NCBI RefSeq assembly: GCF_023195915.1
Contig: NZ_JALPRP010000001.1
Location: forward strand, 248,001-312,000
Length of the DNA stretch: 64,000 bases
Reading direction: 5' to 3'
DNA from: Methanoculleus sp. 7T
GTDB taxonomy: Archaea; Halobacteriota; Methanomicrobia; Methanomicrobiales; Methanoculleaceae
The position numbers were made by a program, and so were the translations under genes. The notes under the pieces are model-generated. The model was given only the letters and a program-made list of their open reading frames with translations. It made no database searches and was not told the DNA's origin. The stretch's first letter is position 1. Each line of letters begins with the position of its first letter. Shown here piece after piece: positions 1-64,000 of the stretch.

Positions 1-115
1 AGTGGCGGACGGCGAACTGCGCCCCGGCCTCACGGAGAACCCGTACGACCGGCTCGACGAACTCGGCACGGGAGAGCGAACCGTCGCGGTAGCAGAGGTC
101 GACGACAAGAATCAT
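1..115 (-). CDS. Class I glutamine amidotransferase-like protein, N-terminal fragment
   Basis: Only the first 38 codons lie in the window; the gene runs off the left edge. It begins MILVVDLCYRDGSLSRAEF, a hydrophobic first strand followed by a helix, as in the Rossmann-like start of class I glutamine amidotransferase domains. The ATG overlaps the stop codon of the upstream ligase gene (ATGA), so the two are translationally coupled. No catalytic Cys or His is visible in this fragment, so the family call is inference from the N-terminus and the neighbour. Confidence 0.5.
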   Translation of the reverse strand, partial: MILVVDLCYRDGSLSRAEFVEPVVRVLREAGAQFAVRH

Positions 116-792
116 TTCTCCACCAGCCCCGCCCGCTCGATCTGCAACACGCCGTTGTAGTTCCGGTAGACCCTCGATACCTTCTCAATCGCTATCCGCC
201 GAGAGAAGAAGGGAGCGTCGATGACGAACGTCTCGAACTCGCCCCCTTCGCCGGTGAGGGTGATCCGGTACTTCCGTGCGGCGTTTCGAAGTTCGTCGAG
301 GGTGCGGCGGTCGATCTCCCTTCCGAGCCAGGACGCGTCGAAGGGGTAGGAGAAGACCCCCGCGATGATGACTTGGAACCCGGCACCGATGAGTTCCTCC
401 ATGTAGGTCTCTTGGTCCGCGTGCCAGAGCGGGTTGAAGCACCAGAGGTCCAGTTCGCGGCAGACCCGCTGGACCCTCGTCGCCTGGTAGACCGAGAGGA
501 TCGCCCCCGTGACGATCCCCTCGATCCCGAACCGCTCCTTGGCGAGGAGGAGAGCCCGCTTCAAGTCTTGGAGTTCCGCCTCCTTCTCGCCCGCCGTCTC
601 CACCTCCACGAGGGGAAGCCCCGCCGCCTCGGCCTGCAGTGCGGCGAGGCGGATGTTCGGGGTGTGGAACATGTAACTCTCCGGGTTTCGGGAGACGACC
701 GTGATCAGGCAGGCCACCTCCTCATGCTGCATCGCCTTCCAGCAGGCGAAGAGTGAATCTTTCCCGCCCGAGAAGAGCACGCCGAGTCTCAT
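112..792 (-). CDS. dph6: Diphthine-ammonia ligase family PP-loop ATPase
   Basis: Predicted ATP-dependent amidation of diphthine to diphthamide on elongation factor 2, the last step of that modification. The 226-aa product opens with the PP-loop SGGKDS at residues 8-13 and carries the family motif GEGGEFETFV near the C-terminus. I place the start at the ATG just before LGVLFSGG; a longer frame exists upstream, but its first 17 residues are Arg/Thr-rich and unlike the family. The stop overlaps the start of the amidotransferase-like gene, so both form one operon. The fold is certain; substrate assignment rests on the Dph6/arCOG00187 family. Confidence 0.85.
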   Translation of the reverse strand: MRLGVLFSGGKDSLFACWKAMQHEEVACLITVVSRNPESYMFHTPNIRLAALQAEAAGLPLVEVETAGEKEAELQDLKRALLLAKERFGIEGIVTGAILSVYQATRVQRVCRELDLWCFNPLWHADQETYMEELIGAGFQVIIAGVFSYPFDASWLGREIDRRTLDELRNAARKYRITLTGEGGEFETFVIDAPFFSRRIAIEKVSRVYRNYNGVLQIERAGLVEK

Positions 793-927
793 GGTCGTTC
801 CCGTACCCGTTCTCGTTGGAGCACGATAACCCCTGCGGCGCACGGGTCGCTGACCCGGATGCGCTTAAGTAGTAATCCAACGCTTCCTTAGTGGATAACT
901 GCTCTCCCCGAACCGGGGAGGCAGAAG

Positions 928-2002
928 GTGACCTACGTACAGCATACGGTTCTACCGGATCTACGATATCGGTGAGGAAGTCGACCTTGACGGGCTCGAA
1001 GAGGCGCTTACCGCCGGGGATGCCGTCGGCCCGGGCGATTTTGCCAGGGTCAGGCCGAAGTCGATCTCTATGGAGTCCCCGCCGGTGCTCATCCGGCTTC
1101 CGCCGGTAAATCTGGAGGTCGGCGGGCGCGATCATCGGATGACCGTCGCCGCACGGATATTTGATATCGGCGCCGTCAGCGTCTGCTTGAACCTTGAAGA
1201 CCTCAAAGCGCCCGCGGCGGACCTTCCGGCAACGGCGTTCCGCTTCGCAGGCCAGAGCGGCCTCACCCCGCTCTTCTCGGCATCTCTCAAGAGATTATTG
1301 GAGACACTGGGGCCCATCCTCGGGGACCGCTCCGTCGATCCCGATTTCTTTGAGGATTACACCATCTTCATCGCCGACCGGCCCGCCGAGGCGATCGACC
1401 CCGTCGCCCTCCTCCTCGGGGAGGAGAGGGAGTTCAGTCAGGAGACCCGTGCCGATATCCTCAAAAACTCCCTGAGTTACGGATGCGACGACCTTACCGT
1501 CCTCTCTTGGGATACCGCCCTCCTCATCGGCCCCGAGCCGCCCGGAGACCTCATCGAACTCCTCGAGTTCGCGAACGTCCAGGCGCTGGAGTTCCGGTAC
1601 TACGACCGGGTGCTGACGGAGCAGATGGGGCGGATGTACGATGACATCGAGGCCGTGGATAGGAGGTTCTTCTTCCGTCGGATCGGCCAGTACCATGCCA
1701 TCATGACCCGGCTCATGGAGACGCACGCCGAGATATCGGAGATCACCGAGAAGGTCGATAACCTCATCAAGACGACCAATGACGTCTACTATGCCCGCGT
1801 CTACGGCCATGCCTTAACCGTCCTCCGTATATCGCAGTGGCGTGCGAGCGTCAACCGGCGGATCGACCTGATCCGGCAGAACTACATGATGCTCTCCGAT
1901 GAGGTCAACATACGCCACTCGAACTTCCTCGAGTTCGTCGTCATCCTGCTGATCGCCCTCGAGGTCGTCTTCTTGGTCTGGGAGCAGGCCGGGACGGGGT
2001 GA
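928..2002 (+). CDS. RMD1-like C-terminally anchored membrane protein, 5' end apparently frameshifted
   Basis: The clean reading frame from the ATG at 1070 gives 310 aa. Coding sequence clearly continues upstream of it (SIRFYRIYDIGEEVD and on, from 941), but no start codon exists in that frame before a stop at 929-931. A GTG at 928 with a good ribosome site (GGGGAGG) lies out of frame, and dropping the GTAC at 937-940 would join the two as MTYSIRFYRIYD. The protein ends in long helices and one transmembrane segment (LEFVVILLIALEVVF), the layout of RMD1/DUF155 proteins. Family assignment is moderate; function unknown. Confidence 0.65.
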
Positions 2003-2153
2003 GGGGCCGTAGCGGCGCCCGCCGACCGCCGATTTACTTTTTGGCCTGATTTGGAATCACTTGGTGCCGGCGTCCGGGGATGATCAGGATTATATGTTGT
2101 CGGAACTTCAGTCAGTGTGAGCGCCGGAGAGCGCGTATCAGAAGGTATGAGAT

Positions 2154-2345
2154 ATGGCAGAAAACAACAAAGATCCGGAGAAGCAGATTGGAGTGGTGGT
2201 CGATTGCATCTTGATCGACTACCGGGGCGATCCGGAGTCACGGGACCGGGTTGTACAGGCGGTCCTCGAATGGGCCGAAGACCACCCCGACGAGTGGGAC
2301 GAGCTGCAGGCACGGTGCCGGCAGCGCCATGAAGCGCTGGCGTAA
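2154..2345 (+). CDS. Small acidic protein of unknown function
   Basis: 63 aa, soluble, rich in Asp, Glu and Trp, with no Cys and no membrane segment. The reading MAENNKDPEKQIGVVVDCIL then a probable helical second half ending in RQRHEALA. It stands alone between two + strand genes. The balanced composition and lack of a better frame on either strand support it as real, but I recognise no family. Confidence 0.6.
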   Translation: MAENNKDPEKQIGVVVDCILIDYRGDPESRDRVVQAVLEWAEDHPDEWDELQARCRQRHEALA

Positions 2346-2547
2346 GCCCTTCCGATATTATCTCTTCTTTCGGACCGACGTCCCGGAGGACGCACGACCC
2401 GCATCTCTCCCCGCCTGCAGGCATCGGTGAGGAGGGGACATCCCCACAATCGGGCACCTGCCGCCGGCCTGCATAGGATTAAGTCTCTTGAGTTCTCCTG
2501 TAGGACCGATATTTCCGCTCCCGCTCTCGCCGGGTGAATGATGGACC

Positions 2548-3678
2548 ATGCAAAGCCGCCGCCTCCTGGCAATCATCGGTGTTCTCTTGGCTCTCCTCTG
2601 CGTCGCAGGAGTAGCAGCCGGTCAGATGACGGATACCCCAGGGTCGGAGGATACGGTCTCCATCCCTGCCGACGCACACCATCAGGTGACCGTCTTCTAC
2701 AGTTCCCACTGTTCGGCGTGCTCGGGGGTCATGCCGACCGTACGGGATATCGCCGCCGCCCACCCGGGCGTTCGGTTTGTCTTCTACGACACCGCTCCCG
2801 GCGGCGACGTATACCGGGTGTATTCCGCCTTCGATAAGGCGTACGGCTCCTCCAACCCTTCGGTCCCGGTGGTCTTTGCCGGGGATACCGTTGTGCTCAC
2901 CGGGGAAGCGGAGATTCAAGAAAACCTCGAGGAAGTGGTCGTCGCCCTTGAGTACGGCCTTATCCCGTCCGCCGACTACGAGGAGCGGTGGAGAGACGGC
3001 CGAGACGGCCCCGCGGCGCTCACGCTTCCCTTGGTGCTCACCGCCGGCCTCCTTGACGGCATCAACCCTTGTGCCTTCGCGGTGCTGGTCTTTCTCTTGA
3101 TCGGCGTCCTCGGTGCCGGCACAAGGGGCCGGGTCTTCGCCGCCGGGATTGCGTATTCGCTGGCGGTCTTCTCGGTCTACTTCCTCTCGGGGCTCGGGCT
3201 GTTTGCCGCAGTTCGGTCGCTTGAGGTCATGGCGCTCTTTTCGATCGCCGCAGGGTGCATCGCCATCGTTGCTGGAGTTCTGCAGGTCGCCTCGGCCTTT
3301 GTGCATGGCCTGCCGGTCACGCTCGCGATCCCCGAGAGGGCGAAGAAGCGCCTCGCCCCCCTGCTGCGGGAGGCAAGCGTGCCCGCCGCGTGCCTGCTCG
3401 GCGCACTCGCCGGGATCTTCGAACTCCCCTGCACTGGCGGGGTGTATCTTGCCGTTCTTGCCCTCCTCTCCGAGCATGCGACCGTTGCGGAGGGCACCCC
3501 GTACCTCCTCGCCTACAACGTCATGTTCGTCCTGCCGCTCCTTGCCATCACTGCAGGCATCGGCCTCGGCATCCCGCCCGAGCGGGTCGATACCTGGCGG
3601 CTCGGGCACCGGAGGGCGCTCAGGTTCGCCCTCGGGGTGTTTCTAATCGGGCTCGGCGTGGTGACGCTGGCAATCTGA
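2548..3678 (+). CDS. Thioredoxin-like domain fused to CcdA/DsbD-type electron-transfer membrane domain
   Basis: 376 aa. A signal-anchor (residues 1-27) precedes an extracytoplasmic thioredoxin-like domain with a CSAC active-site-like motif near residue 55. From about residue 160 come six or so membrane helices with two intramembrane cysteines in NPCAF and LPCTGG, the hallmark pair of CcdA and the DsbD membrane domain. It probably carries reducing equivalents from the cytoplasm to its own outward-facing thioredoxin-like domain. The domain order (Trx-like first, CcdA second) differs from DsbD, where the C-terminal domain is the thioredoxin. It is a single gene with no obvious operon partner. 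Confidence 0.8.
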   Translation: MQSRRLLAIIGVLLALLCVAGVAAGQMTDTPGSEDTVSIPADAHHQVTVFYSSHCSACSGVMPTVRDIAAAHPGVRFVFYDTAPGGDVYRVYSAFDKAYGSSNPSVPVVFAGDTVVLTGEAEIQENLEEVVVALEYGLIPSADYEERWRDGRDGPAALTLPLVLTAGLLDGINPCAFAVLVFLLIGVLGAGTRGRVFAAGIAYSLAVFSVYFLSGLGLFAAVRSLEVMALFSIAAGCIAIVAGVLQVASAFVHGLPVTLAIPERAKKRLAPLLREASVPAACLLGALAGIFELPCTGGVYLAVLALLSEHATVAEGTPYLLAYNVMFVLPLLAITAGIGLGIPPERVDTWRLGHRRALRFALGVFLIGLGVVTLAI

Positions 3679-3785
3679 AGCAAGGGCATGCCTAGGCCCC
3701 TCCCTCCGACGTACCCGGTGGAGAGTTACACATATATTGAGAGGGGGTTCCGGTATCCCTGCAACCATGGGTGGGTGAGGCGCAG

Positions 3786-4322
3786 ATGAGAGTCATCGTC
3801 GTGTATGCGAGCAGGTACGGGTCCACGAGGGAGATCGCGGAGTTCATCGCCGAGAAGATCCGGCAGCACGGAGCGCAGGCGGAGACCCGAAGTGTCGACG
3901 CGGCCCCGGATCCCGAGGACTACGACGCAGTCGTGATCGGGAGCGCCGTGTATATGGGGCACTGGATGAAGGAGGCAGTGGAGTTCGTGCGGCGGAACCG
4001 CACGGCCTTGGCCGGCCGCCCGGTGTGGCTGTTCAGCAGCGGCCCGCTCAAACTCGGGCCCGAGATCGCCTCGATGGACGATCCGAGACTGGAACCTAAA
4101 GAGATCGGCGAACTCCGGAAGATCGTTCATCCCATGGACCACCGGGTATTCTTCGGTGCGCTGGACCCGGAAAAGTTGGGAGGAAAGCACCGGACGATCC
4201 GAATGCTTCCCGCAGCCCGCGCGGCTCTTCCCGAGGGAGACTTCCGCAACTGGAACGATATCGAGGCTTGGGCGGGCGGCATCGCACGCGCGCTCGCGAC
4301 CCGGCCGGTCGCCTCTGCTTGA
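3786..4322 (+). CDS. Flavodoxin-domain protein, protoporphyrinogen oxidase HemG-like
   Basis: 178 aa. The N-terminus VIVVYASRYGSTREIAEFIA has the FMN phosphate-binding loop of long-chain flavodoxin-fold proteins, and VVIGSAVYMGHW is the second flavin-contacting region seen in the HemG/flavodoxin_5 group. An upstream in-frame ATG at 3771 exists; I prefer 3786 because GGTGAG lies just before it and the family begins there. Electron partner and substrate are not evident; the redox-rich surroundings (CcdA-like protein, rubredoxin) suggest electron transfer or oxidative-stress work. Confidence 0.8.
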   Translation: MRVIVVYASRYGSTREIAEFIAEKIRQHGAQAETRSVDAAPDPEDYDAVVIGSAVYMGHWMKEAVEFVRRNRTALAGRPVWLFSSGPLKLGPEIASMDDPRLEPKEIGELRKIVHPMDHRVFFGALDPEKLGGKHRTIRMLPAARAALPEGDFRNWNDIEAWAGGIARALATRPVASA

Positions 4323-4406
4323 AGGCGGGGCTTACATGGGCTGCGCTATCGGTGCGACAACCAAAACGGCATCTCCGATCCCACAGAAATGTTCGTTGAA
4401 AACAAG

Positions 4407-4491
4407 TGCGAGGGGAGCGATTTGAACGCTCGAACTCCTACGAGACAAGGCCCTCAACCTTGCGCCTTTGACCTGGCTTGGCAACCCTCGC
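4407..4491 (-). tRNA. tRNA-Leu (GAG)
   Basis: Read on the minus strand it gives a class II tRNA of 85 nt: acceptor stem GCGAGGG pairs with CCCUCGC, discriminator A, anticodon stem CAAGG/CCUUG around loop UUGAGGG (anticodon GAG), a long variable arm and the T-loop UUCAAAU. No CCA is encoded. No intron. Confidence 0.93.
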
Positions 4492-4703
4492 CCGGGGGAA
4501 GAACGTGATATTCGCGGAACGGAGATGGAGAACGCGCTGATTGCGCTTTCGCGCCCCGCTCACCTTATTTAATCTGTTGTCATACATGAAATACCTTTGT
4601 GCGGGGCTGTACCGGGCTCTCGAGAGGCTCCTCCGGCTCTTCCCCTGACACGAGATGAAGGGGGCCTCAGGTCGGCGACGCCTGTGCGTGCGAGGGAGGA
4701 AAG

Positions 4704-4758
4704 GGTTATATCGGTGCTCTCATCATTACCGCACAGAGTACCGGCGCGAGCGGGTACT
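4704..4758 (+). promoter_or_regulatory. Promoter and leader inverted repeat of the rubredoxin gene
   Basis: A TATA-like GGTTATATC (4704-4712) is followed, about where transcription would start, by the inverted repeat AGTACC-N10-GGTACT (4737-4758). It sits in the predicted 5' leader before the GAGGAG ribosome site. The repeat is perfect over 6 bp per arm; a regulatory role is inference. Confidence 0.4.
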
Positions 4759-4779
4759 TGTTTTCCTTGAGGAGATACC

Positions 4780-5130
4780 ATGGCAAAGAGCATGCAACCC
4801 TATCGGTGCGGAGTGTGCGGCTACATCTACGAACCCGAGCGGGGAGAGCCGGGGCAGAAGATCCCGCCCGGAACTTCCTTTGAAGAACTGCCGGAAGGCT
4901 ACACCTGCCCGGTCTGCGGCGCGGGGCCGAGGTCGTTCCTGCCCTTGGCCGAACGGACAGGCCGGTACCTCTGCGTGGCCTGCGGATACATCTACGACCC
5001 GGAGCGGGGAGAGCCCAAACGGGGCATACCCCCGGGGACGGCCTTTCGGGACCTCCCCGACAGTTATATATGTCCCGTCTGCGGCGTCTACGCCAAGGTC
5101 GGGAAACAGGCCTTTATCGCCATCGATTAA
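4780..5130 (+). CDS. Double rubredoxin
   Basis: 116 aa with two complete rubredoxin domains in tandem. Each has a CxxC near its start (CGVC, then CVAC) and a CPVCG near its end, so two Fe(Cys)4 sites are expected. Single-domain rubredoxins are about 52 aa; the two halves are clearly related ([19 protein letters not shown] vs [19 protein letters not shown]). The start has TTGAGGAG seven bases upstream. Likely a one- or two-electron carrier in oxidative-stress defence in a strict anaerobe. Confidence 0.93.
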
Positions 5131-5396
5131 CCCATCTTTCCTTTTTCCTCGGCTCTGTGGATCTCTCCGGATCAGAGCGCTATGAAACGCATGTCTCTTG
5201 GACTGGTTGCTCAATCCGGAGTGGGGTGGGGGCTTGCGAGAGACAGGGGGGGTTGCAGGGAGAGAACTAACGGCTATCCACCTGGCGGAAACCAACAGGT
5301 GCAGTTATGCGAGTGGGGCAAGGCCGCCGTCACCCCCATTGAAGGTGTGCCTCCAGGAGGCCGGTTTCAAGGTCCTCCAGGAGAGAGGTTCCCCGG

Positions 5397-7328
5397 TCAG
5401 TCCATCCTCTCCAACGCCAGCGCCGCAAGGAGCGCCATCGTCTGGAAGGTCTCCTTGTTCTCCGGGGTGAGCACCTCCTCCGGGTCGTCGAAGGCGAACG
5501 CCATGACGCCGAAGATGGGCCTGTGCGCCCTGATGGGGACGTAGTGCCCCGCTCCGGAGGGAAGGTTATCGGTCATGCGGCCCGCAGCCTCGCCGTTTTC
5601 GTAGGCCCACTGTGCGATCGACCGCTCCTTTGCCGTGAGCGGGTAGGCAGCGGCACCTGCCTGGACCCGAAGCCCGGCAGGACCCGGGACAAGCACCGCA
5701 GACGATCCGGGAGCAAACCCCTGCATGTGGCGGGCAAGGGTATCGAAGACCTCCTGCCGCGTGGCGGCCCGGGCAAGGTCGCGGGAGAGCCCCGCGACCG
5801 CCTCAACCTCGGCCTCGCTCTCTCGTATCCGGGGGAGCAGGCGGCGCAGTCTGGCGGCAAGCCTGCTGACCACAAGGGCGATGACGACATAGCCGGCAAA
5901 CGCAGCAAAGTAACTCCAGTCCTCTATTGTTAGAGAGTAGTATGGCTTGACGAAGATGAGGTCGAACGCGAGGATACTCAAGGCGGCCGCAAACAGGGCG
6001 GCCCCCCGCCGGAAGAAGAGCGCGGTCACAACGACCGGCAGGAGTTGAAGGATCAGGAGGAGTTCGGGCTGGACAGCCCCCCGAAGGAGGATGCTCGCAC
6101 CCCAAGCGGCGGCTATCAGGACGAGGCTTGCTGCGTAGTCCCAGGAGAGGAATCGGGGGACCTGCCGGTGGATGGGGATACGCACGAGGTCCCCTTTCGG
6201 CTCGTAGAGGAAGAGGTCGACGCCCCGTGACCGGCGCAGGACCCTGTAGACTGGGGAGAAGAGAATATCGACTCCCCGGGGCTTTCCGAGCATGATCATG
6301 GTGACGTTGTTCCGCCGGGCGTAGCGGAGGATCTCATCGGCGACATCCTCGCCGCGGAGACGGACGATCCGGCCCCCGAGCCTCCGTCCGGTCTCTAGGG
6401 CCTCCGTGAGCCAGGCGCGCTCCCTGACCGTGAGCGGGCGATCGCCCTCCACATCCACCGTGAGCACCACCCAGTCCGCGTTGATTCGGGCGGCAAGCCG
6501 GTAGCCCGCCCTTACCATCTGCCCGGCCGTCGGACCCGGCCGGAACCCGACCAGGAGCCGCTCGGCTGCCGGCCAAGGGCCGGGGATGGCGCGGGCCCGC
6601 ATATGGCCGATCATCTGCCGGTCGGTGGCGGTCGCCACATACCGCAAGGCAAGCTGCCGAAGGGCAAGGAGATTCCCGGTGCTGAAAAACCGGCTTATCG
6701 CCGCCTCGGCCATATCCCTGACGTAGACCTTCCCGGCACTGAGGCGGAGCCGCAGCTCCTCCGGGGTGATGTCGACGAGCCGGATCTCGTCGGCGCCGGA
6801 GAGGAGCGTATCAGGCAGCGTCTCAGTAACCCGGATGCCGGTGATCTGGGCGACGGCGTCGTTCTGGCTCTCGACGTGCTGGATGTTGACGGTCGTGTAG
6901 ACCGATATGCCGGCGTGGAGGAGTTCCTCGACGTCCTCGTAGCGCTTGATGTGGCGACTGTTCGGCGCATTGGTGTGGGCGAGTTCGTCGACGAGGGCGA
7001 TCTGTGGGTGCCGCTCAAGAACCGCGTCGAGGTCCATCTCCCGCAGGCTGATGCCCATGTAGTCGACGGCGGCGGGAGGCACGGCCTCAAGCCGCGCAGC
7101 GAGGGCCTCGGTCTCGGGCCGGCCGTGCGTCTCCACGTAGCCGATGACGACATCGACCCCCTCCCCCCGCCGCTGGAGGGCATCCTGGAGCATCGTGTAG
7201 GTCTTCCCCACGCCGGCAGCGTAGCCGAGGTAGACCGTCAGCCGCCCTCGCTCCCCCTCCTCCGAGCGGCGGGCGGCGGCGAGCAGGTCCTCAGGGAGGG
7301 GCCGCCCCTCCTCTTCCCCGGCCCTCAT
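5397..7328 (-). CDS. kdpD: KdpD-type sensor lacking the histidine kinase domain
   Basis: 643 aa against about 890 for full KdpD. In order: KdpD domain with Walker A GYAAGVGKTYTM (about residues 32-43) and the HTNAPN motif; a universal-stress-protein domain (about 240-360); four membrane helices of the DUF4118 type (about 395-495); and a GAF-like region running to the end (LAALALERMD). The HisKA and HATPase domains are absent and no KdpE gene follows. The ATG overlaps the kdpC stop by 4 bases, so it belongs to the pump operon. It may sense potassium or nucleotide without phosphotransfer, acting directly on the pump or on another kinase; that is inference. Confidence 0.88.
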   Translation of the reverse strand: MRAGEEEGRPLPEDLLAAARRSEEGERGRLTVYLGYAAGVGKTYTMLQDALQRRGEGVDVVIGYVETHGRPETEALAARLEAVPPAAVDYMGISLREMDLDAVLERHPQIALVDELAHTNAPNSRHIKRYEDVEELLHAGISVYTTVNIQHVESQNDAVAQITGIRVTETLPDTLLSGADEIRLVDITPEELRLRLSAGKVYVRDMAEAAISRFFSTGNLLALRQLALRYVATATDRQMIGHMRARAIPGPWPAAERLLVGFRPGPTAGQMVRAGYRLAARINADWVVLTVDVEGDRPLTVRERAWLTEALETGRRLGGRIVRLRGEDVADEILRYARRNNVTMIMLGKPRGVDILFSPVYRVLRRSRGVDLFLYEPKGDLVRIPIHRQVPRFLSWDYAASLVLIAAAWGASILLRGAVQPELLLILQLLPVVVTALFFRRGAALFAAALSILAFDLIFVKPYYSLTIEDWSYFAAFAGYVVIALVVSRLAARLRRLLPRIRESEAEVEAVAGLSRDLARAATRQEVFDTLARHMQGFAPGSSAVLVPGPAGLRVQAGAAAYPLTAKERSIAQWAYENGEAAGRMTDNLPSGAGHYVPIRAHRPIFGVMAFAFDDPEEVLTPENKETFQTMALLAALALERMD

Positions 7329-7903
7329 CCTCCTCCTCCCATGCGGTCCAACGCACGGTTGAGCGAGAAGACGTTGACATAGGACCCCGCAAACGGCGAA
7401 TCGACGGCCTCGGTCATGACGAGCGCCCTGACCTCATCTTCCGGGAGACCCCGAGCCTTCGCAACCGCCGGGACCTGCACCAGCGCCGCGTCGAGGCTGA
7501 TGTGCGGGTCAAGCCCGCTCCCCGACGCCATGACGAGGTCGGCGGGGATCGGGCCGGTTACACCGGCCTCCCTGAGTACCTGCACCCGGTCAGCGACCTG
7601 CTCGAGGAGGATGGGGTTCGTCGGCCCCAGGTTCGAGCCGCCTGAGTGCGAGGCGTTGTATGGGGTCACCGGCGTCGCCGACGGGCGGCTCTGGAAGTAG
7701 AACGGTGCGGTGAAGTCCCGGCCGATGAGCACCGACCCGGCGACCCGGCCGTCGTCGCCGGCAACAAGGCTCCCGTGCGCTTGGAAGGGAAAGGCAGCCC
7801 CGGCGATGAGCGTCACCGCGAGAGGGTAGGCGACCCCCGTGACGGCCGCAAGCAGGGCGAAGAGGAGCACGGCACGCTTGAGGGTTTCTTTCATCGTTAC
7901 CAC
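7325..7903 (-). CDS. kdpC: Potassium-transporting ATPase subunit C
   Basis: 192 aa, usual length. One N-terminal membrane helix, then the periplasm-side domain with the family blocks [31 protein letters not shown] and [11 protein letters not shown]. It stabilises the KdpAB complex. It overlaps kdpB by 7 bases and kdpD by 4. Confidence 0.96.
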
Positions 7904-9942
7904 CCTATACCGGAGATCACGAGGTCGATCACCTTGATGCCGACGAACGGCACGACGACGCCCCCGAGGCCGAAGATGATCAGGTTGTAGGCGAAGAGTT
8001 GCGCCGCCGGCATCGGCCTGAACCTGACCCCGGCGAGTGCGAGCGGGATCAGGAGCGGTATGACCAGCGCGTTGAAGATGACCGCCGAGAGGATGGCCGA
8101 CCCGGGCGTTGCGAGGCCCATGATGTTTAGGACCGCAAGCCGCGGGTAGATCCCGGCGAGCGCGGCGGGGATGATGGCGAAGTACTTGGCGATATCGTTT
8201 GCTATCGAGAAGGTGGTCAGGGCGCCCCGGGTCATCAGGATCTCTTTGCCGACCTCGACGATATCCAGGAGTTTCGTCGGGTCGCTGTCGAGGTCGATGA
8301 TGTTTGCCGCTTCCCGGGCGGGCTGGGTGCCGCTGTTCATAGCGACTGCTACGTCGGCTTGGGCCAGGGCTGGAGCGTCGTTGGTCCCGTCGCCGGTCAT
8401 GGCGACCATGTAGCCCTCCTCTTGGTAGCCGCGGATCAGCCGGAGTTTGTCGTCCGGCTTCGCCTCGGCCAGGTAATCGTCCACGCCTGCTTCTGCCGCG
8501 ATGGCTGCGGCGGTGAGCGGGTTATCGCCGGTGATCATCACTGTCCTGATACCGATCCGGCGCAGATCCGAGAACCGTTCCCGGATCCCGGTCTTCAGGA
8601 TATCCTTGAGGAAGATGACGCCGAGGATCGTCGGGCCGCGGGCCACGACGAGCGGGGTGCCGCCTGCCGATGCAATCCCGGTCACCTTCGCCGCGAGGTC
8701 CGGGGGAGAGGTTCCGCCGCGTTCCCGGACCGCCTTCACTACTGCGTCGGTGGCGCCCTTCAGGTAGGTCGTCCCGTGGCACTCAGCACCGCTCACCCGG
8801 GTCACCGCCGAGAAGGAGATGAACGTCGTTCCGGGAGGGCAGGTGAGATCGGTCCCGGTCTTCTCCCTGACGAGGGCGACGATGCTCCTGCCTTCCGGCG
8901 TCTCGTCTGCGGCAGAGGAGAGGAGAGCGGCCTCCATCAGGTCCGCACGGGACTGCCCCTCAACCGGGACGAACTCGGCCGCCTGCCGGTTGCCGAGGGT
9001 GATCGTCCCGGTCTTGTCGAGGAGCAGGACGTTCACGTCGCCCGCGGCCTCGATAGCCCGCCCCGAGAGGGCGACGACGTTGCGCTGGAAGAGCCGGTCC
9101 ATCCCGGCGATGCCGATCGCCGGCAGGAGCGCCGCGATGGTCGTGGGCGCAAGGCAGACGAAGAGCGCGACGAGCACCACGGGACCGGCGGGGGCGCCCG
9201 TTCCGCTCGCGGCCGCGCTGTAGGCGGAGGCCGGGTAGATGTTCCCGACGGCTAGGAGAAAGACGGCAGTCAGGGAGAGGAGCAGGATATCGAGCGCAAC
9301 CTCGTTCGGGGTCTTGCGCCGCTCCGCTCCCTCGACCATGGCGATCATCCGGTCGAGGAACGTCTGCCCCGGTTCGGCGGTGACCCTGACGATGAACTCG
9401 TTTGCGATCACGGTGGTCCCCCCGGTCACGGCGCTCCGGTCGCCGCCTGCCTCACGCACCACCGGGGCGGACTCGCCGGTTATGGCCGCCTCGTTGACCA
9501 GGGCGGCGCCCTTCACCACCTCGCCGTCGCCCGGGATGATCTCGCCCGTCCGCACCAGAACGAGGTCGCCGGGCCTGAGGTCCGAGGACGGCACTTCGAC
9601 GGTCGGGGCGTCAAACGCCTCTTCCCGGAGCCTGCGGGAGGGAACGGCGGCCCTCGACTCCCGGAGCGATGCGGCCCGCGCCTTCCCCCGGCCCTCTGAG
9701 AGCGACTCGGCAAAGTTCGCGAAGAGCACTGTCAGCCAGAGCCAGAGCGAGACCATGCCGGGGAAGAAGCCCCCGCCGGCGAGGGCGATCAGGGTCGTGA
9801 TGACGCCGCCTGCCTCCACGAGGAGCATCACCGGGTTTCCGGCGAGCCTTCGGGGGTCCAGCCTCTGCACGGCGCCGAGGAGGGCGCTGCGGATCAGTTC
9901 CGGCTCAAACGCGGCGATGCGGGGGTATCGTTTCCGGGCCAT
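7897..9942 (-). CDS. kdpB: Potassium-transporting P-type ATPase subunit B
   Basis: 681 aa. The catalytic subunit of the high-affinity K+ pump: TGESAPV actuator loop, phosphorylation site DKTGTIT, hinge [20 protein letters not shown], and the Kdp-specific tail of paired helices. All P-type signatures are intact. It starts 4 bases after kdpA ends. Confidence 0.97.
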
Positions 9943-9946
9943 CGGC

Positions 9947-11626
9947 TCACACCCCGCCCGCCATCATCAGGTATTCCGCGACCGGCCCCATCGCCAGGAG
10001 CGGGAAGAACGTGAGTCCGCCGACGAGCAGGATGATGAGGACCATCCACGCCACAAACGCCGGGGAAGCGGTCGGAAGCGTCCCGGGGCCTGGGGGGACG
10101 GCCTTCTTCTCCGCCATCGAGCCCGCGAGGGCCAGCATGGCGACTGCCGGAGCGAACCTCCCGACCGCCATCGCAAACGCGCCGGCGAGTGCGTAGAACG
10201 GCCCGGTGGCATCGAGCCCGGCAAAAGCGCTCCCGTTGTTGTTGGACATCGATGCGAAGGCGTAGACCGCCTCCGAGAGCCCGTGCGGGCCCGGGTTCCC
10301 CATCGCTCCCGGGAGGGCAAGCGCGATGCCGGAGAGGAGGAGCACTAGTATCCCCGGGACGAGGACCGTGACGACGGCCATCCGCATCTCCGCAGCCTCG
10401 ATCTTCTTGCCGAGAAACTCAGGCGTCCGCCCGATCATCAGCCCGGCGATGAAGACGGCGACCACCACGAAGCCGGTGATGGTGTAGAACCCCGAACCCA
10501 CCCCGCCGAAGACGACCTCCCCGAGGAGGATCAGGATCATCGGGACCATGCCCCCGAGCGGGGTGAGCGAGTCGTGCATGGCGTCGACCGCGCCGCAGGA
10601 TGTCGCGGTCGTCGAGGCGGCAAAGAGCGCCGTGCCCAGAAGGCCGGACCTGACCTCTTTTCCCTCCATCGAGATCCCCAAGACCCCGAGTTCGCCAACC
10701 AGCGGGTTTCCAGCGAGTTCCGCGGCGTAGAGGCCGCCGAGGGCTGCGGCGTAGATCGTGAGCATCACGGCGTAGATGGCCCATCCCTGCCGCATAGACC
10801 CGGCCATCCGGCCGAAGACGAAGGGGAGGGCGGCGGGAACGAGCAGGATCAGGAAGGCCTCGACGAGGTTGGTGACGCAAGTAGGGTTCTCGTAGGGGTG
10901 TGCGGAGTTTGCGGCAAAGAATCCGCCCCCGTTCGTGCCGAGAAGTTTGATCGCGACCTGTGAGGCGACCGGGCCCATAGCGATCGTCTGCGGCCCGGCC
11001 GTGACGTAAGCGTCCAGATTCTGGATGACGCCCTGCGAGGCGAGCAGGAGAGCGGCGGCGAGGGCGACCGGGAGCAGGACGTAGAGGACAGAGCGGGTCA
11101 TATCGACCCAGAAGTTTCCTATCCGGTCGGTCGACCGGCGGGTGAGCCCCCGCATCACTGCGATCGCGATAGAGAGCCCGGTGGCGGCCGAGAGGAAGTT
11201 CTGGACGGTGAACCCGGCCATCTGGGAGAGGTAACTCGCCGAGACCTCGCCGCTGTAGATCTGCCAGTCTGTGTTGGTGACGAAACTGACGGCGGCGTTC
11301 AGCGCGGTCAGTGGGTCGAATGCCCCGAAACCCTGCGGGTTGAGCGGGAGGGCGCCTTGCAGGAGGAGGAGGGCGAAGAGGGCGAGAAACCCGATGCCGT
11401 TGAAGATGAGCAGGTCCCGGGCATAGCCCCGCCATCCCTCCTCCTCTTCGGGGCTGGTCCCGATGAGCCGGTAGACCGCCCGCTCGATGCGGCCGGGAAG
11501 ACCCACTGATACGCTCCCGGAGAAGACCCTGTGGAGGTAACCACTGAGGAGGAGCGCCGCTCCGGTGACGAGGAGGAGAAATAGGGCGGCAGCTACAGCA
11601 TCCATCAGGGGATCAGGGGACGTCAC
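9947..11626 (-). CDS. kdpA: Potassium-transporting ATPase subunit A
   Basis: 559 aa with ten or so membrane helices. The channel-like subunit carrying the four selectivity-filter-like loops, including [18 protein letters not shown] and [22 protein letters not shown] keep the GTG start at 11626 because a GGTGAT site lies just upstream; an in-frame ATG at 11605 has no such site. The GTG overlaps the stop of a 32-codon leader ORF (GTGA). No KdpF-like hydrophobic peptide is present upstream. Confidence 0.96.
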
Positions 11627-11721
11627 AGCCCATCACCGCCGATGGCTGGGCCCTCCCGGTATCCGGGCAGGTACGGGAAGACCACACGGCGCCTATCCTG
11701 GAGCGGGGATCTGCAGGGCAT
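11623..11721 (-). CDS. Possible 32-aa leader peptide of the kdp operon
   Basis: An ATG at 11721 preceded by AGGAAGAG opens 32 codons ([14 protein letters not shown]...) whose TGA overlaps the kdpA GTG start. It lies in a leader of roughly 110 nt below a TATA box. It is Arg/Pro/Gly-rich and not hydrophobic, so it is not KdpF. It may couple translation into kdpA or be chance. Confidence 0.3.
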
Positions 11722-11762
11722 TGAATCTCTTCCTGTGCCGGTGTGGCGGGTAGCACAGCCTA

Positions 11763-11773
11763 CCTATAAAAAG
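11763..11773 (-). promoter_or_regulatory. TATA box of the kdp operon
   Basis: On the minus strand CTTTTTATAGG sits about 140 bases above the kdpA start, in the gap between the kdp genes and the MATE gene. It is the only good TATA-type element in that gap, so the transcript would have a long leader. Confidence 0.5.
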
Positions 11774-11834
11774 CCTTTTCAGGGAGAGATTACCTGCAGT
11801 GAGAGGGCCTGACCGGCGGTGATGGCTATAGGGC

Positions 11835-11869
11835 GTTAGACCGGGAAGGCTCCTCCTTGAGGGTCTAAC
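11835..11869 (-). terminator. Inverted repeat at the end of the MATE gene
   Basis: GTTAGACC at 11835-11842 pairs with GGTCTAAC at 11862-11869 around a 19-base loop and includes the MATE stop codon. No U-run follows on the minus strand, so it may be an RNA-stability or processing hairpin as well as a terminator. Confidence 0.35.
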
Positions 11870-13295
11870 TGAGGGCTTTCCTGCCCAGGCTCGTGAGACG
11901 GGCGATGTAGACTTTGGCCCAGATGTACCCAAAGAGCGAGCCAAGGATGTTGCCGACGACGATCCCCCACCAAGCCCCGGTCTCGCCGAGGTCCAGGACG
12001 ATCGCGAAGAGGTATGCGAAGGCCGCAACGAAGACGAGGTTCCGGAAAAACTCGACGGCAAGAGCAAAGATGCCCTTCCCCGTTCCCTCAAAGACCCCGG
12101 CGGACATAATGCCCGGGGAGATGAAGGGGTAGAAGAAGCACATCGTCATCAGGAAGGCGGTGATCCCGCCTGCAAGGTGCGTGCTGCCTGCCGAGTAGGT
12201 GAAGATCCACGAGATAGAGGGTGCGAGGAGCCAGGTGAAGACGGAGAGGCCAAGGCCGATGAGGATGCCCAGCCTGACCGCGAAGGAGTGGGCAACCCCG
12301 AGCTTGTCATGCTTCCTGCCGCCGTAGGCAGCGCCCGATACCGAGGCGACGGCGATGGACATGGCAATGAAGGGTATCAGGGCGAAGAAGACGATTCGCC
12401 ACCCGCCGGTATAGACGGCGACGGCGTCGGACCCGGCGACATGGACGAGGACTCCGTTGATGATGAAGACGGCGACCGATGCCAGCACGAACTCCAGGCT
12501 TGCAGGAACGCCGACAGCGCAGATGTCCATGGTCGTGTGCCCTTGCGGGGAGAACCGCTTCCAGTCGACGTCGACGTAGGTGTCCTTCTTGACAAGGAGC
12601 CAATACAAGAGGAGAGCGCAGACAGCGGCCGCTGAGATGAGGGTTGCCCATGCAGCGCCGGCTATGCCCATGCCCACACCGTAGATGAGGATGGGGTCAA
12701 GGACGATGTTGAGGATAGCGGAGGCGGCGGCTGCATACATCGGCCTCCGGGTGTTCCCTTCTGCCGTAAAGATGGCATAGAGGACGTCGGCGAGGAGGAT
12801 GAATACGGTCCCGGCAAAGATGATTCTCCCGTATTCGACTGCGTATGCCGCAGTCTCCCCGGCTCCCATGGCAAGGACGATGGGCTCGATGAAGAGCAGG
12901 AGGGCGGTGGTGACAATAGCCGAGATGACGAGGGCGATGGCGATGCCGTGCATCGCAACGTTATCGGCCCCGGCCTTATCCCCGGCACCGATGCGGCGGG
13001 AGGCGGCTGAAGTGACGCCCACTCCAAGGCCGCTCCCGAGACCGACGAAGATGAGGAAGATCGGGGTGATGAACCCGACAGCGGCAAGGGCGTCTGACCC
13101 GAGGCCTACGACCCAGACTGCGTCGGCGAGGTTATAGACTGCCTGAAAGAGCATGGCGACCATGATCGGGCCGGCAATCTTGAGGATGGCACGCTTCGGG
13201 TCGCCGGTGAGGACGGCGACACCTTCGGTAATCGTGTTACTACGTTCAGTTGTTTTTGGATCGAGATCGGAGGTGATGGCGGTGATATCTGTCAT
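11865..13295 (-). CDS. MATE family efflux transporter
   Basis: 476 aa, about 12 membrane helices in two homologous halves. The first half has ILKIAGPIMVAMLFQAVYNL then ADAVWVVGLGSDALAAVG, typical of the NorM/DinF-type archaeal and bacterial MATE proteins that export cationic drugs or metabolites using a H+ or Na+ gradient. The about 35-residue hydrophilic N-terminus precedes helix 1. Monocistronic between the kdp operon and a gene-poor stretch; substrate unknown. Confidence 0.92.
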   Translation of the reverse strand: MTDITAITSDLDPKTTERSNTITEGVAVLTGDPKRAILKIAGPIMVAMLFQAVYNLADAVWVVGLGSDALAAVGFITPIFLIFVGLGSGLGVGVTSAASRRIGAGDKAGADNVAMHGIAIALVISAIVTTALLLFIEPIVLAMGAGETAAYAVEYGRIIFAGTVFILLADVLYAIFTAEGNTRRPMYAAAASAILNIVLDPILIYGVGMGIAGAAWATLISAAAVCALLLYWLLVKKDTYVDVDWKRFSPQGHTTMDICAVGVPASLEFVLASVAVFIINGVLVHVAGSDAVAVYTGGWRIVFFALIPFIAMSIAVASVSGAAYGGRKHDKLGVAHSFAVRLGILIGLGLSVFTWLLAPSISWIFTYSAGSTHLAGGITAFLMTMCFFYPFISPGIMSAGVFEGTGKGIFALAVEFFRNLVFVAAFAYLFAIVLDLGETGAWWGIVVGNILGSLFGYIWAKVYIARLTSLGRKALS

Positions 13296-13861
13296 AAGTA
13301 TCCTTCAATTCAGGGGATGTTTCTCCAAATGCCTCAGGAGAAGAGAGTTTGCGCCCACATGAGCACGTTTGTTCTACGCCGGAAAGAAGCAGACAACTTT
13401 GCTTTTTTTGTGGATAATGGTTGCGATGCAGTCTGCCTCTCATCGTTCGGGCCGGCTCGCGGACTTCCTGATAAGATCCGCTTCATGGGTAGATAACATA
13501 CCGGAGTCTGACCCGGGAGAGGGTTCTACGGGTGAGGTTACGCGGCATACGGGGTAGGTCGGCGGTTTCGTCTATCTCCGGTGTTTCGGGATTGGAAACA
13601 ATCTGTTTCCGGAGCGTGAACAACCACCGGGGACGGTCGAAGCGTTCTAGGCGGCAAACAATACAATCAATCGTCGCAGGGCGGTGCAGTTCAGGCTTTC
13701 AAGGTCGTGCTCGCTAGTATCAGAGGTCAAGGTCGTACCTCAGGGACGGGGATCAAGTAACCATCAAGTACGGAAACGCCGGTAGATATCGGGATATATG
13801 CAGATTGACAGCAATATTGCTGACGTTTATCCCCGGAAGTAGGCGCTCCGAATACAACCCA
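13296..13861. other. Gene-poor interval between the MATE gene and an accessory patch
   Basis: No convincing gene on either strand. It holds the upstream region of the MATE gene (AAGGAT site at its start) and one perfect 14-bp palindrome, CAGCAATATTGCTG at 13809-13822, about 40 bases beyond the end of the gene fragment at 13862. Base composition is more AT-rich than the flanking operons. Confidence 0.6.
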
Positions 13862-14096
13862 TCAAGTATTCCTCTCGTCTGGTGCCGCCCACCGCGGGAC
13901 GTATTTCAACATCTTTGGAGCTGCGTCCGGGTCGTGGGGGACAATCTCACCCATCTCCACCGCCTCTTTGATAAACCGTGAAACTGTTGCACTATTCTTC
14001 GAGGGGATACCAAATCGCTCACGCAAAGAACTGTTTGTCAGATATTCACGGTTGACATATTTCAGCAAGGACATCGACGCTGCGATCGCATAGTTC
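13862..14096 (-). pseudogene. C-terminal remnant of an AAA_4/AlbA_2-type ATP-binding regulator
   Basis: Codons for YAIAASMSLLKYVNREYL then TNSSLRERFGI, then KNSATVSRFIKEAVEMGEI and DPDAAPKMLKYVPRWA. This matches the winged-helix tail of the large DUF4062/AlbA_2-type (RecG-C-like) ATP-binding transcriptional regulators, which normally exceed 400 aa. An in-frame TAG lies only about 14 codons upstream of the ATG at 14074, and nothing of the ATPase or AlbA domains is found on the other side. So only the last 70 or so residues survive. Family call is from memory of the motif. Confidence 0.6.
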
Positions 14097-14102
14097 TATG
14101 GT

Positions 14103-14348
14103 GTGGTGACACCGGAGACCGAGACGAGCAACTCCCTGGAGCCCCGGCAGTGCCCAAAGTGTTTCTCGGTGTGGGGGCCCAAACTGCAAAACTGTGGCGT
14201 CTGCGGTGCCCCGTTGATCCGGGGCATGGTTGATCTGGATGACGCTCTGTCTGAACTCCGGGAACTCATCAGGCAGGACCCGGTACGGGCGGTCGAGGCG
14301 ATCCGGATGTTGCAGGAGATGGAGCCGTCCCGATCGCCGGCGGCGTGA
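14103..14348 (+). CDS. Small zinc-ribbon protein of unknown function
   Basis: 81 aa from a GTG start (a second GTG follows directly). CPKCFSVWGPKLQNCGVCG gives a CxxC-x10-CxxC zinc ribbon at about residues 17-34, followed by an acidic/amphipathic helical half (DLDDALSELRELIRQDP). No clear ribosome site. It lies in the accessory patch before the GNAT pair; the function is unknown. Confidence 0.5.
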   Translation: MVTPETETSNSLEPRQCPKCFSVWGPKLQNCGVCGAPLIRGMVDLDDALSELRELIRQDPVRAVEAIRMLQEMEPSRSPAA

Positions 14349-14512
14349 AGGTCCCGGTAACCAATTTGGGGACATTCACTGGTCCGGAGGCCCTGCACCG
14401 GCTGGTTGGCAAACGGATCCGGGCACTGGTGGGGATGTGTGGTGAATGTTGACCAAGAGAAACATATTTGAGGCGTCGCGGGCATTATATCATATCCAGA
14501 GGTGAAGTGACG

Positions 14513-14659
14513 ATGGCAAAACCAATCGAACTTGGGCTTACCCTTGAGGGGGAAGACGCCCGGCGTTTCCACGAGTATATGGAGAGGCCCACCTATACCG
14601 ACGATGCACGGGAACTGATCCGATCCGCAGCGCGAGAAGCGCAAAATCGGCGCCTGTGA
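14513..14659 (+). CDS. Putative antitoxin of the GNAT toxin module
   Basis: 48 aa starting MAKPIELGLTLEGEDARRFH and ending in a basic helical tail (ELIRSAAREAQNRRL). AGAGGTGAAGTG provides a ribosome site and a TATA-like ATTATATCATA (about 14485) lies before it; a longer in-frame reading starts upstream of that site and is not used. The next gene, 7 bases downstream, encodes a GNAT acetyltransferase of toxin type, so an antitoxin role is inferred from size, order and spacing. It lacks a clear ribbon-helix-helix start, unlike DUF1778 antitoxins. Confidence 0.6.
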   Translation: MAKPIELGLTLEGEDARRFHEYMERPTYTDDARELIRSAAREAQNRRL

Positions 14660-14666
14660 ACATAAC

Positions 14667-15188
14667 ATGCCTCTCCCGGCGCTCCGTTTTTTACCACTTT
14701 CCAGGGACTCGGATGTATCAACCTTCAGTTGTGGCCATGACGATCTGGATGAATTCCTGATCGAGGATTCGATGGAGTATCAGCAGGAGCGCCTATCCGT
14801 AACCCGCCTTGCATATATCGACTCTGAAATAGTCGGGTTTTTCACCCTGGTGACCGATTGCATTGACGCAAAACAGGTAGCCCCGGATGATGGGAGGCGC
14901 GGGTATCCTTACCGGAAGTATCCTGCAATCAAAGTTGCCCGGCTGGCAACATCAAAAAAGCATCAGAGAAACGGCATTGGTTCTCTGATGCTCCGTGAGA
15001 TCCTGACGCTCACGATAATGATATCTGAATATGTCGGATGCAGGATCATCACCGTGGATGCAAAACCGGAATCCGTGGGCTTCTACGAGCGGTTCGGGTT
15101 CAAGCGGGCGAAGAGCCGACGTTCCGATCCTGTCCCGATGTACATGGACTATCACAGACTGCTTGAGGAAGAGCACCTGACAGGGTGA
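14667..15188 (+). CDS. GNAT family N-acetyltransferase, TacT-like toxin candidate
   Basis: 173 aa. The N-terminal FSCGHDDLDEFLIEDSMEY pattern is the 'FxCGxxxLDxFL' signature of toxin-type GNAT proteins, which acetylate charged tRNAs. KVARLATSKKHQRNGIGSLM supplies the acetyl-CoA loop (Q/RxxGxG/A), and SVGFYERFGF the C-terminal tyrosine-bearing element. Paired with a 48-aa gene directly upstream, it makes a likely type II toxin-antitoxin module. Its toxicity and tRNA target are inference. Confidence 0.8.
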   Translation: MPLPALRFLPLSRDSDVSTFSCGHDDLDEFLIEDSMEYQQERLSVTRLAYIDSEIVGFFTLVTDCIDAKQVAPDDGRRGYPYRKYPAIKVARLATSKKHQRNGIGSLMLREILTLTIMISEYVGCRIITVDAKPESVGFYERFGFKRAKSRRSDPVPMYMDYHRLLEEEHLTG

Positions 15189-15468
15189 GCATACGCCGGC
15201 GGCCCTACAACGCTGCTATATCCGGAATTATTTTGAAACAAGAGACCAGTTGTGTGCAAGCAAGAACCCCCGCGCCCGGGTGCCCGAGGTGCGGCACCGC
15301 CTGCAAGCCAGCGAGGGCATGCCCACTCCCCTTTGAGACCCCAAATTGGGGTGGCGCGCTGCGCATGGAATAACCTCCTTATACTTAGAAGTTGAGTGGG
15401 ATTGTGAGAGAGCGATCTCGAATGAAAATGATCCTTTTTAAAATTAGATTCCAAACCAACTGTTAAGA
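15189..15468. other. Intergenic stretch with palindromes
   Basis: No gene. It contains the palindromes GGGCATGCCC (15315-15324) and ACCCCAA-A-TTGGGGT (15338-15352) in a GC-rich block, then an AT-rich part running up to the 3' end of tRNA-Met, where read-out from the tRNA would terminate. Confidence 0.5.
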
Positions 15469-15579
15469 TGCTGCGGGTGGGATCCGAACCCACGATTTCC
15501 AGATGTCCCAGGTTTGGACGCACCGTTTTTCTCGAAAACCCTATGAGTCTGGCGCCCTAACCGACTAGGCCACCGCAGC
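15469..15579 (-). tRNA. tRNA-Met (CAU), elongator, with 37-nt intron
   Basis: Minus strand: acceptor GCUGCGG/CCGCAGC plus A73; anticodon stem CCAGA/UCUGG around CUCAUA, and the T-arm GUGGGUUCGGAUCCCAC. A 37-nt intron (15505-15541) interrupts after position 37, the canonical archaeal site cut by the BHB endonuclease; removing it leaves a 74-nt tRNA. GCCAGACUCAUA matches elongator tRNA-Met rather than tRNA-Ile2. A TATA-like AAATAAAC (15613-15620, other strand) fits its promoter. Confidence 0.9.
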
Positions 15580-15651
15580 ACACAAAGTGCAGTATAACAA
15601 TGATGTATTGGCAAATAAACCTTATGCATTCCGGAAAAACAAGGTGAAGGG

Positions 15652-17127
15652 TCACTTCGCGTTTTTCCGGAGATAAACCTCGAGCGCCGCGGCGATCGCC
15701 GCCACTTCCTTCCCGTGCCGGAGCGATGCGGCCAGCGTCTGCATGCGTGTCTCCTCCTCGTAGAGGTAACGGCGGAGGCTCTTCGTGATATGTTCCTCCT
15801 GCAGGAAGTGCGTGTGCGTATCGCCGGCGACGAAATGGGCGTTATGCATGATCGCGTACTGGAGCGGGAGCGTCGTCTTCACGCCCAAGATGACGTACTC
15901 GTAGATGGCCCGGCGCATCCGCTGGATCGCCTCCTCACGGTTGGACCCCCAGGCGCAGAGTTTAGAGATCATCGAGTCGTAGTGCGGCGGGATGGTGTAG
16001 CCGTTGTGGATACCGGAGTCGACCCGTATCCCCGGGCCTCCCGGCGACCGGTAGCGGACAATCTTCCCCGGATCGGCAGTGAAGTTGTTCAGCGGGTCCT
16101 CCGCATTGATCCGGCACTCAATCGCGTGCCCACGGATGCTGATGTCCTCCTGGTCCATCGAGAGGTCCTCGCCTGCGGCGACGGCGATCTGCTGCTTCAC
16201 CATATCGATCCCGGTGATGAACTCCGTGATGGTGTGCTCCACCTGCAGCCGGGTGTTCACCTCCATGAAGTAGTAGTTGCCGTTTGCATAGAGGAACTCC
16301 ACCGTGCCGGCGTTCGTGTAGTTCGCCGCCTTTGCCGCGGTGATGGCCGATTTCGTCATCCGTTCCCGGAGTTCGGGCGTCATGATCGGGCAGGGCGCCT
16401 CCTCGACCAGTTTCTGGTGCCGGCGCTGGATGGAGCACTCACGGTCGTAGAGATGGAGGGTGTGCCCCTTCGCGTCGGCAAGGACTTGGATCTCGATGTG
16501 ACGCGGTTTCGTGAGGTATTTCTCCACGAAGATCGTCGGGTCCCCGAAGGCGGACTCCGCGATCCGCATCCCCATGTTGATCGCCTCTTCGAGCTCCCCC
16601 TCGTTCTCGGCGACGTGCATGCCGATACCGCCGCCGCCCGCACTCGCTTTCACGATCACCGGGTAGCCGATCTCGGCGGCGACCTTCTTTGCCTCATCGA
16701 GGCTGGTGACGCCGTCCGGCGTGCCCGGGAGGACCGGGACGCCTGCCTCACGCATCATCCGCTTCGACCCGATCTTCGAGCCCAGCGCTTCGATGGTCTT
16801 CCACGACGGCCCGATGAACGTCAGCCCTTCATCCTCGACCAGTTTTGCAAACTGGTAGTTCTCGGCGAGGAACCCGTATCCGGGATGGATCGCCTCGGCT
16901 CCGGACTTCAGGGCGATATCGCAGATCCGCTCCTTGTTGAGATAACTCTTGGACGGGTGTGCCTCACCCACACAGAACGCCTCATCGGCGTACTTCACAT
17001 GGAGCGCGTTCTTATCAGGCTCGGAGTAGATTGCGACCGTCTCGATATCCAGTTCCCGGCAGGCACGCATAACCCGGATGGCAATCTCACCGCGGTTGGC
17101 AATCAGGATCTTGTCGAAATATTTCAT
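15652..17127 (-). CDS. pycA: Pyruvate carboxylase subunit A (biotin carboxylase)
   Basis: 491 aa. ATP-dependent carboxylation of the biotin on subunit B. It has the biotin carboxylase start [17 protein letters not shown], the ATP-grasp glycine loop [11 protein letters not shown], and the catalytic block [13 protein letters not shown] in the C-terminal domain. In methanogens the A and B subunits are separate and make oxaloacetate for the incomplete reductive TCA route. It follows pycB by 40 bases. It could in principle serve another biotin enzyme, but the neighbour fixes the pairing. Confidence 0.93.
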
Positions 17128-17167
17128 CGCGCAAACTCTTTCATATCTGGTAACCGGACGGCGGGCC

Positions 17168-18922
17168 TCACTCGACGATCATCAGCACGTCGCCGTTCTG
17201 CACGACGTCCCCGGCGTCCACGAAGATCTCGGCCACCGTGCCGTCACGCGGACAGCGGATGGGGTTCTCCATCTTCATGGCCTCAAGGACGATAAGCGTA
17301 TCCCCTTTCTTGACGGTGCTCCCTCGCTGGGTCAGCACTTTGAGGACCATACCTTGCATATTGCTCTTAACGCCGCCGGCGACGTCACCCCGGGGGATCC
17401 TCTCCTTGGCCGACGAAGGGGTCGCCGTCACCGCGACCGAGCTCCCCTCCACGGTGACGATCCGGACCGAGAAGATCTCGCCGTCCACCTCCACCTCCAT
17501 AGCATGGGGGATATCCGCAATCTTCGTCGGCTCGGCGGCGGCCGCCGGCTTCGGTATCTCTTCAGCCTGACGCTCGCCCTTCAGGAACGACGGTGCGATG
17601 CTCGGGTAGAGGATGTAAGTGAGGACATCCTCTTCCTTGGTGACCAGTCCCTGCTCCATCGCCTCTTTGCGCATCTGCTCGTAGATGGGCTCGAGAAGAT
17701 CCGCCGGACGGACCGTGACCGGCTCCTCGTCGCCGATGATCAACTTCCTGACCTCCGGGCTGATCGGGGCGGGTGGGCGGCCGTAGAGGCCGAGGACGTA
17801 GTCCTTTACCTCCGTCGTCACGTTCCGGTAGCGCTCGCCGCCCACCAGAACGTTGAGCACCGCTTGGGTGCCGACGATCTGGCTCGTCGGCGTCACGAGC
17901 GGCGGATAGCCGAGGTCCTTCCTCACCCGGGGGATCTCCCGGAACACCTCTTCCAAGCGGTCGAGCGCATTCTGCTCCTTCAACTGGGAGACGAGGTTCG
18001 ATATCATGCCGCCCGGGAGTTGGTAGATCAGCACGTCCGAGTCGACCCGGTCTGCGATGGCGGAAAAGAGCGGGTTGTACTTCTCCCGCATATCCCGGCA
18101 GACGTTCCGAACCGCACGGAGCGCGACGAGATCGATGCCAGTATCGCGCGGCGTCCCGATGACGCTTGCAACAACGCTCTCAGTCGGGGGCTGGGAGGTC
18201 CCCAGGGCGAACGGCGACATCGCCGTATCGAGGATATCCACGCCGGCATCGATCGCCGCCTGATAACTCAGGGGCGCAACACCGCTCGTACAGTGGGAGT
18301 GGAGGCAGACCTTGACGTCGACCCTCTTCTTGATCCCCGAGATCAGGTCGCGGGCATCGTGGGGCATGATCAGCCCCGCCATGTCCTTGATGCAGATTGA
18401 GTCGCACCCGAGCGAGTAGAGTTCCTCGGCCATATCGATGAACGTCGCGACTGAGTGGGCCGGACTTGTCGTGTAGGATATCGCGCCCTGCAGGTGCGCC
18501 CCGACGTTCCTGACCTCCTCCATCGCCTTGGTCATATTCCGGGTATCGTTGAGCGCATCAAAGACCCGGAAGATGTCGACGCCGTTCCGCGCGGATGCAT
18601 CCACGAACTTCTCCACCACGTCATCGGGATAATGCCGGTAGCCTACGAGGTTCTGACCGCGTAGAAGCATCTGGATGGGGGTGCGCTTGAGTTCTGCCTT
18701 CAGCGCCCGAAGGCGTTCCCAGGGGTCGTCGTTGAGAAACCTGATGCAGCTGTCAAAGGTCGCCCCGCCCCAGGCTTCGACAGAGAAGAAACCTACGTTA
18801 TCAATGGCGCGGGCAAGAGGGAGCATGTCTTCAGTCCGGAGCCGGGTGGCGATGAGCGACTGATGCGCGTCCCTAAGCGTGGTATCGGTGATATAGAGTG
18901 TATCGGATTTGGCAGCACACAT
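17168..18922 (-). CDS. pycB: Pyruvate carboxylase subunit B (carboxyltransferase and biotinyl domain)
   Basis: 584 aa. HMGL-like carboxyltransferase domain first ([20 protein letters not shown], metal-binding HSHCTSG), then the PYC_OADA conserved domain, and a biotinyl domain at the end with EAMKMENP, biotin lysine at residue 550. I start at the ATG after GAGGTG (18922) rather than 12 codons upstream. A TATA-like TTTTTATATTATTAC on the minus strand (18981-18995) lies inside the end of ecfT, so the carboxylase genes probably have their own promoter. Confidence 0.94.
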
Positions 18923-18975
18923 CGAATTTTGCACCTCGAAGGGCTGGGAAGATAGCAATAAAGCCTCTAAAAAGT

Positions 18976-19629
18976 TCAGTGTAATAATATAAAAACATCA
19001 CGAACAGGCAGGCAGGATAAAAGCCCCAGTATAATTGCCGATAGGGATGCCAGAACGTCTCGCGAGTCCGTTTCAAACGTCGGACATATCCGCCCTCCGA
19101 GCGTGTATCCCCGTACTACCAGCAATCCGGCCATTTCCTCTGCCCTCCGGATCTGGGTGACGATGAGCAGAACGGCGATCGGCACGATCGAGCGGGCGCC
19201 GATACGGATCCCCTTCAGCGCCATTGCGACCCGCATCTGGTCGACGTCCCGGCCGATCACCGCGAGGCCCGCAAGCCCCATCTCGGCGATGAGCCCGATC
19301 TCAAACCCGATCCGGTTTCCGAGCGCCCAGACAGCCACGGCAAGCACCTCTCCTTCCTTTGTATCGGCATACGCCCACGCGGCGAGGAGCAGGACCGCGA
19401 CCATCCTGATCAGGTAGGAGAGACCCGGGCCGCCCCCCCACTCGGAGACAAGCGCGGTTACGGCGATCATCGCGATGAGACCGAGGAGCATGCCGGGCCG
19501 CGGAAGAGCCTTCATGCGCGGTGTCGCAAGCAGCCACCACACGATAGCGGCGACGGCTCCCAGCGTGCTCGCAAACGCAGCCACCGAGAGGACGACGGTG
19601 ACAAGGAGCCTCAGCCTCGGATCCTGCAT
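18976..19629 (-). CDS. ecfT: Energy-coupling factor transporter transmembrane protein EcfT (BioN-like)
   Basis: 217 aa, about five or six membrane helices, with the EcfT/CbiQ cytoplasmic motif region ALKGIRIGARS and AEEMAGLLVVRGY, matching the ARG/ARGY-type coupling helices that touch the ATPases. It overlaps the preceding ATPase gene by 19 bases, so I use the internal ATG at 19629. With the two ATPases and BioY it forms a complete biotin ECF transporter. Confidence 0.85.
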   Translation of the reverse strand: MQDPRLRLLVTVVLSVAAFASTLGAVAAIVWWLLATPRMKALPRPGMLLGLIAMIAVTALVSEWGGGPGLSYLIRMVAVLLLAAWAYADTKEGEVLAVAVWALGNRIGFEIGLIAEMGLAGLAVIGRDVDQMRVAMALKGIRIGARSIVPIAVLLIVTQIRRAEEMAGLLVVRGYTLGGRICPTFETDSRDVLASLSAIILGLLSCLPVRDVFILLH

Positions 19630-20309
19630 ATCGCCTCCCGCGCATCGGAGAGCCTGATGTTCTCGGGTCCGGCACCCTGCTCCAGGGCGTACTTGAGGTA
19701 CGGCGGGGCGTGGCGCCACCGCGGAATCGCTTCAGGCACGCGCCCTAGGGCTTTCAGGGTCCCGCCCTCCATCTCCCAGATCGCATCCACCTGGGGGAGG
19801 ACCGCGCGCTCATGCGAGAAGAGGATAGTGATCCCCTCGTCCCTCTCCTCGATCATCCTGCAGGCCTTCCGTTTGGCGGCACAGTCGAGCGAACTGAACG
19901 GCTCGTCCAGCATCAGCAGGTCCGGGCTCCGCGCGATCATGCAGGCGAGGGTCAGCCGTTTGAGTTCGCCCCTCGAGAGGTGAAACGGGTCGTCGTCCGC
20001 GCGCCCGGCAAGGTCCGCCCGAGCGAGCAGGTCGTCCGGCTCAAGCCGCCACGACTCGACCTCTTCGGCAACGGTCGAGTGGGTGATATGGTATTCTGAG
20101 AACTGCAACGCGAGCAGGGCTGAAGAGACCCCGTGCCGCCGGACAGTGCCGCTCTCGGGGCGGAGCAGTTCGGCGAGCAGAAGGGCGAGCGTCGATTTCC
20201 CGCTCCCCACCGGCCCGCTGACCAGGTGTATGCCCTCATCGAAGGTGCCGCCGCCCCGGAGGGCGAACCGGCCCCGGGAGAAGAGGACGTCCTCAAGTTC
20301 CACCTTCAC
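19611..20309 (-). CDS. ecfA2: ECF transporter ATPase, second subunit
   Basis: 232 aa. Walker A GPVGSGKST, signature LSRGELKRLTLA (the canonical LSGGQ degenerates to LSRGE) and Walker B LLMLDEPFSSLD are present. The GTG start overlaps the stop of the other ATPase gene (GTGA) and has GGAGG eight bases upstream; the longer ATG reading is rejected. It pairs with ecfA1 to drive BioY. Confidence 0.87.
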   Translation of the reverse strand: MKVELEDVLFSRGRFALRGGGTFDEGIHLVSGPVGSGKSTLALLLAELLRPESGTVRRHGVSSALLALQFSEYHITHSTVAEEVESWRLEPDDLLARADLAGRADDDPFHLSRGELKRLTLACMIARSPDLLMLDEPFSSLDCAAKRKACRMIEERDEGITILFSHERAVLPQVDAIWEMEGGTLKALGRVPEAIPRWRHAPPYLKYALEQGAGPENIRLSDAREAICRIRG

Positions 20310-20977
20310 CGGCGGACCCTCCACATCGTCGGGTAGAAGCATGTCTCCTCAAGCGCGGCGAAGACCTCATCGGGCGTGCCGTGGTGCCGGACCGCACCCC
20401 TCTCCATGAAGAGGACGTAGTCTGCCTCGGCCGCGTTGTCCATCGACTGCGTGCACCAGAGCACATGGGTCGCCGTGCTCTTCCGCACGGCGTCTTGGAC
20501 GCGCGATATCGTATCGGCGTCCAGGTGTGAGTCGGCCTCGTCGAGGATGAGCACCTCGGGGTCATCGACGCCGGCGGCGGCTAGCGCAACGAGAGCCTTT
20601 TCGCCCCCCGAGAGGGCCGAGACCTTCGCATCAAGGAGATGCGATATACCGACCTGCGCGGCGGCCGCTCCGACCCGCTCGTTGGTCTCCCGGCAGGGAC
20701 GGTTGCGGAACCGGGGCGTCGATGCGATCTCGTCGTATACCCGGGAGAAGAGGAGCGTCCGGTCCGGGAACTCTCCCACCCACCCGATCCTCACGGCCGA
20801 AGGCGGCCTCCCGAGGAGCCGGACCGTCCCGTTCCGGGGCTCCTCGATGCCGGAGCAGACCACAAGCAGCGTCGTCTTGCCGCTCCCGTTCGGCCCGATC
20901 ACGGCGACGTGGCGTGCGTCTACCGCCAGATCAGGGATATCGACAATCCGGTGCCGGAGGTTGGCGATACAGATCAT
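20306..20977 (-). CDS. ecfA1: ECF transporter ATPase, first subunit
   Basis: 223 aa. Walker A GPNGSGKTT, signature LSGGEKALVALAAA, Walker B VLILDEADSHLD. The glutamate after Walker B Asp is present (DE). The ATG overlaps the bioY stop (ATGA); the 40-residue Arg-rich extension upstream is not used. Third gene counted from ecfT in bioY-ecfA1-ecfA2-ecfT. Confidence 0.88.
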   Translation of the reverse strand: MICIANLRHRIVDIPDLAVDARHVAVIGPNGSGKTTLLVVCSGIEEPRNGTVRLLGRPPSAVRIGWVGEFPDRTLLFSRVYDEIASTPRFRNRPCRETNERVGAAAAQVGISHLLDAKVSALSGGEKALVALAAAGVDDPEVLILDEADSHLDADTISRVQDAVRKSTATHVLWCTQSMDNAAEADYVLFMERGAVRHHGTPDEVFAALEETCFYPTMWRVRR

Positions 20978-21483
20978 GCCACCCGTTTTCCTATGGCGTA
21001 TGCGGCTGCGGCCTTCACGGCATCGCCGACGACGAACGGGGCGACCCCGAGCAGGGCCGCCTGGAGAAGCGAGAGCGACGCCGAGTAGGCGAGCCATACG
21101 ACCCCGAAGAGATAGATCGCGCCGGTTGCCGCAATCAGCCCCAGAACCCGGATCTTCGCCGATTGCCGCTCGTAAGCAAGCCCGGCGATGAGGGCGGCCG
21201 GGATGAAGCCGAGGAGAAACCCTCCCGTGGGCCCGAGAAGCACCCCGAGGCCCGCCGTACCGTTGTGGAAGACCGGGAGGTTGGCCGCCCCGAGAAGGAC
21301 GTAGAGGCCGACGGGGATTACGGCGTACCGCTGCATGACGACCCCGGCAAGAAGCACGAAGAGAGTCTGGAGCGTGAGCGGGACCGGAGGCAGCGGGATG
21401 GAAATCCAGCTCCCGGCAGCGATCAGTGCGATGAATGTGCCGCTGTAAGCAAGGATCTGAGCGCGATGTTTCATGGAAACCAT
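20974..21483 (-). CDS. bioY: Biotin transporter substrate-binding subunit BioY
   Basis: 169 aa, six membrane helices. Contains LPPVPLTLQTLFVLLAG and GLGVLLGPTGGFLLGF, the BioY signatures lining the biotin pocket. The ATG at 21483 lies about 25 bases below a TATA-like GATTTTTATCG, so the message may be leaderless; a second ATG at 21474 is possible. It is the first gene of the transporter operon and sits under a BirA-type operator. Confidence 0.93.
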   Translation of the reverse strand: MVSMKHRAQILAYSGTFIALIAAGSWISIPLPPVPLTLQTLFVLLAGVVMQRYAVIPVGLYVLLGAANLPVFHNGTAGLGVLLGPTGGFLLGFIPAALIAGLAYERQSAKIRVLGLIAATGAIYLFGVVWLAYSASLSLLQAALLGVAPFVVGDAVKAAAAYAIGKRVA

Positions 21484-21495
21484 TCTATGTTGGCG

Positions 21496-21544
21496 GGTTG
21501 ACGATAAAAATCCTGTCAACCAAAAATTATCGGAAGGTTGACAA
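21496..21544 (-). promoter_or_regulatory. BirA operator and promoter of bioY
   Basis: A perfect inverted repeat TGTCAACC-N14-GGTTGACA occupies 21514-21543. This is the arrangement of BirA boxes (TTGTNAACC with 14-16 spacing). A third half-site, GGTTGAC at 21496-21502, lies between the TATA-like element (21503-21512) and the start. Bound BirA-biotinyl-AMP would block the promoter on both sides. The birA gene directly upstream encodes a BirA with a DNA-binding domain. Confidence 0.82.
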
Positions 21545-21555
21545 GGCCGGGTGCT

Positions 21556-22536
21556 CTAGAGCTGGAAGCAGTCGCCGGCGATAACCCGCTCAATCCTCCC
21601 GTCATCCCTGCGGATGATCAGGGCACCGTAATTATCAATGTCGATGGCCTCTCCCTCGAAGGTCTTGTTGATGGTCCTGATGGCCACCCGCTGATCAAGC
21701 GTCAGAGAGAGACTCTTCCACTCGCGGATGATGGAGTCGTACTCCTCGTCCTCGAGCTGCTGATAGCGCAACTCGAACTCCCGCAGGACACGGGCGAGGA
21801 GCGCCACCCGGTCGACCTCGTGGCCGACCTCAGCCTCGAGCGAGGTCACCGTATCCTTCAGGTTCGGCGTGAGGTCGGCGAGCGAGATGTTCGCGTCGAT
21901 CCCGATCCCAAGGAGGACGTAGTGGACGGTGTCCGCCTCCGCAGCGAGTTCCAGAAGCAGTCCGGCGACCTTCTTACCCCCGACGAAGATGTCGTTGGGC
22001 CACTTGATGAGTGCGCTGATGCCGTATTCCTTCCTGATGGCGCGGGCGATCGCGATCGACCCGGCCATAGTGATCATGAAGAGGTGGTCGATCGGGATCT
22101 TCGGCTTTAAGATGGTGGTGATCCAGATGCCGCCGGCAGGCGAGACCCAGGCGCGCCCAAGCCTCCCGACCCCGCCGGTCTGCTCCTCGGCGATGATCAC
22201 CATGCCGTGCAGTTTTGCAGGATCGTTCTCGCCGGCAAGTTGCTTTGCGATCCAACTCGTGGAGGCGGTCCGGTCGAAGTAGCGGATCTGCTTTCCGATG
22301 AACCGAGTGCGGAGCTTTTTGTGGATCTCGTACGGCAGGAGTTTATCGGTCTTCGCCTCAAGACGGTAGCCTTCCGCCCGTGACGATGATATACTGTATC
22401 CCAATCGGCGGAGCTCGCGTATCTGTTTCCAGACGGCTGAACGGGTGACGCCAAGTTGCTCTGCAATCTGCTCGCCCGAGATCGGGCCGGGGGATTCTTC
22501 GAGAATCTTCAGTACGTTGATTGCCGTATCCTTCAT
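21556..22536 (-). CDS. birA: Bifunctional biotin-protein ligase and biotin repressor
   Basis: 326 aa. N-terminal winged helix (GEQIAEQLGVTRSAVWKQI, about residues 18-36) then the ligase with GRLGRAWVSPAGGIW and IKWPNDIF, and the small C-terminal domain. It links biotin to the PycB lysine and, with its HTH, should repress bioY from the box just beyond its stop codon. It is the last gene of the orf89-archease-rtcB operon, 5 bases after the DUF2111 gene. Confidence 0.94.
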   Translation of the reverse strand: MKDTAINVLKILEESPGPISGEQIAEQLGVTRSAVWKQIRELRRLGYSISSSRAEGYRLEAKTDKLLPYEIHKKLRTRFIGKQIRYFDRTASTSWIAKQLAGENDPAKLHGMVIIAEEQTGGVGRLGRAWVSPAGGIWITTILKPKIPIDHLFMITMAGSIAIARAIRKEYGISALIKWPNDIFVGGKKVAGLLLELAAEADTVHYVLLGIGIDANISLADLTPNLKDTVTSLEAEVGHEVDRVALLARVLREFELRYQQLEDEEYDSIIREWKSLSLTLDQRVAIRTINKTFEGEAIDIDNYGALIIRRDDGRIERVIAGDCFQL

Positions 22537-22541
22537 GGTTA

Positions 22542-22988
22542 TTACCTTTTTGCTGCAGGCGACTCACTCGGGAGCGGACACGGGTCCCTGCCGCACACCT
22601 GTCTCCGGATCTCCGCGTGCTGCTCCATGAAACTCGCCAGATCAAAGATGCCGGTCACGTCGACGATGCCGATGGCGCCGATGGCCCTGCCTTCATCGTC
22701 CCGTATCGGCGCCACCACCACCGGGATGCCCTTGTAAGGGCCTGCAGGCGGCCTGACCCGCTTTGTGACGTTCTCGGCCAGAACCTCTTCGAGGATGGGG
22801 CCCGTGTAGGCCTCGTCGATGATCTTCCCGTCCTCGATCCTGATGCCCGGATGGTCGCGGGATCGTGCCGTGACCGGCAGACGGCCAAGGAGATCATGGA
22901 CGCACATCATAACCGGAGCAAGGTCGCGCGCCCTTGAAGATGCAGAGATGATGTAGTGATCCATGGTCATATCCATACTTTTCATCAT
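22542..22988 (-). CDS. DUF2111 family protein
   Basis: 148 aa, soluble. Several Met codons crowd the start (residues 1, 2, 5, 9), so the exact start is open. The body has VPPAGPYKGIPVVVAPIRD-like and DDEGRAIGAIGIVDVTGIFD blocks that read like a small-molecule sensor of PAS/roadblock size; DUF2111 proteins are restricted to methanogens and uncharacterised. Operon position just before birA. Confidence 0.7.
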   Translation of the reverse strand: MMKSMDMTMDHYIISASSRARDLAPVMMCVHDLLGRLPVTARSRDHPGIRIEDGKIIDEAYTGPILEEVLAENVTKRVRPPAGPYKGIPVVVAPIRDDEGRAIGAIGIVDVTGIFDLASFMEQHAEIRRQVCGRDPCPLPSESPAAKR

Positions 22989-22995
22989 GTTTTAT

Positions 22996-23574
22996 CTAGA
23001 ATAAGGTTTCCCTCTCGCCGCAGGAGAAGACTTTCAGGAATTCGCGCGACGGGTATTCATGGATGCTTGAGACCAGAATCATGCCGTCGCCGATCGCTTT
23101 CCCGATCAGGACCGCCTCGCCGGCGGCCGAGGCGGCAAGCGTCTCGCCGCCGTGAGCCGGGAAGGACCCGTCGCACTCGACGGCGGCAAGGTCGTACCCG
23201 GCGAATAGGGAGGTATATTCGCTCTCGCAGGCGAATTCGACGGCACGCGGCCCGTACGCGAACGTGTAGGTCACCGGGAACGGGAGCCAGTCGTAGGCGT
23301 CCTCCCGGTCGCACCCCGCACCGAAGACCAGCAGCCTCCCGCCGTCCTCGACGAAACGCCGGATACGTGGGCCTGCGGCCCGGAGCGCGGGGAGGAGGTT
23401 TGAGTAGGCCGGGTTCGCAAACCCGGTCGGTACGATGAGCGCAACAAACCTCCCCCGCCAGAAGGGCGAGGCGAGCATGTAGGGGTTGACCGTCTCGCAG
23501 CAGGCCCCGCAGTCCTCGATGAGCCGCGAGAACATCAGGGGGCTGTCCCAGAGCAGCCCGGTCCTGCAGGTCAC
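22996..23574 (-). CDS. Glutamine amidotransferase-like fold protein of unknown function
   Basis: 192 aa. Strand-turn patterns FVALIVPTGFANPAYS and FVEDGGRLLVFGAGCD resemble the class I glutamine amidotransferase/ThuA-like fold, with a Cys (GAGCDREDAYDW) after the third strand but no clear His-Glu pair. It starts at a GTG that overlaps the rtcB stop (GTGA). Conserved operon partner of rtcB here; activity unknown. Confidence 0.6.
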   Translation of the reverse strand: MTCRTGLLWDSPLMFSRLIEDCGACCETVNPYMLASPFWRGRFVALIVPTGFANPAYSNLLPALRAAGPRIRRFVEDGGRLLVFGAGCDREDAYDWLPFPVTYTFAYGPRAVEFACESEYTSLFAGYDLAAVECDGSFPAHGGETLAASAAGEAVLIGKAIGDGMILVSSIHEYPSREFLKVFSCGERETLF

Positions 23575-25007
23575 CCTTTGATCACTCCGAGCGGCTCCAG
23601 TCTGGCGACGATGCCGGAGAGCCCCGCTTCATGCACGACACGCACCACTTCGTGGCTCGGCTTATAGACCTCAGGAGCCTCCTCCGCAAGCACGGAGTCC
23701 CGGTGAGCCCGCACCAGGATGCCTTCTTTTGCGAGTTGCTCACGGAGTTCTCTCCCGCGGACCTCCTTCTTCGCCTTCGACCGGCTGAGCACCCTGCCGG
23801 CGCCGTGGCAGGTGCTCCCCCAGGTCTTCTGCATCGCGGTCGTCGTGCCGTGGAGGAGGTAGGAGGATGTGCCCATGCTCCCCGGGATGAGGACCGGCTG
23901 CCCGACCCCGGCGTACTCGTGGGGGATGCCCGGGGCTCCCGGACCGAACGCCCGCGTTGCGCCTTTACGGTGGACGCAGACGTCTTTGGACGCACCGCCG
24001 ACGTCGTGGCGCTCGTACTTGGCGACGTTGTGCGCGACGTCGTAGATGAGCCGCATCTCGTCGTAATCGATCCCGTACATCTGCGCGAGTACCTTCCGAG
24101 CCTCGTGCATGATGACCTGCCGGTTTGCCCAGGCGTAATTTGCAGCGCAGACCATGCCGCCGTAGTAGGCGCGGCCTTCCGGGGAGTCGATCGGAGCGCA
24201 GGCGAGTTGCCGGTCGGGAAGGTCTATCCGGTATTTCCCAAGAGCGTTCTCGAGTACCCGCAAGTGGTCGGTGGCGACCTGGTGGCCGAGGCCCCGCGAG
24301 CCGCAGTGGACCATGAAACAGACCTGCCCTTCGGCGATGCCAAAGACCCTTGCCGCCTCCGGGTCGACGATCTCTCGCGCCACCTGGATCTCAAGGAAGT
24401 GGTTTCCGGCACCGAGCGTCCCAAGCTGCGGCATGCCCCGTTGCCGGGCTTTGGCGCTGACCGCGTCCGGGTCGGCGCCCGGCATCGCGCCACCCTCCTC
24501 GCACCTGACGAGGTCCGCCTCGGTGCCGAGCCCCCGCTCGACCGCCCATCGAGCGCCGTCGACCATAATATCGGTCAACTCCTTGTTTGAGACCCGCAGG
24601 GTGCTCCTTGCACCCACACCGGTCGGCACGACCGAGAAGAGCCCCTCGATCAGTTCCCGTTTTTTGCCTGCGAGATCGGCCTCGGTCAGGGGCGTCGTGA
24701 TCAACCGGACCCCGCAGTTGATGTCGAACCCGACTCCGCCGGGAGATATGACTCCCTCGGTCATGTCGAAGGCGGCGACGCCGCCGATAGGAAACCCGTA
24801 TCCCCAGTGGATATCGGGCATGGCAAGCGAATGCCTCACAATCCCGGGCAGGGTTGCGACGTTCGCCAGCTGGCGGACGGCCCCCTCTTCAAGCGTCTCC
24901 GCGAGGGCCCGGGAGAGGAAGAAACGGCCGGGCACCCGCATATTGGGAACATATCCAATGGGGACCTCCCATTCGAGGTCCCCGATCTTATTGATTCCTT
25001 CAAGCAT
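23571..25007 (-). CDS. rtcB: tRNA-splicing RNA ligase RtcB
   Basis: 478 aa. Joins 2',3'-cyclic phosphate and 5'-OH RNA ends using GTP, needed to mature intron-containing tRNAs such as tRNA-Met in this window. Metal and guanylate-site motifs are intact: HWGYGFPIGGVAAFD, GGVGFDINCGVR, GAGNHFLEIQ, HCGSRGLGHQ, and the guanylated-His region SCHGAGRVLSR. No intein is present, although archaeal rtcB genes often carry one. It follows archease by 9 bases. Confidence 0.97.
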   Translation of the reverse strand: MLEGINKIGDLEWEVPIGYVPNMRVPGRFFLSRALAETLEEGAVRQLANVATLPGIVRHSLAMPDIHWGYGFPIGGVAAFDMTEGVISPGGVGFDINCGVRLITTPLTEADLAGKKRELIEGLFSVVPTGVGARSTLRVSNKELTDIMVDGARWAVERGLGTEADLVRCEEGGAMPGADPDAVSAKARQRGMPQLGTLGAGNHFLEIQVAREIVDPEAARVFGIAEGQVCFMVHCGSRGLGHQVATDHLRVLENALGKYRIDLPDRQLACAPIDSPEGRAYYGGMVCAANYAWANRQVIMHEARKVLAQMYGIDYDEMRLIYDVAHNVAKYERHDVGGASKDVCVHRKGATRAFGPGAPGIPHEYAGVGQPVLIPGSMGTSSYLLHGTTTAMQKTWGSTCHGAGRVLSRSKAKKEVRGRELREQLAKEGILVRAHRDSVLAEEAPEVYKPSHEVVRVVHEAGLSGIVARLEPLGVIKG

Positions 25008-25016
25008 ATCGATCCC

Positions 25017-25424
25017 TCAGATATCGAAGATGACGTCCACCACATAGGCCTCTTCTTCTTTAACGATTTCGAGCCCGAAGTAAGATACACCCTTGATAAG
25101 CGTTCCGTCCAAGTGCCGCTCGGGGTCGAAGGGCTCCCCCTTTACGGCGGCGGAGAGCCGGGTGCCCCGGATATCGACGTCGAAGGTGCAGAAGACAAGG
25201 TTCTCCGCGTCGGTGATGAAGAGCAGCTCCGAGAGGTAATCGATGAGGAGAGACTCGAGGTCCTCCGCCTCAAGGGTGAACCGCCGTTCGACGCCCCGGT
25301 CCTCGCAGGGGCCGTACATAACGTGGAACATGGCCCGGCCTGCCTCGGAGAAGAGTTCGTTTACGGTTGCGCCCCGTATCCGCATGAGCACGTCGGCGGT
25401 ATGGTCCAGTTCTTCGAAACTCAT
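25017..25424 (-). CDS. Archease, RtcB activator
   Basis: 135 aa, standard length. Starts FEELDHTADVLMRIRG and ends SYFGLEIVKEEEAYVVDVIF; the conserved Asp of DHTAD and the C-terminal acidic residues form the metal site that helps RtcB guanylylation. Directly upstream of rtcB. Confidence 0.95.
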   Translation of the reverse strand: MSFEELDHTADVLMRIRGATVNELFSEAGRAMFHVMYGPCEDRGVERRFTLEAEDLESLLIDYLSELLFITDAENLVFCTFDVDIRGTRLSAAVKGEPFDPERHLDGTLIKGVSYFGLEIVKEEEAYVVDVIFDI

Positions 25425-25427
25425 GGT

Positions 25428-25697
25428 CTAGAAGTCTTCAAAGAAGATCGGAATCATTCCCTTGTGGATGGAGTCGATGTAGCGGGCTTGGTACTTCGAG
25501 ATGTAGACGGTGTAGTCGCCGACGGAGACTCGCAGGTCGGTCGCCTTCGGCGGTTTCACCGATGTCGGCAGGAGGATTGGGCCGCTGCAGGCTGTGCTCA
25601 CTCTGAAATCGCGCTTCCTCTCGAGGATGTACGATCTGACGTCGTCCGTGACATATATGTTGTGTGATGGTGCTGGTTCCCCGATGTCGCTCTGCAT
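25428..25697 (-). CDS. Conserved small protein of unknown function
   Basis: 89 aa. Starts MQSDIGEPAPSHNIYVTDD behind GAGGGAC; ends IHKGMIPIFFEDF. Two halves: residues 14-50 with STACSGPILLPTSVKPPKAT, then a tyrosine-rich VGDYTVYISKYQARY. No family recalled. First gene of the archease-rtcB-birA operon, 3 bases before archease. Confidence 0.7.
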   Translation of the reverse strand: MQSDIGEPAPSHNIYVTDDVRSYILERKRDFRVSTACSGPILLPTSVKPPKATDLRVSVGDYTVYISKYQARYIDSIHKGMIPIFFEDF

Positions 25698-25751
25698 GAT
25701 AGTCCCTCATATTAGTTCTGGGTGTAAAAAAAGTGGTATGGTTTTCGGGTG

Positions 25752-26066
25752 TTATGTTGCTCCGAGGATGTCGGTCACCACGTCCACGTACTGGTCTTTG
25801 AGTTCGTAAATGGTGTTCGTACCATCCGCATTCCGCCTCACGCGCAGGATGCCGATTCGGGATGCGATGATGCCGACCATGGATGCGACGGAGTGGTAAC
25901 TGATGGAGAACTGCTCCTGCAACTTCCCGTAGATCTGAGGTATGGTCAGGGATTTTATCTTCACGAAGAGGCTGAGCAGCTCATGCCGGATGCCGTCCCG
26001 GTCCCGTGAGAGATAACCTTTGAGTCGAGTCTCTATCTCTTTCTTGAGCTCAGAGGGTGATCTCAT
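25752..26066 (-). CDS. DUF2551-like winged-helix protein
   Basis: 104 aa, HTH-like: IPQIYGKLQEQFSISYHSVA reads as the recognition helix pair, then a wing (ILRVRRNADGTNTIYELK). Resembles archaeal DUF2551. A strong TATA (minus strand GATATATATAAAATACC, about 26083-26099) lies about 25 bases above the ATG with no ribosome site, so the message is probably leaderless. Monocistronic. Confidence 0.72.
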   Translation of the reverse strand: MRSPSELKKEIETRLKGYLSRDRDGIRHELLSLFVKIKSLTIPQIYGKLQEQFSISYHSVASMVGIIASRIGILRVRRNADGTNTIYELKDQYVDVVTDILGAT

Positions 26067-26277
26067 ATGTGCTTGTGATTCGGTATTTTATATATATCTT
26101 TTCTTTTCACTCATATTATCGGAGATTCTGCCAAGGGGACGACAATTGTCTGACGAAATCGGATCCGGAACGATATAGCAACCCCAATCTTCAAGGCACG
26201 ATTTATAGCCAGTCTAAAGCACTTTCACGGGATTATACGTCCGTACTTATGCCTTCTTTAGTGGTCCGTCCCTCTGC

Positions 26278-26314
26278 GAGCGTCGACCATGGATGGGCAT
26301 CCGGTGGGACGCTC
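26278..26314. repeat. Multi-stem hairpin
   Basis: GAGCGTC (26278-26284) pairs with GACGCTC (26308-26314). Inside, ACC pairs GGT and GGATG pairs CATCC around a GG turn. The stacked pairing makes one long imperfect hairpin of 37 nt. Confidence 0.5.
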
Positions 26315-26562
26315 ACAGGGACCCACTCCCCGCCGGGAGTTGCACACCCCACGGCGAGGACATCCCAAAACTCATCACCAACCCGACGCACCCAGGGCCG
26401 GATCCGCTATGCATGAGATCTTTGCCATCCAGGCCGGGACCGGGGTCGAGGTGCGAACGCGACTTTACCTCAGGGGTAGAACCTTCGGTGCGACTTGGCC
26501 TCCCTCCCTCGGGGTGATTTCCGGGGCGCTATGGCGCCGTTCGAGTGGATTTTGCCTCCCGC

Positions 26563-26570
26563 CTTATATG
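26563..26570 (+). promoter_or_regulatory. TATA box of secFD
   Basis: CTTATATG 45-52 bases before the secF ATG. Start of transcription about 26590-26595 gives a leader of about 20 nt without a ribosome site. Confidence 0.5.
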
Positions 26571-26614
26571 CATGAGCAACCCTTTAACCTTTCACACTCG
26601 TACACTAATACAGC

Positions 26615-27469
26615 ATGGAATTTGTCAGATACGACATTAACAAATACTCTCCGCGGCAGATGGTGACGCTGCCCCTCGTTCTTCTTCTCCTTGCCGGGAT
26701 TGTGCTTGGCTACACCACGCTCACTACCGGCCTGCCCCTGAAACCGGGCATCGATTTTGCAGGAGGAACGGCGGTCACGGTGTTCACCTCCGACAGCAGA
26801 GAGGCGATCGAGGCAACCTTCACGGGATATCCGCTGTTATCGGTGGGTGAAGGTGTCGGCAACGGGAAGTACATCACGTTCGGACCCATGGACGACGCTC
26901 AGTACCAGAGCCTCAGCGCGCTCATCAACCAGAAGTACCCTGATGCGAAGGTAGACCAGATCGGCGAGACGTTCGGAAAGACGCTCCAGGGCCAGGCCTT
27001 CCTTGCCTTGCTCCTCTCGTTCATCGGGATGACCGTCGTGGTCCTCATCGCGTTTCGGAACATTGTGCCGGCGGGCGCGGTCGTCCTCTCGGCCTTCGCC
27101 GATATCGCCGTCACCGCCGGAATCATGCAGATCATCGGCCTCCCGCTCTCCCTCGGGACGACGGCGGCTCTGCTGATGCTGATCGGTTACTCCGTCGACA
27201 GCGACATCCTGCTGACCACGCGGGTGCTCAAGCGCAAGGGAAAACTCGATGAAAAACTCTCCGGAGCCTTCAGGACCGGGATCATCATGACAACCACGAC
27301 GCTCTCGGCGATCGCCGCCATGTGGGTCGTCTCCACGTTGGGGCAGATCCAGATCATCAGCGAGATCGCAAGCGTCCTCCTGATCGGCCTCCTCATCGAC
27401 CTGATGAATACCTGGATGCTGAACGCCGGGATTCTCAAGGATTACGTCCTTCGGAGCGGTAAGAAATGA
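26615..27469 (+). CDS. secF: Protein-export membrane protein SecF
   Basis: 284 aa, six membrane helices with the large outside loop between helices 1 and 2. Core motifs GIDFAGGTAV (SecD/F 'first loop') and LLMLIGYSVDSDILLTTRVL are present. It assists Sec-dependent export with SecD. In archaea secF precedes secD, as here. Confidence 0.95.
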   Translation: MEFVRYDINKYSPRQMVTLPLVLLLLAGIVLGYTTLTTGLPLKPGIDFAGGTAVTVFTSDSREAIEATFTGYPLLSVGEGVGNGKYITFGPMDDAQYQSLSALINQKYPDAKVDQIGETFGKTLQGQAFLALLLSFIGMTVVVLIAFRNIVPAGAVVLSAFADIAVTAGIMQIIGLPLSLGTTAALLMLIGYSVDSDILLTTRVLKRKGKLDEKLSGAFRTGIIMTTTTLSAIAAMWVVSTLGQIQIISEIASVLLIGLLIDLMNTWMLNAGILKDYVLRSGKK

Positions 27470-28926
27470 ACAGCGAAACCATCATCAATCTCCTCAAAGA
27501 CTGGCGGGTCGCCCTGCTGATCGTGCTGGTCGCCGGGTCCCTCATAGGCATCTATCTGACCCCTCCGAACCTGCAGAAGGGGCTTGAAGGGAACATCCAG
27601 TTCGGCCTCGACCTTGAGGGCGGTTCATGGCTCCAGATGGAGTTCCAGTCCGTGGTCGTGAGTTACTCTACCGATAAGCCGGTCGGAGACCTCATAGAGA
27701 ACCTCCAGAAGAGTCTGGAGGCGGATGTCGTCCAGATCGACGCGGACCATCTTGAGATCCGAAAGAGCGTCTCCCGTGCCGATCTCGAACCGATATTCGC
27801 AGCATCGGGCGCAAAGATCATCACCTACCATGAGGGGGTATCCTCGTTCACCGCGGATGAAGTGAAACGGATCCTCAACGAGAAGGTGAACGCCCTCGGG
27901 ATGCAGGACGCAAAGATCAACCTGCTCACCCCGACGGGAAGCGAATATCCGCAGTATGTGCGGATAGAACTCGCCGGCGTGGATATGGCGACGGCGCAGG
28001 AGATCGTCGGCAAACAGGGTATGTTCGAGATCCGGATCCAGACGACCGGAAACCAGACCGAGCACGTCCTCTTCGGCGACCAGATCACCAGCGTCGGCGT
28101 GCCGCAGAGGAGCCCCGGGACCCAAGAATGGGGCGTCGGGTTCACGCTCTCTGATACGGGCGCCCAGGCGTTCCGTGAGGCCGCCCTCAAGTACGGAGCG
28201 GTCGATAACCCAAGGGACCACCACCTCGTGATGCTCCTCGACAACGAGACCGTCTACAGCGCCCCGCTCTCCGGCGACCTTGCAGGGGAGCTCCGGTCGG
28301 GCCCGGTCAGGTCGCTCTCGGCCACCACCGGGACCGGCGACGGGGGGCTTGAAGACGCGATGACGCTCGAGATTCACCTGCGGGCCGGGGCCCTGCCGGT
28401 GAAGGTGAACGTCGTCGGGTCCGGGTCGGTCCCGGCGGCGCTCGGCGAGCACTTCAAGACGATGGTCGTCCTTGCCGGCCTGCTCGCGCTGCTCACCGTA
28501 GGGGTCGTCGTCTACTACCGCTACCGTGAAGCGTCGATCGTGCTCCCGATGCTGGCCATCAACCTCTCCGAGATCATCATCCTGCTCGGCATCGCGAGGT
28601 TTATCCAGCAACTTGACCTCGCCTCGATCGCGGGTCTGATAGCGGTGGTGGGTACCGGCATCGACCAGCTTGTCATCATCACGGACGAGGTCTTGCATGA
28701 GGGGCGCGTTCCGTCGCCGAACCTCTACATGAAGCGGTATGGGCGGGCCTTCGGCATCATCGCCGTGGCTGCGGCGACCGTCACCATCGCCATGCTCCCG
28801 CTGGCGCTCATGGACCTCTCCACCTTGAGAGGCTTTGCCATCATCACCATACTCGGTGTCCTGATCGGTATCTTGGTCACAAGACCCGCGTACGGAAAGA
28901 TAATCATGGCGATCCTCTCAAAATAA
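27466..28926 (+). CDS. secD: Protein-export membrane protein SecD
   Basis: 486 aa. One N-terminal helix, a large outside domain with FGLDLEGGSWLQMEF, and five C-terminal helices with GLIAVVGTGIDQLVIITDEV. The start overlaps the secF stop (ATGA). The bacterial proton-path residues are only partly kept in archaeal SecD, so coupling ion is uncertain. Confidence 0.95.
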   Translation: MNSETIINLLKDWRVALLIVLVAGSLIGIYLTPPNLQKGLEGNIQFGLDLEGGSWLQMEFQSVVVSYSTDKPVGDLIENLQKSLEADVVQIDADHLEIRKSVSRADLEPIFAASGAKIITYHEGVSSFTADEVKRILNEKVNALGMQDAKINLLTPTGSEYPQYVRIELAGVDMATAQEIVGKQGMFEIRIQTTGNQTEHVLFGDQITSVGVPQRSPGTQEWGVGFTLSDTGAQAFREAALKYGAVDNPRDHHLVMLLDNETVYSAPLSGDLAGELRSGPVRSLSATTGTGDGGLEDAMTLEIHLRAGALPVKVNVVGSGSVPAALGEHFKTMVVLAGLLALLTVGVVVYYRYREASIVLPMLAINLSEIIILLGIARFIQQLDLASIAGLIAVVGTGIDQLVIITDEVLHEGRVPSPNLYMKRYGRAFGIIAVAAATVTIAMLPLALMDLSTLRGFAIITILGVLIGILVTRPAYGKIIMAILSK

Positions 28927-28940
28927 CAACCCTACACAAC

Positions 28941-28972
28941 CTTTATTGCCCCGTTCACACACAATGTGTGAA
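28941..28972 (+). promoter_or_regulatory. Promoter and palindromic operator of trx-fno
   Basis: TATA-like CTTTATTG (28941-28948) followed by TTCACACA-CAA-TGTGTGAA (28954-28972), a perfect 8-bp inverted repeat ending on the A of the ATG. The predicted transcription start lies within it, so a bound repressor would block initiation. No ribosome site exists, so the mRNA is probably leaderless. Confidence 0.6.
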
Positions 28973-29274
28973 TGGGGTACAGCCTTATGGGAAAACCGGT
29001 TTTGATGGACTTCTACGCAGAGTGGTGCGGTCCGTGCCACCAGCAGTCGCCGATCATCGACAAGCTCAAAGAGAGAATGGGCGACCAGGTTGATATCAGA
29101 AAGATCGACGTCGGTGTCGATTCCGAACAGACGCGGCAGTACGCCGCGAAATACGACATTCAGTTCGTACCTACGCTCATCATCGAGAAAGACGGGGTGC
29201 TCATTCAGAAACTGGTGGGCGTCCAGGATCTCGAGAAGCTCGAGAGCATCTTAAAACCGCTGGTGAGCCAGTGA
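28972..29274 (+). CDS. trxA: Thioredoxin
   Basis: 100 aa. VLMDFYAEWCGPCHQQSPII carries the WCGPC active site (Cys about 20 and 23), and VPTLIIEKDG the cis-Pro loop. General dithiol reductant. Overlaps the fno gene by 4 bases (GTGA), an unusual pairing that suggests a joint redox role. Confidence 0.95.
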   Translation: MGYSLMGKPVLMDFYAEWCGPCHQQSPIIDKLKERMGDQVDIRKIDVGVDSEQTRQYAAKYDIQFVPTLIIEKDGVLIQKLVGVQDLEKLESILKPLVSQ

Positions 29275-29921
29275 AGATCGGCATTGTCGGCGGAACCGGC
29301 GATATCGGGGAGGGCATGGCGCTCCGGCTCTCTCCGAAATACGACGTGATAGTGGGCTCGCGTGAAGAAACAAAGGCGATCACAACCTGCGAGACCTGCC
29401 GGGAGACCCTGGGGGTCAGGGGACTGGAGTGCAGCCTCATCGGCGTCACCAACCAGCGTGCGGTCGACGAGGCGGATATCGTCGTCCTTGCGATACCGTT
29501 CAAGCATGTGACCCCCACCCTGAAGGCCCTGACCGGGTTTGAGGATAAGATCGTCATCACCCCTGTCAACCCGATCGAGCGGACGGATTATTTCTACTAC
29601 GCCCCTCCGCCAGAGGGTTCGGCGGCGATGATGATCAAGGGGATGCTGCCGTCGAGCGCGACCGTCTGTGCCGCGTTCAACAACGTCGCCGCAAACAAGT
29701 GGAAGATGCTCGAAGAAGAGTTGGACTACTCTGTCGCCGTCTGCTGTGACGACGACGGGGCGAAGAAGACCGTAATGGACCTCGTCAACACCGTATCGAG
29801 CCTCCGCGCCTACGATGCGGGGCCGCTTGCGGCCGCGTCGATCGTCGAGAGCGTAACGCCCCTCCTTCTCAACATAGCCCGCTTCAATAGGATGAAGGAC
29901 GTCGGCGTCAAATTTGTATAA
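29271..29921 (+). CDS. fno: F420H2:NADP oxidoreductase
   Basis: 216 aa, usual length. NADP-binding start IGIVGGTGDIGEGMALRL, then VIVGSREETKA, where Ser-Arg recognise the NADP 2'-phosphate. Interconverts F420H2 and NADPH. GTG start overlapping the trx stop. A T-rich run (TTATTTTT at 29926-29933) right after the stop may end the transcript. Confidence 0.93.
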   Translation: MKIGIVGGTGDIGEGMALRLSPKYDVIVGSREETKAITTCETCRETLGVRGLECSLIGVTNQRAVDEADIVVLAIPFKHVTPTLKALTGFEDKIVITPVNPIERTDYFYYAPPPEGSAAMMIKGMLPSSATVCAAFNNVAANKWKMLEEELDYSVAVCCDDDGAKKTVMDLVNTVSSLRAYDAGPLAAASIVESVTPLLLNIARFNRMKDVGVKFV

Positions 29922-30120
29922 CCACGTTATTTTTCCGGGTCTTGCGGAGGAGTGTGGGGTCTCGCCGTTCGGCGCGAAGACTACTCCCCCTCCGCGGTCG
30001 TTTTTCCGCGGGCCCTCTGGTTTTGCTCTTGGGCAGCGGGTCGTGGTGGATTTGCACAACTCATAGCTTCACGGAGGGGTATCGCTACGGGGGATGAGGT
30101 CGATGGGCGAAAGCAGCCCC

Positions 30121-30213
30121 CACTCCGCCCGCGCTTGTGGCGTTCCTCTCGCCTCCGGGGGCGGGAGCAATGCGTGGCGATGGTGGGAAGCCGTGCCCGG
30201 AGCGACTCAGGAG
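30121..30213 (+). repeat. Dispersed GC-rich repeat, copy A
   Basis: Shares with copy B the order: CCCGCGC-YTG-YGGCG block, a CGCC/GGGGGCGGG hairpin, then (T/A)TG(C)GTGGCGA, AAGCCGTGCCCG and (A)G(G)ACTC. About 75-80 percent alike by eye. Confidence 0.65.
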
Positions 30214-30307
30214 AAGGGGTCCCGGAGCGGGTAAGGTGGGGTCCAGAGATAGACGGAACCCGGTTCTTCCTCGGGCTTGTCCCTATGCACTGGACCATGG
30301 TGGCCAG

Positions 30308-30326
30308 CGCACCTGACGGTGCTCGA
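30308..30326 (-). repeat. 20-base hairpin motif, inverted copy
   Basis: CGCACCTGACGGTGCTCGA, the reverse complement of the motif at 30588, identical over 19 bases. Confidence 0.7.
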
Positions 30327-30422
30327 ACGCCCACTGTGCCACCGGGCGTTTATCGCCCCAGGGGGAGGGGACCGGGGAGACCCCCTCCCCGCAGGAGATA
30401 CCTGCAAACCTTCTCTAACCCC

Positions 30423-30519
30423 CACCCCACCCGCGCCTGCGGCGCTCCTCCCCGCCCCCACCGGGGGCGGGGCAGTCATGGCGATACCCGGTGAGAAAGC
30501 CGTGCCCGAGCAGGACTCT
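30423..30519 (+). repeat. Dispersed GC-rich repeat, copy B
   Basis: Core hairpin CCGCCCCC-A-CCGGGGGCGGGG followed by CAGTCATGGCGA and AAAGCCGTGCCCGAG. Aligns with copy A throughout and with the core of copy C (35251-35310). Confidence 0.65.
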
Positions 30520-30587
30520 GAATGCGACCTTCCAGAACGAACAGATGAGGGTTCAGCAGAGCCAGAACAAGAGAAACCCGAAGGATT

Positions 30588-30704
30588 TCGAGCACCGTCA
30601 GGTGCGATGAATTCCGCTCCTGCGGAACGGAGTTCAAGAAGACCGGAGGTCTTCGAGTGAGCCGACCGGCCGAAGGGCGGGAACTCGAGCACCGCCAGGT
30701 GCGA
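30588..30704. repeat. Array of short perfect hairpins
   Basis: Consecutive stem-loops: GCACC-GTCA-GGTGC (inside 30588-30607), TTCCGC-TCCT-GCGGAA (30612-30627), AAGACC-GGA-GGTCTT (30639-30653), and GCACC-GCCA-GGTGC (inside 30685-30704). The first and last are near-identical 20-base units. Confidence 0.65.
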
Positions 30705-30861
30705 AGGGTGTCGCCCCCCAGTAGAAGCGTTACGCGATGACCTCAGATTTTTGCGCTTGGTTCCACATCCGGTTCTATCGACACCCCGGCGAGGCGGTGT
30801 CCCCCCAAGGGCAATGCACATATCCCCAAGCAAGGCCAACCAGTTCTGTACGGGAGTCTAG

Positions 30862-31413
30862 GTGCAGAGAATGCTGGATCTGGAGTTTGAACGGATAGGA
30901 AAGCGCCTCTTTCTCGAAGGGCTTGTCGGAGCGAATTTTGGGAACATGAGCATGCGCGGCGAGGGCGGGTTTTACATCACCCGGACCGGCGCCTACCTCG
31001 ACGCTCGGGAGATGCCGGCCTTCGTCCCGGAGACGGGCAATGCGCCGCCTGAAGCCTCAAGCGAGTACCGGGTCCACCGGGAGGTCTACCGGGCGACCCC
31101 GCACCTTGCGATCGTCCACGCCCACCCGGTCCATGCCGTCGCCGCCTCGCTCGACGCAGATCTCATTCGACCGGCCGACAGTGAAGGCGGGATGCTCTGC
31201 CCGGAGATCCCAGTCGTCGAGGGGAAGCCTGGGACCGACGAGATCGCACGGAATGTCGCCGGGGCGCTCCGCGGCGGCCGCATCGTCATCGTCCGCGGGC
31301 ACGGAACATTCGCTGCCGGAAAAACGCTGGACGAGGCGTATACCTACACCTCGATCGCCGAATACGCCTGCCGGATCCTCTTCTTATCTGGGCGGCTTCG
31401 GAGGGTTGTGTAA
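30862..31413 (+). CDS. Class II aldolase/adducin family protein
   Basis: 183 aa. Metal-binding HAHPVH (about residues 90-95) and second histidine in VRGHGTFAAGKTLDEAY are intact, with GANFGNMSMR as the substrate-phosphate loop. Likely cleaves or forms a fuculose-/rhamnulose-phosphate-type substrate; in methanogens such proteins are annotated as L-fuculose phosphate aldolase, but the substrate is unproven. GTG at 30862 or ATG at 30871 could be the start. Its last 30 bases overlap the convergent glycosyltransferase gene. Confidence 0.85.
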   Translation: MQRMLDLEFERIGKRLFLEGLVGANFGNMSMRGEGGFYITRTGAYLDAREMPAFVPETGNAPPEASSEYRVHREVYRATPHLAIVHAHPVHAVAASLDADLIRPADSEGGMLCPEIPVVEGKPGTDEIARNVAGALRGGRIVIVRGHGTFAAGKTLDEAYTYTSIAEYACRILFLSGRLRRVV

Positions 31414-32310
31414 CTGTTCGATCTGGTGGATGGTCTCGCGGTGAAACCCAAGCAGCATGTCGCTGATAACCCCGAACATGAAGATCTGAAAGCCTATGGT
31501 GATCAGAAGGACCGTGAGGATGGTGAGCGGCAGGTGCTCGATGTTCTTGAGCCACTCGAGAACGACATATATGCCGACAACGCCCCCGGCAAGCGATATG
31601 AAGAGGCCGATGATCCCGAAGTAAAATATCGGGTTGTTCATCTTTGCAAGCCGATATATGGTTGAGAATATCCTGACGCCGTCTTGGAAGGGGTTCAGTT
31701 TGGTGACGGTGCCGGGCCGCGCGAGGTATTTGACCGGGACGACCGTGACCCGCTGCCCGTTCCTTATCGCCTCGACCGCCATCTCGGTCTCGATCTCGAA
31801 CCCCGCCTCCGTAAGGGTCATCTGCCGGATCGAGCGAAGAGTAAAGGCGCGGTAGCCGGAGAGGATGTCGCGGAGGTCTTTTCCGTGGGCAATCTTGAAC
31901 ATCAGGTTGAGGATCTGGTTGCCGAGGAGGTTTAACCGGGTGAACGCCCCTGCGTCGGGGTTGACGAGACGGTCGCCGATGGCGTGGTCGAACCCGAGGG
32001 CGAGCGGTTCGAGCATCCTCTCGGCGTCTTCCGGCGAGTAGGTGCCGTCGCCGTCGAGCATGAGCACGTACGGCTTATCGATGATCTCCACGGCCTCGAT
32101 GATGGCGTTGCCCTTTCCCTTTCCCGTCTGCGTCCGGACCGTCGCCCCTGCAGCCCGTGCGATATCGGGGGTGTTGTCGGTGCTGTTCCCGTCCATGACG
32201 AGGATGTGCTCAAAACCACGCTGCTTGAACTCTTCGACCAACGTGCCGATCGTCGGGGCCTCGTTCAGCGTGGGGATGAAGATGCATACCTCATCGCGCT
32301 CGATTCTCAT
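31384..32310 (-). CDS. Family 2 glycosyltransferase, AglJ/dolichyl-phosphate type
   Basis: 308 aa from the ATG before RIERDEVCIFIPTLNEAPTI. GT-A fold with VLMLDGDGTYSPEDAERM (DxD-like metal site), GYRAFTLRSIRQM, and two C-terminal membrane helices. This matches archaeal AglJ, which loads the first sugar on dolichyl phosphate for N-glycosylation, or a dolichyl-phosphate mannose/glucose synthase. The upstream reading from 32388 is rejected as poor sequence. It diverges from DUF99 across 40 bases. Confidence 0.85.
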   Translation of the reverse strand: MRIERDEVCIFIPTLNEAPTIGTLVEEFKQRGFEHILVMDGNSTDNTPDIARAAGATVRTQTGKGKGNAIIEAVEIIDKPYVLMLDGDGTYSPEDAERMLEPLALGFDHAIGDRLVNPDAGAFTRLNLLGNQILNLMFKIAHGKDLRDILSGYRAFTLRSIRQMTLTEAGFEIETEMAVEAIRNGQRVTVVPVKYLARPGTVTKLNPFQDGVRIFSTIYRLAKMNNPIFYFGIIGLFISLAGGVVGIYVVLEWLKNIEHLPLTILTVLLITIGFQIFMFGVISDMLLGFHRETIHQIEQLHNPPKPPR

Positions 32311-32329
32311 CGGAGTACTATTATCCGAT
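32309..32329. promoter_or_regulatory. Inverted repeat in the divergent glycosyltransferase/DUF99 promoter region
   Basis: ATCGGA-N9-TCCGAT, perfect 6-bp arms, touching the glycosyltransferase start codon; a shorter GATT-GAT-AATC repeat follows. The 40-base gap must hold both promoters, so one bound factor could control both genes. Confidence 0.4.
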
Positions 32330-32350
32330 TGATAATCATAAGGACTTCGC

Positions 32351-32944
32351 ATGCATATCGCCAAATCGGGGCTCCGGGTCCTCGGCATCGCCGAGAGTTA
32401 CTCGGGGCGGGAGCAGTCCACGCTTGCCGGGGTCGTCATGCGCAAGGACCTCCTCATCGACGGGGCGGCCTTCGCCCGTGTGACCGTCGGGGGGTCGGAT
32501 GCGACCGAGGCCGTCATTCGGCTCTTCACCGGCCTCGGCCGCAAAGACGTCAACCTCCTGATGATCAGCGGGAATGTCATCGCGTGGTACAACATCATCG
32601 ACCCGGCGGCGGTGCAGACGGCGACCGGGCTCCCCGTCGTCGTCGTCACCTACGAGGAGTCGGAGGGGCTCGCGGAAGAGATCCGCCGCCACTTCCCCGG
32701 TGACGCCGAGAGGCTCGCCGCATACCGGCGGCTCGGCGACCGTGTTCCCGTCAGGCTCCACACCGGGTACGACCTCTTCATCCGCCCCTGCGGCCTCTCC
32801 ACCGAGGATGCCGCGATGCTCTGCAACGACTTCACGTACGAAGGAAGGGTGCCCGAACCGGTCAGGGTGGCGCGGCTCATCGCCCGCGGCGTCGTGCGGT
32901 CGTCCTTGTGCGGCGGGTCAGCTCCTGACGACCATGACCGTTGA
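32351..32944 (+). CDS. DUF99 family protein
   Basis: 197 aa. LRVLGIAESYSGREQSTLAG and the following VVMRKDLLIDG are the DUF99 start; this family shares the endonuclease V-like/RNase H fold core but its biochemistry is unsettled. Its end overlaps the convergent UspA gene by 27 bases. Confidence 0.85.
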   Translation: MHIAKSGLRVLGIAESYSGREQSTLAGVVMRKDLLIDGAAFARVTVGGSDATEAVIRLFTGLGRKDVNLLMISGNVIAWYNIIDPAAVQTATGLPVVVVTYEESEGLAEEIRRHFPGDAERLAAYRRLGDRVPVRLHTGYDLFIRPCGLSTEDAAMLCNDFTYEGRVPEPVRVARLIARGVVRSSLCGGSAPDDHDR

Positions 32945-33364
32945 CGTCGCGTGATCGACGACGTACGAACTGACGCTCCCGAGGAAGAAACGGTCGACCC
33001 TGCCCCTGCCGTGAGACCCGACCACGGTCAGATCGGCGCCGAGTTCCTGCGCCAGTGCTGTGATCTCGGCTCCCGGATGCCCCCAGCGCTTGTGGATGGC
33101 AAGTTTGGCACCGGCCGCGGTAGCCCGCCGCTCCGCGTCGGCAAGGATCTCGTCCGCTTCCCGTTCGAGCGAGTCGAGGACCGCCTGCTGGGCGATATCG
33201 GGAGGTTCGAGCTCGTTGAGGATCAACGTGGGATACATGCCGGTCTGGACGACGTGCACGGCATGCACGGAGGCCTGCATGGCGCGGGCGACTGCCAGCG
33301 CCTCTTCAAGCGCCCGGCGGCTGATCTCCGACCCGTCGACCGCCACGAGTATCGTTTTGAACAT
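32918..33364 (-). CDS. Universal stress protein UspA family
   Basis: 148 aa from MFKTILVAVDGSEISRRALE. Ends with the ATP-binding loop GSHGRGRVDRFFLGSVSSYV (G-2x-G-9x-G(S/T)). The nine residues before the chosen ATG are dropped. Single-domain, ATP-binding subtype. Confidence 0.93.
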   Translation of the reverse strand: MFKTILVAVDGSEISRRALEEALAVARAMQASVHAVHVVQTGMYPTLILNELEPPDIAQQAVLDSLEREADEILADAERRATAAGAKLAIHKRWGHPGAEITALAQELGADLTVVGSHGRGRVDRFFLGSVSSYVVDHATSTVMVVRS

Positions 33365-33413
33365 ACGGAGTCTAGGAGCGTGCCGGTACAAAAATCTGTC
33401 TCTGTAGGCGGCC

Positions 33414-33986
33414 TCACGCCCTCACCGTATGCCTTGAGATCACCTTTCCTGTTCGTTTGTCCACGATCGCCACGGTGACCTTTGCACCCGGCTGGAGCGT
33501 GCGGTCGGCGAGGTCCACCTCCATCTCCTCGCCCGGGTTCCAGTAGGGGGTGCGGCACCCCGGGCCTTTGAGGTAGCGTACGCCGTTATGATGCGATGCG
33601 ATGATGAGATGGCCGTTTAAGGTCTGGACGGTGCGGATCTTCTGGCCGTTCTGATAGAAGACCGCTCTCAGACAGTCGTTCTCATACACCGTACTTCCGT
33701 TGTTGAGGAGGATGACCCGGCTTGCCCACGTCAGGGCCCCGGTCTCTTTGCTGGTGTGCAGGACCCCGGTGATGATGATCGGGGGCTCCGGCGGCTCCGC
33801 CCACGACCATGAGGGGATCATCGCAAGCAGCATCAGCAGAACAAGAGCGGCGAGGATGATGGTGACGGCGACCATCAGGAGCTCGCCGTGCGTATCGGAG
33901 AGAGCACGTTCGTCGGCGGCGATGCGCCTTACCCGAGACCCCCGCGGGCCGGAGAGGGGCGGCCGGGCCCTAATACGGCATCCCAT
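33414..33986 (-). CDS. Archaeal type IV pilin-like protein
   Basis: About 190 aa. ADERALSDTHGELLMVAVTI is the archaeal Pilin_N (DUF1628) signature: short charged leader, cleavage site before a hydrophobic helix (VTIILAALVLLMLLAMI). The rest is an outside beta-rich domain. The start overlaps the transglutaminase stop by 17 bases. The 35-residue leader before the helix is longer than usual, so the start may lie further in, but no other ATG or GTG suits. Probably a surface or pilus component. Confidence 0.75.
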   Translation of the reverse strand: MGCRIRARPPLSGPRGSRVRRIAADERALSDTHGELLMVAVTIILAALVLLMLLAMIPSWSWAEPPEPPIIITGVLHTSKETGALTWASRVILLNNGSTVYENDCLRAVFYQNGQKIRTVQTLNGHLIIASHHNGVRYLKGPGCRTPYWNPGEEMEVDLADRTLQPGAKVTVAIVDKRTGKVISRHTVRA

Positions 33987-35076
33987 ACCACTGGGCCAGG
34001 TTCCGATACCGGCCGTAATTGTACTGGTCCAACACTCTGCCCATGCCTTGTATCTTGTTCCACTCGGCGGCGTCGGTGTACTCCCGCCAGATCCCCTCAA
34101 AGGAGGCTCCGTCCGCTACGACGAAGACCTTCGGGTCCGATCTCAACTTTCCGACCCCTGCATAGTCCCCTTCGGCATCGGTCGGGATGGTCGGCACGGT
34201 GGTCTCGATGAACGCATACCCGGTCTTCTTGTAGCAGTAGGCCGCAGGCGCCTTGATGCCCACGGCCATATGGCACTCCTCCTCGAACTCGAATACCGCA
34301 ACGCCGTATCCCAGTTCTCGGAGGAGGTACGCGAGCAGCAGCGACTTCTCGTCGCAGTCCCCGTTCTGGTGGTAGAGCACATGATAGGGATACTTTGCCG
34401 CCGTGTTGAACGAGTAATCGATGTAGGGGATCTTCTGGACCATGCTGATCGCTGCCCGCACTTGGTCGTCGGGTTTCTCCTCCGCCGCACGGATATTCTC
34501 GGCCAACCGCTTCAGGTATCGGTCTTGGATGCTCTCGTCGACGAACTGGAGCCAGTAGTCGCGTTCGTCGTCGAACGAGGCCGGGTACTTCGTAGAAAGG
34601 TAGTCGTTGACGCCCCGATGGGCATCGAACCGGATCAGCCCCGGTCTGCCGCGGAGGACGTAGGGGTAGTCGATGGTCTTCTGCCCGGTCTCGAGGTCTT
34701 CGGGCGTGAGTTGGGGCGAACCGATGCCCGGTGCGTCCGGAGGTCCGGCGGCCAGCGCCCGTACCGATGAATAGACATCTCCGCCCCAGAGGACCGCCGC
34801 GCCGATGACGGCAAGGACGACGACGACCTTAAGAATAGAGGTTCCGTGCGGTGCGCAGCTGCGCGCACGGTTCGGCTTCCGATAGTAGTGCCAGCGCGTC
34901 TGGCCTCCAAACTCCTCCACAAAAACGCGGTAACCGTATGACTCGCCGTTCAGGTGGAGCACCGGCTGTTGTGCCCGCGCCTCCGGGTTCACAAACCATT
35001 CATACGCCGCATTCTTGACCCATTGAGGGGGGTCCGGGATCTCTGCCCACCCGGACCTGTCGCGTTCGCCGGACAT
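33970..35076 (-). CDS. Membrane-anchored transglutaminase-like protein
   Basis: 368 aa. Cytoplasmic N-terminus with a tryptophan/proline-rich part, one membrane helix (about 82-98), then an outside transglutaminase-like domain with Cys241 in NGDCDEKSLLLAYLL, His269 in EECHMAVG and an acidic residue in FIETT: the catalytic triad is intact. It may act as a protease or crosslinker of surface proteins, possibly of the pilin encoded next to it. Its ATG is followed by nothing else on the operon but the pilin. Confidence 0.82.
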   Translation of the reverse strand: MSGERDRSGWAEIPDPPQWVKNAAYEWFVNPEARAQQPVLHLNGESYGYRVFVEEFGGQTRWHYYRKPNRARSCAPHGTSILKVVVVLAVIGAAVLWGGDVYSSVRALAAGPPDAPGIGSPQLTPEDLETGQKTIDYPYVLRGRPGLIRFDAHRGVNDYLSTKYPASFDDERDYWLQFVDESIQDRYLKRLAENIRAAEEKPDDQVRAAISMVQKIPYIDYSFNTAAKYPYHVLYHQNGDCDEKSLLLAYLLRELGYGVAVFEFEEECHMAVGIKAPAAYCYKKTGYAFIETTVPTIPTDAEGDYAGVGKLRSDPKVFVVADGASFEGIWREYTDAAEWNKIQGMGRVLDQYNYGRYRNLAQWYGMPY

Positions 35077-35491
35077 TCACGTCGATGAGAAATTTACTAT
35101 ACTCACTATAAACATTGCGGAATGATTCGGGAGTGGATGGGGCGGAACGGGAAAAAACATTCGAGGAGGCAGGGCGAGGATTGACCCCGAGCCTTGAGGC
35201 TCGCTGCCGCAGACGACACTCGACTTGGACCGTCGCGTCCTACGGGCAGTCGTTCTCCGCCCCTGGGGCGGGGGCAGTGCGTGGCGAGAGGCGACTGTGC
35301 ACAGGACGACGACTCTACGGACTATCGCAGAAAAAATGTAGATCTAGGACTTCGAGCACCGCTCGGGATGCGACTCTGTAAAATCGATTGATCCGATCAG
35401 AACAGGGCTGATCCGTAGAGTCGAGATCTCTCGGGACGACAACCCTGAAGAGAGCGGCGACGGTCTTGACCGAGCCAAAAAGAGAGGTAAC
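35077..35491. other. Noncoding interval with a third copy of the dispersed repeat
   Basis: Promoter side of the transglutaminase gene (AT-rich, 35085-35115), then GC-rich repeat material (copy C at 35251-35310, and a decayed GAGCACCG motif at about 35349). No reading frame on either strand looks coding. Confidence 0.6.
35251..35310 (+). repeat. Dispersed GC-rich repeat, copy C (partial)
   Basis: Core CCGCCCCT-GGGGCGGGGGCA then GTGCGTGGCGA, as in copy A and B; flanks are degraded. Confidence 0.6.
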
Positions 35492-35833
35492 TTACTCCTG
35501 AAGTTCTTCAAGAGCAAGTTGATACATCCAGTCGAGGAGGAGCGCGCACTCCTCCGGGACGCATTCCCGCTCGCAGCCGATGCACGGGAGGATCTCCCCT
35601 CCTGCGAGGATGACGCACGGATCGATCGCACGCTTCTTCGCCCGCAGTAGGTAAGTCTTGATGCCGTCGCTGCGGAACTCGACACGCTCGATCAACCCGG
35701 CATCCAGCAGCCGCTTCACAATCCTTGAGCACTTTCTACTATCGATCTCAAGGAGCTTCCAGAGTTCGCTCTGGAGAACACCTTGGCGGTGGGATTGGAT
35801 AACCTTAAGTGCTTCTTCCTCCTGGTCGGGCAT
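35492..35833 (-). CDS. Winged-helix regulator with C-terminal cysteine cluster
   Basis: 113 aa. N-terminal MarR/Lrp-like winged helix (QSELWKLLEIDSRKCSRIVK, then a wing ending in TYLLRAKK) and a C-terminal CIGCERECVPEEC pattern (CxxC-x3-C-x4-C) that could bind zinc or an Fe-S cluster, making it a metal- or redox-sensing candidate. Starts 5 bases after the LSm gene. Confidence 0.78.
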   Translation of the reverse strand: MPDQEEEALKVIQSHRQGVLQSELWKLLEIDSRKCSRIVKRLLDAGLIERVEFRSDGIKTYLLRAKKRAIDPCVILAGGEILPCIGCERECVPEECALLLDWMYQLALEELQE

Positions 35834-35838
35834 GGCTA

Positions 35839-36075
35839 TCAGAGCAGGGGTGCAATGGTCAGGATATTGTTACCTCTGATGACGACGGTTCCCAGTGCGC
35901 GGCCCCGCTGATCGTCGGTGTATTCGGTGGTCTCGTCCATATGGAGGTTTAAGTGTTCGTCCACCGCTACGAGCCGGCCCTGGAGTTTCCTCCCGTCGTC
36001 CTTGATCTCAACGACGATTTTAGAGTCTACAAGCGAAAAAACCTTCTTTACGGGAAGTACAATGCCGTTAACCAT
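35839..36075 (-). CDS. Sm-like (LSm) RNA-binding protein
   Basis: 78 aa. Sm1 and Sm2 motifs: KIVVEIKDDGRKLQGRLVAV then DEHLNLHMDETTEYT, ending ALGTVVIRGNNILTIAPLL. Forms a heptameric ring that binds U-rich RNA in archaea. Co-transcribed with the HTH protein. Confidence 0.92.
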   Translation of the reverse strand: MVNGIVLPVKKVFSLVDSKIVVEIKDDGRKLQGRLVAVDEHLNLHMDETTEYTDDQRGRALGTVVIRGNNILTIAPLL

Positions 36076-36220
36076 CTGTTCTTATGTGGTTATATTCACT
36101 CATTAAGGTTTCCATGATCACCCATCGTGCCGCGAAACGTCATGAGCAATCGATAGGCGTTGCGGTCGACGGGTGAAGACCACAGCGATGCGGCCGATCC
36201 CGGTATCGGAAAAGAAGAGG

Positions 36221-37321
36221 TTATTCTGGGGGAAGGTCTTCCCAGCGGTCCTTGAACTGCTTCTCGACGCCGGGGAGGGTGGTGTACTCCATCTCCTCAA
36301 GCGAGAGGCGGTGCGGTTCGAACGGCCCGTGGGCCCGGAGCACGTCGGAGAGTTCGCAGCACCGGTCGCGGACGCGGTCGAATGCCGGGTCGTCGAACAT
36401 ATCCGCAGGCCCGATCAGCTTCCCGTTGCTGACCTGGAACCCGAGACAGATGACCCGAGGCGGTCCGTCGAATGCGGTGCAGTTTGCGTCGCAGACGCCC
36501 ACCGGCATGAACGGCCCGTGGTGCGAGCCGCGCATCCAGCCGGCCACGAGGATGGGCGTTCTGAAGGGGTCGATGACCTCGCCGACCGACGGGAACCCGC
36601 TCTGCGCCCTGATAACCATGACCGGGTCGTCCTTGCCGACGTACCGGCCGGCCATCAGGTTCAGTCGCTGGGTGCTTGTGGACGCCGCAATCGTGCCGTC
36701 CCTCTTCCAGACGTACTTGATCACGTAGCGGCTCGGCGCTCCGATGTAGGCAAGGAGGCTATAGGACTCTTCCGGCGTATTGAACCGGATCCTGCGCTTC
36801 TCCATGACGTCGTGGACCTCGAAGGTGAACCCCTGGTGCATCGACGGGTCGATGACGAGGCCGGACGTGCTGAAGGGGTCGGCGAAGATCCGGTAGAGGA
36901 AGTAGTTCCACGCCCCCGGCTCGGTCTTGTCGGCCATGAAGACCAGAACCGGGTCGGACCCCCGCTCTTCGAACTCCATCTCGGCGACACCGGGCCCCAT
37001 TCCCTTGACGTTGCCGCTGAACGCGTCTCCGAGCAGGTCCTGGCCCGCACCGTAGAGTTTCATCTCCTTGGCCATCTTCGCGCATTCCATGAAGACGTCC
37101 CACGCCAGTTTGTGGATCTCTTCGTTGTCCTCGCCCTTGGTGTGCGTCATGATCAACTCGAGGTCGTCGCCGCAGTGGGTGACGTACGAGTCGATGAGGA
37201 TGCTGCCTTCTGCTTCCTTGAGCATCTGGGCGGCCTTTTCGAGGAGCTTCGGGTGGGTGCGGGAATGCCCCGGGAAACTGCCTATATCTGCTTTAATCAC
37301 GGACACGGTGGTCTTAACCAT
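36221..37321 (-). CDS. fbp: Fructose-1,6-bisphosphate aldolase/phosphatase
   Basis: 366 aa, standard size for the archaeal bifunctional type V enzyme. Starts TVSVIKADIGSFPGHSRTHP, with GSILIDSYVTHCGDDLELIM giving the Mg2+-binding aspartates and the catalytic Lys and Tyr region near YVWKRDGTIAAS. Catalyses both steps from triose phosphates to fructose 6-phosphate, committing carbon to gluconeogenesis. A TATA-like CATATAC (37378-37385) precedes it by about 60 bases. Confidence 0.95.
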   Translation of the reverse strand: MVKTTVSVIKADIGSFPGHSRTHPKLLEKAAQMLKEAEGSILIDSYVTHCGDDLELIMTHTKGEDNEEIHKLAWDVFMECAKMAKEMKLYGAGQDLLGDAFSGNVKGMGPGVAEMEFEERGSDPVLVFMADKTEPGAWNYFLYRIFADPFSTSGLVIDPSMHQGFTFEVHDVMEKRRIRFNTPEESYSLLAYIGAPSRYVIKYVWKRDGTIAASTSTQRLNLMAGRYVGKDDPVMVIRAQSGFPSVGEVIDPFRTPILVAGWMRGSHHGPFMPVGVCDANCTAFDGPPRVICLGFQVSNGKLIGPADMFDDPAFDRVRDRCCELSDVLRAHGPFEPHRLSLEEMEYTTLPGVEKQFKDRWEDLPPE

Positions 37322-37689
37322 TCAATCACCACTACCTAGACGGGCGTAGCCCTTACGACTACTAGATAGGTACTACTGTATATGTAGGTGTTGTTGCCTA
37401 GAAAAAGGGTTGGCTCGTGCAGCAAATTTGCGTGATCGCTCATCTTTCCGGCTGCCCGATTCTTCAAGGCATATCAATCGGAGAGTAGGATCCGGGCTAT
37501 TATAATCTCTTTCAACCGCTCCGCTCGATTATACAGGGCGGAAGACGATTCCGGCAGTTCTAACGGCAGTACAGATGAGATGCATACCGGGTCGGTCCGG
37601 CGAAGGTCGCGCGCCCTCGCCGGGCGCCTACCCTTGCAAAAAAGTTTGGGCCTGCCCACTTCTCCGGGTCGGCAGGCGAGTCGAACGGT
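37322..37689. other. Intergenic region with the fbp promoter
   Basis: TATA-like GTATATGT (37378-37385 on the plus strand) for the fbp gene. The rest lies between it and the hsp20 stop and includes no open frame that looks coding; an AT-rich stretch around 37490-37540 may hold the hsp20 terminator. Confidence 0.5.
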
Positions 37690-38142
37690 TCAATCGATCC
37701 TGATCGGCTTGCCCCGGGAGAACTTGACTTCCAGGACGCCGTGCTTGTAGTTCGACTGCATGGAGTCGGCATCCACGGTCGGTATCTCCACCGAAGTCAG
37801 TTGGTTGCCGCCGGCGATGATCGTCAGTGTGCCGTTGATGAGTGACAGGTGGATGCTCTCCTTCTCAATGCCCGGGAGATCAACCGCCACCGTCACGTCG
37901 TCGTCGGTCGTGTACATCTCTGCGATCGGTTCGATGGTTCCCTCGGAGGAGGTCACTTCGGGCTCCGCCGCGGGTTCCGTTCCCTCTACCGGCGTCTCTG
38001 TCGTGCTGCCGTCGTGGATGACGATCTTGAAGCCGTAAGCAAACGGCCTGTTCGGGTCTCCCTGCTCTTTGAGCCCCTGCTCCATGAGGCGTTTCATCAG
38101 CTCGTTTAGTTGCTGGAAGATGTCTGCTGGGCTGTCACTCAT
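37690..38142 (-). CDS. Hsp20/alpha-crystallin family small heat shock protein
   Basis: 150 aa. Hydrophilic N-terminus (about 70 aa), then the alpha-crystallin domain (DDVTVAVDLPGIEKESIHLS to YKHGVLEVKFSRGKPIRI), ending in the IRI tail motif used for oligomer contacts. ATP-independent holdase. Start at the ATG after GTGATGTAC; two further upstream Met codons are less likely. It lies beside, and on the same strand as, cdc48. Confidence 0.88.
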   Translation of the reverse strand: MSDSPADIFQQLNELMKRLMEQGLKEQGDPNRPFAYGFKIVIHDGSTTETPVEGTEPAAEPEVTSSEGTIEPIAEMYTTDDDVTVAVDLPGIEKESIHLSLINGTLTIIAGGNQLTSVEIPTVDADSMQSNYKHGVLEVKFSRGKPIRID

Positions 38143-38225
38143 GTACATCACTGTTGTTTTACTTCTACTGATGAGAGGGCGCATAGCCCCTCTCGGGGGG
38201 AGCACCCCGTGGATGGGCGCTCCCG

Positions 38226-40704
<2,479 letters not shown>

Positions 40705-40705
<1 letters not shown>

Positions 40706-41286
40706 TATTGTGGTGCCGCTCTCCCGCTACATCGAATAATCTCATTTTCAGTAACGATGTAATCCATCTTCACGTCGTTCCCTTCGACGGGAATGCTCTC
40801 CGCCTGCTGGCAGGAGAACGCGATGCCGATCTTGATCGGATGCGGGTACCGGCAGAGGAAGCGGTCGTAATACCCGGCGCCGTAGCCGAGCCGGTCTCCT
40901 TTGGCATCGAAGGCAAGCATCGGTATGATGACCGCTTGGACGTCCTCGGGCCGGGCCGGGAGTTCGTGTCCCAGAGGTTCGGGCACGTTGAACGTGCTCG
41001 GAACGAGAACCGAGGGGTCGGGCAGGTAGGAGAGACGGAGGCTGCAGGTCTCCCGTTCGATGATGGGCACGACGACCTGCACACCCCGCCGGTTCAGGTC
41101 GAGGATGAGGTCCCCGGTATCGACCTCCGGGACCTTTGAGACGTAGACCATGATCGTCTCGAACCCGTTCAGGAGGTCGAGAAGTCTTCGGCCGATGGCC
41201 GCACTGTACTCGGCTATCTGTGAAGGTGAGAGAAGGGATCGGGCCTCCTTTGCCCGCAGGCGGAGGGCCGTCTTAGTCTGGCTCAT
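40705..41286 (-). CDS. 5-formyltetrahydrofolate cyclo-ligase family protein
   Basis: 193 aa. Contains DRLGYGAGYYDRFLCR, the ATP/folate-binding signature of the family. Methanogens use tetrahydromethanopterin, so the natural substrate may be a formyl-pterin or repair product rather than 5-formyl-THF. It stands alone upstream of cdc48 on the same strand; the gap holds the cdc48 promoter. Confidence 0.88.
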
Positions 41287-41381
41287 TATAGGTGAGTTTT
41301 GGGCAAATTACCACATAAAGCATGCATACCCGAAGAGTGAGCGACACCCATCTTCAGGGCGGACCGGGGCCACCCCCGCCC

Positions 41382-41798
41382 CTACTTCTTCGATGCCTGC
41401 CCCTCGCCGCAGACGTCCCTGAGCTGGCGGAGAGAGGATGCAAGGACCTTGGTCTTCCCGATCATCGCGGCGATCAGGAGGGTGTCGAAGATCTCGTCAC
41501 GGGATGCGCCTTCCTTCAGGGCGGCCCCCATGTGGACTTTCAGACAGTTGTCCGCCCCCGCCCCGGCTGCCGCCGCAACGGCGATCAGCTCCGCGGTCTT
41601 TGCATCGAGGGACTCCGGGCGGGATATCCGGTAATCGGCGATGGCGGAGAGCGCGAAGACGTCGGGCCGGTCCCGGAGCATGGAGAAGATGAACGGCACG
41701 ACGCCGAGCATCTCCCCGACGTCTTCCACGACGCCGTCGCCGAGGTCGTCTGCATGGGCAAGGAACTCGTTGAGCAGTTTTTCGGTTTCGGGTTTCAT
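41382..41798 (-). CDS. Carboxymuconolactone decarboxylase/AhpD family protein
   Basis: 138 aa. All-helical; GADNCLKVHMGAALKEGAS has the C-x3-H of the family but only one Cys, so the CxxC peroxidase pair of AhpD is absent. Common in methanogens and of unsettled function. ATG at 41798 preceded by an alternative TTG at 41801. Confidence 0.8.
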   Translation of the reverse strand: MKPETEKLLNEFLAHADDLGDGVVEDVGEMLGVVPFIFSMLRDRPDVFALSAIADYRISRPESLDAKTAELIAVAAAAGAGADNCLKVHMGAALKEGASRDEIFDTLLIAAMIGKTKVLASSLRQLRDVCGEGQASKK

Positions 41799-41873
41799 CA
41801 ATCAGCCCTCTCAAATGATCGTGGGCGCGGAGCACGATAATGATACGGATTTGGGCCGGAACCGGAATCCCGG

Positions 41874-43028
41874 TCAGACCGTCAGGAACCCTTCGGGGGC
41901 GAGGCTGGTGGCGAACATCACCACATTGATCTCCTGGTTTTGCACCCACGTAGAGGAAGCCCGGTTCTTGCCGTCAGCCCAGAACCGCTCGATCGCGTCC
42001 GCGAGCGGCATATAGCGCATGAGGGCGTCAACCTGCCGCTGCAGAGACTCATTCCGGCGAAAGACCTCCCGATTCTCCCGGATCCCTTCCTGCAGACCGC
42101 GGACGCCTAAAAGCCCGATCGAGAGCCCGAACTCACGGAAAGCGAGGCGATACTCGGCCGGGTGCCTGAGGGTGCCGCCCCCGGCAAATGACGCGAGGCC
42201 GGCCAGGGCCGCGTGCAGGACGGAGTCCAGCAGACCCCCATACGCAGGGCCGCCCTGTATCATCAGTTGTGCGATCCTCCCGGCATCGAAGAGGAGGCCG
42301 CCGATGCCGAGCGGGTCGTCCGTGGCCCAAGTGCCGCCCCGACAGATGCCGGCCATATCGGCGATCTCCCGCTCGAGGTGCGCCGACTCCCCGGCCGCCG
42401 CCTGCAACTCATGGTAAGTGACGAACCCGTCGAGGGGGTCGTGCTGGCCCATGGCGGGGACGAGGGGGCGGGAGAGGTCGATGCTCATCTTCCAGTACAT
42501 CCTCTTCCCGCCGGAGGGGAGCGGGTAGGTGAATGCGGCATGGGCAGCCTCTGCAAGCTCCACCGCCCACCGGGCGTAGGTCGGGTCGGCGGTGACCCGG
42601 CTCACCCGGGTGAGCGCATGCATCCACTTCGTGAGATAATGATAATACTGTCCGTCCCGGTCCCACTCAAGGCGCTCGTCGAACGGTTCCCCGGGCCGGC
42701 GTTCCGGGAGCGGTTTTCCGATCCGAAGACCGCCCCGGGTGGGATGCGCCTCGCCCTCCTCTTCGGGAAGGCCGCTGATCCAGCCGGTCCTCAGGTCGTC
42801 GTCTCGGTGCCGGCCGAGGGTGCGGTGCACCTGGTCGACAAGGGCAAGCGCGAGGCCCCGGTAGGTCTCGTCGCCCGTCCGGTGGAAGAGTTCGAGGTAG
42901 TTGCAGACCGCGTAGGCGTCGGTCCAGAGGTAACGCCGCGGGCGGGCGCTCGGCGGGTCAAGTCCGGTCAGGCCGGCGAACTCCGCCATGAGTTCCCGGA
43001 CGGTTGCGGTGGTCGCGTTCTCGGTCAT
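41874..43028 (-). CDS. Six-hairpin (alpha/alpha toroid)-like protein of unknown function
   Basis: 384 aa from the ATG with GGGGGAT upstream. Repeated helical pairs with aromatic turns (YLWTDAYAVCNYLELFH, GLALALVDQVHRTLGRH, YYHYLTKWMHALTRVS, KRMYWKMSIDLSRPLVP) resemble alpha/alpha-toroid enzymes such as six-hairpin glycosidases, lanthionine cyclases or AGE-type epimerases. No catalytic pair is obvious. No close partner gene. Confidence 0.6.
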   Translation of the reverse strand: MTENATTATVRELMAEFAGLTGLDPPSARPRRYLWTDAYAVCNYLELFHRTGDETYRGLALALVDQVHRTLGRHRDDDLRTGWISGLPEEEGEAHPTRGGLRIGKPLPERRPGEPFDERLEWDRDGQYYHYLTKWMHALTRVSRVTADPTYARWAVELAEAAHAAFTYPLPSGGKRMYWKMSIDLSRPLVPAMGQHDPLDGFVTYHELQAAAGESAHLEREIADMAGICRGGTWATDDPLGIGGLLFDAGRIAQLMIQGGPAYGGLLDSVLHAALAGLASFAGGGTLRHPAEYRLAFREFGLSIGLLGVRGLQEGIRENREVFRRNESLQRQVDALMRYMPLADAIERFWADGKNRASSTWVQNQEINVVMFATSLAPEGFLTV

Positions 43029-43440
43029 GGATCCCCCGTCAGGGAGGTCGCCCGGCATAAGTTCTCGGGTCATCCCAGCTGGCGGGATGGGAGGTGAGGA
43101 ACCCGGCACCCCACCCTAGTAGTGGAGCATTTCACCTAAATTTTCCACGCAGACATCCCCGGGTCGGCGACCGGGGGGTCCCCTGTTCTGTTCCATCGTG
43201 CCCCGGGTCCGGCTTGTGCGGGGAGGGGGAGACCACCTCGAAGCCTGATGGCTTCTCAAGCTCCCTTTGGTCGCACTCCAGAGCATCGTTCCCCCAAAAG
43301 CGATTCCCACCACGGTCCACAGTCTGGGAATAGGTCGCTTTCATGCGTACAGCCTCTCGCTCTGTCCCATGCGTTCTCCCGCGTCCTTCCGCGAGAGGCT
43401 GGTAATCCGCACCAGAACCAGCACAATAAGATGAAATGGC
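43029..43440. other. Noncoding interval with a long inverted repeat
   Basis: No gene seen. An exact 11-bp inverted repeat CAGCCTCTCGC / GCGAGAGGCTG lies at 43350-43360 and 43391-43401, and an AT-poor, frame-less stretch precedes it. The short reading frames crossing it are compositionally noncoding. Confidence 0.55.
43350..43401. repeat. Perfect 11-bp inverted repeat with 30-base loop
   Basis: CAGCCTCTCGC at 43350-43360 and its exact reverse complement at 43391-43401. It is too long and too far from a gene end for a simple terminator; no target-site duplication or transposase remnant was seen. Confidence 0.6.
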
Positions 43441-44292
43441 CTAGTATCCCGTCGCGTAGTAGTAGCCGTCCTCCTCCCTGACGCGGACCGGGATGCGGAA
43501 GAGCCCGCCGATGGCCTCGTCGGTCAAGACCTCCGCCTTCGGACCGTCTTTTTGGACGGTGCCGTCCCGTATCAGGATGACCCGGGATATCTCCGGGATG
43601 ATGTCGTGGAGATTGTGGGTCACGAGGATGATGCCGGTGCCCGACCGTGCGATCTTCCGGAGGGCCTTTCTGAAGGTGTGGAGCGCGTGCAGATCAAGGC
43701 TGTTCGTGGGCTCGTCGAGGAGGAGGGTGCCCGGGCCGTGGACCAGCGCCCTCCCGATCAGGAGCCTGCGCGCTTCGCCGGAGGAGATCTCGGTCATCGG
43801 GCGGTCGGCGAGGTGAGCGACCTCGAGAAACTCAAGGACCTCATCCGCCTTCCGCTCCATCTCGGGGGTGACCTCATGGGAGAAGAGCCCGATGCTCGAG
43901 AAGAACCCCGAGAGCACGACTTCGCGGCCCGATATTCCACGGGTAAAGGTGTGCTGGAGGTCGCCGGAGACGATGCCGATGTGAGACCTCAAGTCGAAGG
44001 CGTCCCACCGGTCCCGGCCCCGGAACCGAAAGACGACCTCCGGTCCCCGATACGAGGGGTAGTACTCCCGGGTGATCGTCCGGATGAGCGACGACTTCCC
44101 CGCACCGTTCGGTCCGAGGAGGGCGATGTGCTCCCCCTCGCGGACCGTGAGCGATACCGAGTCGAGGAGTTTCCTCCCGTCTCTGACGACGGTGACGTTC
44201 CGAAACTCAAGCAGGGGCAGGGAAGATTCCCGCCCCGCCGAACCGTGCCCGGTTGCTCTGCCAGATAATTGCCCGTCGTTCATACCGTCCAC
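43441..44292 (-). CDS. ABC transporter ATP-binding protein without a permease
   Basis: 283 aa. Walker A GPNGAGKSS, signature ISSGEARRLLIG, Walker B LLLDEPTNSLD, H-loop VTHN. The signature (SSGEA) and overall look match the YheS/ModF-like soluble ABC ATPases. No membrane partner lies nearby. Two Met codons at the start (44292 and 44283) are possible. Confidence 0.85.
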   Translation of the reverse strand: MDGMNDGQLSGRATGHGSAGRESSLPLLEFRNVTVVRDGRKLLDSVSLTVREGEHIALLGPNGAGKSSLIRTITREYYPSYRGPEVVFRFRGRDRWDAFDLRSHIGIVSGDLQHTFTRGISGREVVLSGFFSSIGLFSHEVTPEMERKADEVLEFLEVAHLADRPMTEISSGEARRLLIGRALVHGPGTLLLDEPTNSLDLHALHTFRKALRKIARSGTGIILVTHNLHDIIPEISRVILIRDGTVQKDGPKAEVLTDEAIGGLFRIPVRVREEDGYYYATGY

Positions 44293-44366
44293 CCGGACGG
44301 GCCGTGCGGTCCCTCCCGCCGACCCGTCGAACCCTGTACATGAGCTGATGGGAGGAGATTTGAAGG

Positions 44367-44855
44367 TTATCCCGCACCCTTCAGCACTGAGCCCTTGGCA
44401 CTGCTGTTTGCGCGGTAGATCTCTCTCCGGTGGAAGAGGTAGATCACCATGATGATGACCCCGCCGACAAGCGTCGCCGCTCCCCAGGTTAGCGGCTGCC
44501 AGGTGACGATGTCCCCAAGAAGCGTCTCCTTCTCGAAGTTGTCCCCGGCATGAATGCTCTGTGCATCATAAAACATCGCAACGGCGGAGAGGACAACGAG
44601 GATTGGGAGGAATTCCCGGCGGTAGGCGACCAGCCATGCCAGCGCCAGGAGGATCAGCAGCATGTTCTCTTGGTAGCCGCTCAGGTCTCCTCCCGCGGTA
44701 CCGGCCGGCTCCGGAGTGGGGGCCGCTCCCGGACCCCGTCCCTTCCACGCGTTCTCGTAACCCGCTTCCGCGGCTGTTTGCCGGGCCGGTCTGATGGCGT
44801 CCACGTTCGGGCACCACCCGAGTTTCTTCCTGAGATACTCAAGAAATACCGTCAT
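44367..44855 (-). CDS. DUF1673-like membrane protein with GWCP N-terminus, third of three
   Basis: 162 aa. N-terminus FLEYLRKKLGWCPNVDAIR matches its two upstream paralogs; then a proline/alanine linker and three membrane helices (LLILLALAWLVAY, FLPILVVLSAVAMFY, GVIIMVIYLF). Start overlaps the second paralog's stop by one base (TGATG). Function unknown. Confidence 0.8.
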   Translation of the reverse strand: MTVFLEYLRKKLGWCPNVDAIRPARQTAAEAGYENAWKGRGPGAAPTPEPAGTAGGDLSGYQENMLLILLALAWLVAYRREFLPILVVLSAVAMFYDAQSIHAGDNFEKETLLGDIVTWQPLTWGAATLVGGVIIMVIYLFHRREIYRANSSAKGSVLKGAG

Positions 44856-45553
44856 CAGAATCCCTCCAGCGCCCGGACTATTCGTTCGGGGGCATCGGTG
44901 TAGATCGCAGCGATTCTCTTCTCCGTGGTCGTTATCGTCAGGGTTCGCGGGTAACGGGTCCGCAGGTAGGTGCGGTAGAAGATCACCGGGAAGAAGATCG
45001 CGGCGGCAACGCCGAAGAGAAACCGCATGGAGGTTGGATTCTCAAATCCGACGTACACGCTGGCGACCGCCGATACGAGAAGCGCCGCCAGCGCTATCAC
45101 AAGGAGCCGGGAGGAGACAGGGGGTTTGTTCTCCTTCACTTCCGCCTTCACGACGGCATCCTTGGGGATGACGATTGACGGGAAGAGCGGCCGCCTGATG
45201 GTGATCGTGCCCAAGGCGACCTCGATACGAGCTCTTCGTACTGCCCCGTACAACTCCAGAGCGGAGTAAACCAGCATGATAGCCAGCAGAAGCAGGTTCC
45301 CTGCAGGAAACATAACGAAGAGGCATCCGATGAGAAGAGCGCCGGCAACAAGCAGAATGAAGTACGTTGCCGGAGTGCCGGTAGGGCCGTAGTCCACGAG
45401 TACACCCTCCACGACTTCCCGGCTGCCCCCTGCCGCAGTGCCGAGCCCAATCTCGCCGCCCGGCGCGGCATACCGCCGGCCGGCTCCGGCCATTGCCGCG
45501 TTCGGGCACCAGCCCACCCACCTCCGTATCGCCTCGGAGAACTTCATCGCCAT
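44855..45553 (-). CDS. DUF1673 family membrane protein with GWCP N-terminus, second of three
   Basis: 232 aa from the ATG after GGGGAGGAG. FSEAIRRWVGWCPNAAMA tag, then two pairs of membrane helices with a central soluble beta domain (GTITIRRPLFPSIVIPKD) resembling a small PH-like or DUF304 domain, and a C-terminal KRIAAIYTDAPERIVRALE region. A much longer open frame through the upstream gene is not coding. Overlaps the first paralog by 10 bases. Confidence 0.82.
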   Translation of the reverse strand: MAMKFSEAIRRWVGWCPNAAMAGAGRRYAAPGGEIGLGTAAGGSREVVEGVLVDYGPTGTPATYFILLVAGALLIGCLFVMFPAGNLLLLAIMLVYSALELYGAVRRARIEVALGTITIRRPLFPSIVIPKDAVVKAEVKENKPPVSSRLLVIALAALLVSAVASVYVGFENPTSMRFLFGVAAAIFFPVIFYRTYLRTRYPRTLTITTTEKRIAAIYTDAPERIVRALEGF

Positions 45554-46164
45554 AAGGACTCCTCCCCACCCCGCATCGCCGTATCCAGAGTATACATCGA
45601 CCCCTTCTCCGCGATCAGGATTGTGCAGCGCCGCCGCTCCCAGAGGATCGTGGTACCATACGTAACCCAGCCGATGAGGCTCAAGCCCAGCATGAACCCG
45701 AGGATCTGGCCGAACATGCCGTTCCGAACAAAGTACGCCATACAGACGGCAAGAAGAATGAGGGCTACCGGCCAGCTCAGGTCCCTTGCTATGCGCAGTC
45801 TCCGGCTCATGTTGGCCCTGATGAACTCGCCGGCGGCAATCCTTGCGTACTGCTTCCGGTAACCGAGCAGGAAGCCGAGGGCTCCTCCCGCCCCGATGGC
45901 AAGGCCCGTCCACACAGCCGGATACCCCAGCGTATCCTCGACCAGGAGAAAGAGTATCGCTGCCACCGCTGACGCGGCTGCCGCCGTGACCAGCAGCTGG
46001 TTGTGGTAGCGGTTCCACCACTTGGGTTCGGTCCGGAGGGTCCCGTCCCGCCCGCCCGGTGCCGCGGCCGTTCCCGACTGCACCGAGAACTCCGCCCTCA
46101 TCGACCACTTCATTGGGCACCACCCGAGGTAGGCCCGTATTGTCTCCATGAAAGATAGTGTCAT
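45544..46164 (-). CDS. DUF1673-like membrane protein with GWCP N-terminus, first of three
   Basis: 206 aa. FMETIRAYLGWCPMKWSM tag, then two pairs of membrane helices separated by a charged loop (GEFIRANMSRRLRIARDLS), and a tail ending RRRCTILIAEKGSMYTLD. Overlaps the regulator's stop (ATGA). Divergent from the other two beyond the tag. Confidence 0.8.
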   Translation of the reverse strand: MTLSFMETIRAYLGWCPMKWSMRAEFSVQSGTAAAPGGRDGTLRTEPKWWNRYHNQLLVTAAAASAVAAILFLLVEDTLGYPAVWTGLAIGAGGALGFLLGYRKQYARIAAGEFIRANMSRRLRIARDLSWPVALILLAVCMAYFVRNGMFGQILGFMLGLSLIGWVTYGTTILWERRRCTILIAEKGSMYTLDTAMRGGEESLWR

Positions 46165-46607
46165 ACGAGTTCCTTCAGTTTCGCAAAGAGCTCATCGGCC
46201 ATCCGGGTCGGGTCGTCGGTCTTCGCGAGCGCAATCCCCAGTTCGTCCGCATAGTCCCAGAGGAGCTCGATGCACCGGGCGTAGCGCGGGCATGCGCCGC
46301 AGTCGCCCTCATGCTCGTACCAGACCTGCACGCCGTGATTTGCCGATACGAAGACGATTGCGCCGGCATCGAACGGGACGGAGCGACCGAAGAGGACCCC
46401 TTTTTCTGCGTTCAGGCGCTCGACATCGATCTGGTTTGCCTGCGCCATCGCTCGAAGCGTCTCCTCGACCTTCTGGTCCATGGTGATGAGCGCCTTCGAG
46501 ACCGCCTGGCGGGATATGCGGAAGCGCTCCGCGATCTGGATGTTGGGGAGGCCGCTGCGGCGGAGTCTCCAGAACGCAAACTGCCTGTCGTTCAGGGGGA
46601 GATGCAT
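46161..46607 (-). CDS. HTH regulator of the GWCP membrane-protein operon
   Basis: 148 aa. N-terminal sigma-4-like HTH, PNIQIAERFRISRQAVSKAL, of the kind in archaeal Tfx-type proteins; then a sensor-size domain with HEGDCGACPRYARC (CxxC-x5-C), a possible metal site. Its ATG overlaps the downstream gene's frame chain, and a palindrome starts 2 bases above it with a TATA beyond, so it is the first gene of the operon and probably self-regulated. Confidence 0.82.
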   Translation of the reverse strand: MHLPLNDRQFAFWRLRRSGLPNIQIAERFRISRQAVSKALITMDQKVEETLRAMAQANQIDVERLNAEKGVLFGRSVPFDAGAIVFVSANHGVQVWYEHEGDCGACPRYARCIELLWDYADELGIALAKTDDPTRMADELFAKLKELV

Positions 46608-46608
46608 A

Positions 46609-46638
46609 TGTCAACAGTCAGAGGTTGACAATATAATT
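46609..46638 (-). promoter_or_regulatory. Operator and TATA box of the GWCP operon
   Basis: TGTCAAC-N8-GTTGACA (46609-46630) is a perfect palindrome between TATA (ATATAATT, 46631-46638) and the start codon at 46607. With only about 25 bases from TATA to ATG the mRNA is leaderless and the palindrome covers the start of transcription. The half-site equals that of the BirA box at 21514, but the spacing (8, not 14) argues for a different protein. Confidence 0.65.
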
Positions 46639-46805
46639 GTTTCGATTTCTCCCTCAAACCAACTCATGTGAGGCGTCCCACGGCTGGGCATCCCAGCCCG
46701 CACCCCCTCTTCCCGAAAAAACCGGCGCACGGCCGCCGGATGCGCATGCTCCACCCGGGAAAAGGATCAGAAAATTAATTCCCGCCGCCATCGGAACAGA
46801 CTCGT

Positions 46806-47576
46806 ATGGATACAGCACTGCGCGACGCCTACATCCGGCTCCATGAGCGGTACTTCCCAGGGACGGAACTCCCGATCGCGTTCGAGATCGGGGGCGCGAC
46901 CGTCGGGGCGGAGAAAGCCCCGGCGCCGAAAGGCCGGAGGTGCTTCGTCTGCGACCTCGTGAAGGTGCGAAGAGGAGCGAGCCTCATCTTCGACGAGGAC
47001 TCGATAGGGTGCCGTGGGGGAAGGTTTTACCTCGGTTACGAAGCCGAACGGTTCCCCGACTTCCGCTACTTCCTCTCCACGGGGAAGCCCGGCGTCGTCG
47101 AGGGGGAGCGCTATAAGCAGACGCCGGAGATCGTGGACGAACTCGACCGGGGAACCGTCCGGATACCCACGAAAGGAAAGAGCATCGTCTTCAAGCGCTG
47201 GGACCACCTCGCGGCCGCGGACAACCCTGACGCCGTTGTCTTCTTCGCCAGGCCGGAAGTGCTCTCCGGGCTCTTCACGCTTGCAAACTTCGACCGGTCC
47301 GACCCGAACGGGGTCATCTGCCCGTTCGGCGCCGGATGCAGTTCGGTCTTCTACTATCCCTGGCTTGAGCAGCAGAACGAGAACCCAAGAGCGGTGCTCG
47401 GGATGTTCGACCCCTCTGCACGGCCCTGCGTCCCCTCAGACGTCCTGACGATGGCCTTCCCCATGAAGAAGTTCGAGCGGGTCATCGGCTATATGGAAGA
47501 GAGTTTCCTCACGACAGATACCTGGGAGAAGGTGATGAAGAAGATCGCCCGGAGCAACGCGCTTCATGCGCCGTAA
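46806..47576 (+). CDS. DUF169 family protein
   Basis: 256 aa. Contains the family patterns RRCFVCDLVKVRRGASLIFD and GVICPFGAGCSSVFYYPW, two Cys-bearing blocks found in DUF169 proteins of methanogens and other anaerobes. Soluble, unknown activity; the paired cysteines could bind metal. Divergent from the GWCP operon. Confidence 0.88.
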   Translation: MDTALRDAYIRLHERYFPGTELPIAFEIGGATVGAEKAPAPKGRRCFVCDLVKVRRGASLIFDEDSIGCRGGRFYLGYEAERFPDFRYFLSTGKPGVVEGERYKQTPEIVDELDRGTVRIPTKGKSIVFKRWDHLAAADNPDAVVFFARPEVLSGLFTLANFDRSDPNGVICPFGAGCSSVFYYPWLEQQNENPRAVLGMFDPSARPCVPSDVLTMAFPMKKFERVIGYMEESFLTTDTWEKVMKKIARSNALHAP

Positions 47577-47634
47577 GAACCGGACGAGAGGGGTTTTTTC
47601 GGGGCGTCACCATCTCTCCTGCGCTCTCCCGTCC

Positions 47635-49128
47635 TTACTCGGATGAACGGGGCGTATCCATCCGCCCCTCCCCGCCGAGAAACCGAGCGCGGAGATCCTC
47701 TGCCAGGTCGTCGGTCGTCAGGAGGAGGAGCGTATCGTCGGCCTCGATGACGGTGCTGCCGCTCGGGACAAAGCGCTCGTCTCCCTTCTGCATGAGGATG
47801 ATAAGGGTGCCTTTCGGCAACCCGAGGTCTACGACCTGCTTCCCGACCGCCGAGGCGTCGGGAGGCACGACCAGTTCAAGCAGTTCGCTCGGCGTATCGG
47901 GGTCCACCTCAAACTCCCGGGATAATTTGCGCTTCTCCTGGAGAGGGGCGGCGAGACCGAGCCACCGTGCGACGGAGGGGATCGACGTCCCGTGGACAAG
48001 CGCCGAGACGAGGACGATGAAGAAGACGACGTTGAAGATCATCTCCGCGTCCGGCACTCCCGCAACGAGGGGGTAGGTCGCGAGGATGATCGGGACGGCG
48101 CCCCGGAGCCCCACCCACGAGACCAAGGCCTTCTCGTTCACCGGCATCTTCCAGGGGAGAAGCGTGATGAAGACGGCGATCGGCCGTGCGATCAGGATCA
48201 GGAAGAAGGCGGTGAGAAGGCCGGGAACAATCACCGGCACGAGCTCCGAGGGGAAGACGAGAAGCCCGAGCGCAAGGAACATGACGATCTGCATCAGCCA
48301 TGCAATCCCGTCGTGGAACCGGATCAGGCTCTTTTTATAGACGACGACACTGTTCCCCATGACGAGGCCGCTGACGTAGACCGCAATAAATCCGTTTCCT
48401 CCGACGGCGGCAGTCAGCCCGTACGTCATGAGCACCATGGCGAGGGTGAGCACCGGATACAGCCCCTCGGATTCCAGTTTGAGACGGTTGATGAGAAACG
48501 CGATGCCCTTGCCCATCCCGTAGCCGAACAAGCCTCCGACGACCATCTGCTGCACGAACATCGGGATGAGGGCGAACCCGGATGTGCCGGGGGAGAGGAT
48601 CAGAGCGATGACGCCGGTGGTGAGGAAGACCGCCATCGGGTCGTTGCTCCCGGACTCGAACTCAAGGAACGGCCGCAGGTTTCCTTTCAGACGCGCTCTG
48701 GCCATCCGCAGGACCGAAAAGACCGCCGCCGCATCGGTGGACGAGACGACCGCCCCGAGAAGAAAGCCCGTAAGCGGAGAGAAACCAAGGACCAAGACTG
48801 CAAATGCGCCGAGACAGGCCGCGGTCAGAAGAACCCCGACCGTAGAGAGGGCGATCCCCTGCCAGAGGACTGGCCGGATCTCCCCCCACTTCGTGTCGAA
48901 ACCGCCGGCGAAGAGGATGTATGCAAGTGCAATAACCCCGATCGTCTGAGCGACCCCGGGATCGTCGAACGGAATGCCGCCCGGACCCTCGGAACCCGCC
49001 AGCATCCCGACGATGAGGAAGATGAGGAGCGCAGGGACGCCGAGCCGCTCTGAGAACTTATTGGCAATGATGCTGATCAGGAAGAGCAACGATATGCCGA
49101 GAAATACAAGTTCAAGGGTGAGCGCCAT
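47635..49128 (-). CDS. Potassium/proton antiporter, NhaP2/CvrA type
   Basis: 497 aa. About 12 membrane helices with the CPA1 core FEFESGSNDPMAVFLTTG region (the ND pair of the ion site), then a TrkA-C (RCK_C) domain at about 410-480 (ELVVPPDASAVGKQVVDLGL). Exchanges K+ or Na+ for H+ and is likely gated by nucleotide through the RCK_C domain. It complements the Kdp uptake operon at 5-11.6 kb. Confidence 0.93.
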   Translation of the reverse strand: MALTLELVFLGISLLFLISIIANKFSERLGVPALLIFLIVGMLAGSEGPGGIPFDDPGVAQTIGVIALAYILFAGGFDTKWGEIRPVLWQGIALSTVGVLLTAACLGAFAVLVLGFSPLTGFLLGAVVSSTDAAAVFSVLRMARARLKGNLRPFLEFESGSNDPMAVFLTTGVIALILSPGTSGFALIPMFVQQMVVGGLFGYGMGKGIAFLINRLKLESEGLYPVLTLAMVLMTYGLTAAVGGNGFIAVYVSGLVMGNSVVVYKKSLIRFHDGIAWLMQIVMFLALGLLVFPSELVPVIVPGLLTAFFLILIARPIAVFITLLPWKMPVNEKALVSWVGLRGAVPIILATYPLVAGVPDAEMIFNVVFFIVLVSALVHGTSIPSVARWLGLAAPLQEKRKLSREFEVDPDTPSELLELVVPPDASAVGKQVVDLGLPKGTLIILMQKGDERFVPSGSTVIEADDTLLLLTTDDLAEDLRARFLGGEGRMDTPRSSE

Positions 49129-49385
49129 TGTAGATACGATTCATGCTCGAACTATCTTAAGATCAACTCTTCGCCGCTTTGCGGGAATACGCCGAACTCC
49201 GGTCTCGCCGGCGGGATAGCGGCATCGAGTCCGCCCCATCGGCAGGCCCGGAGCCCCGGTCTCCCCGCGACTGCCGGGGAGGCGACGGGAGGAGATGAGC
49301 GCTCGAACCGTCGGACGTATCGCTCTCGCCGTCTCCGGCAAACTTCGCGTGATTCATATAGTTGCCGCAAAAACACGGTACCAAG

Positions 49386-50474
49386 ATGGCAGAATCTCCT
49401 GTTCTTTCCCGGTCCGCGAGCACCGTACTCCTGCTGACAGCGGTAGTCTTCCTCATCATCGGAGTCCGGTCGGTCTCGTATATCGTCACCATCATCGTCG
49501 TATCGCTGATCCTCGCCATGCTCGCATACCCCGCTACGAAGGCGCTCCAGTCGCGGGGTCTCCCCGAAGCCGCCGCCGTCGGCTTGGTCGGCGTCATCGC
49601 CTGCCTTGCGGTCCTGCTGGTCTGTTATCTTGTCTTCCTCTCGTTCGAGGGCCTGATCTCAAGCCTCCCCCTCTACCAGCAGGCGTTGACCGCCAGACTC
49701 GCGGAGGCACTCGCCGTTCTGGACAGGTTCGGGATCAGCACAGGTTCGTTCTCGCCGGGTTCGATCAACCTGCAACCGGTTGCCGGGTTCCTCTCATCGT
49801 TCGCCGTAAGCCTTGCCGACGTCCTCCTCTATCTCTTCTTCATAGCGGTGACGACCATCTTCATGCTCTTTGAAGCGCCCCGAATGCCCGGCCGCATACG
49901 GAAGGTTGCGGGGATCGGGCCCGTGAACCTCGAGGCGTTCTCCCGCATGAGCAGGTTCCTGATCGACTTCGTCATCGTCAGGACCGAGGTGAACTTTGTC
50001 CACGGCTTCATCTTCGGTGCGTTCCTCTGGGTGATGGGTGTGCATTCAGCCGCTCTCTGGGGAGTGCTGACGTTTCTGCTCTCGTACATCCCCTACATCG
50101 GCTTGATCATCGCGGCGCTCCCCGCGATCTTCTTGGCATGGCTCCAGTTCGGGATCTGGGGCGCGGTCGCCGTGGTTGCGGCCGTCGTGGTCTTGAACGC
50201 GGTGGTGGAGAACCCAATCTTTGCACACTTCGCATCGAGGCGTTTCGATATCCCCGCCCTCGTGGTCGTTCTCTCGGTCATCTTCTGGGGATGGATTCTC
50301 GGTGTTGCAGGGATGATCTTCGCCGTTCCGCTCACGCTCATCGTCCTGATGCTCGTCCAGTCCAGCGAGGACTGGGCGTGGGTGAACACGATCCTCGGCG
50401 TCGACCACCTCTTTTCAGGAGAGCGGGCGCCCTCTACGGAGGGGAGGGGGGTCGAGGCGCCCCCGGCGAGATAG
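49386..50474 (+). CDS. AI-2E family transporter
   Basis: 362 aa. About eight membrane helices with the family block GVLTFLLSYIPYIGLIIAAL and the loop NPIFAHFASRRFDI near the C-terminus. The family includes AI-2 exporters and Na+(Li+)/H+ antiporters, so substrate is open. TATA-like TTCATATAG about 30 bases upstream and no ribosome site suggest a leaderless mRNA starting at the ATG of MAESPVLS. Confidence 0.9.
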   Translation: MAESPVLSRSASTVLLLTAVVFLIIGVRSVSYIVTIIVVSLILAMLAYPATKALQSRGLPEAAAVGLVGVIACLAVLLVCYLVFLSFEGLISSLPLYQQALTARLAEALAVLDRFGISTGSFSPGSINLQPVAGFLSSFAVSLADVLLYLFFIAVTTIFMLFEAPRMPGRIRKVAGIGPVNLEAFSRMSRFLIDFVIVRTEVNFVHGFIFGAFLWVMGVHSAALWGVLTFLLSYIPYIGLIIAALPAIFLAWLQFGIWGAVAVVAAVVVLNAVVENPIFAHFASRRFDIPALVVVLSVIFWGWILGVAGMIFAVPLTLIVLMLVQSSEDWAWVNTILGVDHLFSGERAPSTEGRGVEAPPAR

Positions 50475-50550
50475 CATAGGTCTCCCTTGGTCTTCGCCGT
50501 CCCGGAAGGTTGATATCCTCTCCGGGCCTCTTCCCGGAGGGGAAGAGAGA

Positions 50551-50814
50551 ATGCTGCATACGCGCGAGATCATCCGAAAGATCTGGGACGCACAGGGCTA
50601 CGGGAACCTCGCCGTCTGGAAGGACGGTACGACCGCCGTCGTCGCCCCGGGAGAGGCTCCGGAAAAAGGCGGAGAAGCACCGCTTGCTATCTTCAAACCC
50701 ATCCCTCTTGTGGCGGGGTTTTCGATGCTGGACTTCGCCACTCACGACGCCGATCTGCTCCGGTTTGTCGAGACGACGATCCGGGAGGCCGGCGGCGAGA
50801 TCGAGCGGGAGTGA
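50551..50814 (+). CDS. Conserved hypothetical 87-aa protein
   Basis: Begins MLHTREIIRKIWDAQGYGNL. Beta-strand and helix pattern, no Cys, no membrane part. No family recalled. The end (REAGGEIERE) is acidic. Real by composition and frame quality, function unknown. Confidence 0.65.
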   Translation: MLHTREIIRKIWDAQGYGNLAVWKDGTTAVVAPGEAPEKGGEAPLAIFKPIPLVAGFSMLDFATHDADLLRFVETTIREAGGEIERE

Positions 50815-50929
50815 GAGGTATTGCTCTTTTGGGCGGGGGCCTATCCTCTGCCGCCGATCCGGCCCTCCGGTTACGGAAGAACTTCCAAGAAAAAAGAAGG
50901 GGTGGATGGCGAGCCTTTCCGGGAAAGGC

Positions 50930-51331
50930 TCACTCGGTCGTCTTCCCGTCGAAGTGCTCTTCCTTGGCCATTGCCTCTTCACGGGTCTTTCGCACGACCT
51001 TGTCCATGTGTTCGGGCGGCGAGTAGATCGTGTAGAGTTTGAGGTTTGCGGTCTTTGAGGTGTTGAGCACGTTGTGGTTTGCGCCGCTCGGCACGACTAC
51101 AGCGCTGCCGTCCTTGACGACGTGCTTCACGCCGTCGATCACGACGGCCCCTTCCCCTTCCTCGAACCGGAAGAACTGGTCGACGTCGTCGTGCACCTCC
51201 TCGCCGATCTCCTCGCCGGGCTTCAGGCACATCAGCACGAGCTGGCTGAACTTTCCGGTATAGAGGACTCTGCGGAAGTCGGTGTTCGCTACAGTTTCTT
51301 TCTCGATGTTTGCTACAAATCCTTTCTTCAC
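50930..51331 (-). CDS. Cupin domain protein
   Basis: 133 aa from a GTG after GGAGG. One cupin: GEEIGEEVHDDVDQFFRFEEG (metal-binding histidine with Asp/Glu ligands) and VVPSGANHNVLNTS (third ligand His). Resembles the small cupins in phosphomannose-isomerase-type or stress gene contexts; substrate unknown. ATG-based longer reading is not used. Confidence 0.88.
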   Translation of the reverse strand: MKKGFVANIEKETVANTDFRRVLYTGKFSQLVLMCLKPGEEIGEEVHDDVDQFFRFEEGEGAVVIDGVKHVVKDGSAVVVPSGANHNVLNTSKTANLKLYTIYSPPEHMDKVVRKTREEAMAKEEHFDGKTTE

Positions 51332-51659
51332 AGTACAACCTCCTGACAATCAGGACTGCTATAGACCGGCAGTAATATTCCAATGTTGTGCCGCGAGTAT
51401 TTCAGAGTTTGGGTCGTTGCGTGGGAACTCGACACACTCGTGCATATCAGCCACAGGTAGGCGGCCTCCTCGTCAGGGATAAGAACCGCCATACCACCTC
51501 CTGCGAAGGCCGGTGCAGGCAGGAAACCATCCGCTATCGGGCTATACGAAAATGGCGATTCGCGCTGAAGTGAGGCCCGTTACGTTCCTGTGAAGAGAAT
51601 CTGCACCGGAGAGCGGGGGTCGTCATCCCCACTCTCCCCGGCACGAGTTCACCCATCAT
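51332..51659. other. Noncoding gap between the cupin gene and the secreted glycoprotein gene
   Basis: No gene. The left part is the cupin promoter region; the right part lies just after the end of the convergent secreted-protein gene (minus strand, stop at 51660), so it should hold its terminator. No repeat stands out. Confidence 0.45.
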
Positions 51660-52274
51660 CTACATCGAGGTCTCGTTGTATGTTACGTTTGCTGTCGGCG
51701 TTACGTTTACCGTAGGCGTTACGTTCGCCGTCGGGATCTGGTTGCCGGCAAGTTGGGTCAAGTTCTTCAGCGTGAAGCCCTCTGCCGTGACGCTGATGTT
51801 CGTCATCGCCGGCTTGCCGTTGACCATCTGCGGAGCATCGACGGCCGGATACTCGAAGACGCCCTGCTGGCCGGCATCCTTGTGGAGTTCTGCGATGAGT
51901 CGGTCGGTAGCGGCGAGGGTGTCTATCGTAACCGTGACGTTGCTGTTCGTGCCGGAGTTAACGGGCGCGAACCCTACCACCCCGCCAAGGGTGCCGAAGA
52001 GGTCGTTGTGGATGACGATCCATCCGGGACCGCTGCTCACGACCTCATCGATAGTGAGGTTGCCGATGGTCGCGTTGCCCGTGATCGTCTTGTTCATCGT
52101 TACGTTTATCGAGGGGGTGACGTTTGCCCCCATCGTTGGAGTAACGTTTTCCCCTGTTGGGGTTTGGTTACCTGCCGTCTGGTTGCCCGGGGGCATGATC
52201 TGACCCCAAGCCGCTCCTACAAGGGAGACAACCAGAATCGCGGCAATAACCCATTTGAATTTGTTCATACGCAC
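51660..52274 (-). CDS. Secreted DUF7282-like protein rich in N-glycosylation sequons
   Basis: 204 aa. Signal peptide (KWVIAAILVVSLVGAAWGQ), then a DUF7282-like beta domain (SGPGWIVIHNDLFGTLGGVV to AELHKDAGQQGVFEYPAVDA). Flanking linkers and the C-terminus carry many N-x-S/T sites, including repeated NVTPTVNVTPTANVT and NVTMNKTITGNAT. Probably N-glycosylated surface protein; the AglJ-like enzyme at 31.4 kb would start such glycans. Possible start at M3 (52268). Confidence 0.78.
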   Translation of the reverse strand: MRMNKFKWVIAAILVVSLVGAAWGQIMPPGNQTAGNQTPTGENVTPTMGANVTPSINVTMNKTITGNATIGNLTIDEVVSSGPGWIVIHNDLFGTLGGVVGFAPVNSGTNSNVTVTIDTLAATDRLIAELHKDAGQQGVFEYPAVDAPQMVNGKPAMTNISVTAEGFTLKNLTQLAGNQIPTANVTPTVNVTPTANVTYNETSM

Positions 52275-52558
52275 CTACCTCCATACTGTTTGTTCGCTCA
52301 TTCAGCCGCGGAACCGCCGGCCGAGATATCGATGGTCTGCGTATCGCCATACAGGTCTTGAGTGCTCCATTGCTCTCTGATTAATAAGATCGGCGATTCC
52401 CGGCCCTCGTGTTGCCCTTCCCCGTGATAGGGGATCGGCGGCATGGGTATCTCCGCCTATATACCTTTGGGCGTGCAGGGGTACCCCTCTCTCCGTCGTG
52501 CGGAGCCTTGATGGCCAGGCAAGAGAGACCTTGCAGGAAAAAATGGAACCAAGAAACC

Positions 52559-53152
52559 ATGATTCTCTCGCCTGAATTCTACGAGCGCGATGCCGTGACG
52601 GTCGCAAAGGACCTGCTGGGGTGCCTGCTCGTGCATCAAGGAGAAGCGGGGACGGCGGCCGGGTGGATCGTCGAGGACGAGGCATACCTCAGAGGGGACC
52701 CGGCGGCTCACTCGTACCGAGGAGAGACGAAACGGAACCGCGTCCTGTTCGGACCGCCGGGCCGTGCCTATATCTACCGGATCTACGGCATGTACACCTG
52801 CATCGACGTCGTGACGGGACCGAGAGGTGCAGGGGAGGCGGTCCTCGTCCGGGCGCTTGAGCCGGCGATCGGGATCGACCTGATGCAGGAGAGACGGGGG
52901 ACAAACGACCCGGTCGCGCTCGCGAGCGGCCCGGGGAAACTGACGGAGGCGCTCGGCATCACGATGGACCTCAACGGGACCAGCCTCCGCGACGGCCCTC
53001 TTTTGGTCTGGTCGCCCGAGAGCCTCCCCGGCCGCCGGCCGAAGGGTTGGCCTGGAGAGGTCGTGCAGACGACCCGGATCGGGATCACGAAGGCGGCGGA
53101 CCTCCCCCTCCGGTTCTACCTGAAGGGGAGCCGCTACGTCTCGCGGAGGTGA
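52559..53152 (+). CDS. 3-methyladenine DNA glycosylase, AAG/MPG type
   Basis: 197 aa. LGCLLVHQGEAGTAAGWIVE, EDEAYLRGDPAAHSYRGET (the catalytic Glu lies in VEDEAY) and RNRVLFGPPGRAYIYRIYG are the family blocks; this fold flips out 3-methyladenine, hypoxanthine and ethenoadenine. I use the ATG before ILSPEFYERD; earlier in-frame Met codons give poor sequence. Its 3' end overlaps the convergent Fe-S gene by 19 bases. TATA-like CCTATATACC (52466-52475) lies upstream. Confidence 0.93.
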   Translation: MILSPEFYERDAVTVAKDLLGCLLVHQGEAGTAAGWIVEDEAYLRGDPAAHSYRGETKRNRVLFGPPGRAYIYRIYGMYTCIDVVTGPRGAGEAVLVRALEPAIGIDLMQERRGTNDPVALASGPGKLTEALGITMDLNGTSLRDGPLLVWSPESLPGRRPKGWPGEVVQTTRIGITKAADLPLRFYLKGSRYVSRR

Positions 53153-54003
53153 CCCCCGCCGGGACCTCGGCGCCTGACCCGACTTCCCTCTTCAGCCCGG
53201 CCCTGCAGCGTGACGGTATACTCGTTCACCGGCACCTCCTTTCCCGAGCGCTCTAGGGCTAGGTCCACGACGTACCGCACCCCGCTGCAGCAGGGCACCT
53301 CCATGTGCAGGACCGTGACCGACCGAACCGCGTGCTGCGAAAAGACCTCTGCGAGTTTCGCGACATACTCCTCGATGTCGGCGTCCAGTTTCGGACAGAA
53401 GATGACCGCGATCTTGTCCCGCAGGAAATCCCGGTGAAAGTCCGCGTATGCAAAGGGGACGCAGTCCCCGGAGACGAGGAGGTCTGCGCCGTCGAAGTAC
53501 CGGGCTTGGGGGCTCAGGAGTCTCAACTGGATCGGCCACTGCCGCAGCTCCGACTCAGTCCGTGCGGCACGCTCCCGGTCCACGCTGCCCGCTCTTGAGA
53601 TGCTCTTCGCGGCGGACCCCGGACACGCCGTGGAAGTCCCCGCGGTCTCGTGCGCGGGGACCGGGATACCGCTCTCGGTCAGGTACTCGACCGCCTGCCG
53701 ATACAGCCCCTCCTCCCCGTGGCCGAGCAGGTGCTCAAGGTGCGCCTTGATGACTGCCTCCCCCTGGGGCACGATCTTCGCCATCACCGCCTTCTCGTCG
53801 TACGGCTCGGCCTCCCGCTCGACGACGCAGATCGCCCCCTCAGGGCACGTCCCGATACAGGCCCCGAGCCCGTCGCAGAAGAGGTCGCTCACGAGCCTTG
53901 CCTTCCCGTCGATGACCTGAAGCGCTCCCTCCGGGCAGTCGGGTATGCAGAGCCCGCACCCGGTGCATTTCTCCTCGTCGATCTCGATGATCTTCCTCTT
54001 CAT
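53134..54003 (-). CDS. Two-cluster ferredoxin fused to an unknown redox domain
   Basis: 289 aa. First cluster CTGCGLCIPDCP is classical (four Cys); the second, CDGLGACIGTCP, lacks the second Cys (C-x5-C-x3-C), a known variant in anaerobes that may hold [3Fe-4S] or use another ligand. The rest (about 90-289) has further Cys (VIFCPKLDA, VPCCSGV) and ends in a basic tail. Likely an electron carrier or subunit; substrate unknown. Confidence 0.8.
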   Translation of the reverse strand: MKRKIIEIDEEKCTGCGLCIPDCPEGALQVIDGKARLVSDLFCDGLGACIGTCPEGAICVVEREAEPYDEKAVMAKIVPQGEAVIKAHLEHLLGHGEEGLYRQAVEYLTESGIPVPAHETAGTSTACPGSAAKSISRAGSVDRERAARTESELRQWPIQLRLLSPQARYFDGADLLVSGDCVPFAYADFHRDFLRDKIAVIFCPKLDADIEEYVAKLAEVFSQHAVRSVTVLHMEVPCCSGVRYVVDLALERSGKEVPVNEYTVTLQGRAEEGSRVRRRGPGGGHLRET

Positions 54004-54131
54004 CAGAATCTCCCCCGTAACTTCACTTAATCACCCGGTACCCAAAAAACATTTGGAGCCGGGGTCGGGGACGGCCCGCCGTATGCCGGAGAAGAAAGCA
54101 GTTATCCCCGAACAGAGAGACGATTAAGGTA

Positions 54132-55430
54132 ATGTCCTCCGCACCGGCCCGCTACCCGGCACCCGCCTTCGACGTCTTCAATGTCTACTTCGAGCGCATC
54201 TACGACCCCACGATACACGTCGCCTTCACGTTCGACGGCGCGCTCGATGCCGGGGCCCTGCGGAAAGCAACGGAGAGGCTGATTGCGTCCGATCCCTACC
54301 TCCGGTCAAGGTTTGCGGAGGCGGACGGTCGGCCCATCTGGGAGGAGATCCCGGCGGGGGAGTGGGAGAGGGCGTTCGCCCTCTTTCCGGCCGGGGAGGA
54401 TGTGATTCTGCCTCCGCCGCCGCTCGATGTCCGCGCCGGGCCGCAGGTCCGGGTCGGCCTCTACCAACGAAGGGAGGGGGACCTAGTGACCGTCACCTGC
54501 CATCACGGCTTCTGCGACGTTGCCGGCGTCATGGCCCTTGCCCGGCAACTCTTTGCGGCCTACCGCGGGATTCTGGAGGACCCCGACTTCCGGCCGGCCC
54601 CGGTAGGGCCTTACGACCGGAGCACGGACCGGATCCTCGCGCTCTACTCCGATGAGGAGCGGAAGCGGGTGTTCGCCGAGGAAGAGCCCTTTGTCGACCG
54701 GTGGCGCTTCCCGGTCGAGCGGGCCGGGAGGGGAACGCCGCGGATCGCTTCCCGGACGCTCGCCCCCGAACGGCTCGGGCGCATAAAGGCCTTCGGCAAG
54801 GAGCATGGGGCCACGGTGAACGATATCCTCATCGGCGCGTTCTTCCTCGCCCTGCTGAGGGTCAGGGACGACCCCTCCGATTGGGGTGCACCCCGGTCGA
54901 TCCTGACCTCGGCCGACCTCCGGAGGAGATACCCCGGGTGCCGCGCCGAGGAACTGCCCGTGAACCTCTCAATCGCCTACGAGGTCACGATCTCGGCAGG
55001 GGAGGGGGCGTGCCTCCGGGATGTCATCGGCCGGGTGACGGCGATAACGACCCGCCGCAAGGCAAGGAACCTTGGCCTGGCGTCCATCCTCCTCTATGAA
55101 GAGGTTCTGGCAGGGGGGGTACCGGCGGTGCGGGCGTTCTATGACGAGATGCTCGGGAGGTATCAAGCGTCCGGCCTGAAAAACCCGGTCCTCTCCAACA
55201 TAGGCATCATCGACCCCGGCGACTATCTGCCCGTCCCGGGAAAGGGCGGCACGACGCTCGGTCTCAGAGATATCCAGCTCATCCCCTGCCTCAGCTGGCC
55301 GTACACGTTTCTGATGACCGCCTCCACCTTCCGCGGCCGCCTGACGGTCACGACAACTTACGAAGAAGGGCCCTACTCGACGGCAACTGTGGAGCGGTTC
55401 CTCGGGTACGTGGACGGGTATCTCCCCTAA
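54132..55430 (+). CDS. Free-standing condensation-domain-like acyltransferase
   Basis: 432 aa. VTCHHGFCDVAG (124-132) is the HHxxxDG active site of NRPS condensation and chloramphenicol acetyltransferase-like enzymes, with Val for the last Gly. Length equals one condensation domain; no adenylation or carrier domain. Similar COG4908 proteins occur in methanogens without known substrate. It may acylate a lipid or small thiol. Monocistronic; next genes are convergent. Confidence 0.8.
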   Translation: MSSAPARYPAPAFDVFNVYFERIYDPTIHVAFTFDGALDAGALRKATERLIASDPYLRSRFAEADGRPIWEEIPAGEWERAFALFPAGEDVILPPPPLDVRAGPQVRVGLYQRREGDLVTVTCHHGFCDVAGVMALARQLFAAYRGILEDPDFRPAPVGPYDRSTDRILALYSDEERKRVFAEEEPFVDRWRFPVERAGRGTPRIASRTLAPERLGRIKAFGKEHGATVNDILIGAFFLALLRVRDDPSDWGAPRSILTSADLRRRYPGCRAEELPVNLSIAYEVTISAGEGACLRDVIGRVTAITTRRKARNLGLASILLYEEVLAGGVPAVRAFYDEMLGRYQASGLKNPVLSNIGIIDPGDYLPVPGKGGTTLGLRDIQLIPCLSWPYTFLMTASTFRGRLTVTTTYEEGPYSTATVERFLGYVDGYLP

Positions 55431-55469
55431 TATGCCGCGCAGGGAGACCGAATCGACTCAGCGCGGCAT

Positions 55470-55886
55470 TTAACAACCACAGAGGGCCTTTAGCCCGTAC
55501 TTGATGGCCAATGCGACGACCACGATCAGCGTCGCTTGAGGTATGAGAGCACCGAATACGGTAATCCCAGCCGCCGCAACGACCGGAATTAACTCTTTCA
55601 CCAGTTTCTCCGTGTCGTCCAACAACTCCTTCTGCCGCTCGCAAAACTTCCAGTCCTCACAGATAACTTTCTTTAGTTTGGGTAAGATCTGCTCGAAGAA
55701 CTTCATTCCATTGGAGATCAGATTGGCCTTCGGTATCTCAACACGCTCTCCGATCTGCAAGCGACTCGGGGGTTCGTCGATGCCCCGCAACTGATATCCC
55801 AACACTGCATAGATGTCTTCCTGATCGCGCCCCAGTAACTCCAGCACCTCGGTCGCGGTATCGTCGGTGATCCGATATTCCGGCAT
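55470..55886 (-). CDS. Orphan 138-aa protein with C-terminal membrane segment
   Basis: Starts MPEYRITDDTATEVLELLGR after GGGAGAAGC. N-terminal soluble half with charged loops, a helix with two Cys (ICEDWKFCERQKELL), then a hydrophobic stretch (LIPVVAAAGITVFGALI) and a C-terminal CGC. TATA-like CCATATATACC (55909-55919) is a strong promoter. AT-richer than neighbours; no family recalled. It could be a small membrane-active protein. Confidence 0.65.
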   Translation of the reverse strand: MPEYRITDDTATEVLELLGRDQEDIYAVLGYQLRGIDEPPSRLQIGERVEIPKANLISNGMKFFEQILPKLKKVICEDWKFCERQKELLDDTEKLVKELIPVVAAAGITVFGALIPQATLIVVVALAIKYGLKALCGC

Positions 55887-56191
55887 GCTTCTCCCAGAAC
55901 CGCGGATGGGTATATATGGTTATCCATCCCTCCGGACCGCCGCGCCGCTACCCTCTCGGTCTGGATAACCGAACGCAGCCTGTCGATCAGTACCCGATAA
56001 CCGCAATGCCTTGCGCCGACCTATGAGAAACGCCGCCCTCTCGCCGGACTTCGGGCGTCGACGACCCGCATCGTTGCTCTTTCCCCCGTTGCAACGGAGC
56101 AAAGCGGGAAGCCACGGGCCGAGCCGCCGAAGACGGCAACGGAGCCTCACATGCCGCATTGTTTATCTCCCGGCCTTCCGTACACCTGCAT
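55887..56191. other. Promoter region of the orphan gene and the AlkD gene
   Basis: Contains CCATATATACC (55909-55919, minus-strand TATA for the orphan gene) and TTGTTTATCTCC before the AlkD start. Otherwise no gene. Confidence 0.45.
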
Positions 56192-56905
56192 ATGGACCCG
56201 GTCATCGAAGCGATACGGCAGGAACTCGCGGCGCACGCCGACCCCGAGGTCCGGAAGCGTTCAGGACGGTTCTTCAAGGAAGAAGTCCGGTGCTACGGGA
56301 TAAAGACCGCAACCGTAACCTCAATCGCAAAGAAGTATTGGAAGGACGTCAAGCCCCGCGAGAAGCAGGAGATCTTCGCGCTCTGCGAAGAACTCTACCG
56401 GTCGGGGATGCTTGAGGAGGCGTTCATCGTATCCGCATGGGCTTCGCTGCTCGCCGGCCGCTACGAACCAGGAGACATCGCCGTCTTCCGGCACTGGGTC
56501 GATACCTACATCACCAACTGGGCCGCCTGCGACGGTCTCTGCAACCATGCTGTCGGGGATTTCATCGTGCGGCATCCAGAACACATTGAAGAGTTGAAGC
56601 GCTGGACGCAGTCTGAGAACCGCTGGATGCGGCGGGCGGCGGCGGTCTCGCTGATCGTGCCGGCGAAGCGCGGGGAATTCCTCACCGAAGCCCTCGCAAT
56701 CGCCGACCTCCTTCTCGCCGACACCGACGATATGGTGCGGAAAGGCTACGGGTGGCTCCTCAAGGAGGCAAGCCGGAAGCACAACGACGAGGTCTTCTCC
56801 TATGTCATGCGGAACCGGAGGGAGATGCCCCGGACCGCGCTCCGGTATGCCGTCGAGTTGATGCCGACGGAGTTGAAAGCGGAGGCGATGAAAAAGGATT
56901 GGTGA
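56192..56905 (+). CDS. AlkD-type DNA alkylation repair glycosylase
   Basis: 237 aa of HEAT-like repeats. TNWAACDGLCNHAVGDFI carries the conserved Asp of the AlkD site. Excises bulky N3- and N7-alkyl purines without base flipping. I start at the ATG before DPVIEAIRQEL; the longer reading adds poor sequence. Second alkylation-repair gene in the window (Mpg type at 52.6 kb). Confidence 0.88.
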   Translation: MDPVIEAIRQELAAHADPEVRKRSGRFFKEEVRCYGIKTATVTSIAKKYWKDVKPREKQEIFALCEELYRSGMLEEAFIVSAWASLLAGRYEPGDIAVFRHWVDTYITNWAACDGLCNHAVGDFIVRHPEHIEELKRWTQSENRWMRRAAAVSLIVPAKRGEFLTEALAIADLLLADTDDMVRKGYGWLLKEASRKHNDEVFSYVMRNRREMPRTALRYAVELMPTELKAEAMKKDW

Positions 56906-56920
56906 GGGGATGACGAGGCT

Positions 56921-57349
56921 TCAGAACCTGACCAGGGGGGCCTCGGCTTCCCGCATGTTCTCTTCCATGGTCCAGAAGTACGCCTCGCCGTGGGCCACGC
57001 GGAAGACGGCGAGTTTGGGGTCGTCCGCGCCGGAGATCCCGATCTGGAGGAGCCACGGACGCTCTTTGACGAGCCGGCTCTTCAGGGCCGCGTCCTCGAG
57101 GAACTCGACCTCTCCCGCGACCCGCATCATCCTTCCCGTACCCACGGGCGCGTAGAAACAGAGTTCGACCTTCGGGTTCTCTGCGAGCTGCCGCCAGACG
57201 GCCTTCGGGGTTCCGGTGTGGTAGTAGAACCCGGTCGCATCGGCAAACCACATGGCAAACGCCCGGACCCGGGGTTGGTCGCCGTCCATGGTCGCAATAT
57301 AGGTTGTCGGGTTTTCGTTTGCGAACGTTACGCAATCGGAAAAGTCCAT
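56921..57349 (-). CDS. Pyridoxamine 5'-phosphate oxidase-fold flavoprotein
   Basis: 142 aa. DGDQPRVRAFAMWF, NPKVELCFYAPV and RPWLLQIGISGADDPK are the split-barrel flavin/F420-binding family blocks. In methanogens such proteins may bind FMN or F420; the reaction is unknown. Convergent-free, ending 14 bases after alkD. Confidence 0.82.
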   Translation of the reverse strand: MDFSDCVTFANENPTTYIATMDGDQPRVRAFAMWFADATGFYYHTGTPKAVWRQLAENPKVELCFYAPVGTGRMMRVAGEVEFLEDAALKSRLVKERPWLLQIGISGADDPKLAVFRVAHGEAYFWTMEENMREAEAPLVRF

Positions 57350-57508
57350 ACTCCTTCCTCATACCTGCATACCGAGAGCGAGGAGATAATGGTTGCGGAG
57401 ACCAGCCGAATGCCGAGCGGCGGTTCTGCACGGTTGCCGACAGGGGTTTTGCCCATCCGGACGGGCGTATGCATAGACTTTAACCTCATCAGAGAGAATC
57501 TCGGTACA

Positions 57509-58666
57509 ATGAAGAGCCCTTTTCACGTCATGATCATACCCACGCTCGGGTGCCCCTCCAAATGTCACTACTGCTGGAGTTCCGATGAAGGGTCCCCGAT
57601 AATGAGCATCGAGACGGTTCGGGAGATAACCGAATGGCTCAAAGACTACCGGTCAGACCAAGTCACCATCACCTTCCACGGGGGAGAGCCGCTCCTTGCC
57701 GGTGCGGACTTTTACCGGCAGGCCCTGCCGATCCTCTCCGAGGGCCTCGCCCATCTCGCGCCGACGTTCGCCCTGCAGAGCAACCTCTGGAGGCTCACCC
57801 CGGAACTGGCCCGGATACTTGCCCAATACAATATCCCCGTCGGCTCCAGCATCGACGGCCCAGAGGAGATCAACGACCTGCAGAGAGGAAAGGGCTACTT
57901 TGCAAAGACTATGCGGGGCTACGAGATCGCGCAGGCGAACGGACTCGAGGTCAGGTTCATCTGCACGTTCACCTCCCGGTCGGTCGAGCATAAAGAAGAG
58001 ATCTTCAACTTCTTCCTGCAGAACAAGTTCCCGCTCAAACTCCACCCCGCGCTGCCGTCTCTCCGGAACGAGAACCCGAAAGAGTGGGCGCTTGAACCGG
58101 AGGCGTACGGGGAACTGTTGGTGTACCTCCTCGATAAGTACCTAGAGAACCTGGGGAGGATCGAGATCATGAACATCAACGACCTCTGCAAGTGCATCTT
58201 CACCCGGCACGGCACCGTCTGCACATATGTGGACTGCATGGGGACCACCCTGGCCGTCGGGCCGGACGGGAGCATATACCCCTGCTACCGCTTCGTCGGG
58301 ATGCCGGAGTACGTGATGGGCAACGTCTACGACCGCCCCACACCCGAAGACCTCGCCGGGTCTGACGCCGGGAAGTTGATGCAGGCGTTCAAGGAGTACG
58401 TCGACCGCGAATGCGGGGGATGCCCCCATATCAGATACTGCCGGGGCGGGTGCCCCTACAACGCGATAGCGCCGACAGACGGCGAGATCCGGGGCGTCGA
58501 CCCTCACTGCGTCGCCTACAAGCGGATCTTCGACGAGATCAACGACCGGATGAACGAAGAACTCTACGGGTCCCCGGAGATGGAGGCGGACGACTTTGGC
58601 TCGCCGCTCCGGAGGAAGGCAAAGCCCGGGATCATGTCGATCCTCCGGACGATGGCGACGCAGTGA
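57509..58666 (+). CDS. Radical SAM/SPASM enzyme, putative peptide-modifying
   Basis: 385 aa from the ATG before KSPFHVMIIPTLGCPSKCHYCW: CxxxCxxC at about residues 14-21, GGEPLL SAM loop, then a SPASM region with CGGCPHIRYCRGGCP and CMGTTLAVGPDGSIYPC. SPASM enzymes modify peptides in RiPP maturation or proteins (e.g. anSME). The resemblance to the methanogen group named after Mhun_1560 is from memory. TATA-like ATGCATAG lies about 35 bases up. A longer reading from 57389 is rejected. No precursor peptide was found nearby. Confidence 0.82.
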   Translation: MKSPFHVMIIPTLGCPSKCHYCWSSDEGSPIMSIETVREITEWLKDYRSDQVTITFHGGEPLLAGADFYRQALPILSEGLAHLAPTFALQSNLWRLTPELARILAQYNIPVGSSIDGPEEINDLQRGKGYFAKTMRGYEIAQANGLEVRFICTFTSRSVEHKEEIFNFFLQNKFPLKLHPALPSLRNENPKEWALEPEAYGELLVYLLDKYLENLGRIEIMNINDLCKCIFTRHGTVCTYVDCMGTTLAVGPDGSIYPCYRFVGMPEYVMGNVYDRPTPEDLAGSDAGKLMQAFKEYVDRECGGCPHIRYCRGGCPYNAIAPTDGEIRGVDPHCVAYKRIFDEINDRMNEELYGSPEMEADDFGSPLRRKAKPGIMSILRTMATQ

Positions 58667-58678
58667 GGCCGGGGAGGT

Positions 58679-59425
58679 TCAGCGGTTCTTCCGGAGGATG
58701 AAGAACTCGTAGCCGTACTCGCCGCCGTGCTCCCGGTGGACGGCGATCTCCCGCTCCGTGAACTCAATGAGGCCCTCCGCGCCGGGGTTCCCGGCGACCG
58801 TCGGCCGCAGTTCTTCCAGCCGTTTTATGAGCGGGGTGTAGTAGTCCTCCCACCACGCGGACCCGGGCAGCGGGAAGGTCGCGACGACTTCATAGCCGGC
58901 CCTCTCGGCGATCGTGTGGTTCTCCCGGACCGTCGTTATCGCCGGGTAGCACTCGTTCCAGAACGCCGCCGCCTCCGGTGAGGGGTTCTCCGTGAACCAG
59001 ACAGCCTCGGTGAGGCAGAGGTAGCCGCCCGGCCGGAGGAGCCGCCGCCACGAGGCCAGCCCCTCCGAAAACCCGATGACAAAGATCGAGCCCTCTGCCC
59101 AGAGGACGTCGAACGACGCGTCGGGAAACGGCAGGTTGTCCATCGAGGCCCTGACCGTGGTGATCCGGCCGCCCACCCCGGCCGATGCCGCCCTCCGGGC
59201 AAGCTCGTCCAGATACGGCTGGTGAATGTCGACGGCGGTTATGCGACAGCCGGGGCAGATCCGGGCCAGCTCGACCGTCTGCATCCCGGTCCCGCACCCG
59301 ATGTCCAGGATCTCCGGTTGGTGCGGGAGGCCGGTAAGCGTAGAGAAAGCCTTTCTCGTACACGCGTTGCTCCCCGGCCCCTGGCGGGGCTGGCCTTCGT
59401 ACATGGTAAAAATGAAGTTATCCAT
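58679..59425 (-). CDS. Class I SAM-dependent methyltransferase
   Basis: 248 aa. ILDIGCGTGMQTVELA (motif I), VDIHQPYLDELA (motif II) and PFPDASFDVLWAEGSI (motif IV) are intact. Start at the ATG with GGGAGTG upstream. Convergent with the radical SAM gene, 13 bases away. Substrate unknown; possible partner of the SPASM enzyme. Confidence 0.88.
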   Translation of the reverse strand: MDNFIFTMYEGQPRQGPGSNACTRKAFSTLTGLPHQPEILDIGCGTGMQTVELARICPGCRITAVDIHQPYLDELARRAASAGVGGRITTVRASMDNLPFPDASFDVLWAEGSIFVIGFSEGLASWRRLLRPGGYLCLTEAVWFTENPSPEAAAFWNECYPAITTVRENHTIAERAGYEVVATFPLPGSAWWEDYYTPLIKRLEELRPTVAGNPGAEGLIEFTEREIAVHREHGGEYGYEFFILRKNR

Positions 59426-59434
59426 CACTCCCTG

Positions 59435-59455
59435 AGCGTCGTGCGACGCTATAAA
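59435..59455 (-). promoter_or_regulatory. Palindrome and TATA box of the methyltransferase gene
   Basis: AGCGTCG-TG-CGACGCT (59435-59450) is a perfect 7-bp palindrome directly downstream of TATA (minus-strand GTTTATAG, about 59448-59455), overlapping it by 2-3 bases, 10 bases above the ATG. Confidence 0.5.
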
Positions 59456-59523
59456 CTCCCACGATACGGAGGGGCGGTCTGCTGCCCTCGCCCCGTCATC
59501 GTAAATACCACCGCCGTCCAATC

Positions 59524-60723
59524 ATGCGTATGGAGCGAAAGACTCCTGCCTCCGAACTCCGGGACCGCATGGAGCGTTTCCGGCTCCGCATGGATACGGA
59601 AAACCCATCATGGGAGTTTGCCGCGATCTTCGGCAGAGTAACCCAGTTCTACCTCACCGGAACGATGCAAGACGGGGTCCTCCTTGTCCCCCGCACTGAT
59701 GAAGCCGTGCTCTGGGTGCGCCGGAGTTTTGCGCGGGCACAGGACGAGTCGCTCTTCCCCGATATCCGGCCGATGAAGACCTTCCGGGATGCGGCGTGCG
59801 GGATGGGCGCGTGCCCGGCGACGGTCCATGTGGATACGGAGGTCGTGCCCCTCGCGCTGCTCGAACGCTTCCGGAAGTACTTCCCCTTCAGGGAGACGGG
59901 GTCGCTCGATACCCAGACGGCGAAGGTCCGGGCGAAGAAGAGCGCCTACGAACTCGCGATCATGGAGCAGGCCGGCAGGATCCACCGGCACGTGCTGGAA
60001 GACTGCGTCCCCGGGATGCTCCGAGAGGGGATGAGCGAGGCCGAACTGGGGGCCGAGATCTTCTGCCTCATGGTCCGGGAGGGATATCACGGGATTGCCC
60101 GGTTCGGGAGGTTCGGGACGGAGATGGTGCTCGGACAACTCGGCTTCGGGGAGAACTCCCTCTACCCGACCAACTTCGACGGTCCGGGCGGGTGCTACGG
60201 GACGGCTCCCGGCGCGCCGGTCCTCGGCAGCCCCGACCGGACGCTCAACTGCGGGGACCAGGTCTTCGTCGACTGTGCGTGCGGGGTGCAGGGGTACCAC
60301 ACCGACAAGACAGTGACGTATATGTTCGGGAGACCGCTCCCCGAAGAGGCGATCGAGGCTCACCACCGGTGCGTGGATATCCAGGACGCGACGGCCTCGC
60401 TGTTGCGGCCGGGGACCCGGCCCTCGGAGATCTACGAAACGGTACTCGGCGGTCTCGACCTTGGGTTCCTCGAGAACTTCATGGGGTTTGGGGACCGGCG
60501 GGCACAGTTCTTGGGCCACGGCATCGGCCTCACCGTAGACGAGGCGCCGGTGATCGCCCGGGGCTTTGAGGAGCCGCTCGAGGAGGGGATGGTGTTCGCC
60601 CTCGAACCCAAGAAGGGGATCAGAGGTGTCGGGATGGTCGGGATCGAGAACACCTTCGTGGTCACCCGCGGGGGCGGCCGGTGCATCACGGGGACGAACG
60701 CCGGGCTGGTCCCGGTGTACTGA
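59524..60723 (+). CDS. M24 family metallopeptidase, Xaa-Pro aminopeptidase-like
   Basis: 399 aa. Creatinase-like N-domain, then the pita-bread fold with GDQVFVDCACGVQGYHTDKT (first metal Asp replaced pattern: VDC...HTD) and QFLGHGIGLTVDEAPV and EPKKGIRGVGMVGIENTFVV. Five metal ligands (D, D, H, E, E) appear to be kept. Probably an aminopeptidase on Xaa-Pro peptides. TATA GTAAATAC (59501-59508) 25 bases up suggests a leaderless mRNA from 59524 or 59530. Confidence 0.88.
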   Translation: MRMERKTPASELRDRMERFRLRMDTENPSWEFAAIFGRVTQFYLTGTMQDGVLLVPRTDEAVLWVRRSFARAQDESLFPDIRPMKTFRDAACGMGACPATVHVDTEVVPLALLERFRKYFPFRETGSLDTQTAKVRAKKSAYELAIMEQAGRIHRHVLEDCVPGMLREGMSEAELGAEIFCLMVREGYHGIARFGRFGTEMVLGQLGFGENSLYPTNFDGPGGCYGTAPGAPVLGSPDRTLNCGDQVFVDCACGVQGYHTDKTVTYMFGRPLPEEAIEAHHRCVDIQDATASLLRPGTRPSEIYETVLGGLDLGFLENFMGFGDRRAQFLGHGIGLTVDEAPVIARGFEEPLEEGMVFALEPKKGIRGVGMVGIENTFVVTRGGGRCITGTNAGLVPVY

Positions 60724-60783
60724 GGGTGCATAGCGGGCTCATTCCCGGCTCACGCCCCTGCTCCGGAAAGGGGGCCGATCCCC

Positions 60784-61653
60784 TTACACCGGAGCCCCGG
60801 CAATCGCCTCCGCCCGAACTTCCCGCCCGATAAAGTCCAGCAGTTCCCGGTTGACATGCTCGGCATGGGTCCAGATAACCCCGTGCGGCCCGCCCTCCAC
60901 CACCGCGAGGGTGCTCCCCTCGATCAGTTCACGGGTGCGCTTCCCCGAGGCGGCAAAGGGGACGATCCGGTCTGCATCGCCGTGGATCACGAGGACCGGG
61001 ACGTCGATGCGCTGGAGGTCGCTCCTGAAGTCGGTCAGCCACGCAGAGACGCTGTCGAGAGTGCCTCTCGGGGAGGCGCCCGCCGCGACGTTCCAACTGA
61101 GGCGGACGACCTCGTCGCTGATACGGTCGCCCCCGAGGACGTCGACGTTGTAGAAGTCAGAGAGGAACCCCGTAAGATACGCCGGACGGTCGGCGATGAT
61201 GCTCTCAATAATCGCATCAAAGACGCTGCCGTCGACCCCGTCCGGGTTGTCGGCCGTCTTCAAGAGGAACGGCGGGATCGCGGATATGAAGACGGCCCCC
61301 TCCACGCGATCGCTCCCGTAGGTGCCGAGATAGCGGGCCACCTCGCCGCCGCCCATCGAGAACCCGACAAGCGTAGCATCGCGAAGGTCGAGTCCCGTCA
61401 TGAGTCTTTGCAGGTCCGCAGCCAGAGTGTCGTAGTCGTAGCCGACGGTCGGTCTGCCGGATCTGCCGAACCCCCTGCGGTCGTAGGTGATGACCCGGTA
61501 GCCTGCGTCGAGCAGCGCCGGGACCTGCTTCTCCCACGATAGACCGGAGAGCGGCCAGCCGTGGATCAGGACGACCGGCCTGCCTGTGCCGTGGTCCTCG
61601 TAATAAAGGTCGATGTTACCCGAATTTTCTCTACCGACTGTGATGTAAGGCAT
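60784..61653 (-). CDS. Alpha/beta hydrolase, non-haem chloroperoxidase-like
   Basis: 289 aa. HGWPLSG oxyanion strand, nucleophile elbow GFSMGGGEV (Ser), Asp in VIHGDADRIVPF and catalytic His in GGPHGVIWTH. All three triad residues are present. The family label chloroperoxidase is historic; most are esterases or perhydrolases. Upstream is the divergent M24 gene's far side with no link. Confidence 0.9.
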   Translation of the reverse strand: MPYITVGRENSGNIDLYYEDHGTGRPVVLIHGWPLSGLSWEKQVPALLDAGYRVITYDRRGFGRSGRPTVGYDYDTLAADLQRLMTGLDLRDATLVGFSMGGGEVARYLGTYGSDRVEGAVFISAIPPFLLKTADNPDGVDGSVFDAIIESIIADRPAYLTGFLSDFYNVDVLGGDRISDEVVRLSWNVAAGASPRGTLDSVSAWLTDFRSDLQRIDVPVLVIHGDADRIVPFAASGKRTRELIEGSTLAVVEGGPHGVIWTHAEHVNRELLDFIGREVRAEAIAGAPV

Positions 61654-61820
61654 AGAGTACCTCCTCTTCTGCGGGCTCCGGACGCCCGCTATACTATAAA
61701 ATGTTGTGGTACGGGAGCGTTCATCCGGACTCGGGGAGGATCACGCGGTCGGGATAGAGAGGCTGGCACCTGAAAACAGATGAGTATAATACCATCAGCT
61801 CCCTAATACGCTCATCAGTA

Positions 61821-62639
61821 ATGGTGAATCAATCGAATACTCTCAGGAAGGTGCTCATCGCGGCAGCAGTACTCCTGCTCGTCTCCGTGGCACTCACCAT
61901 AGGACTTCTGAGCCTGTCCGCCTCTGAGAGTTTCGAATCATCATATTTCTACGAACTGAGGGTTTCCACGTCGGGGCCTCTCGACGATGCGGTCCTCCTG
62001 ATCCCCATCCCATCCTGCTACGATCCGGACTCCGGAAACGTGACTCCCATCAACATCTCCCGTGCCAGTTTCAGGAATTTCGACCGGGAGAACGTATCGG
62101 TGAGGATCGAGGACGTCAACGGAGTCCCGATGCTGAATATCTCGGCCGACCGGATCGACCCTATCTACGAGAACCGCATCGAACCGATAGGGATTAGGCC
62201 CGGGGAGAACGAGTCGAATCTTCCCGAGCCGACCCATACCTACTCGAACCGGTACTCGGAAGAAACCCCGGTGCTGGTTGAGATGGAACTCTCCATGTTC
62301 GACACCAGTCCCGGCCACGAGATTAACACCAGAATGCCGATAGGAAACGAGCCCCTTTTTGCGCCATACCGGATTGTCGGCAATCTCAGCAGTTCCGAGG
62401 ATTACGTGAGCCCCGGGGCTTCCGGGTATATCGTTGAGGTGCCGTATATCCTCTCGTTCGACGCCGACGACGATAACGTCCTCACCATCTCATCCGATTT
62501 TCAGGGAGTGAACCAGTGGTGGGTTCTTGGCTGGCAGTCAAACTCGTACCATGAGAGAGTGCGCTATGAGTTTAGAGGTCCGTGCAACGGCACCTATCCG
62601 GTGAGGGGCGTTCTCGTAACGGGCGAGGGCGTGTACTGA
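61821..62639 (+). CDS. Membrane-anchored outside protein of unknown function
   Basis: 272 aa. One N-terminal membrane helix (VLIAAAVLLLVSVALTIGLL) then a soluble beta-rich outside domain with several N-x-S/T sites (NVTPINIS, NVSVRI, NISADR). Ends in WQSNSYHERVRYEF and CNGTYPVRG. No family recalled; surface protein likely. Confidence 0.72.
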   Translation: MVNQSNTLRKVLIAAAVLLLVSVALTIGLLSLSASESFESSYFYELRVSTSGPLDDAVLLIPIPSCYDPDSGNVTPINISRASFRNFDRENVSVRIEDVNGVPMLNISADRIDPIYENRIEPIGIRPGENESNLPEPTHTYSNRYSEETPVLVEMELSMFDTSPGHEINTRMPIGNEPLFAPYRIVGNLSSSEDYVSPGASGYIVEVPYILSFDADDDNVLTISSDFQGVNQWWVLGWQSNSYHERVRYEFRGPCNGTYPVRGVLVTGEGVY

Positions 62640-62797
62640 CGCTCCACCGGCCGCCGGCGGTCTGGGCATTACCAAGAGAACACGAAAACGCCTCTTTTAA
62701 CCTTGCACCGTGGAAGATCTATTATGAGCAAAAACCCAAGCGGGCGCAAGTTGTCGTTTCCCGCAGGCCGCTGCCTGCCGCCGGAGGAGGGACGGCC

Positions 62798-63328
62798 GTG
62801 ACGGACCGGCACCCCGCCTCGTCCGATGCGCCGCCCGTACCGCCCCGGGCCTCCCGAATCGAATGGTACATGAATATCGCGGCCGAGACCGCCCGGCGGT
62901 CGACCTGCATCAGGCGGTGCTACGGTGCGGTCGTGGTCAACTCGGCAGGAGAGATCGTCTCTACCGGGCACAACGGTGCGCCGCGCGGGGAGACCCACTG
63001 CGACGAGTTGAACACCTGCATCCGCAAGCAGTACAACATCCCTTCCGGCGAACGCTACGAGTTCTGCCGCTCGGTGCACGCGGAGATGAATGCACTCCTG
63101 CAGGCGGGACGGGCCGCGGCCGGCTGTACGCTGTACCTAGCCGGGTTCGAGCGCCTGACGGGGACACCTTCCTACGACCCGCCCTGTCTGATGTGCTCGA
63201 AGATGCTGGTGAACGCCGGGATCGGCAAGGTGATGGTCAGGACACCGGAGGGGTTGCGGGAACTCGACCCGCAGGAACTCTACAGGCAGCACCTGGATGA
63301 CGTGATCGCAAAGGTTTCGGGGAACTAG
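62798..63328 (+). CDS. Deoxycytidylate deaminase
   Basis: 176 aa from the GTG after GGAGGAGGG. SVHAEMNALLQ (His and catalytic Glu) and YDPPCLMCSKMLVNAGI (two zinc cysteines) are intact. Converts dCMP to dUMP for thymidylate synthesis; belongs to the zinc-dependent cytidine/deoxycytidylate deaminase fold. An N-terminal 25-residue Pro-rich segment precedes the core. Confidence 0.88.
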   Translation: MTDRHPASSDAPPVPPRASRIEWYMNIAAETARRSTCIRRCYGAVVVNSAGEIVSTGHNGAPRGETHCDELNTCIRKQYNIPSGERYEFCRSVHAEMNALLQAGRAAAGCTLYLAGFERLTGTPSYDPPCLMCSKMLVNAGIGKVMVRTPEGLRELDPQELYRQHLDDVIAKVSGN

Positions 63329-63384
63329 CGTACGCATGGCGGAACAAAACCACCTCACCGAACACAAAAAAGATACTCGGGTCC

Positions 63385-64000
63385 CTACTGTTCCACGAGA
63401 ACGACCGGCTTGATCAGGTCTCTCGGCTTCTCCTTCATCAGAAGAAGAGCCTCCTCCAGTTTCTCAAAGCCCTTAAAGACGTGCGTCGCCATGAGCGAGG
63501 GGTCCATGCGCCCGTGCATCACGACCTCGGCCAGCCTCTCCATCCGCACCCTCCCGCCGGGGCAGAGCCCGGTCATGATGTTCTTGTCCGCCATGCCGTA
63601 TCCCCATCCTATCCGGGGGAGGGGGAGGGTGTCTTCGTCGCCGATGCCCTGGCCGAAGTAGTTGATGTTCGAGATCGTCGATCCCGGTTTGGCTACGTTT
63701 ATCGCATCCATCAGAATATCGGGGCCGCCGCCGGCGACGATCACCGCGTCGACGCCCGCTCCCCCGGTTGCATCGAGGATCTGCTCTACGGTGCTCCCGT
63801 CCTTGTAACTGACGATATCGGTAGCGCCGTACTCCTTCGCGACCTTAATTGCGGCAGGCCTCGTGCCGACGGCGAATATCCTTCCGGCTCCCCGGAGTTT
63901 CGCACCGGCGATGGCGGACAGCCCGACCGGCCCGATCCCCAGGACAGCCACGGTGGCCCCGAACTCGATCTTAGCGTTCTCAGCGCCCATGAAGCCTGTA
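63385..64000 (-). CDS. NADP-dependent secondary-alcohol dehydrogenase, C-terminal part
   Basis: 205 codons visible, 5' end beyond the window. VAVLGIGPVGLSAIAGAKLR is the Rossmann loop, followed by GVGTRPAAIKVAKEYG-type residues (AVGTRPAAIKV) that accept NADP; the sequence closely tracks the well-known Thermoanaerobacter isopropanol dehydrogenase (KPGSTISNINYFG, WGYGMADK, LCPGGRVRMERL, ending RDLIKPVVL). Oxidises secondary alcohols such as 2-propanol to ketones, giving NADPH for Fno. Catalytic zinc ligands lie outside the window. Confidence 0.87.
   Translation of the reverse strand, partial: TGFMGAENAKIEFGATVAVLGIGPVGLSAIAGAKLRGAGRIFAVGTRPAAIKVAKEYGATDIVSYKDGSTVEQILDATGGAGVDAVIVAGGGPDILMDAINVAKPGSTISNINYFGQGIGDEDTLPLPRIGWGYGMADKNIMTGLCPGGRVRMERLAEVVMHGRMDPSLMATHVFKGFEKLEEALLLMKEKPRDLIKPVVLVEQ

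Follow-up and report, generated by a model that had tools for sequence, protein, structure and literature searches.

Why should three membrane proteins, encoded in a row behind a DNA-binding protein, begin with the same few residues? The question is raised by four genes on the minus strand of a 64,000-nucleotide stretch of the Methanoculleus sp. 7T genome, here called the window. A regulator gene comes first, genes 2, 3 and 4 follow, and each start overlaps the previous stop. The three membrane proteins share the start FxEx(I/L)Rx3GWCP, referred to below as the GWCP tag. The original prediction placed the regulator and all three membrane proteins in one operon, which the overlapping minus-strand genes uphold, and regarded the whole as an uncharacterised membrane system. 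It was right on this count as well: print offers a one-line note on DUF1673 (PF07895; arCOG06827, supercluster SC.00027) that records an 'MGWCP motif' and an expansion in Methanosarcina (PMC4158269, PMC4390880). The regulator, the operator and the second tag set described below were not found in print, in a search that covered little of the subscription literature.

The tag and the proteins that carry it

The regulator (148 amino acids; 46161..46607, minus strand) combines an N-terminal helix-turn-helix (HTH) with a C-terminal beta/alpha domain containing H-x3-C-x2-C-x5-C. An ATGA overlap joins its gene to gene 2 (45544..46164, minus), which encodes a DUF1673 membrane protein of 206 amino acids (PF07895, E=3.2e-10). 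The 230-residue product of gene 3 (44855..45547, minus; alternative start at 45553) has a PH-like fold split by two transmembrane (TM) hairpins, as judged from PF07895 (4.6e-8) and an AlphaFold model. A TGATG overlap leads into gene 4 (44367..44855, minus), whose product is a tagged membrane protein of 162 amino acids with two or three TM segments and belongs to a separate body cluster, C3. The N-termini of genes 2, 3 and 4 are SFMETIRAYLGWCP, KFSEAIRRWVGWCP and VFLEYLRKKLGWCP, respectively; the tags themselves are FMETIRAYLGWCP (46114..46152), FSEAIRRWVGWCP (45503..45541) and FLEYLRKKLGWCP (44808..44846), all on the minus strand.

How much of these proteins is DUF1673? Gene 2 (40.7 bits) and gene 3 (33.7) pass the PF07895 cut-off of 30.4 and so match the family as published. 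Gene 4 scores 20.6 bits, below the cut-off, and the match is to the tag only (residues 3-31); its body is unrelated to those of genes 2 and 3. Unlike the motif of the published description, the tag does not depend on a DUF1673 body. The gene 3 model (pLDDT 77) shows the seven-strand barrel and C-terminal helix of a PH domain, with strands at 44-53, 106-139 and 201-216 and the helix at 220-228, broken by TM stretches at 60-103 and 146-197; PH domains match it at Z 10-12, up to 11.9. Both the tag and the PH-like domain are predicted to face the cytosol. The earlier suggestion of a lipid anchor did not survive: the tag cysteine lies at about residue 14, no signal peptide or lipobox precedes it, and its predicted location is cytosolic, so that lipidation is unlikely. 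A metal or thiol role for this cysteine is possible.

Conservation is concentrated in the tag. Among 38 gene 3 homologues the only invariant columns are G12, W13, C14 and P15. No change of W, C or P occurs among 376 distinct tags, by construction since the search pattern required WCP, and G varies once; the tag-HMM search and the gene 3 alignment depend less on that pattern. The same tags favour E at -7, I/V/L at -5, R/K at -4 and L/M at -1. When the 120 genomes of the order were searched with the tag HMM (E<0.01), 141 matches were obtained in 44 genomes, every one no farther than 4.6 kb from a regulator gene; the regulator-less genomes among the 120 gave no match better than E=0.05.

What follows the tag is far less constant. 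Grouping the 252 unique tagged proteins by body gives 18 real clusters, nearly all with TM segments; as BLAST at 1e-6 set the boundaries, some clusters may be distantly related to one another. A nineteenth cluster (L168:5463-5858) was judged to be a chance GWCP inside another gene. The bodies include DUF1673, TM-interrupted PH domains, SdpI+DUF1648, DUF6159, Yip1 and a MurJ/Polysacc_synt-like flippase, and several have no match in a Pfam search. SdpI-family bodies make up cluster C4, with 12 loci (in L086, SdpI at 2.3e-15 and DUF1648 at 3.5e-13); the window operon itself has none. The predicted picture, in which membrane proteins keep the tag and diverge elsewhere, is supported.

Tags and bodies are also swapped. 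Within Methanoculleus, tag types and body types are mixed, and DNA comparisons place the exchange points at the GWCP codons. Between loci L071 and L070, for example, the body shows 100% identity throughout the part compared, which starts at GGCTGGTGCCCC, and the tags ahead of it are unrelated (45%). Because the Pfam profile includes the tag, unrelated tagged proteins score as DUF1673, among them a Yip1 protein (L142:4568-5296) and a flippase (L138:3330-4946), and DUF1673 annotations may lump unrelated bodies. DUF1673 was rejected as the unit of the system: 17 regulator-bearing genomes of the phylum lack it, and many of those examined tag other bodies.

Relatives of the regulator occur in 46 of the 120 genomes of the order. 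DUF1673 occurs in 36 of them, and all 36 have the regulator (Fisher p=1.6e-22), as do 54 of the 56 DUF1673 genomes of the phylum (p=1e-48). The 80 loci from named genomes come from Methanoculleus, Methanoregula, Methanolinea, Methanospirillum, Methanosarcina, ANME-2/3 and Methanoperedens. The system is not confined to Methanomicrobia, since the last three of these groups carry it too. The window does contain three tagged genes, but 'triplet' gives the number undue weight, as operons carry from 1 to about 12. Tagged genes follow the regulator in 75 of the 78 loci with enough downstream sequence, a total that includes an SWCP variant (L291) and a GWCP gene missed by the filter (L302); L286, L288 and L297 have a regulator with no tagged gene after it.

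Several loci deserve separate mention. At L286 (about 2141-4923), from ANME-2, inspection by eye finds, downstream of the regulator and operator, genes for an ABC ATPase, a secreted protein and a MacB-like permease in place of tagged ones. L302, a short contig assigned to Caldiserica bacterium UBA646, holds a full regulator-operator-GWCP unit; the bacterial assignment is probably a binning error. The regulator gene at L112 (about 2797-3184) is interrupted by a frame break or stop and its operator has decayed, yet a tag match still lies beside it; the system appears to be decaying in that genome (G021). Two other identities for the system were discarded: a virus- or plasmid-borne element, as viral contigs and plasmids held no relative, and an anti-phage defence system, for which PADLOC gave only CARF3 at 0.007, on the regulator HTH.

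The regulator and its operator

Between the TATA box and the start codon of the operon lies the palindrome TGTCAAC-N8-GTTGACA (46609..46630, unstranded), whose position and symmetry are kept in relatives. We aligned on the ATG 77 distinct promoters of relatives with the same regulator type, hereafter R1. GTCAAC-N8-GTTGAC is fixed at -22 to -3, with TATA at about -30 to -24 and a purine/A-rich BRE at about -35 to -33; the information content of these promoters marks the BRE/TATA element of the window at 46631..46642 (minus). Because the TATA box is so close to the ATG, the transcript is probably leaderless, and the palindrome would therefore cover the start region. The fixed TATA-operator-ATG spacing supports what the original prediction had said of a palindrome over a leaderless regulator start. 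This placement fits autorepression, which we consider likely on the strength of promoter architecture.

The operator is also specific. Its core occurs once in the 2.6-Mb home genome, where the reversed-pattern control gives none. The operator followed by NN and ATG has 53 matches in 386 genomes, almost all at regulator starts, against none for the reversed control. Three matches lie elsewhere, in G400, G384 and G327, and the latter two look like chance. The match in G400 precedes a solitary GWCP-tagged gene that is remote from every regulator and has its own TATA box and operator; tag and operator therefore travel together. At all 80 loci from named genomes the regulator has the inverted repeat upstream, displaced by a single base in L271 and L272. 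The window contains a second TGTCAAC / GTTGACA inverted pair, at 21514-21543, with a longer spacer (N16).

The HTH of the regulator resembles that of the Tfx / EnfR family, whose member EnfR binds a promoter pseudo-palindrome (PMC10570040). The sequence hints fall below the family cut-offs, with 13.4 against 60.25 bits for Tfx (TIGR00721) and 12.9 against 260 for EnfR (NF053597), and a search by sequence for solved relatives gave none that was convincing. EnfR (8hno) is the best structural match, to residues 1-46 only (Z 7.7, 1.7 A over 45 residues); the whole-chain TM-score is 0.34. Unlike that family, the regulator has a C-terminal H-C-C-C domain and other targets. This domain was left unmatched by the structural look-up, whose alignment reached the HTH only and so barely probed it. 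Its predicted metal or thiol site, H99-x3-C103-x2-C106-x5-C112 (46272..46313, minus), is conserved to at least 97% in 148 regulators.

Matched regulators, operators and tags

A paralogous regulator, R2, is 53-59% identical to R1. The recognition helix reads TRQGVS in R2 and SRQAVS in R1 (residues 32-38, SRQAVSK in the window, at 46494..46514, minus; TRQGVSQ in R2). R2 has its own operator, GTAAAT-N8-ATTTAC, at the same position in 12 R2 promoters, a pattern that on its own is unspecific in A+T-rich DNA. The genes downstream of it carry GLC[R/P]K in place of GWCP, or GVLCPK in L167, on DUF6159-like bodies. Some genomes have both R1 and R2 (L086, L088 and L094). The residues that distinguish them lie at 32, 35 and 38 of the recognition helix and at 84, 108, 115, 116, 141 and 144 of the C-terminal domain, including the R108E difference between the cysteines.

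A third, distant regulator type occurs in two genomes of another family. It has the same three-cysteine motif; one of the two regulators is damaged, and the intact copy (L161) has the operator GTAAAC-N8-GTTTAC. The regulator is followed by a PH-like membrane protein that starts FCRIPPDG or LCKIPPDG. The cysteine is kept in every tag version.

Regulator, operator and tag, as read from these sequences, change as one set. The proposal of a tag that targets the proteins or joins them can thereby be made more specific, since a change of regulator paralogue and operator brings a change of tag; docking on the regulator is the part that we infer. As few evolutionary events are involved, the co-variation favours a contact of the tag with the regulator without proving it: the change from R1 to R2 is essentially one duplication, and could reflect common operon descent and not contact.

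Do the operators point to genes outside the operon? Additional R1 operators in some Methanoregula-type genomes precede a gene for Yip1 and one for a secreted CARDB-like protein, a link that is weaker because the operator lies farther from the gene than in the main operon. R2 operators directly precede secreted S-layer-like genes with the usual TATA-operator-ATG spacing (L086:13152-14987, DUF3821-like; L105:1306; L109, L110, L111, L169 and L171). Automatic start calling can read the R2 operator as codons (MSIHLHM). Both groups point to the cell envelope.

A possible mechanism and its alternatives

What, then, might the tag do? In the model that we favour, the regulator would sit on the palindrome, which separates the TATA box from the leaderless start, and keep the operon repressed. 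Each membrane protein would present its N-terminal amphipathic helix and GWCP on the cytosolic side, as a docking site for the C-terminal H-C-C-C domain of the regulator; the bodies, being unrelated, would be interchangeable effectors. When a membrane protein senses an envelope insult or ligand, or when these proteins exceed need, the tag would draw the regulator to the membrane, and derepression of the operon would follow. The module as a whole would regulate itself and protect the cell envelope.

We offer this model tentatively, as the best explanation available though a little short of an even chance. It is suggested by operators fixed in 77 R1 and 12 R2 promoters, by the location of 141 of 141 tags near regulators and the operator of the lone G400 gene, and by the tag on unrelated bodies that include SdpI+DUF1648, a Bacillus immunity and receptor family. 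R2 has an operator and tag of its own, with diagnostic residues in both the helix and the C-terminal domain; the third regulator type has its own FCRIPPDG/LCKIPPDG start; and a cysteine is kept in every tag version, as are three cysteines and a histidine in the regulator. The extra operators before Yip1, CARDB-like secreted (R1) and S-layer-like secreted (R2) genes, and the precedent of SdpR/SdpI, argue in the same direction. Against it we count the many tagged proteins with no recognisable sensor part, the few regulators (L286, L288, L297) without a tagged gene behind them, the single duplication that underlies most of the co-variation, and the restriction of the third set to two genomes. Taken singly, an envelope role is slightly more likely than not, and contact between tag and regulator slightly less so than an even chance.

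The tag might instead be a sorting, insertion or assembly signal, bringing its carriers to a common membrane site or complex through another factor or through tag-tag contact, with a regulator that shares the operon and never touches the tag. A short N-terminal amphipathic helix with an invariant GWCP on unrelated membrane proteins does look like known sorting tags, and tag and operon are inherited together. PEP-CTERM/exosortase is a system of this kind, in which one short sorting tag on many unrelated proteins is co-inherited with its machinery. Here, however, the tag is N-terminal, no processing enzyme is seen, and the tag version is matched to a transcription regulator. A sorting signal would need a co-inherited recogniser, yet the regulator is the only constant neighbour; no tag occurs without a regulator in 120 genomes, and where one genome has both paralogues each goes with its own version of the tag. 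We therefore think this alternative unlikely, if still the strongest of those considered.

Less probable still is a regulator that senses redox state, a metal or an Fe-S cluster by itself, the GWCP cysteine being a parallel site with no contact between the two. The near-invariant H-C-C-C site, the cysteine in every tag version and the strictly anaerobic hosts all suit such a sensor, which nevertheless leaves unexplained both the shared tag on unrelated membrane proteins and the matching of tag and regulator versions. Finally, repeated gene conversion between tandem paralogues could keep the GWCP codons alike and use them as crossover points, the tag having little role at the protein level, as bodies identical in DNA up to those codons with unrelated tags beyond (L071 and L070) might suggest, but this is very improbable given that GWCP is maintained as protein through synonymous codon changes, across the phylum and in operons with a single tagged gene, that the helix pattern (E, I, R/K, L/M) persists although the tag DNA has diverged, and that the lone G400 gene retains GWCP.

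The proposed capture of an autorepressor by tagged membrane proteins has a bacterial counterpart. SdpI of Bacillus is both an immunity protein and a receptor that retains SdpR, an autorepressor, at the membrane (PMC1626106). Our proposal follows from the parts that the two systems share in outline: a small DNA-binding protein encoded together with a membrane protein and a promoter whose operator-like site is consistent with autoregulation. Some related operons, though not that of the window, also have tagged bodies of the SdpI/DUF1648 family. The differences are equally clear. SdpR belongs to the ArsR family, whereas the regulator here is Tfx-like; a single N-terminal tag is shared by many unrelated membrane proteins; and capture at the membrane is, for the archaeal system, a prediction.

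These findings turn DUF1673, an expanded archaeal family, into a testable signalling module that is widespread in methanogens and methane-oxidising archaea. The exact operator allows the regulon to be traced, and the two natural matched sets can be used for tests of specificity. A portable docking tag that wires any membrane protein acquiring it to the regulator as a sensor or effector, with parallel sets working in one cell without cross-talk, is possible, though we hold it somewhat more loosely than the contact itself. Methanogens may, moreover, possess an SdpI-like protection system. Should docking prove real, the tag would amount to a plug-in code that links unrelated membrane proteins to one gene switch.
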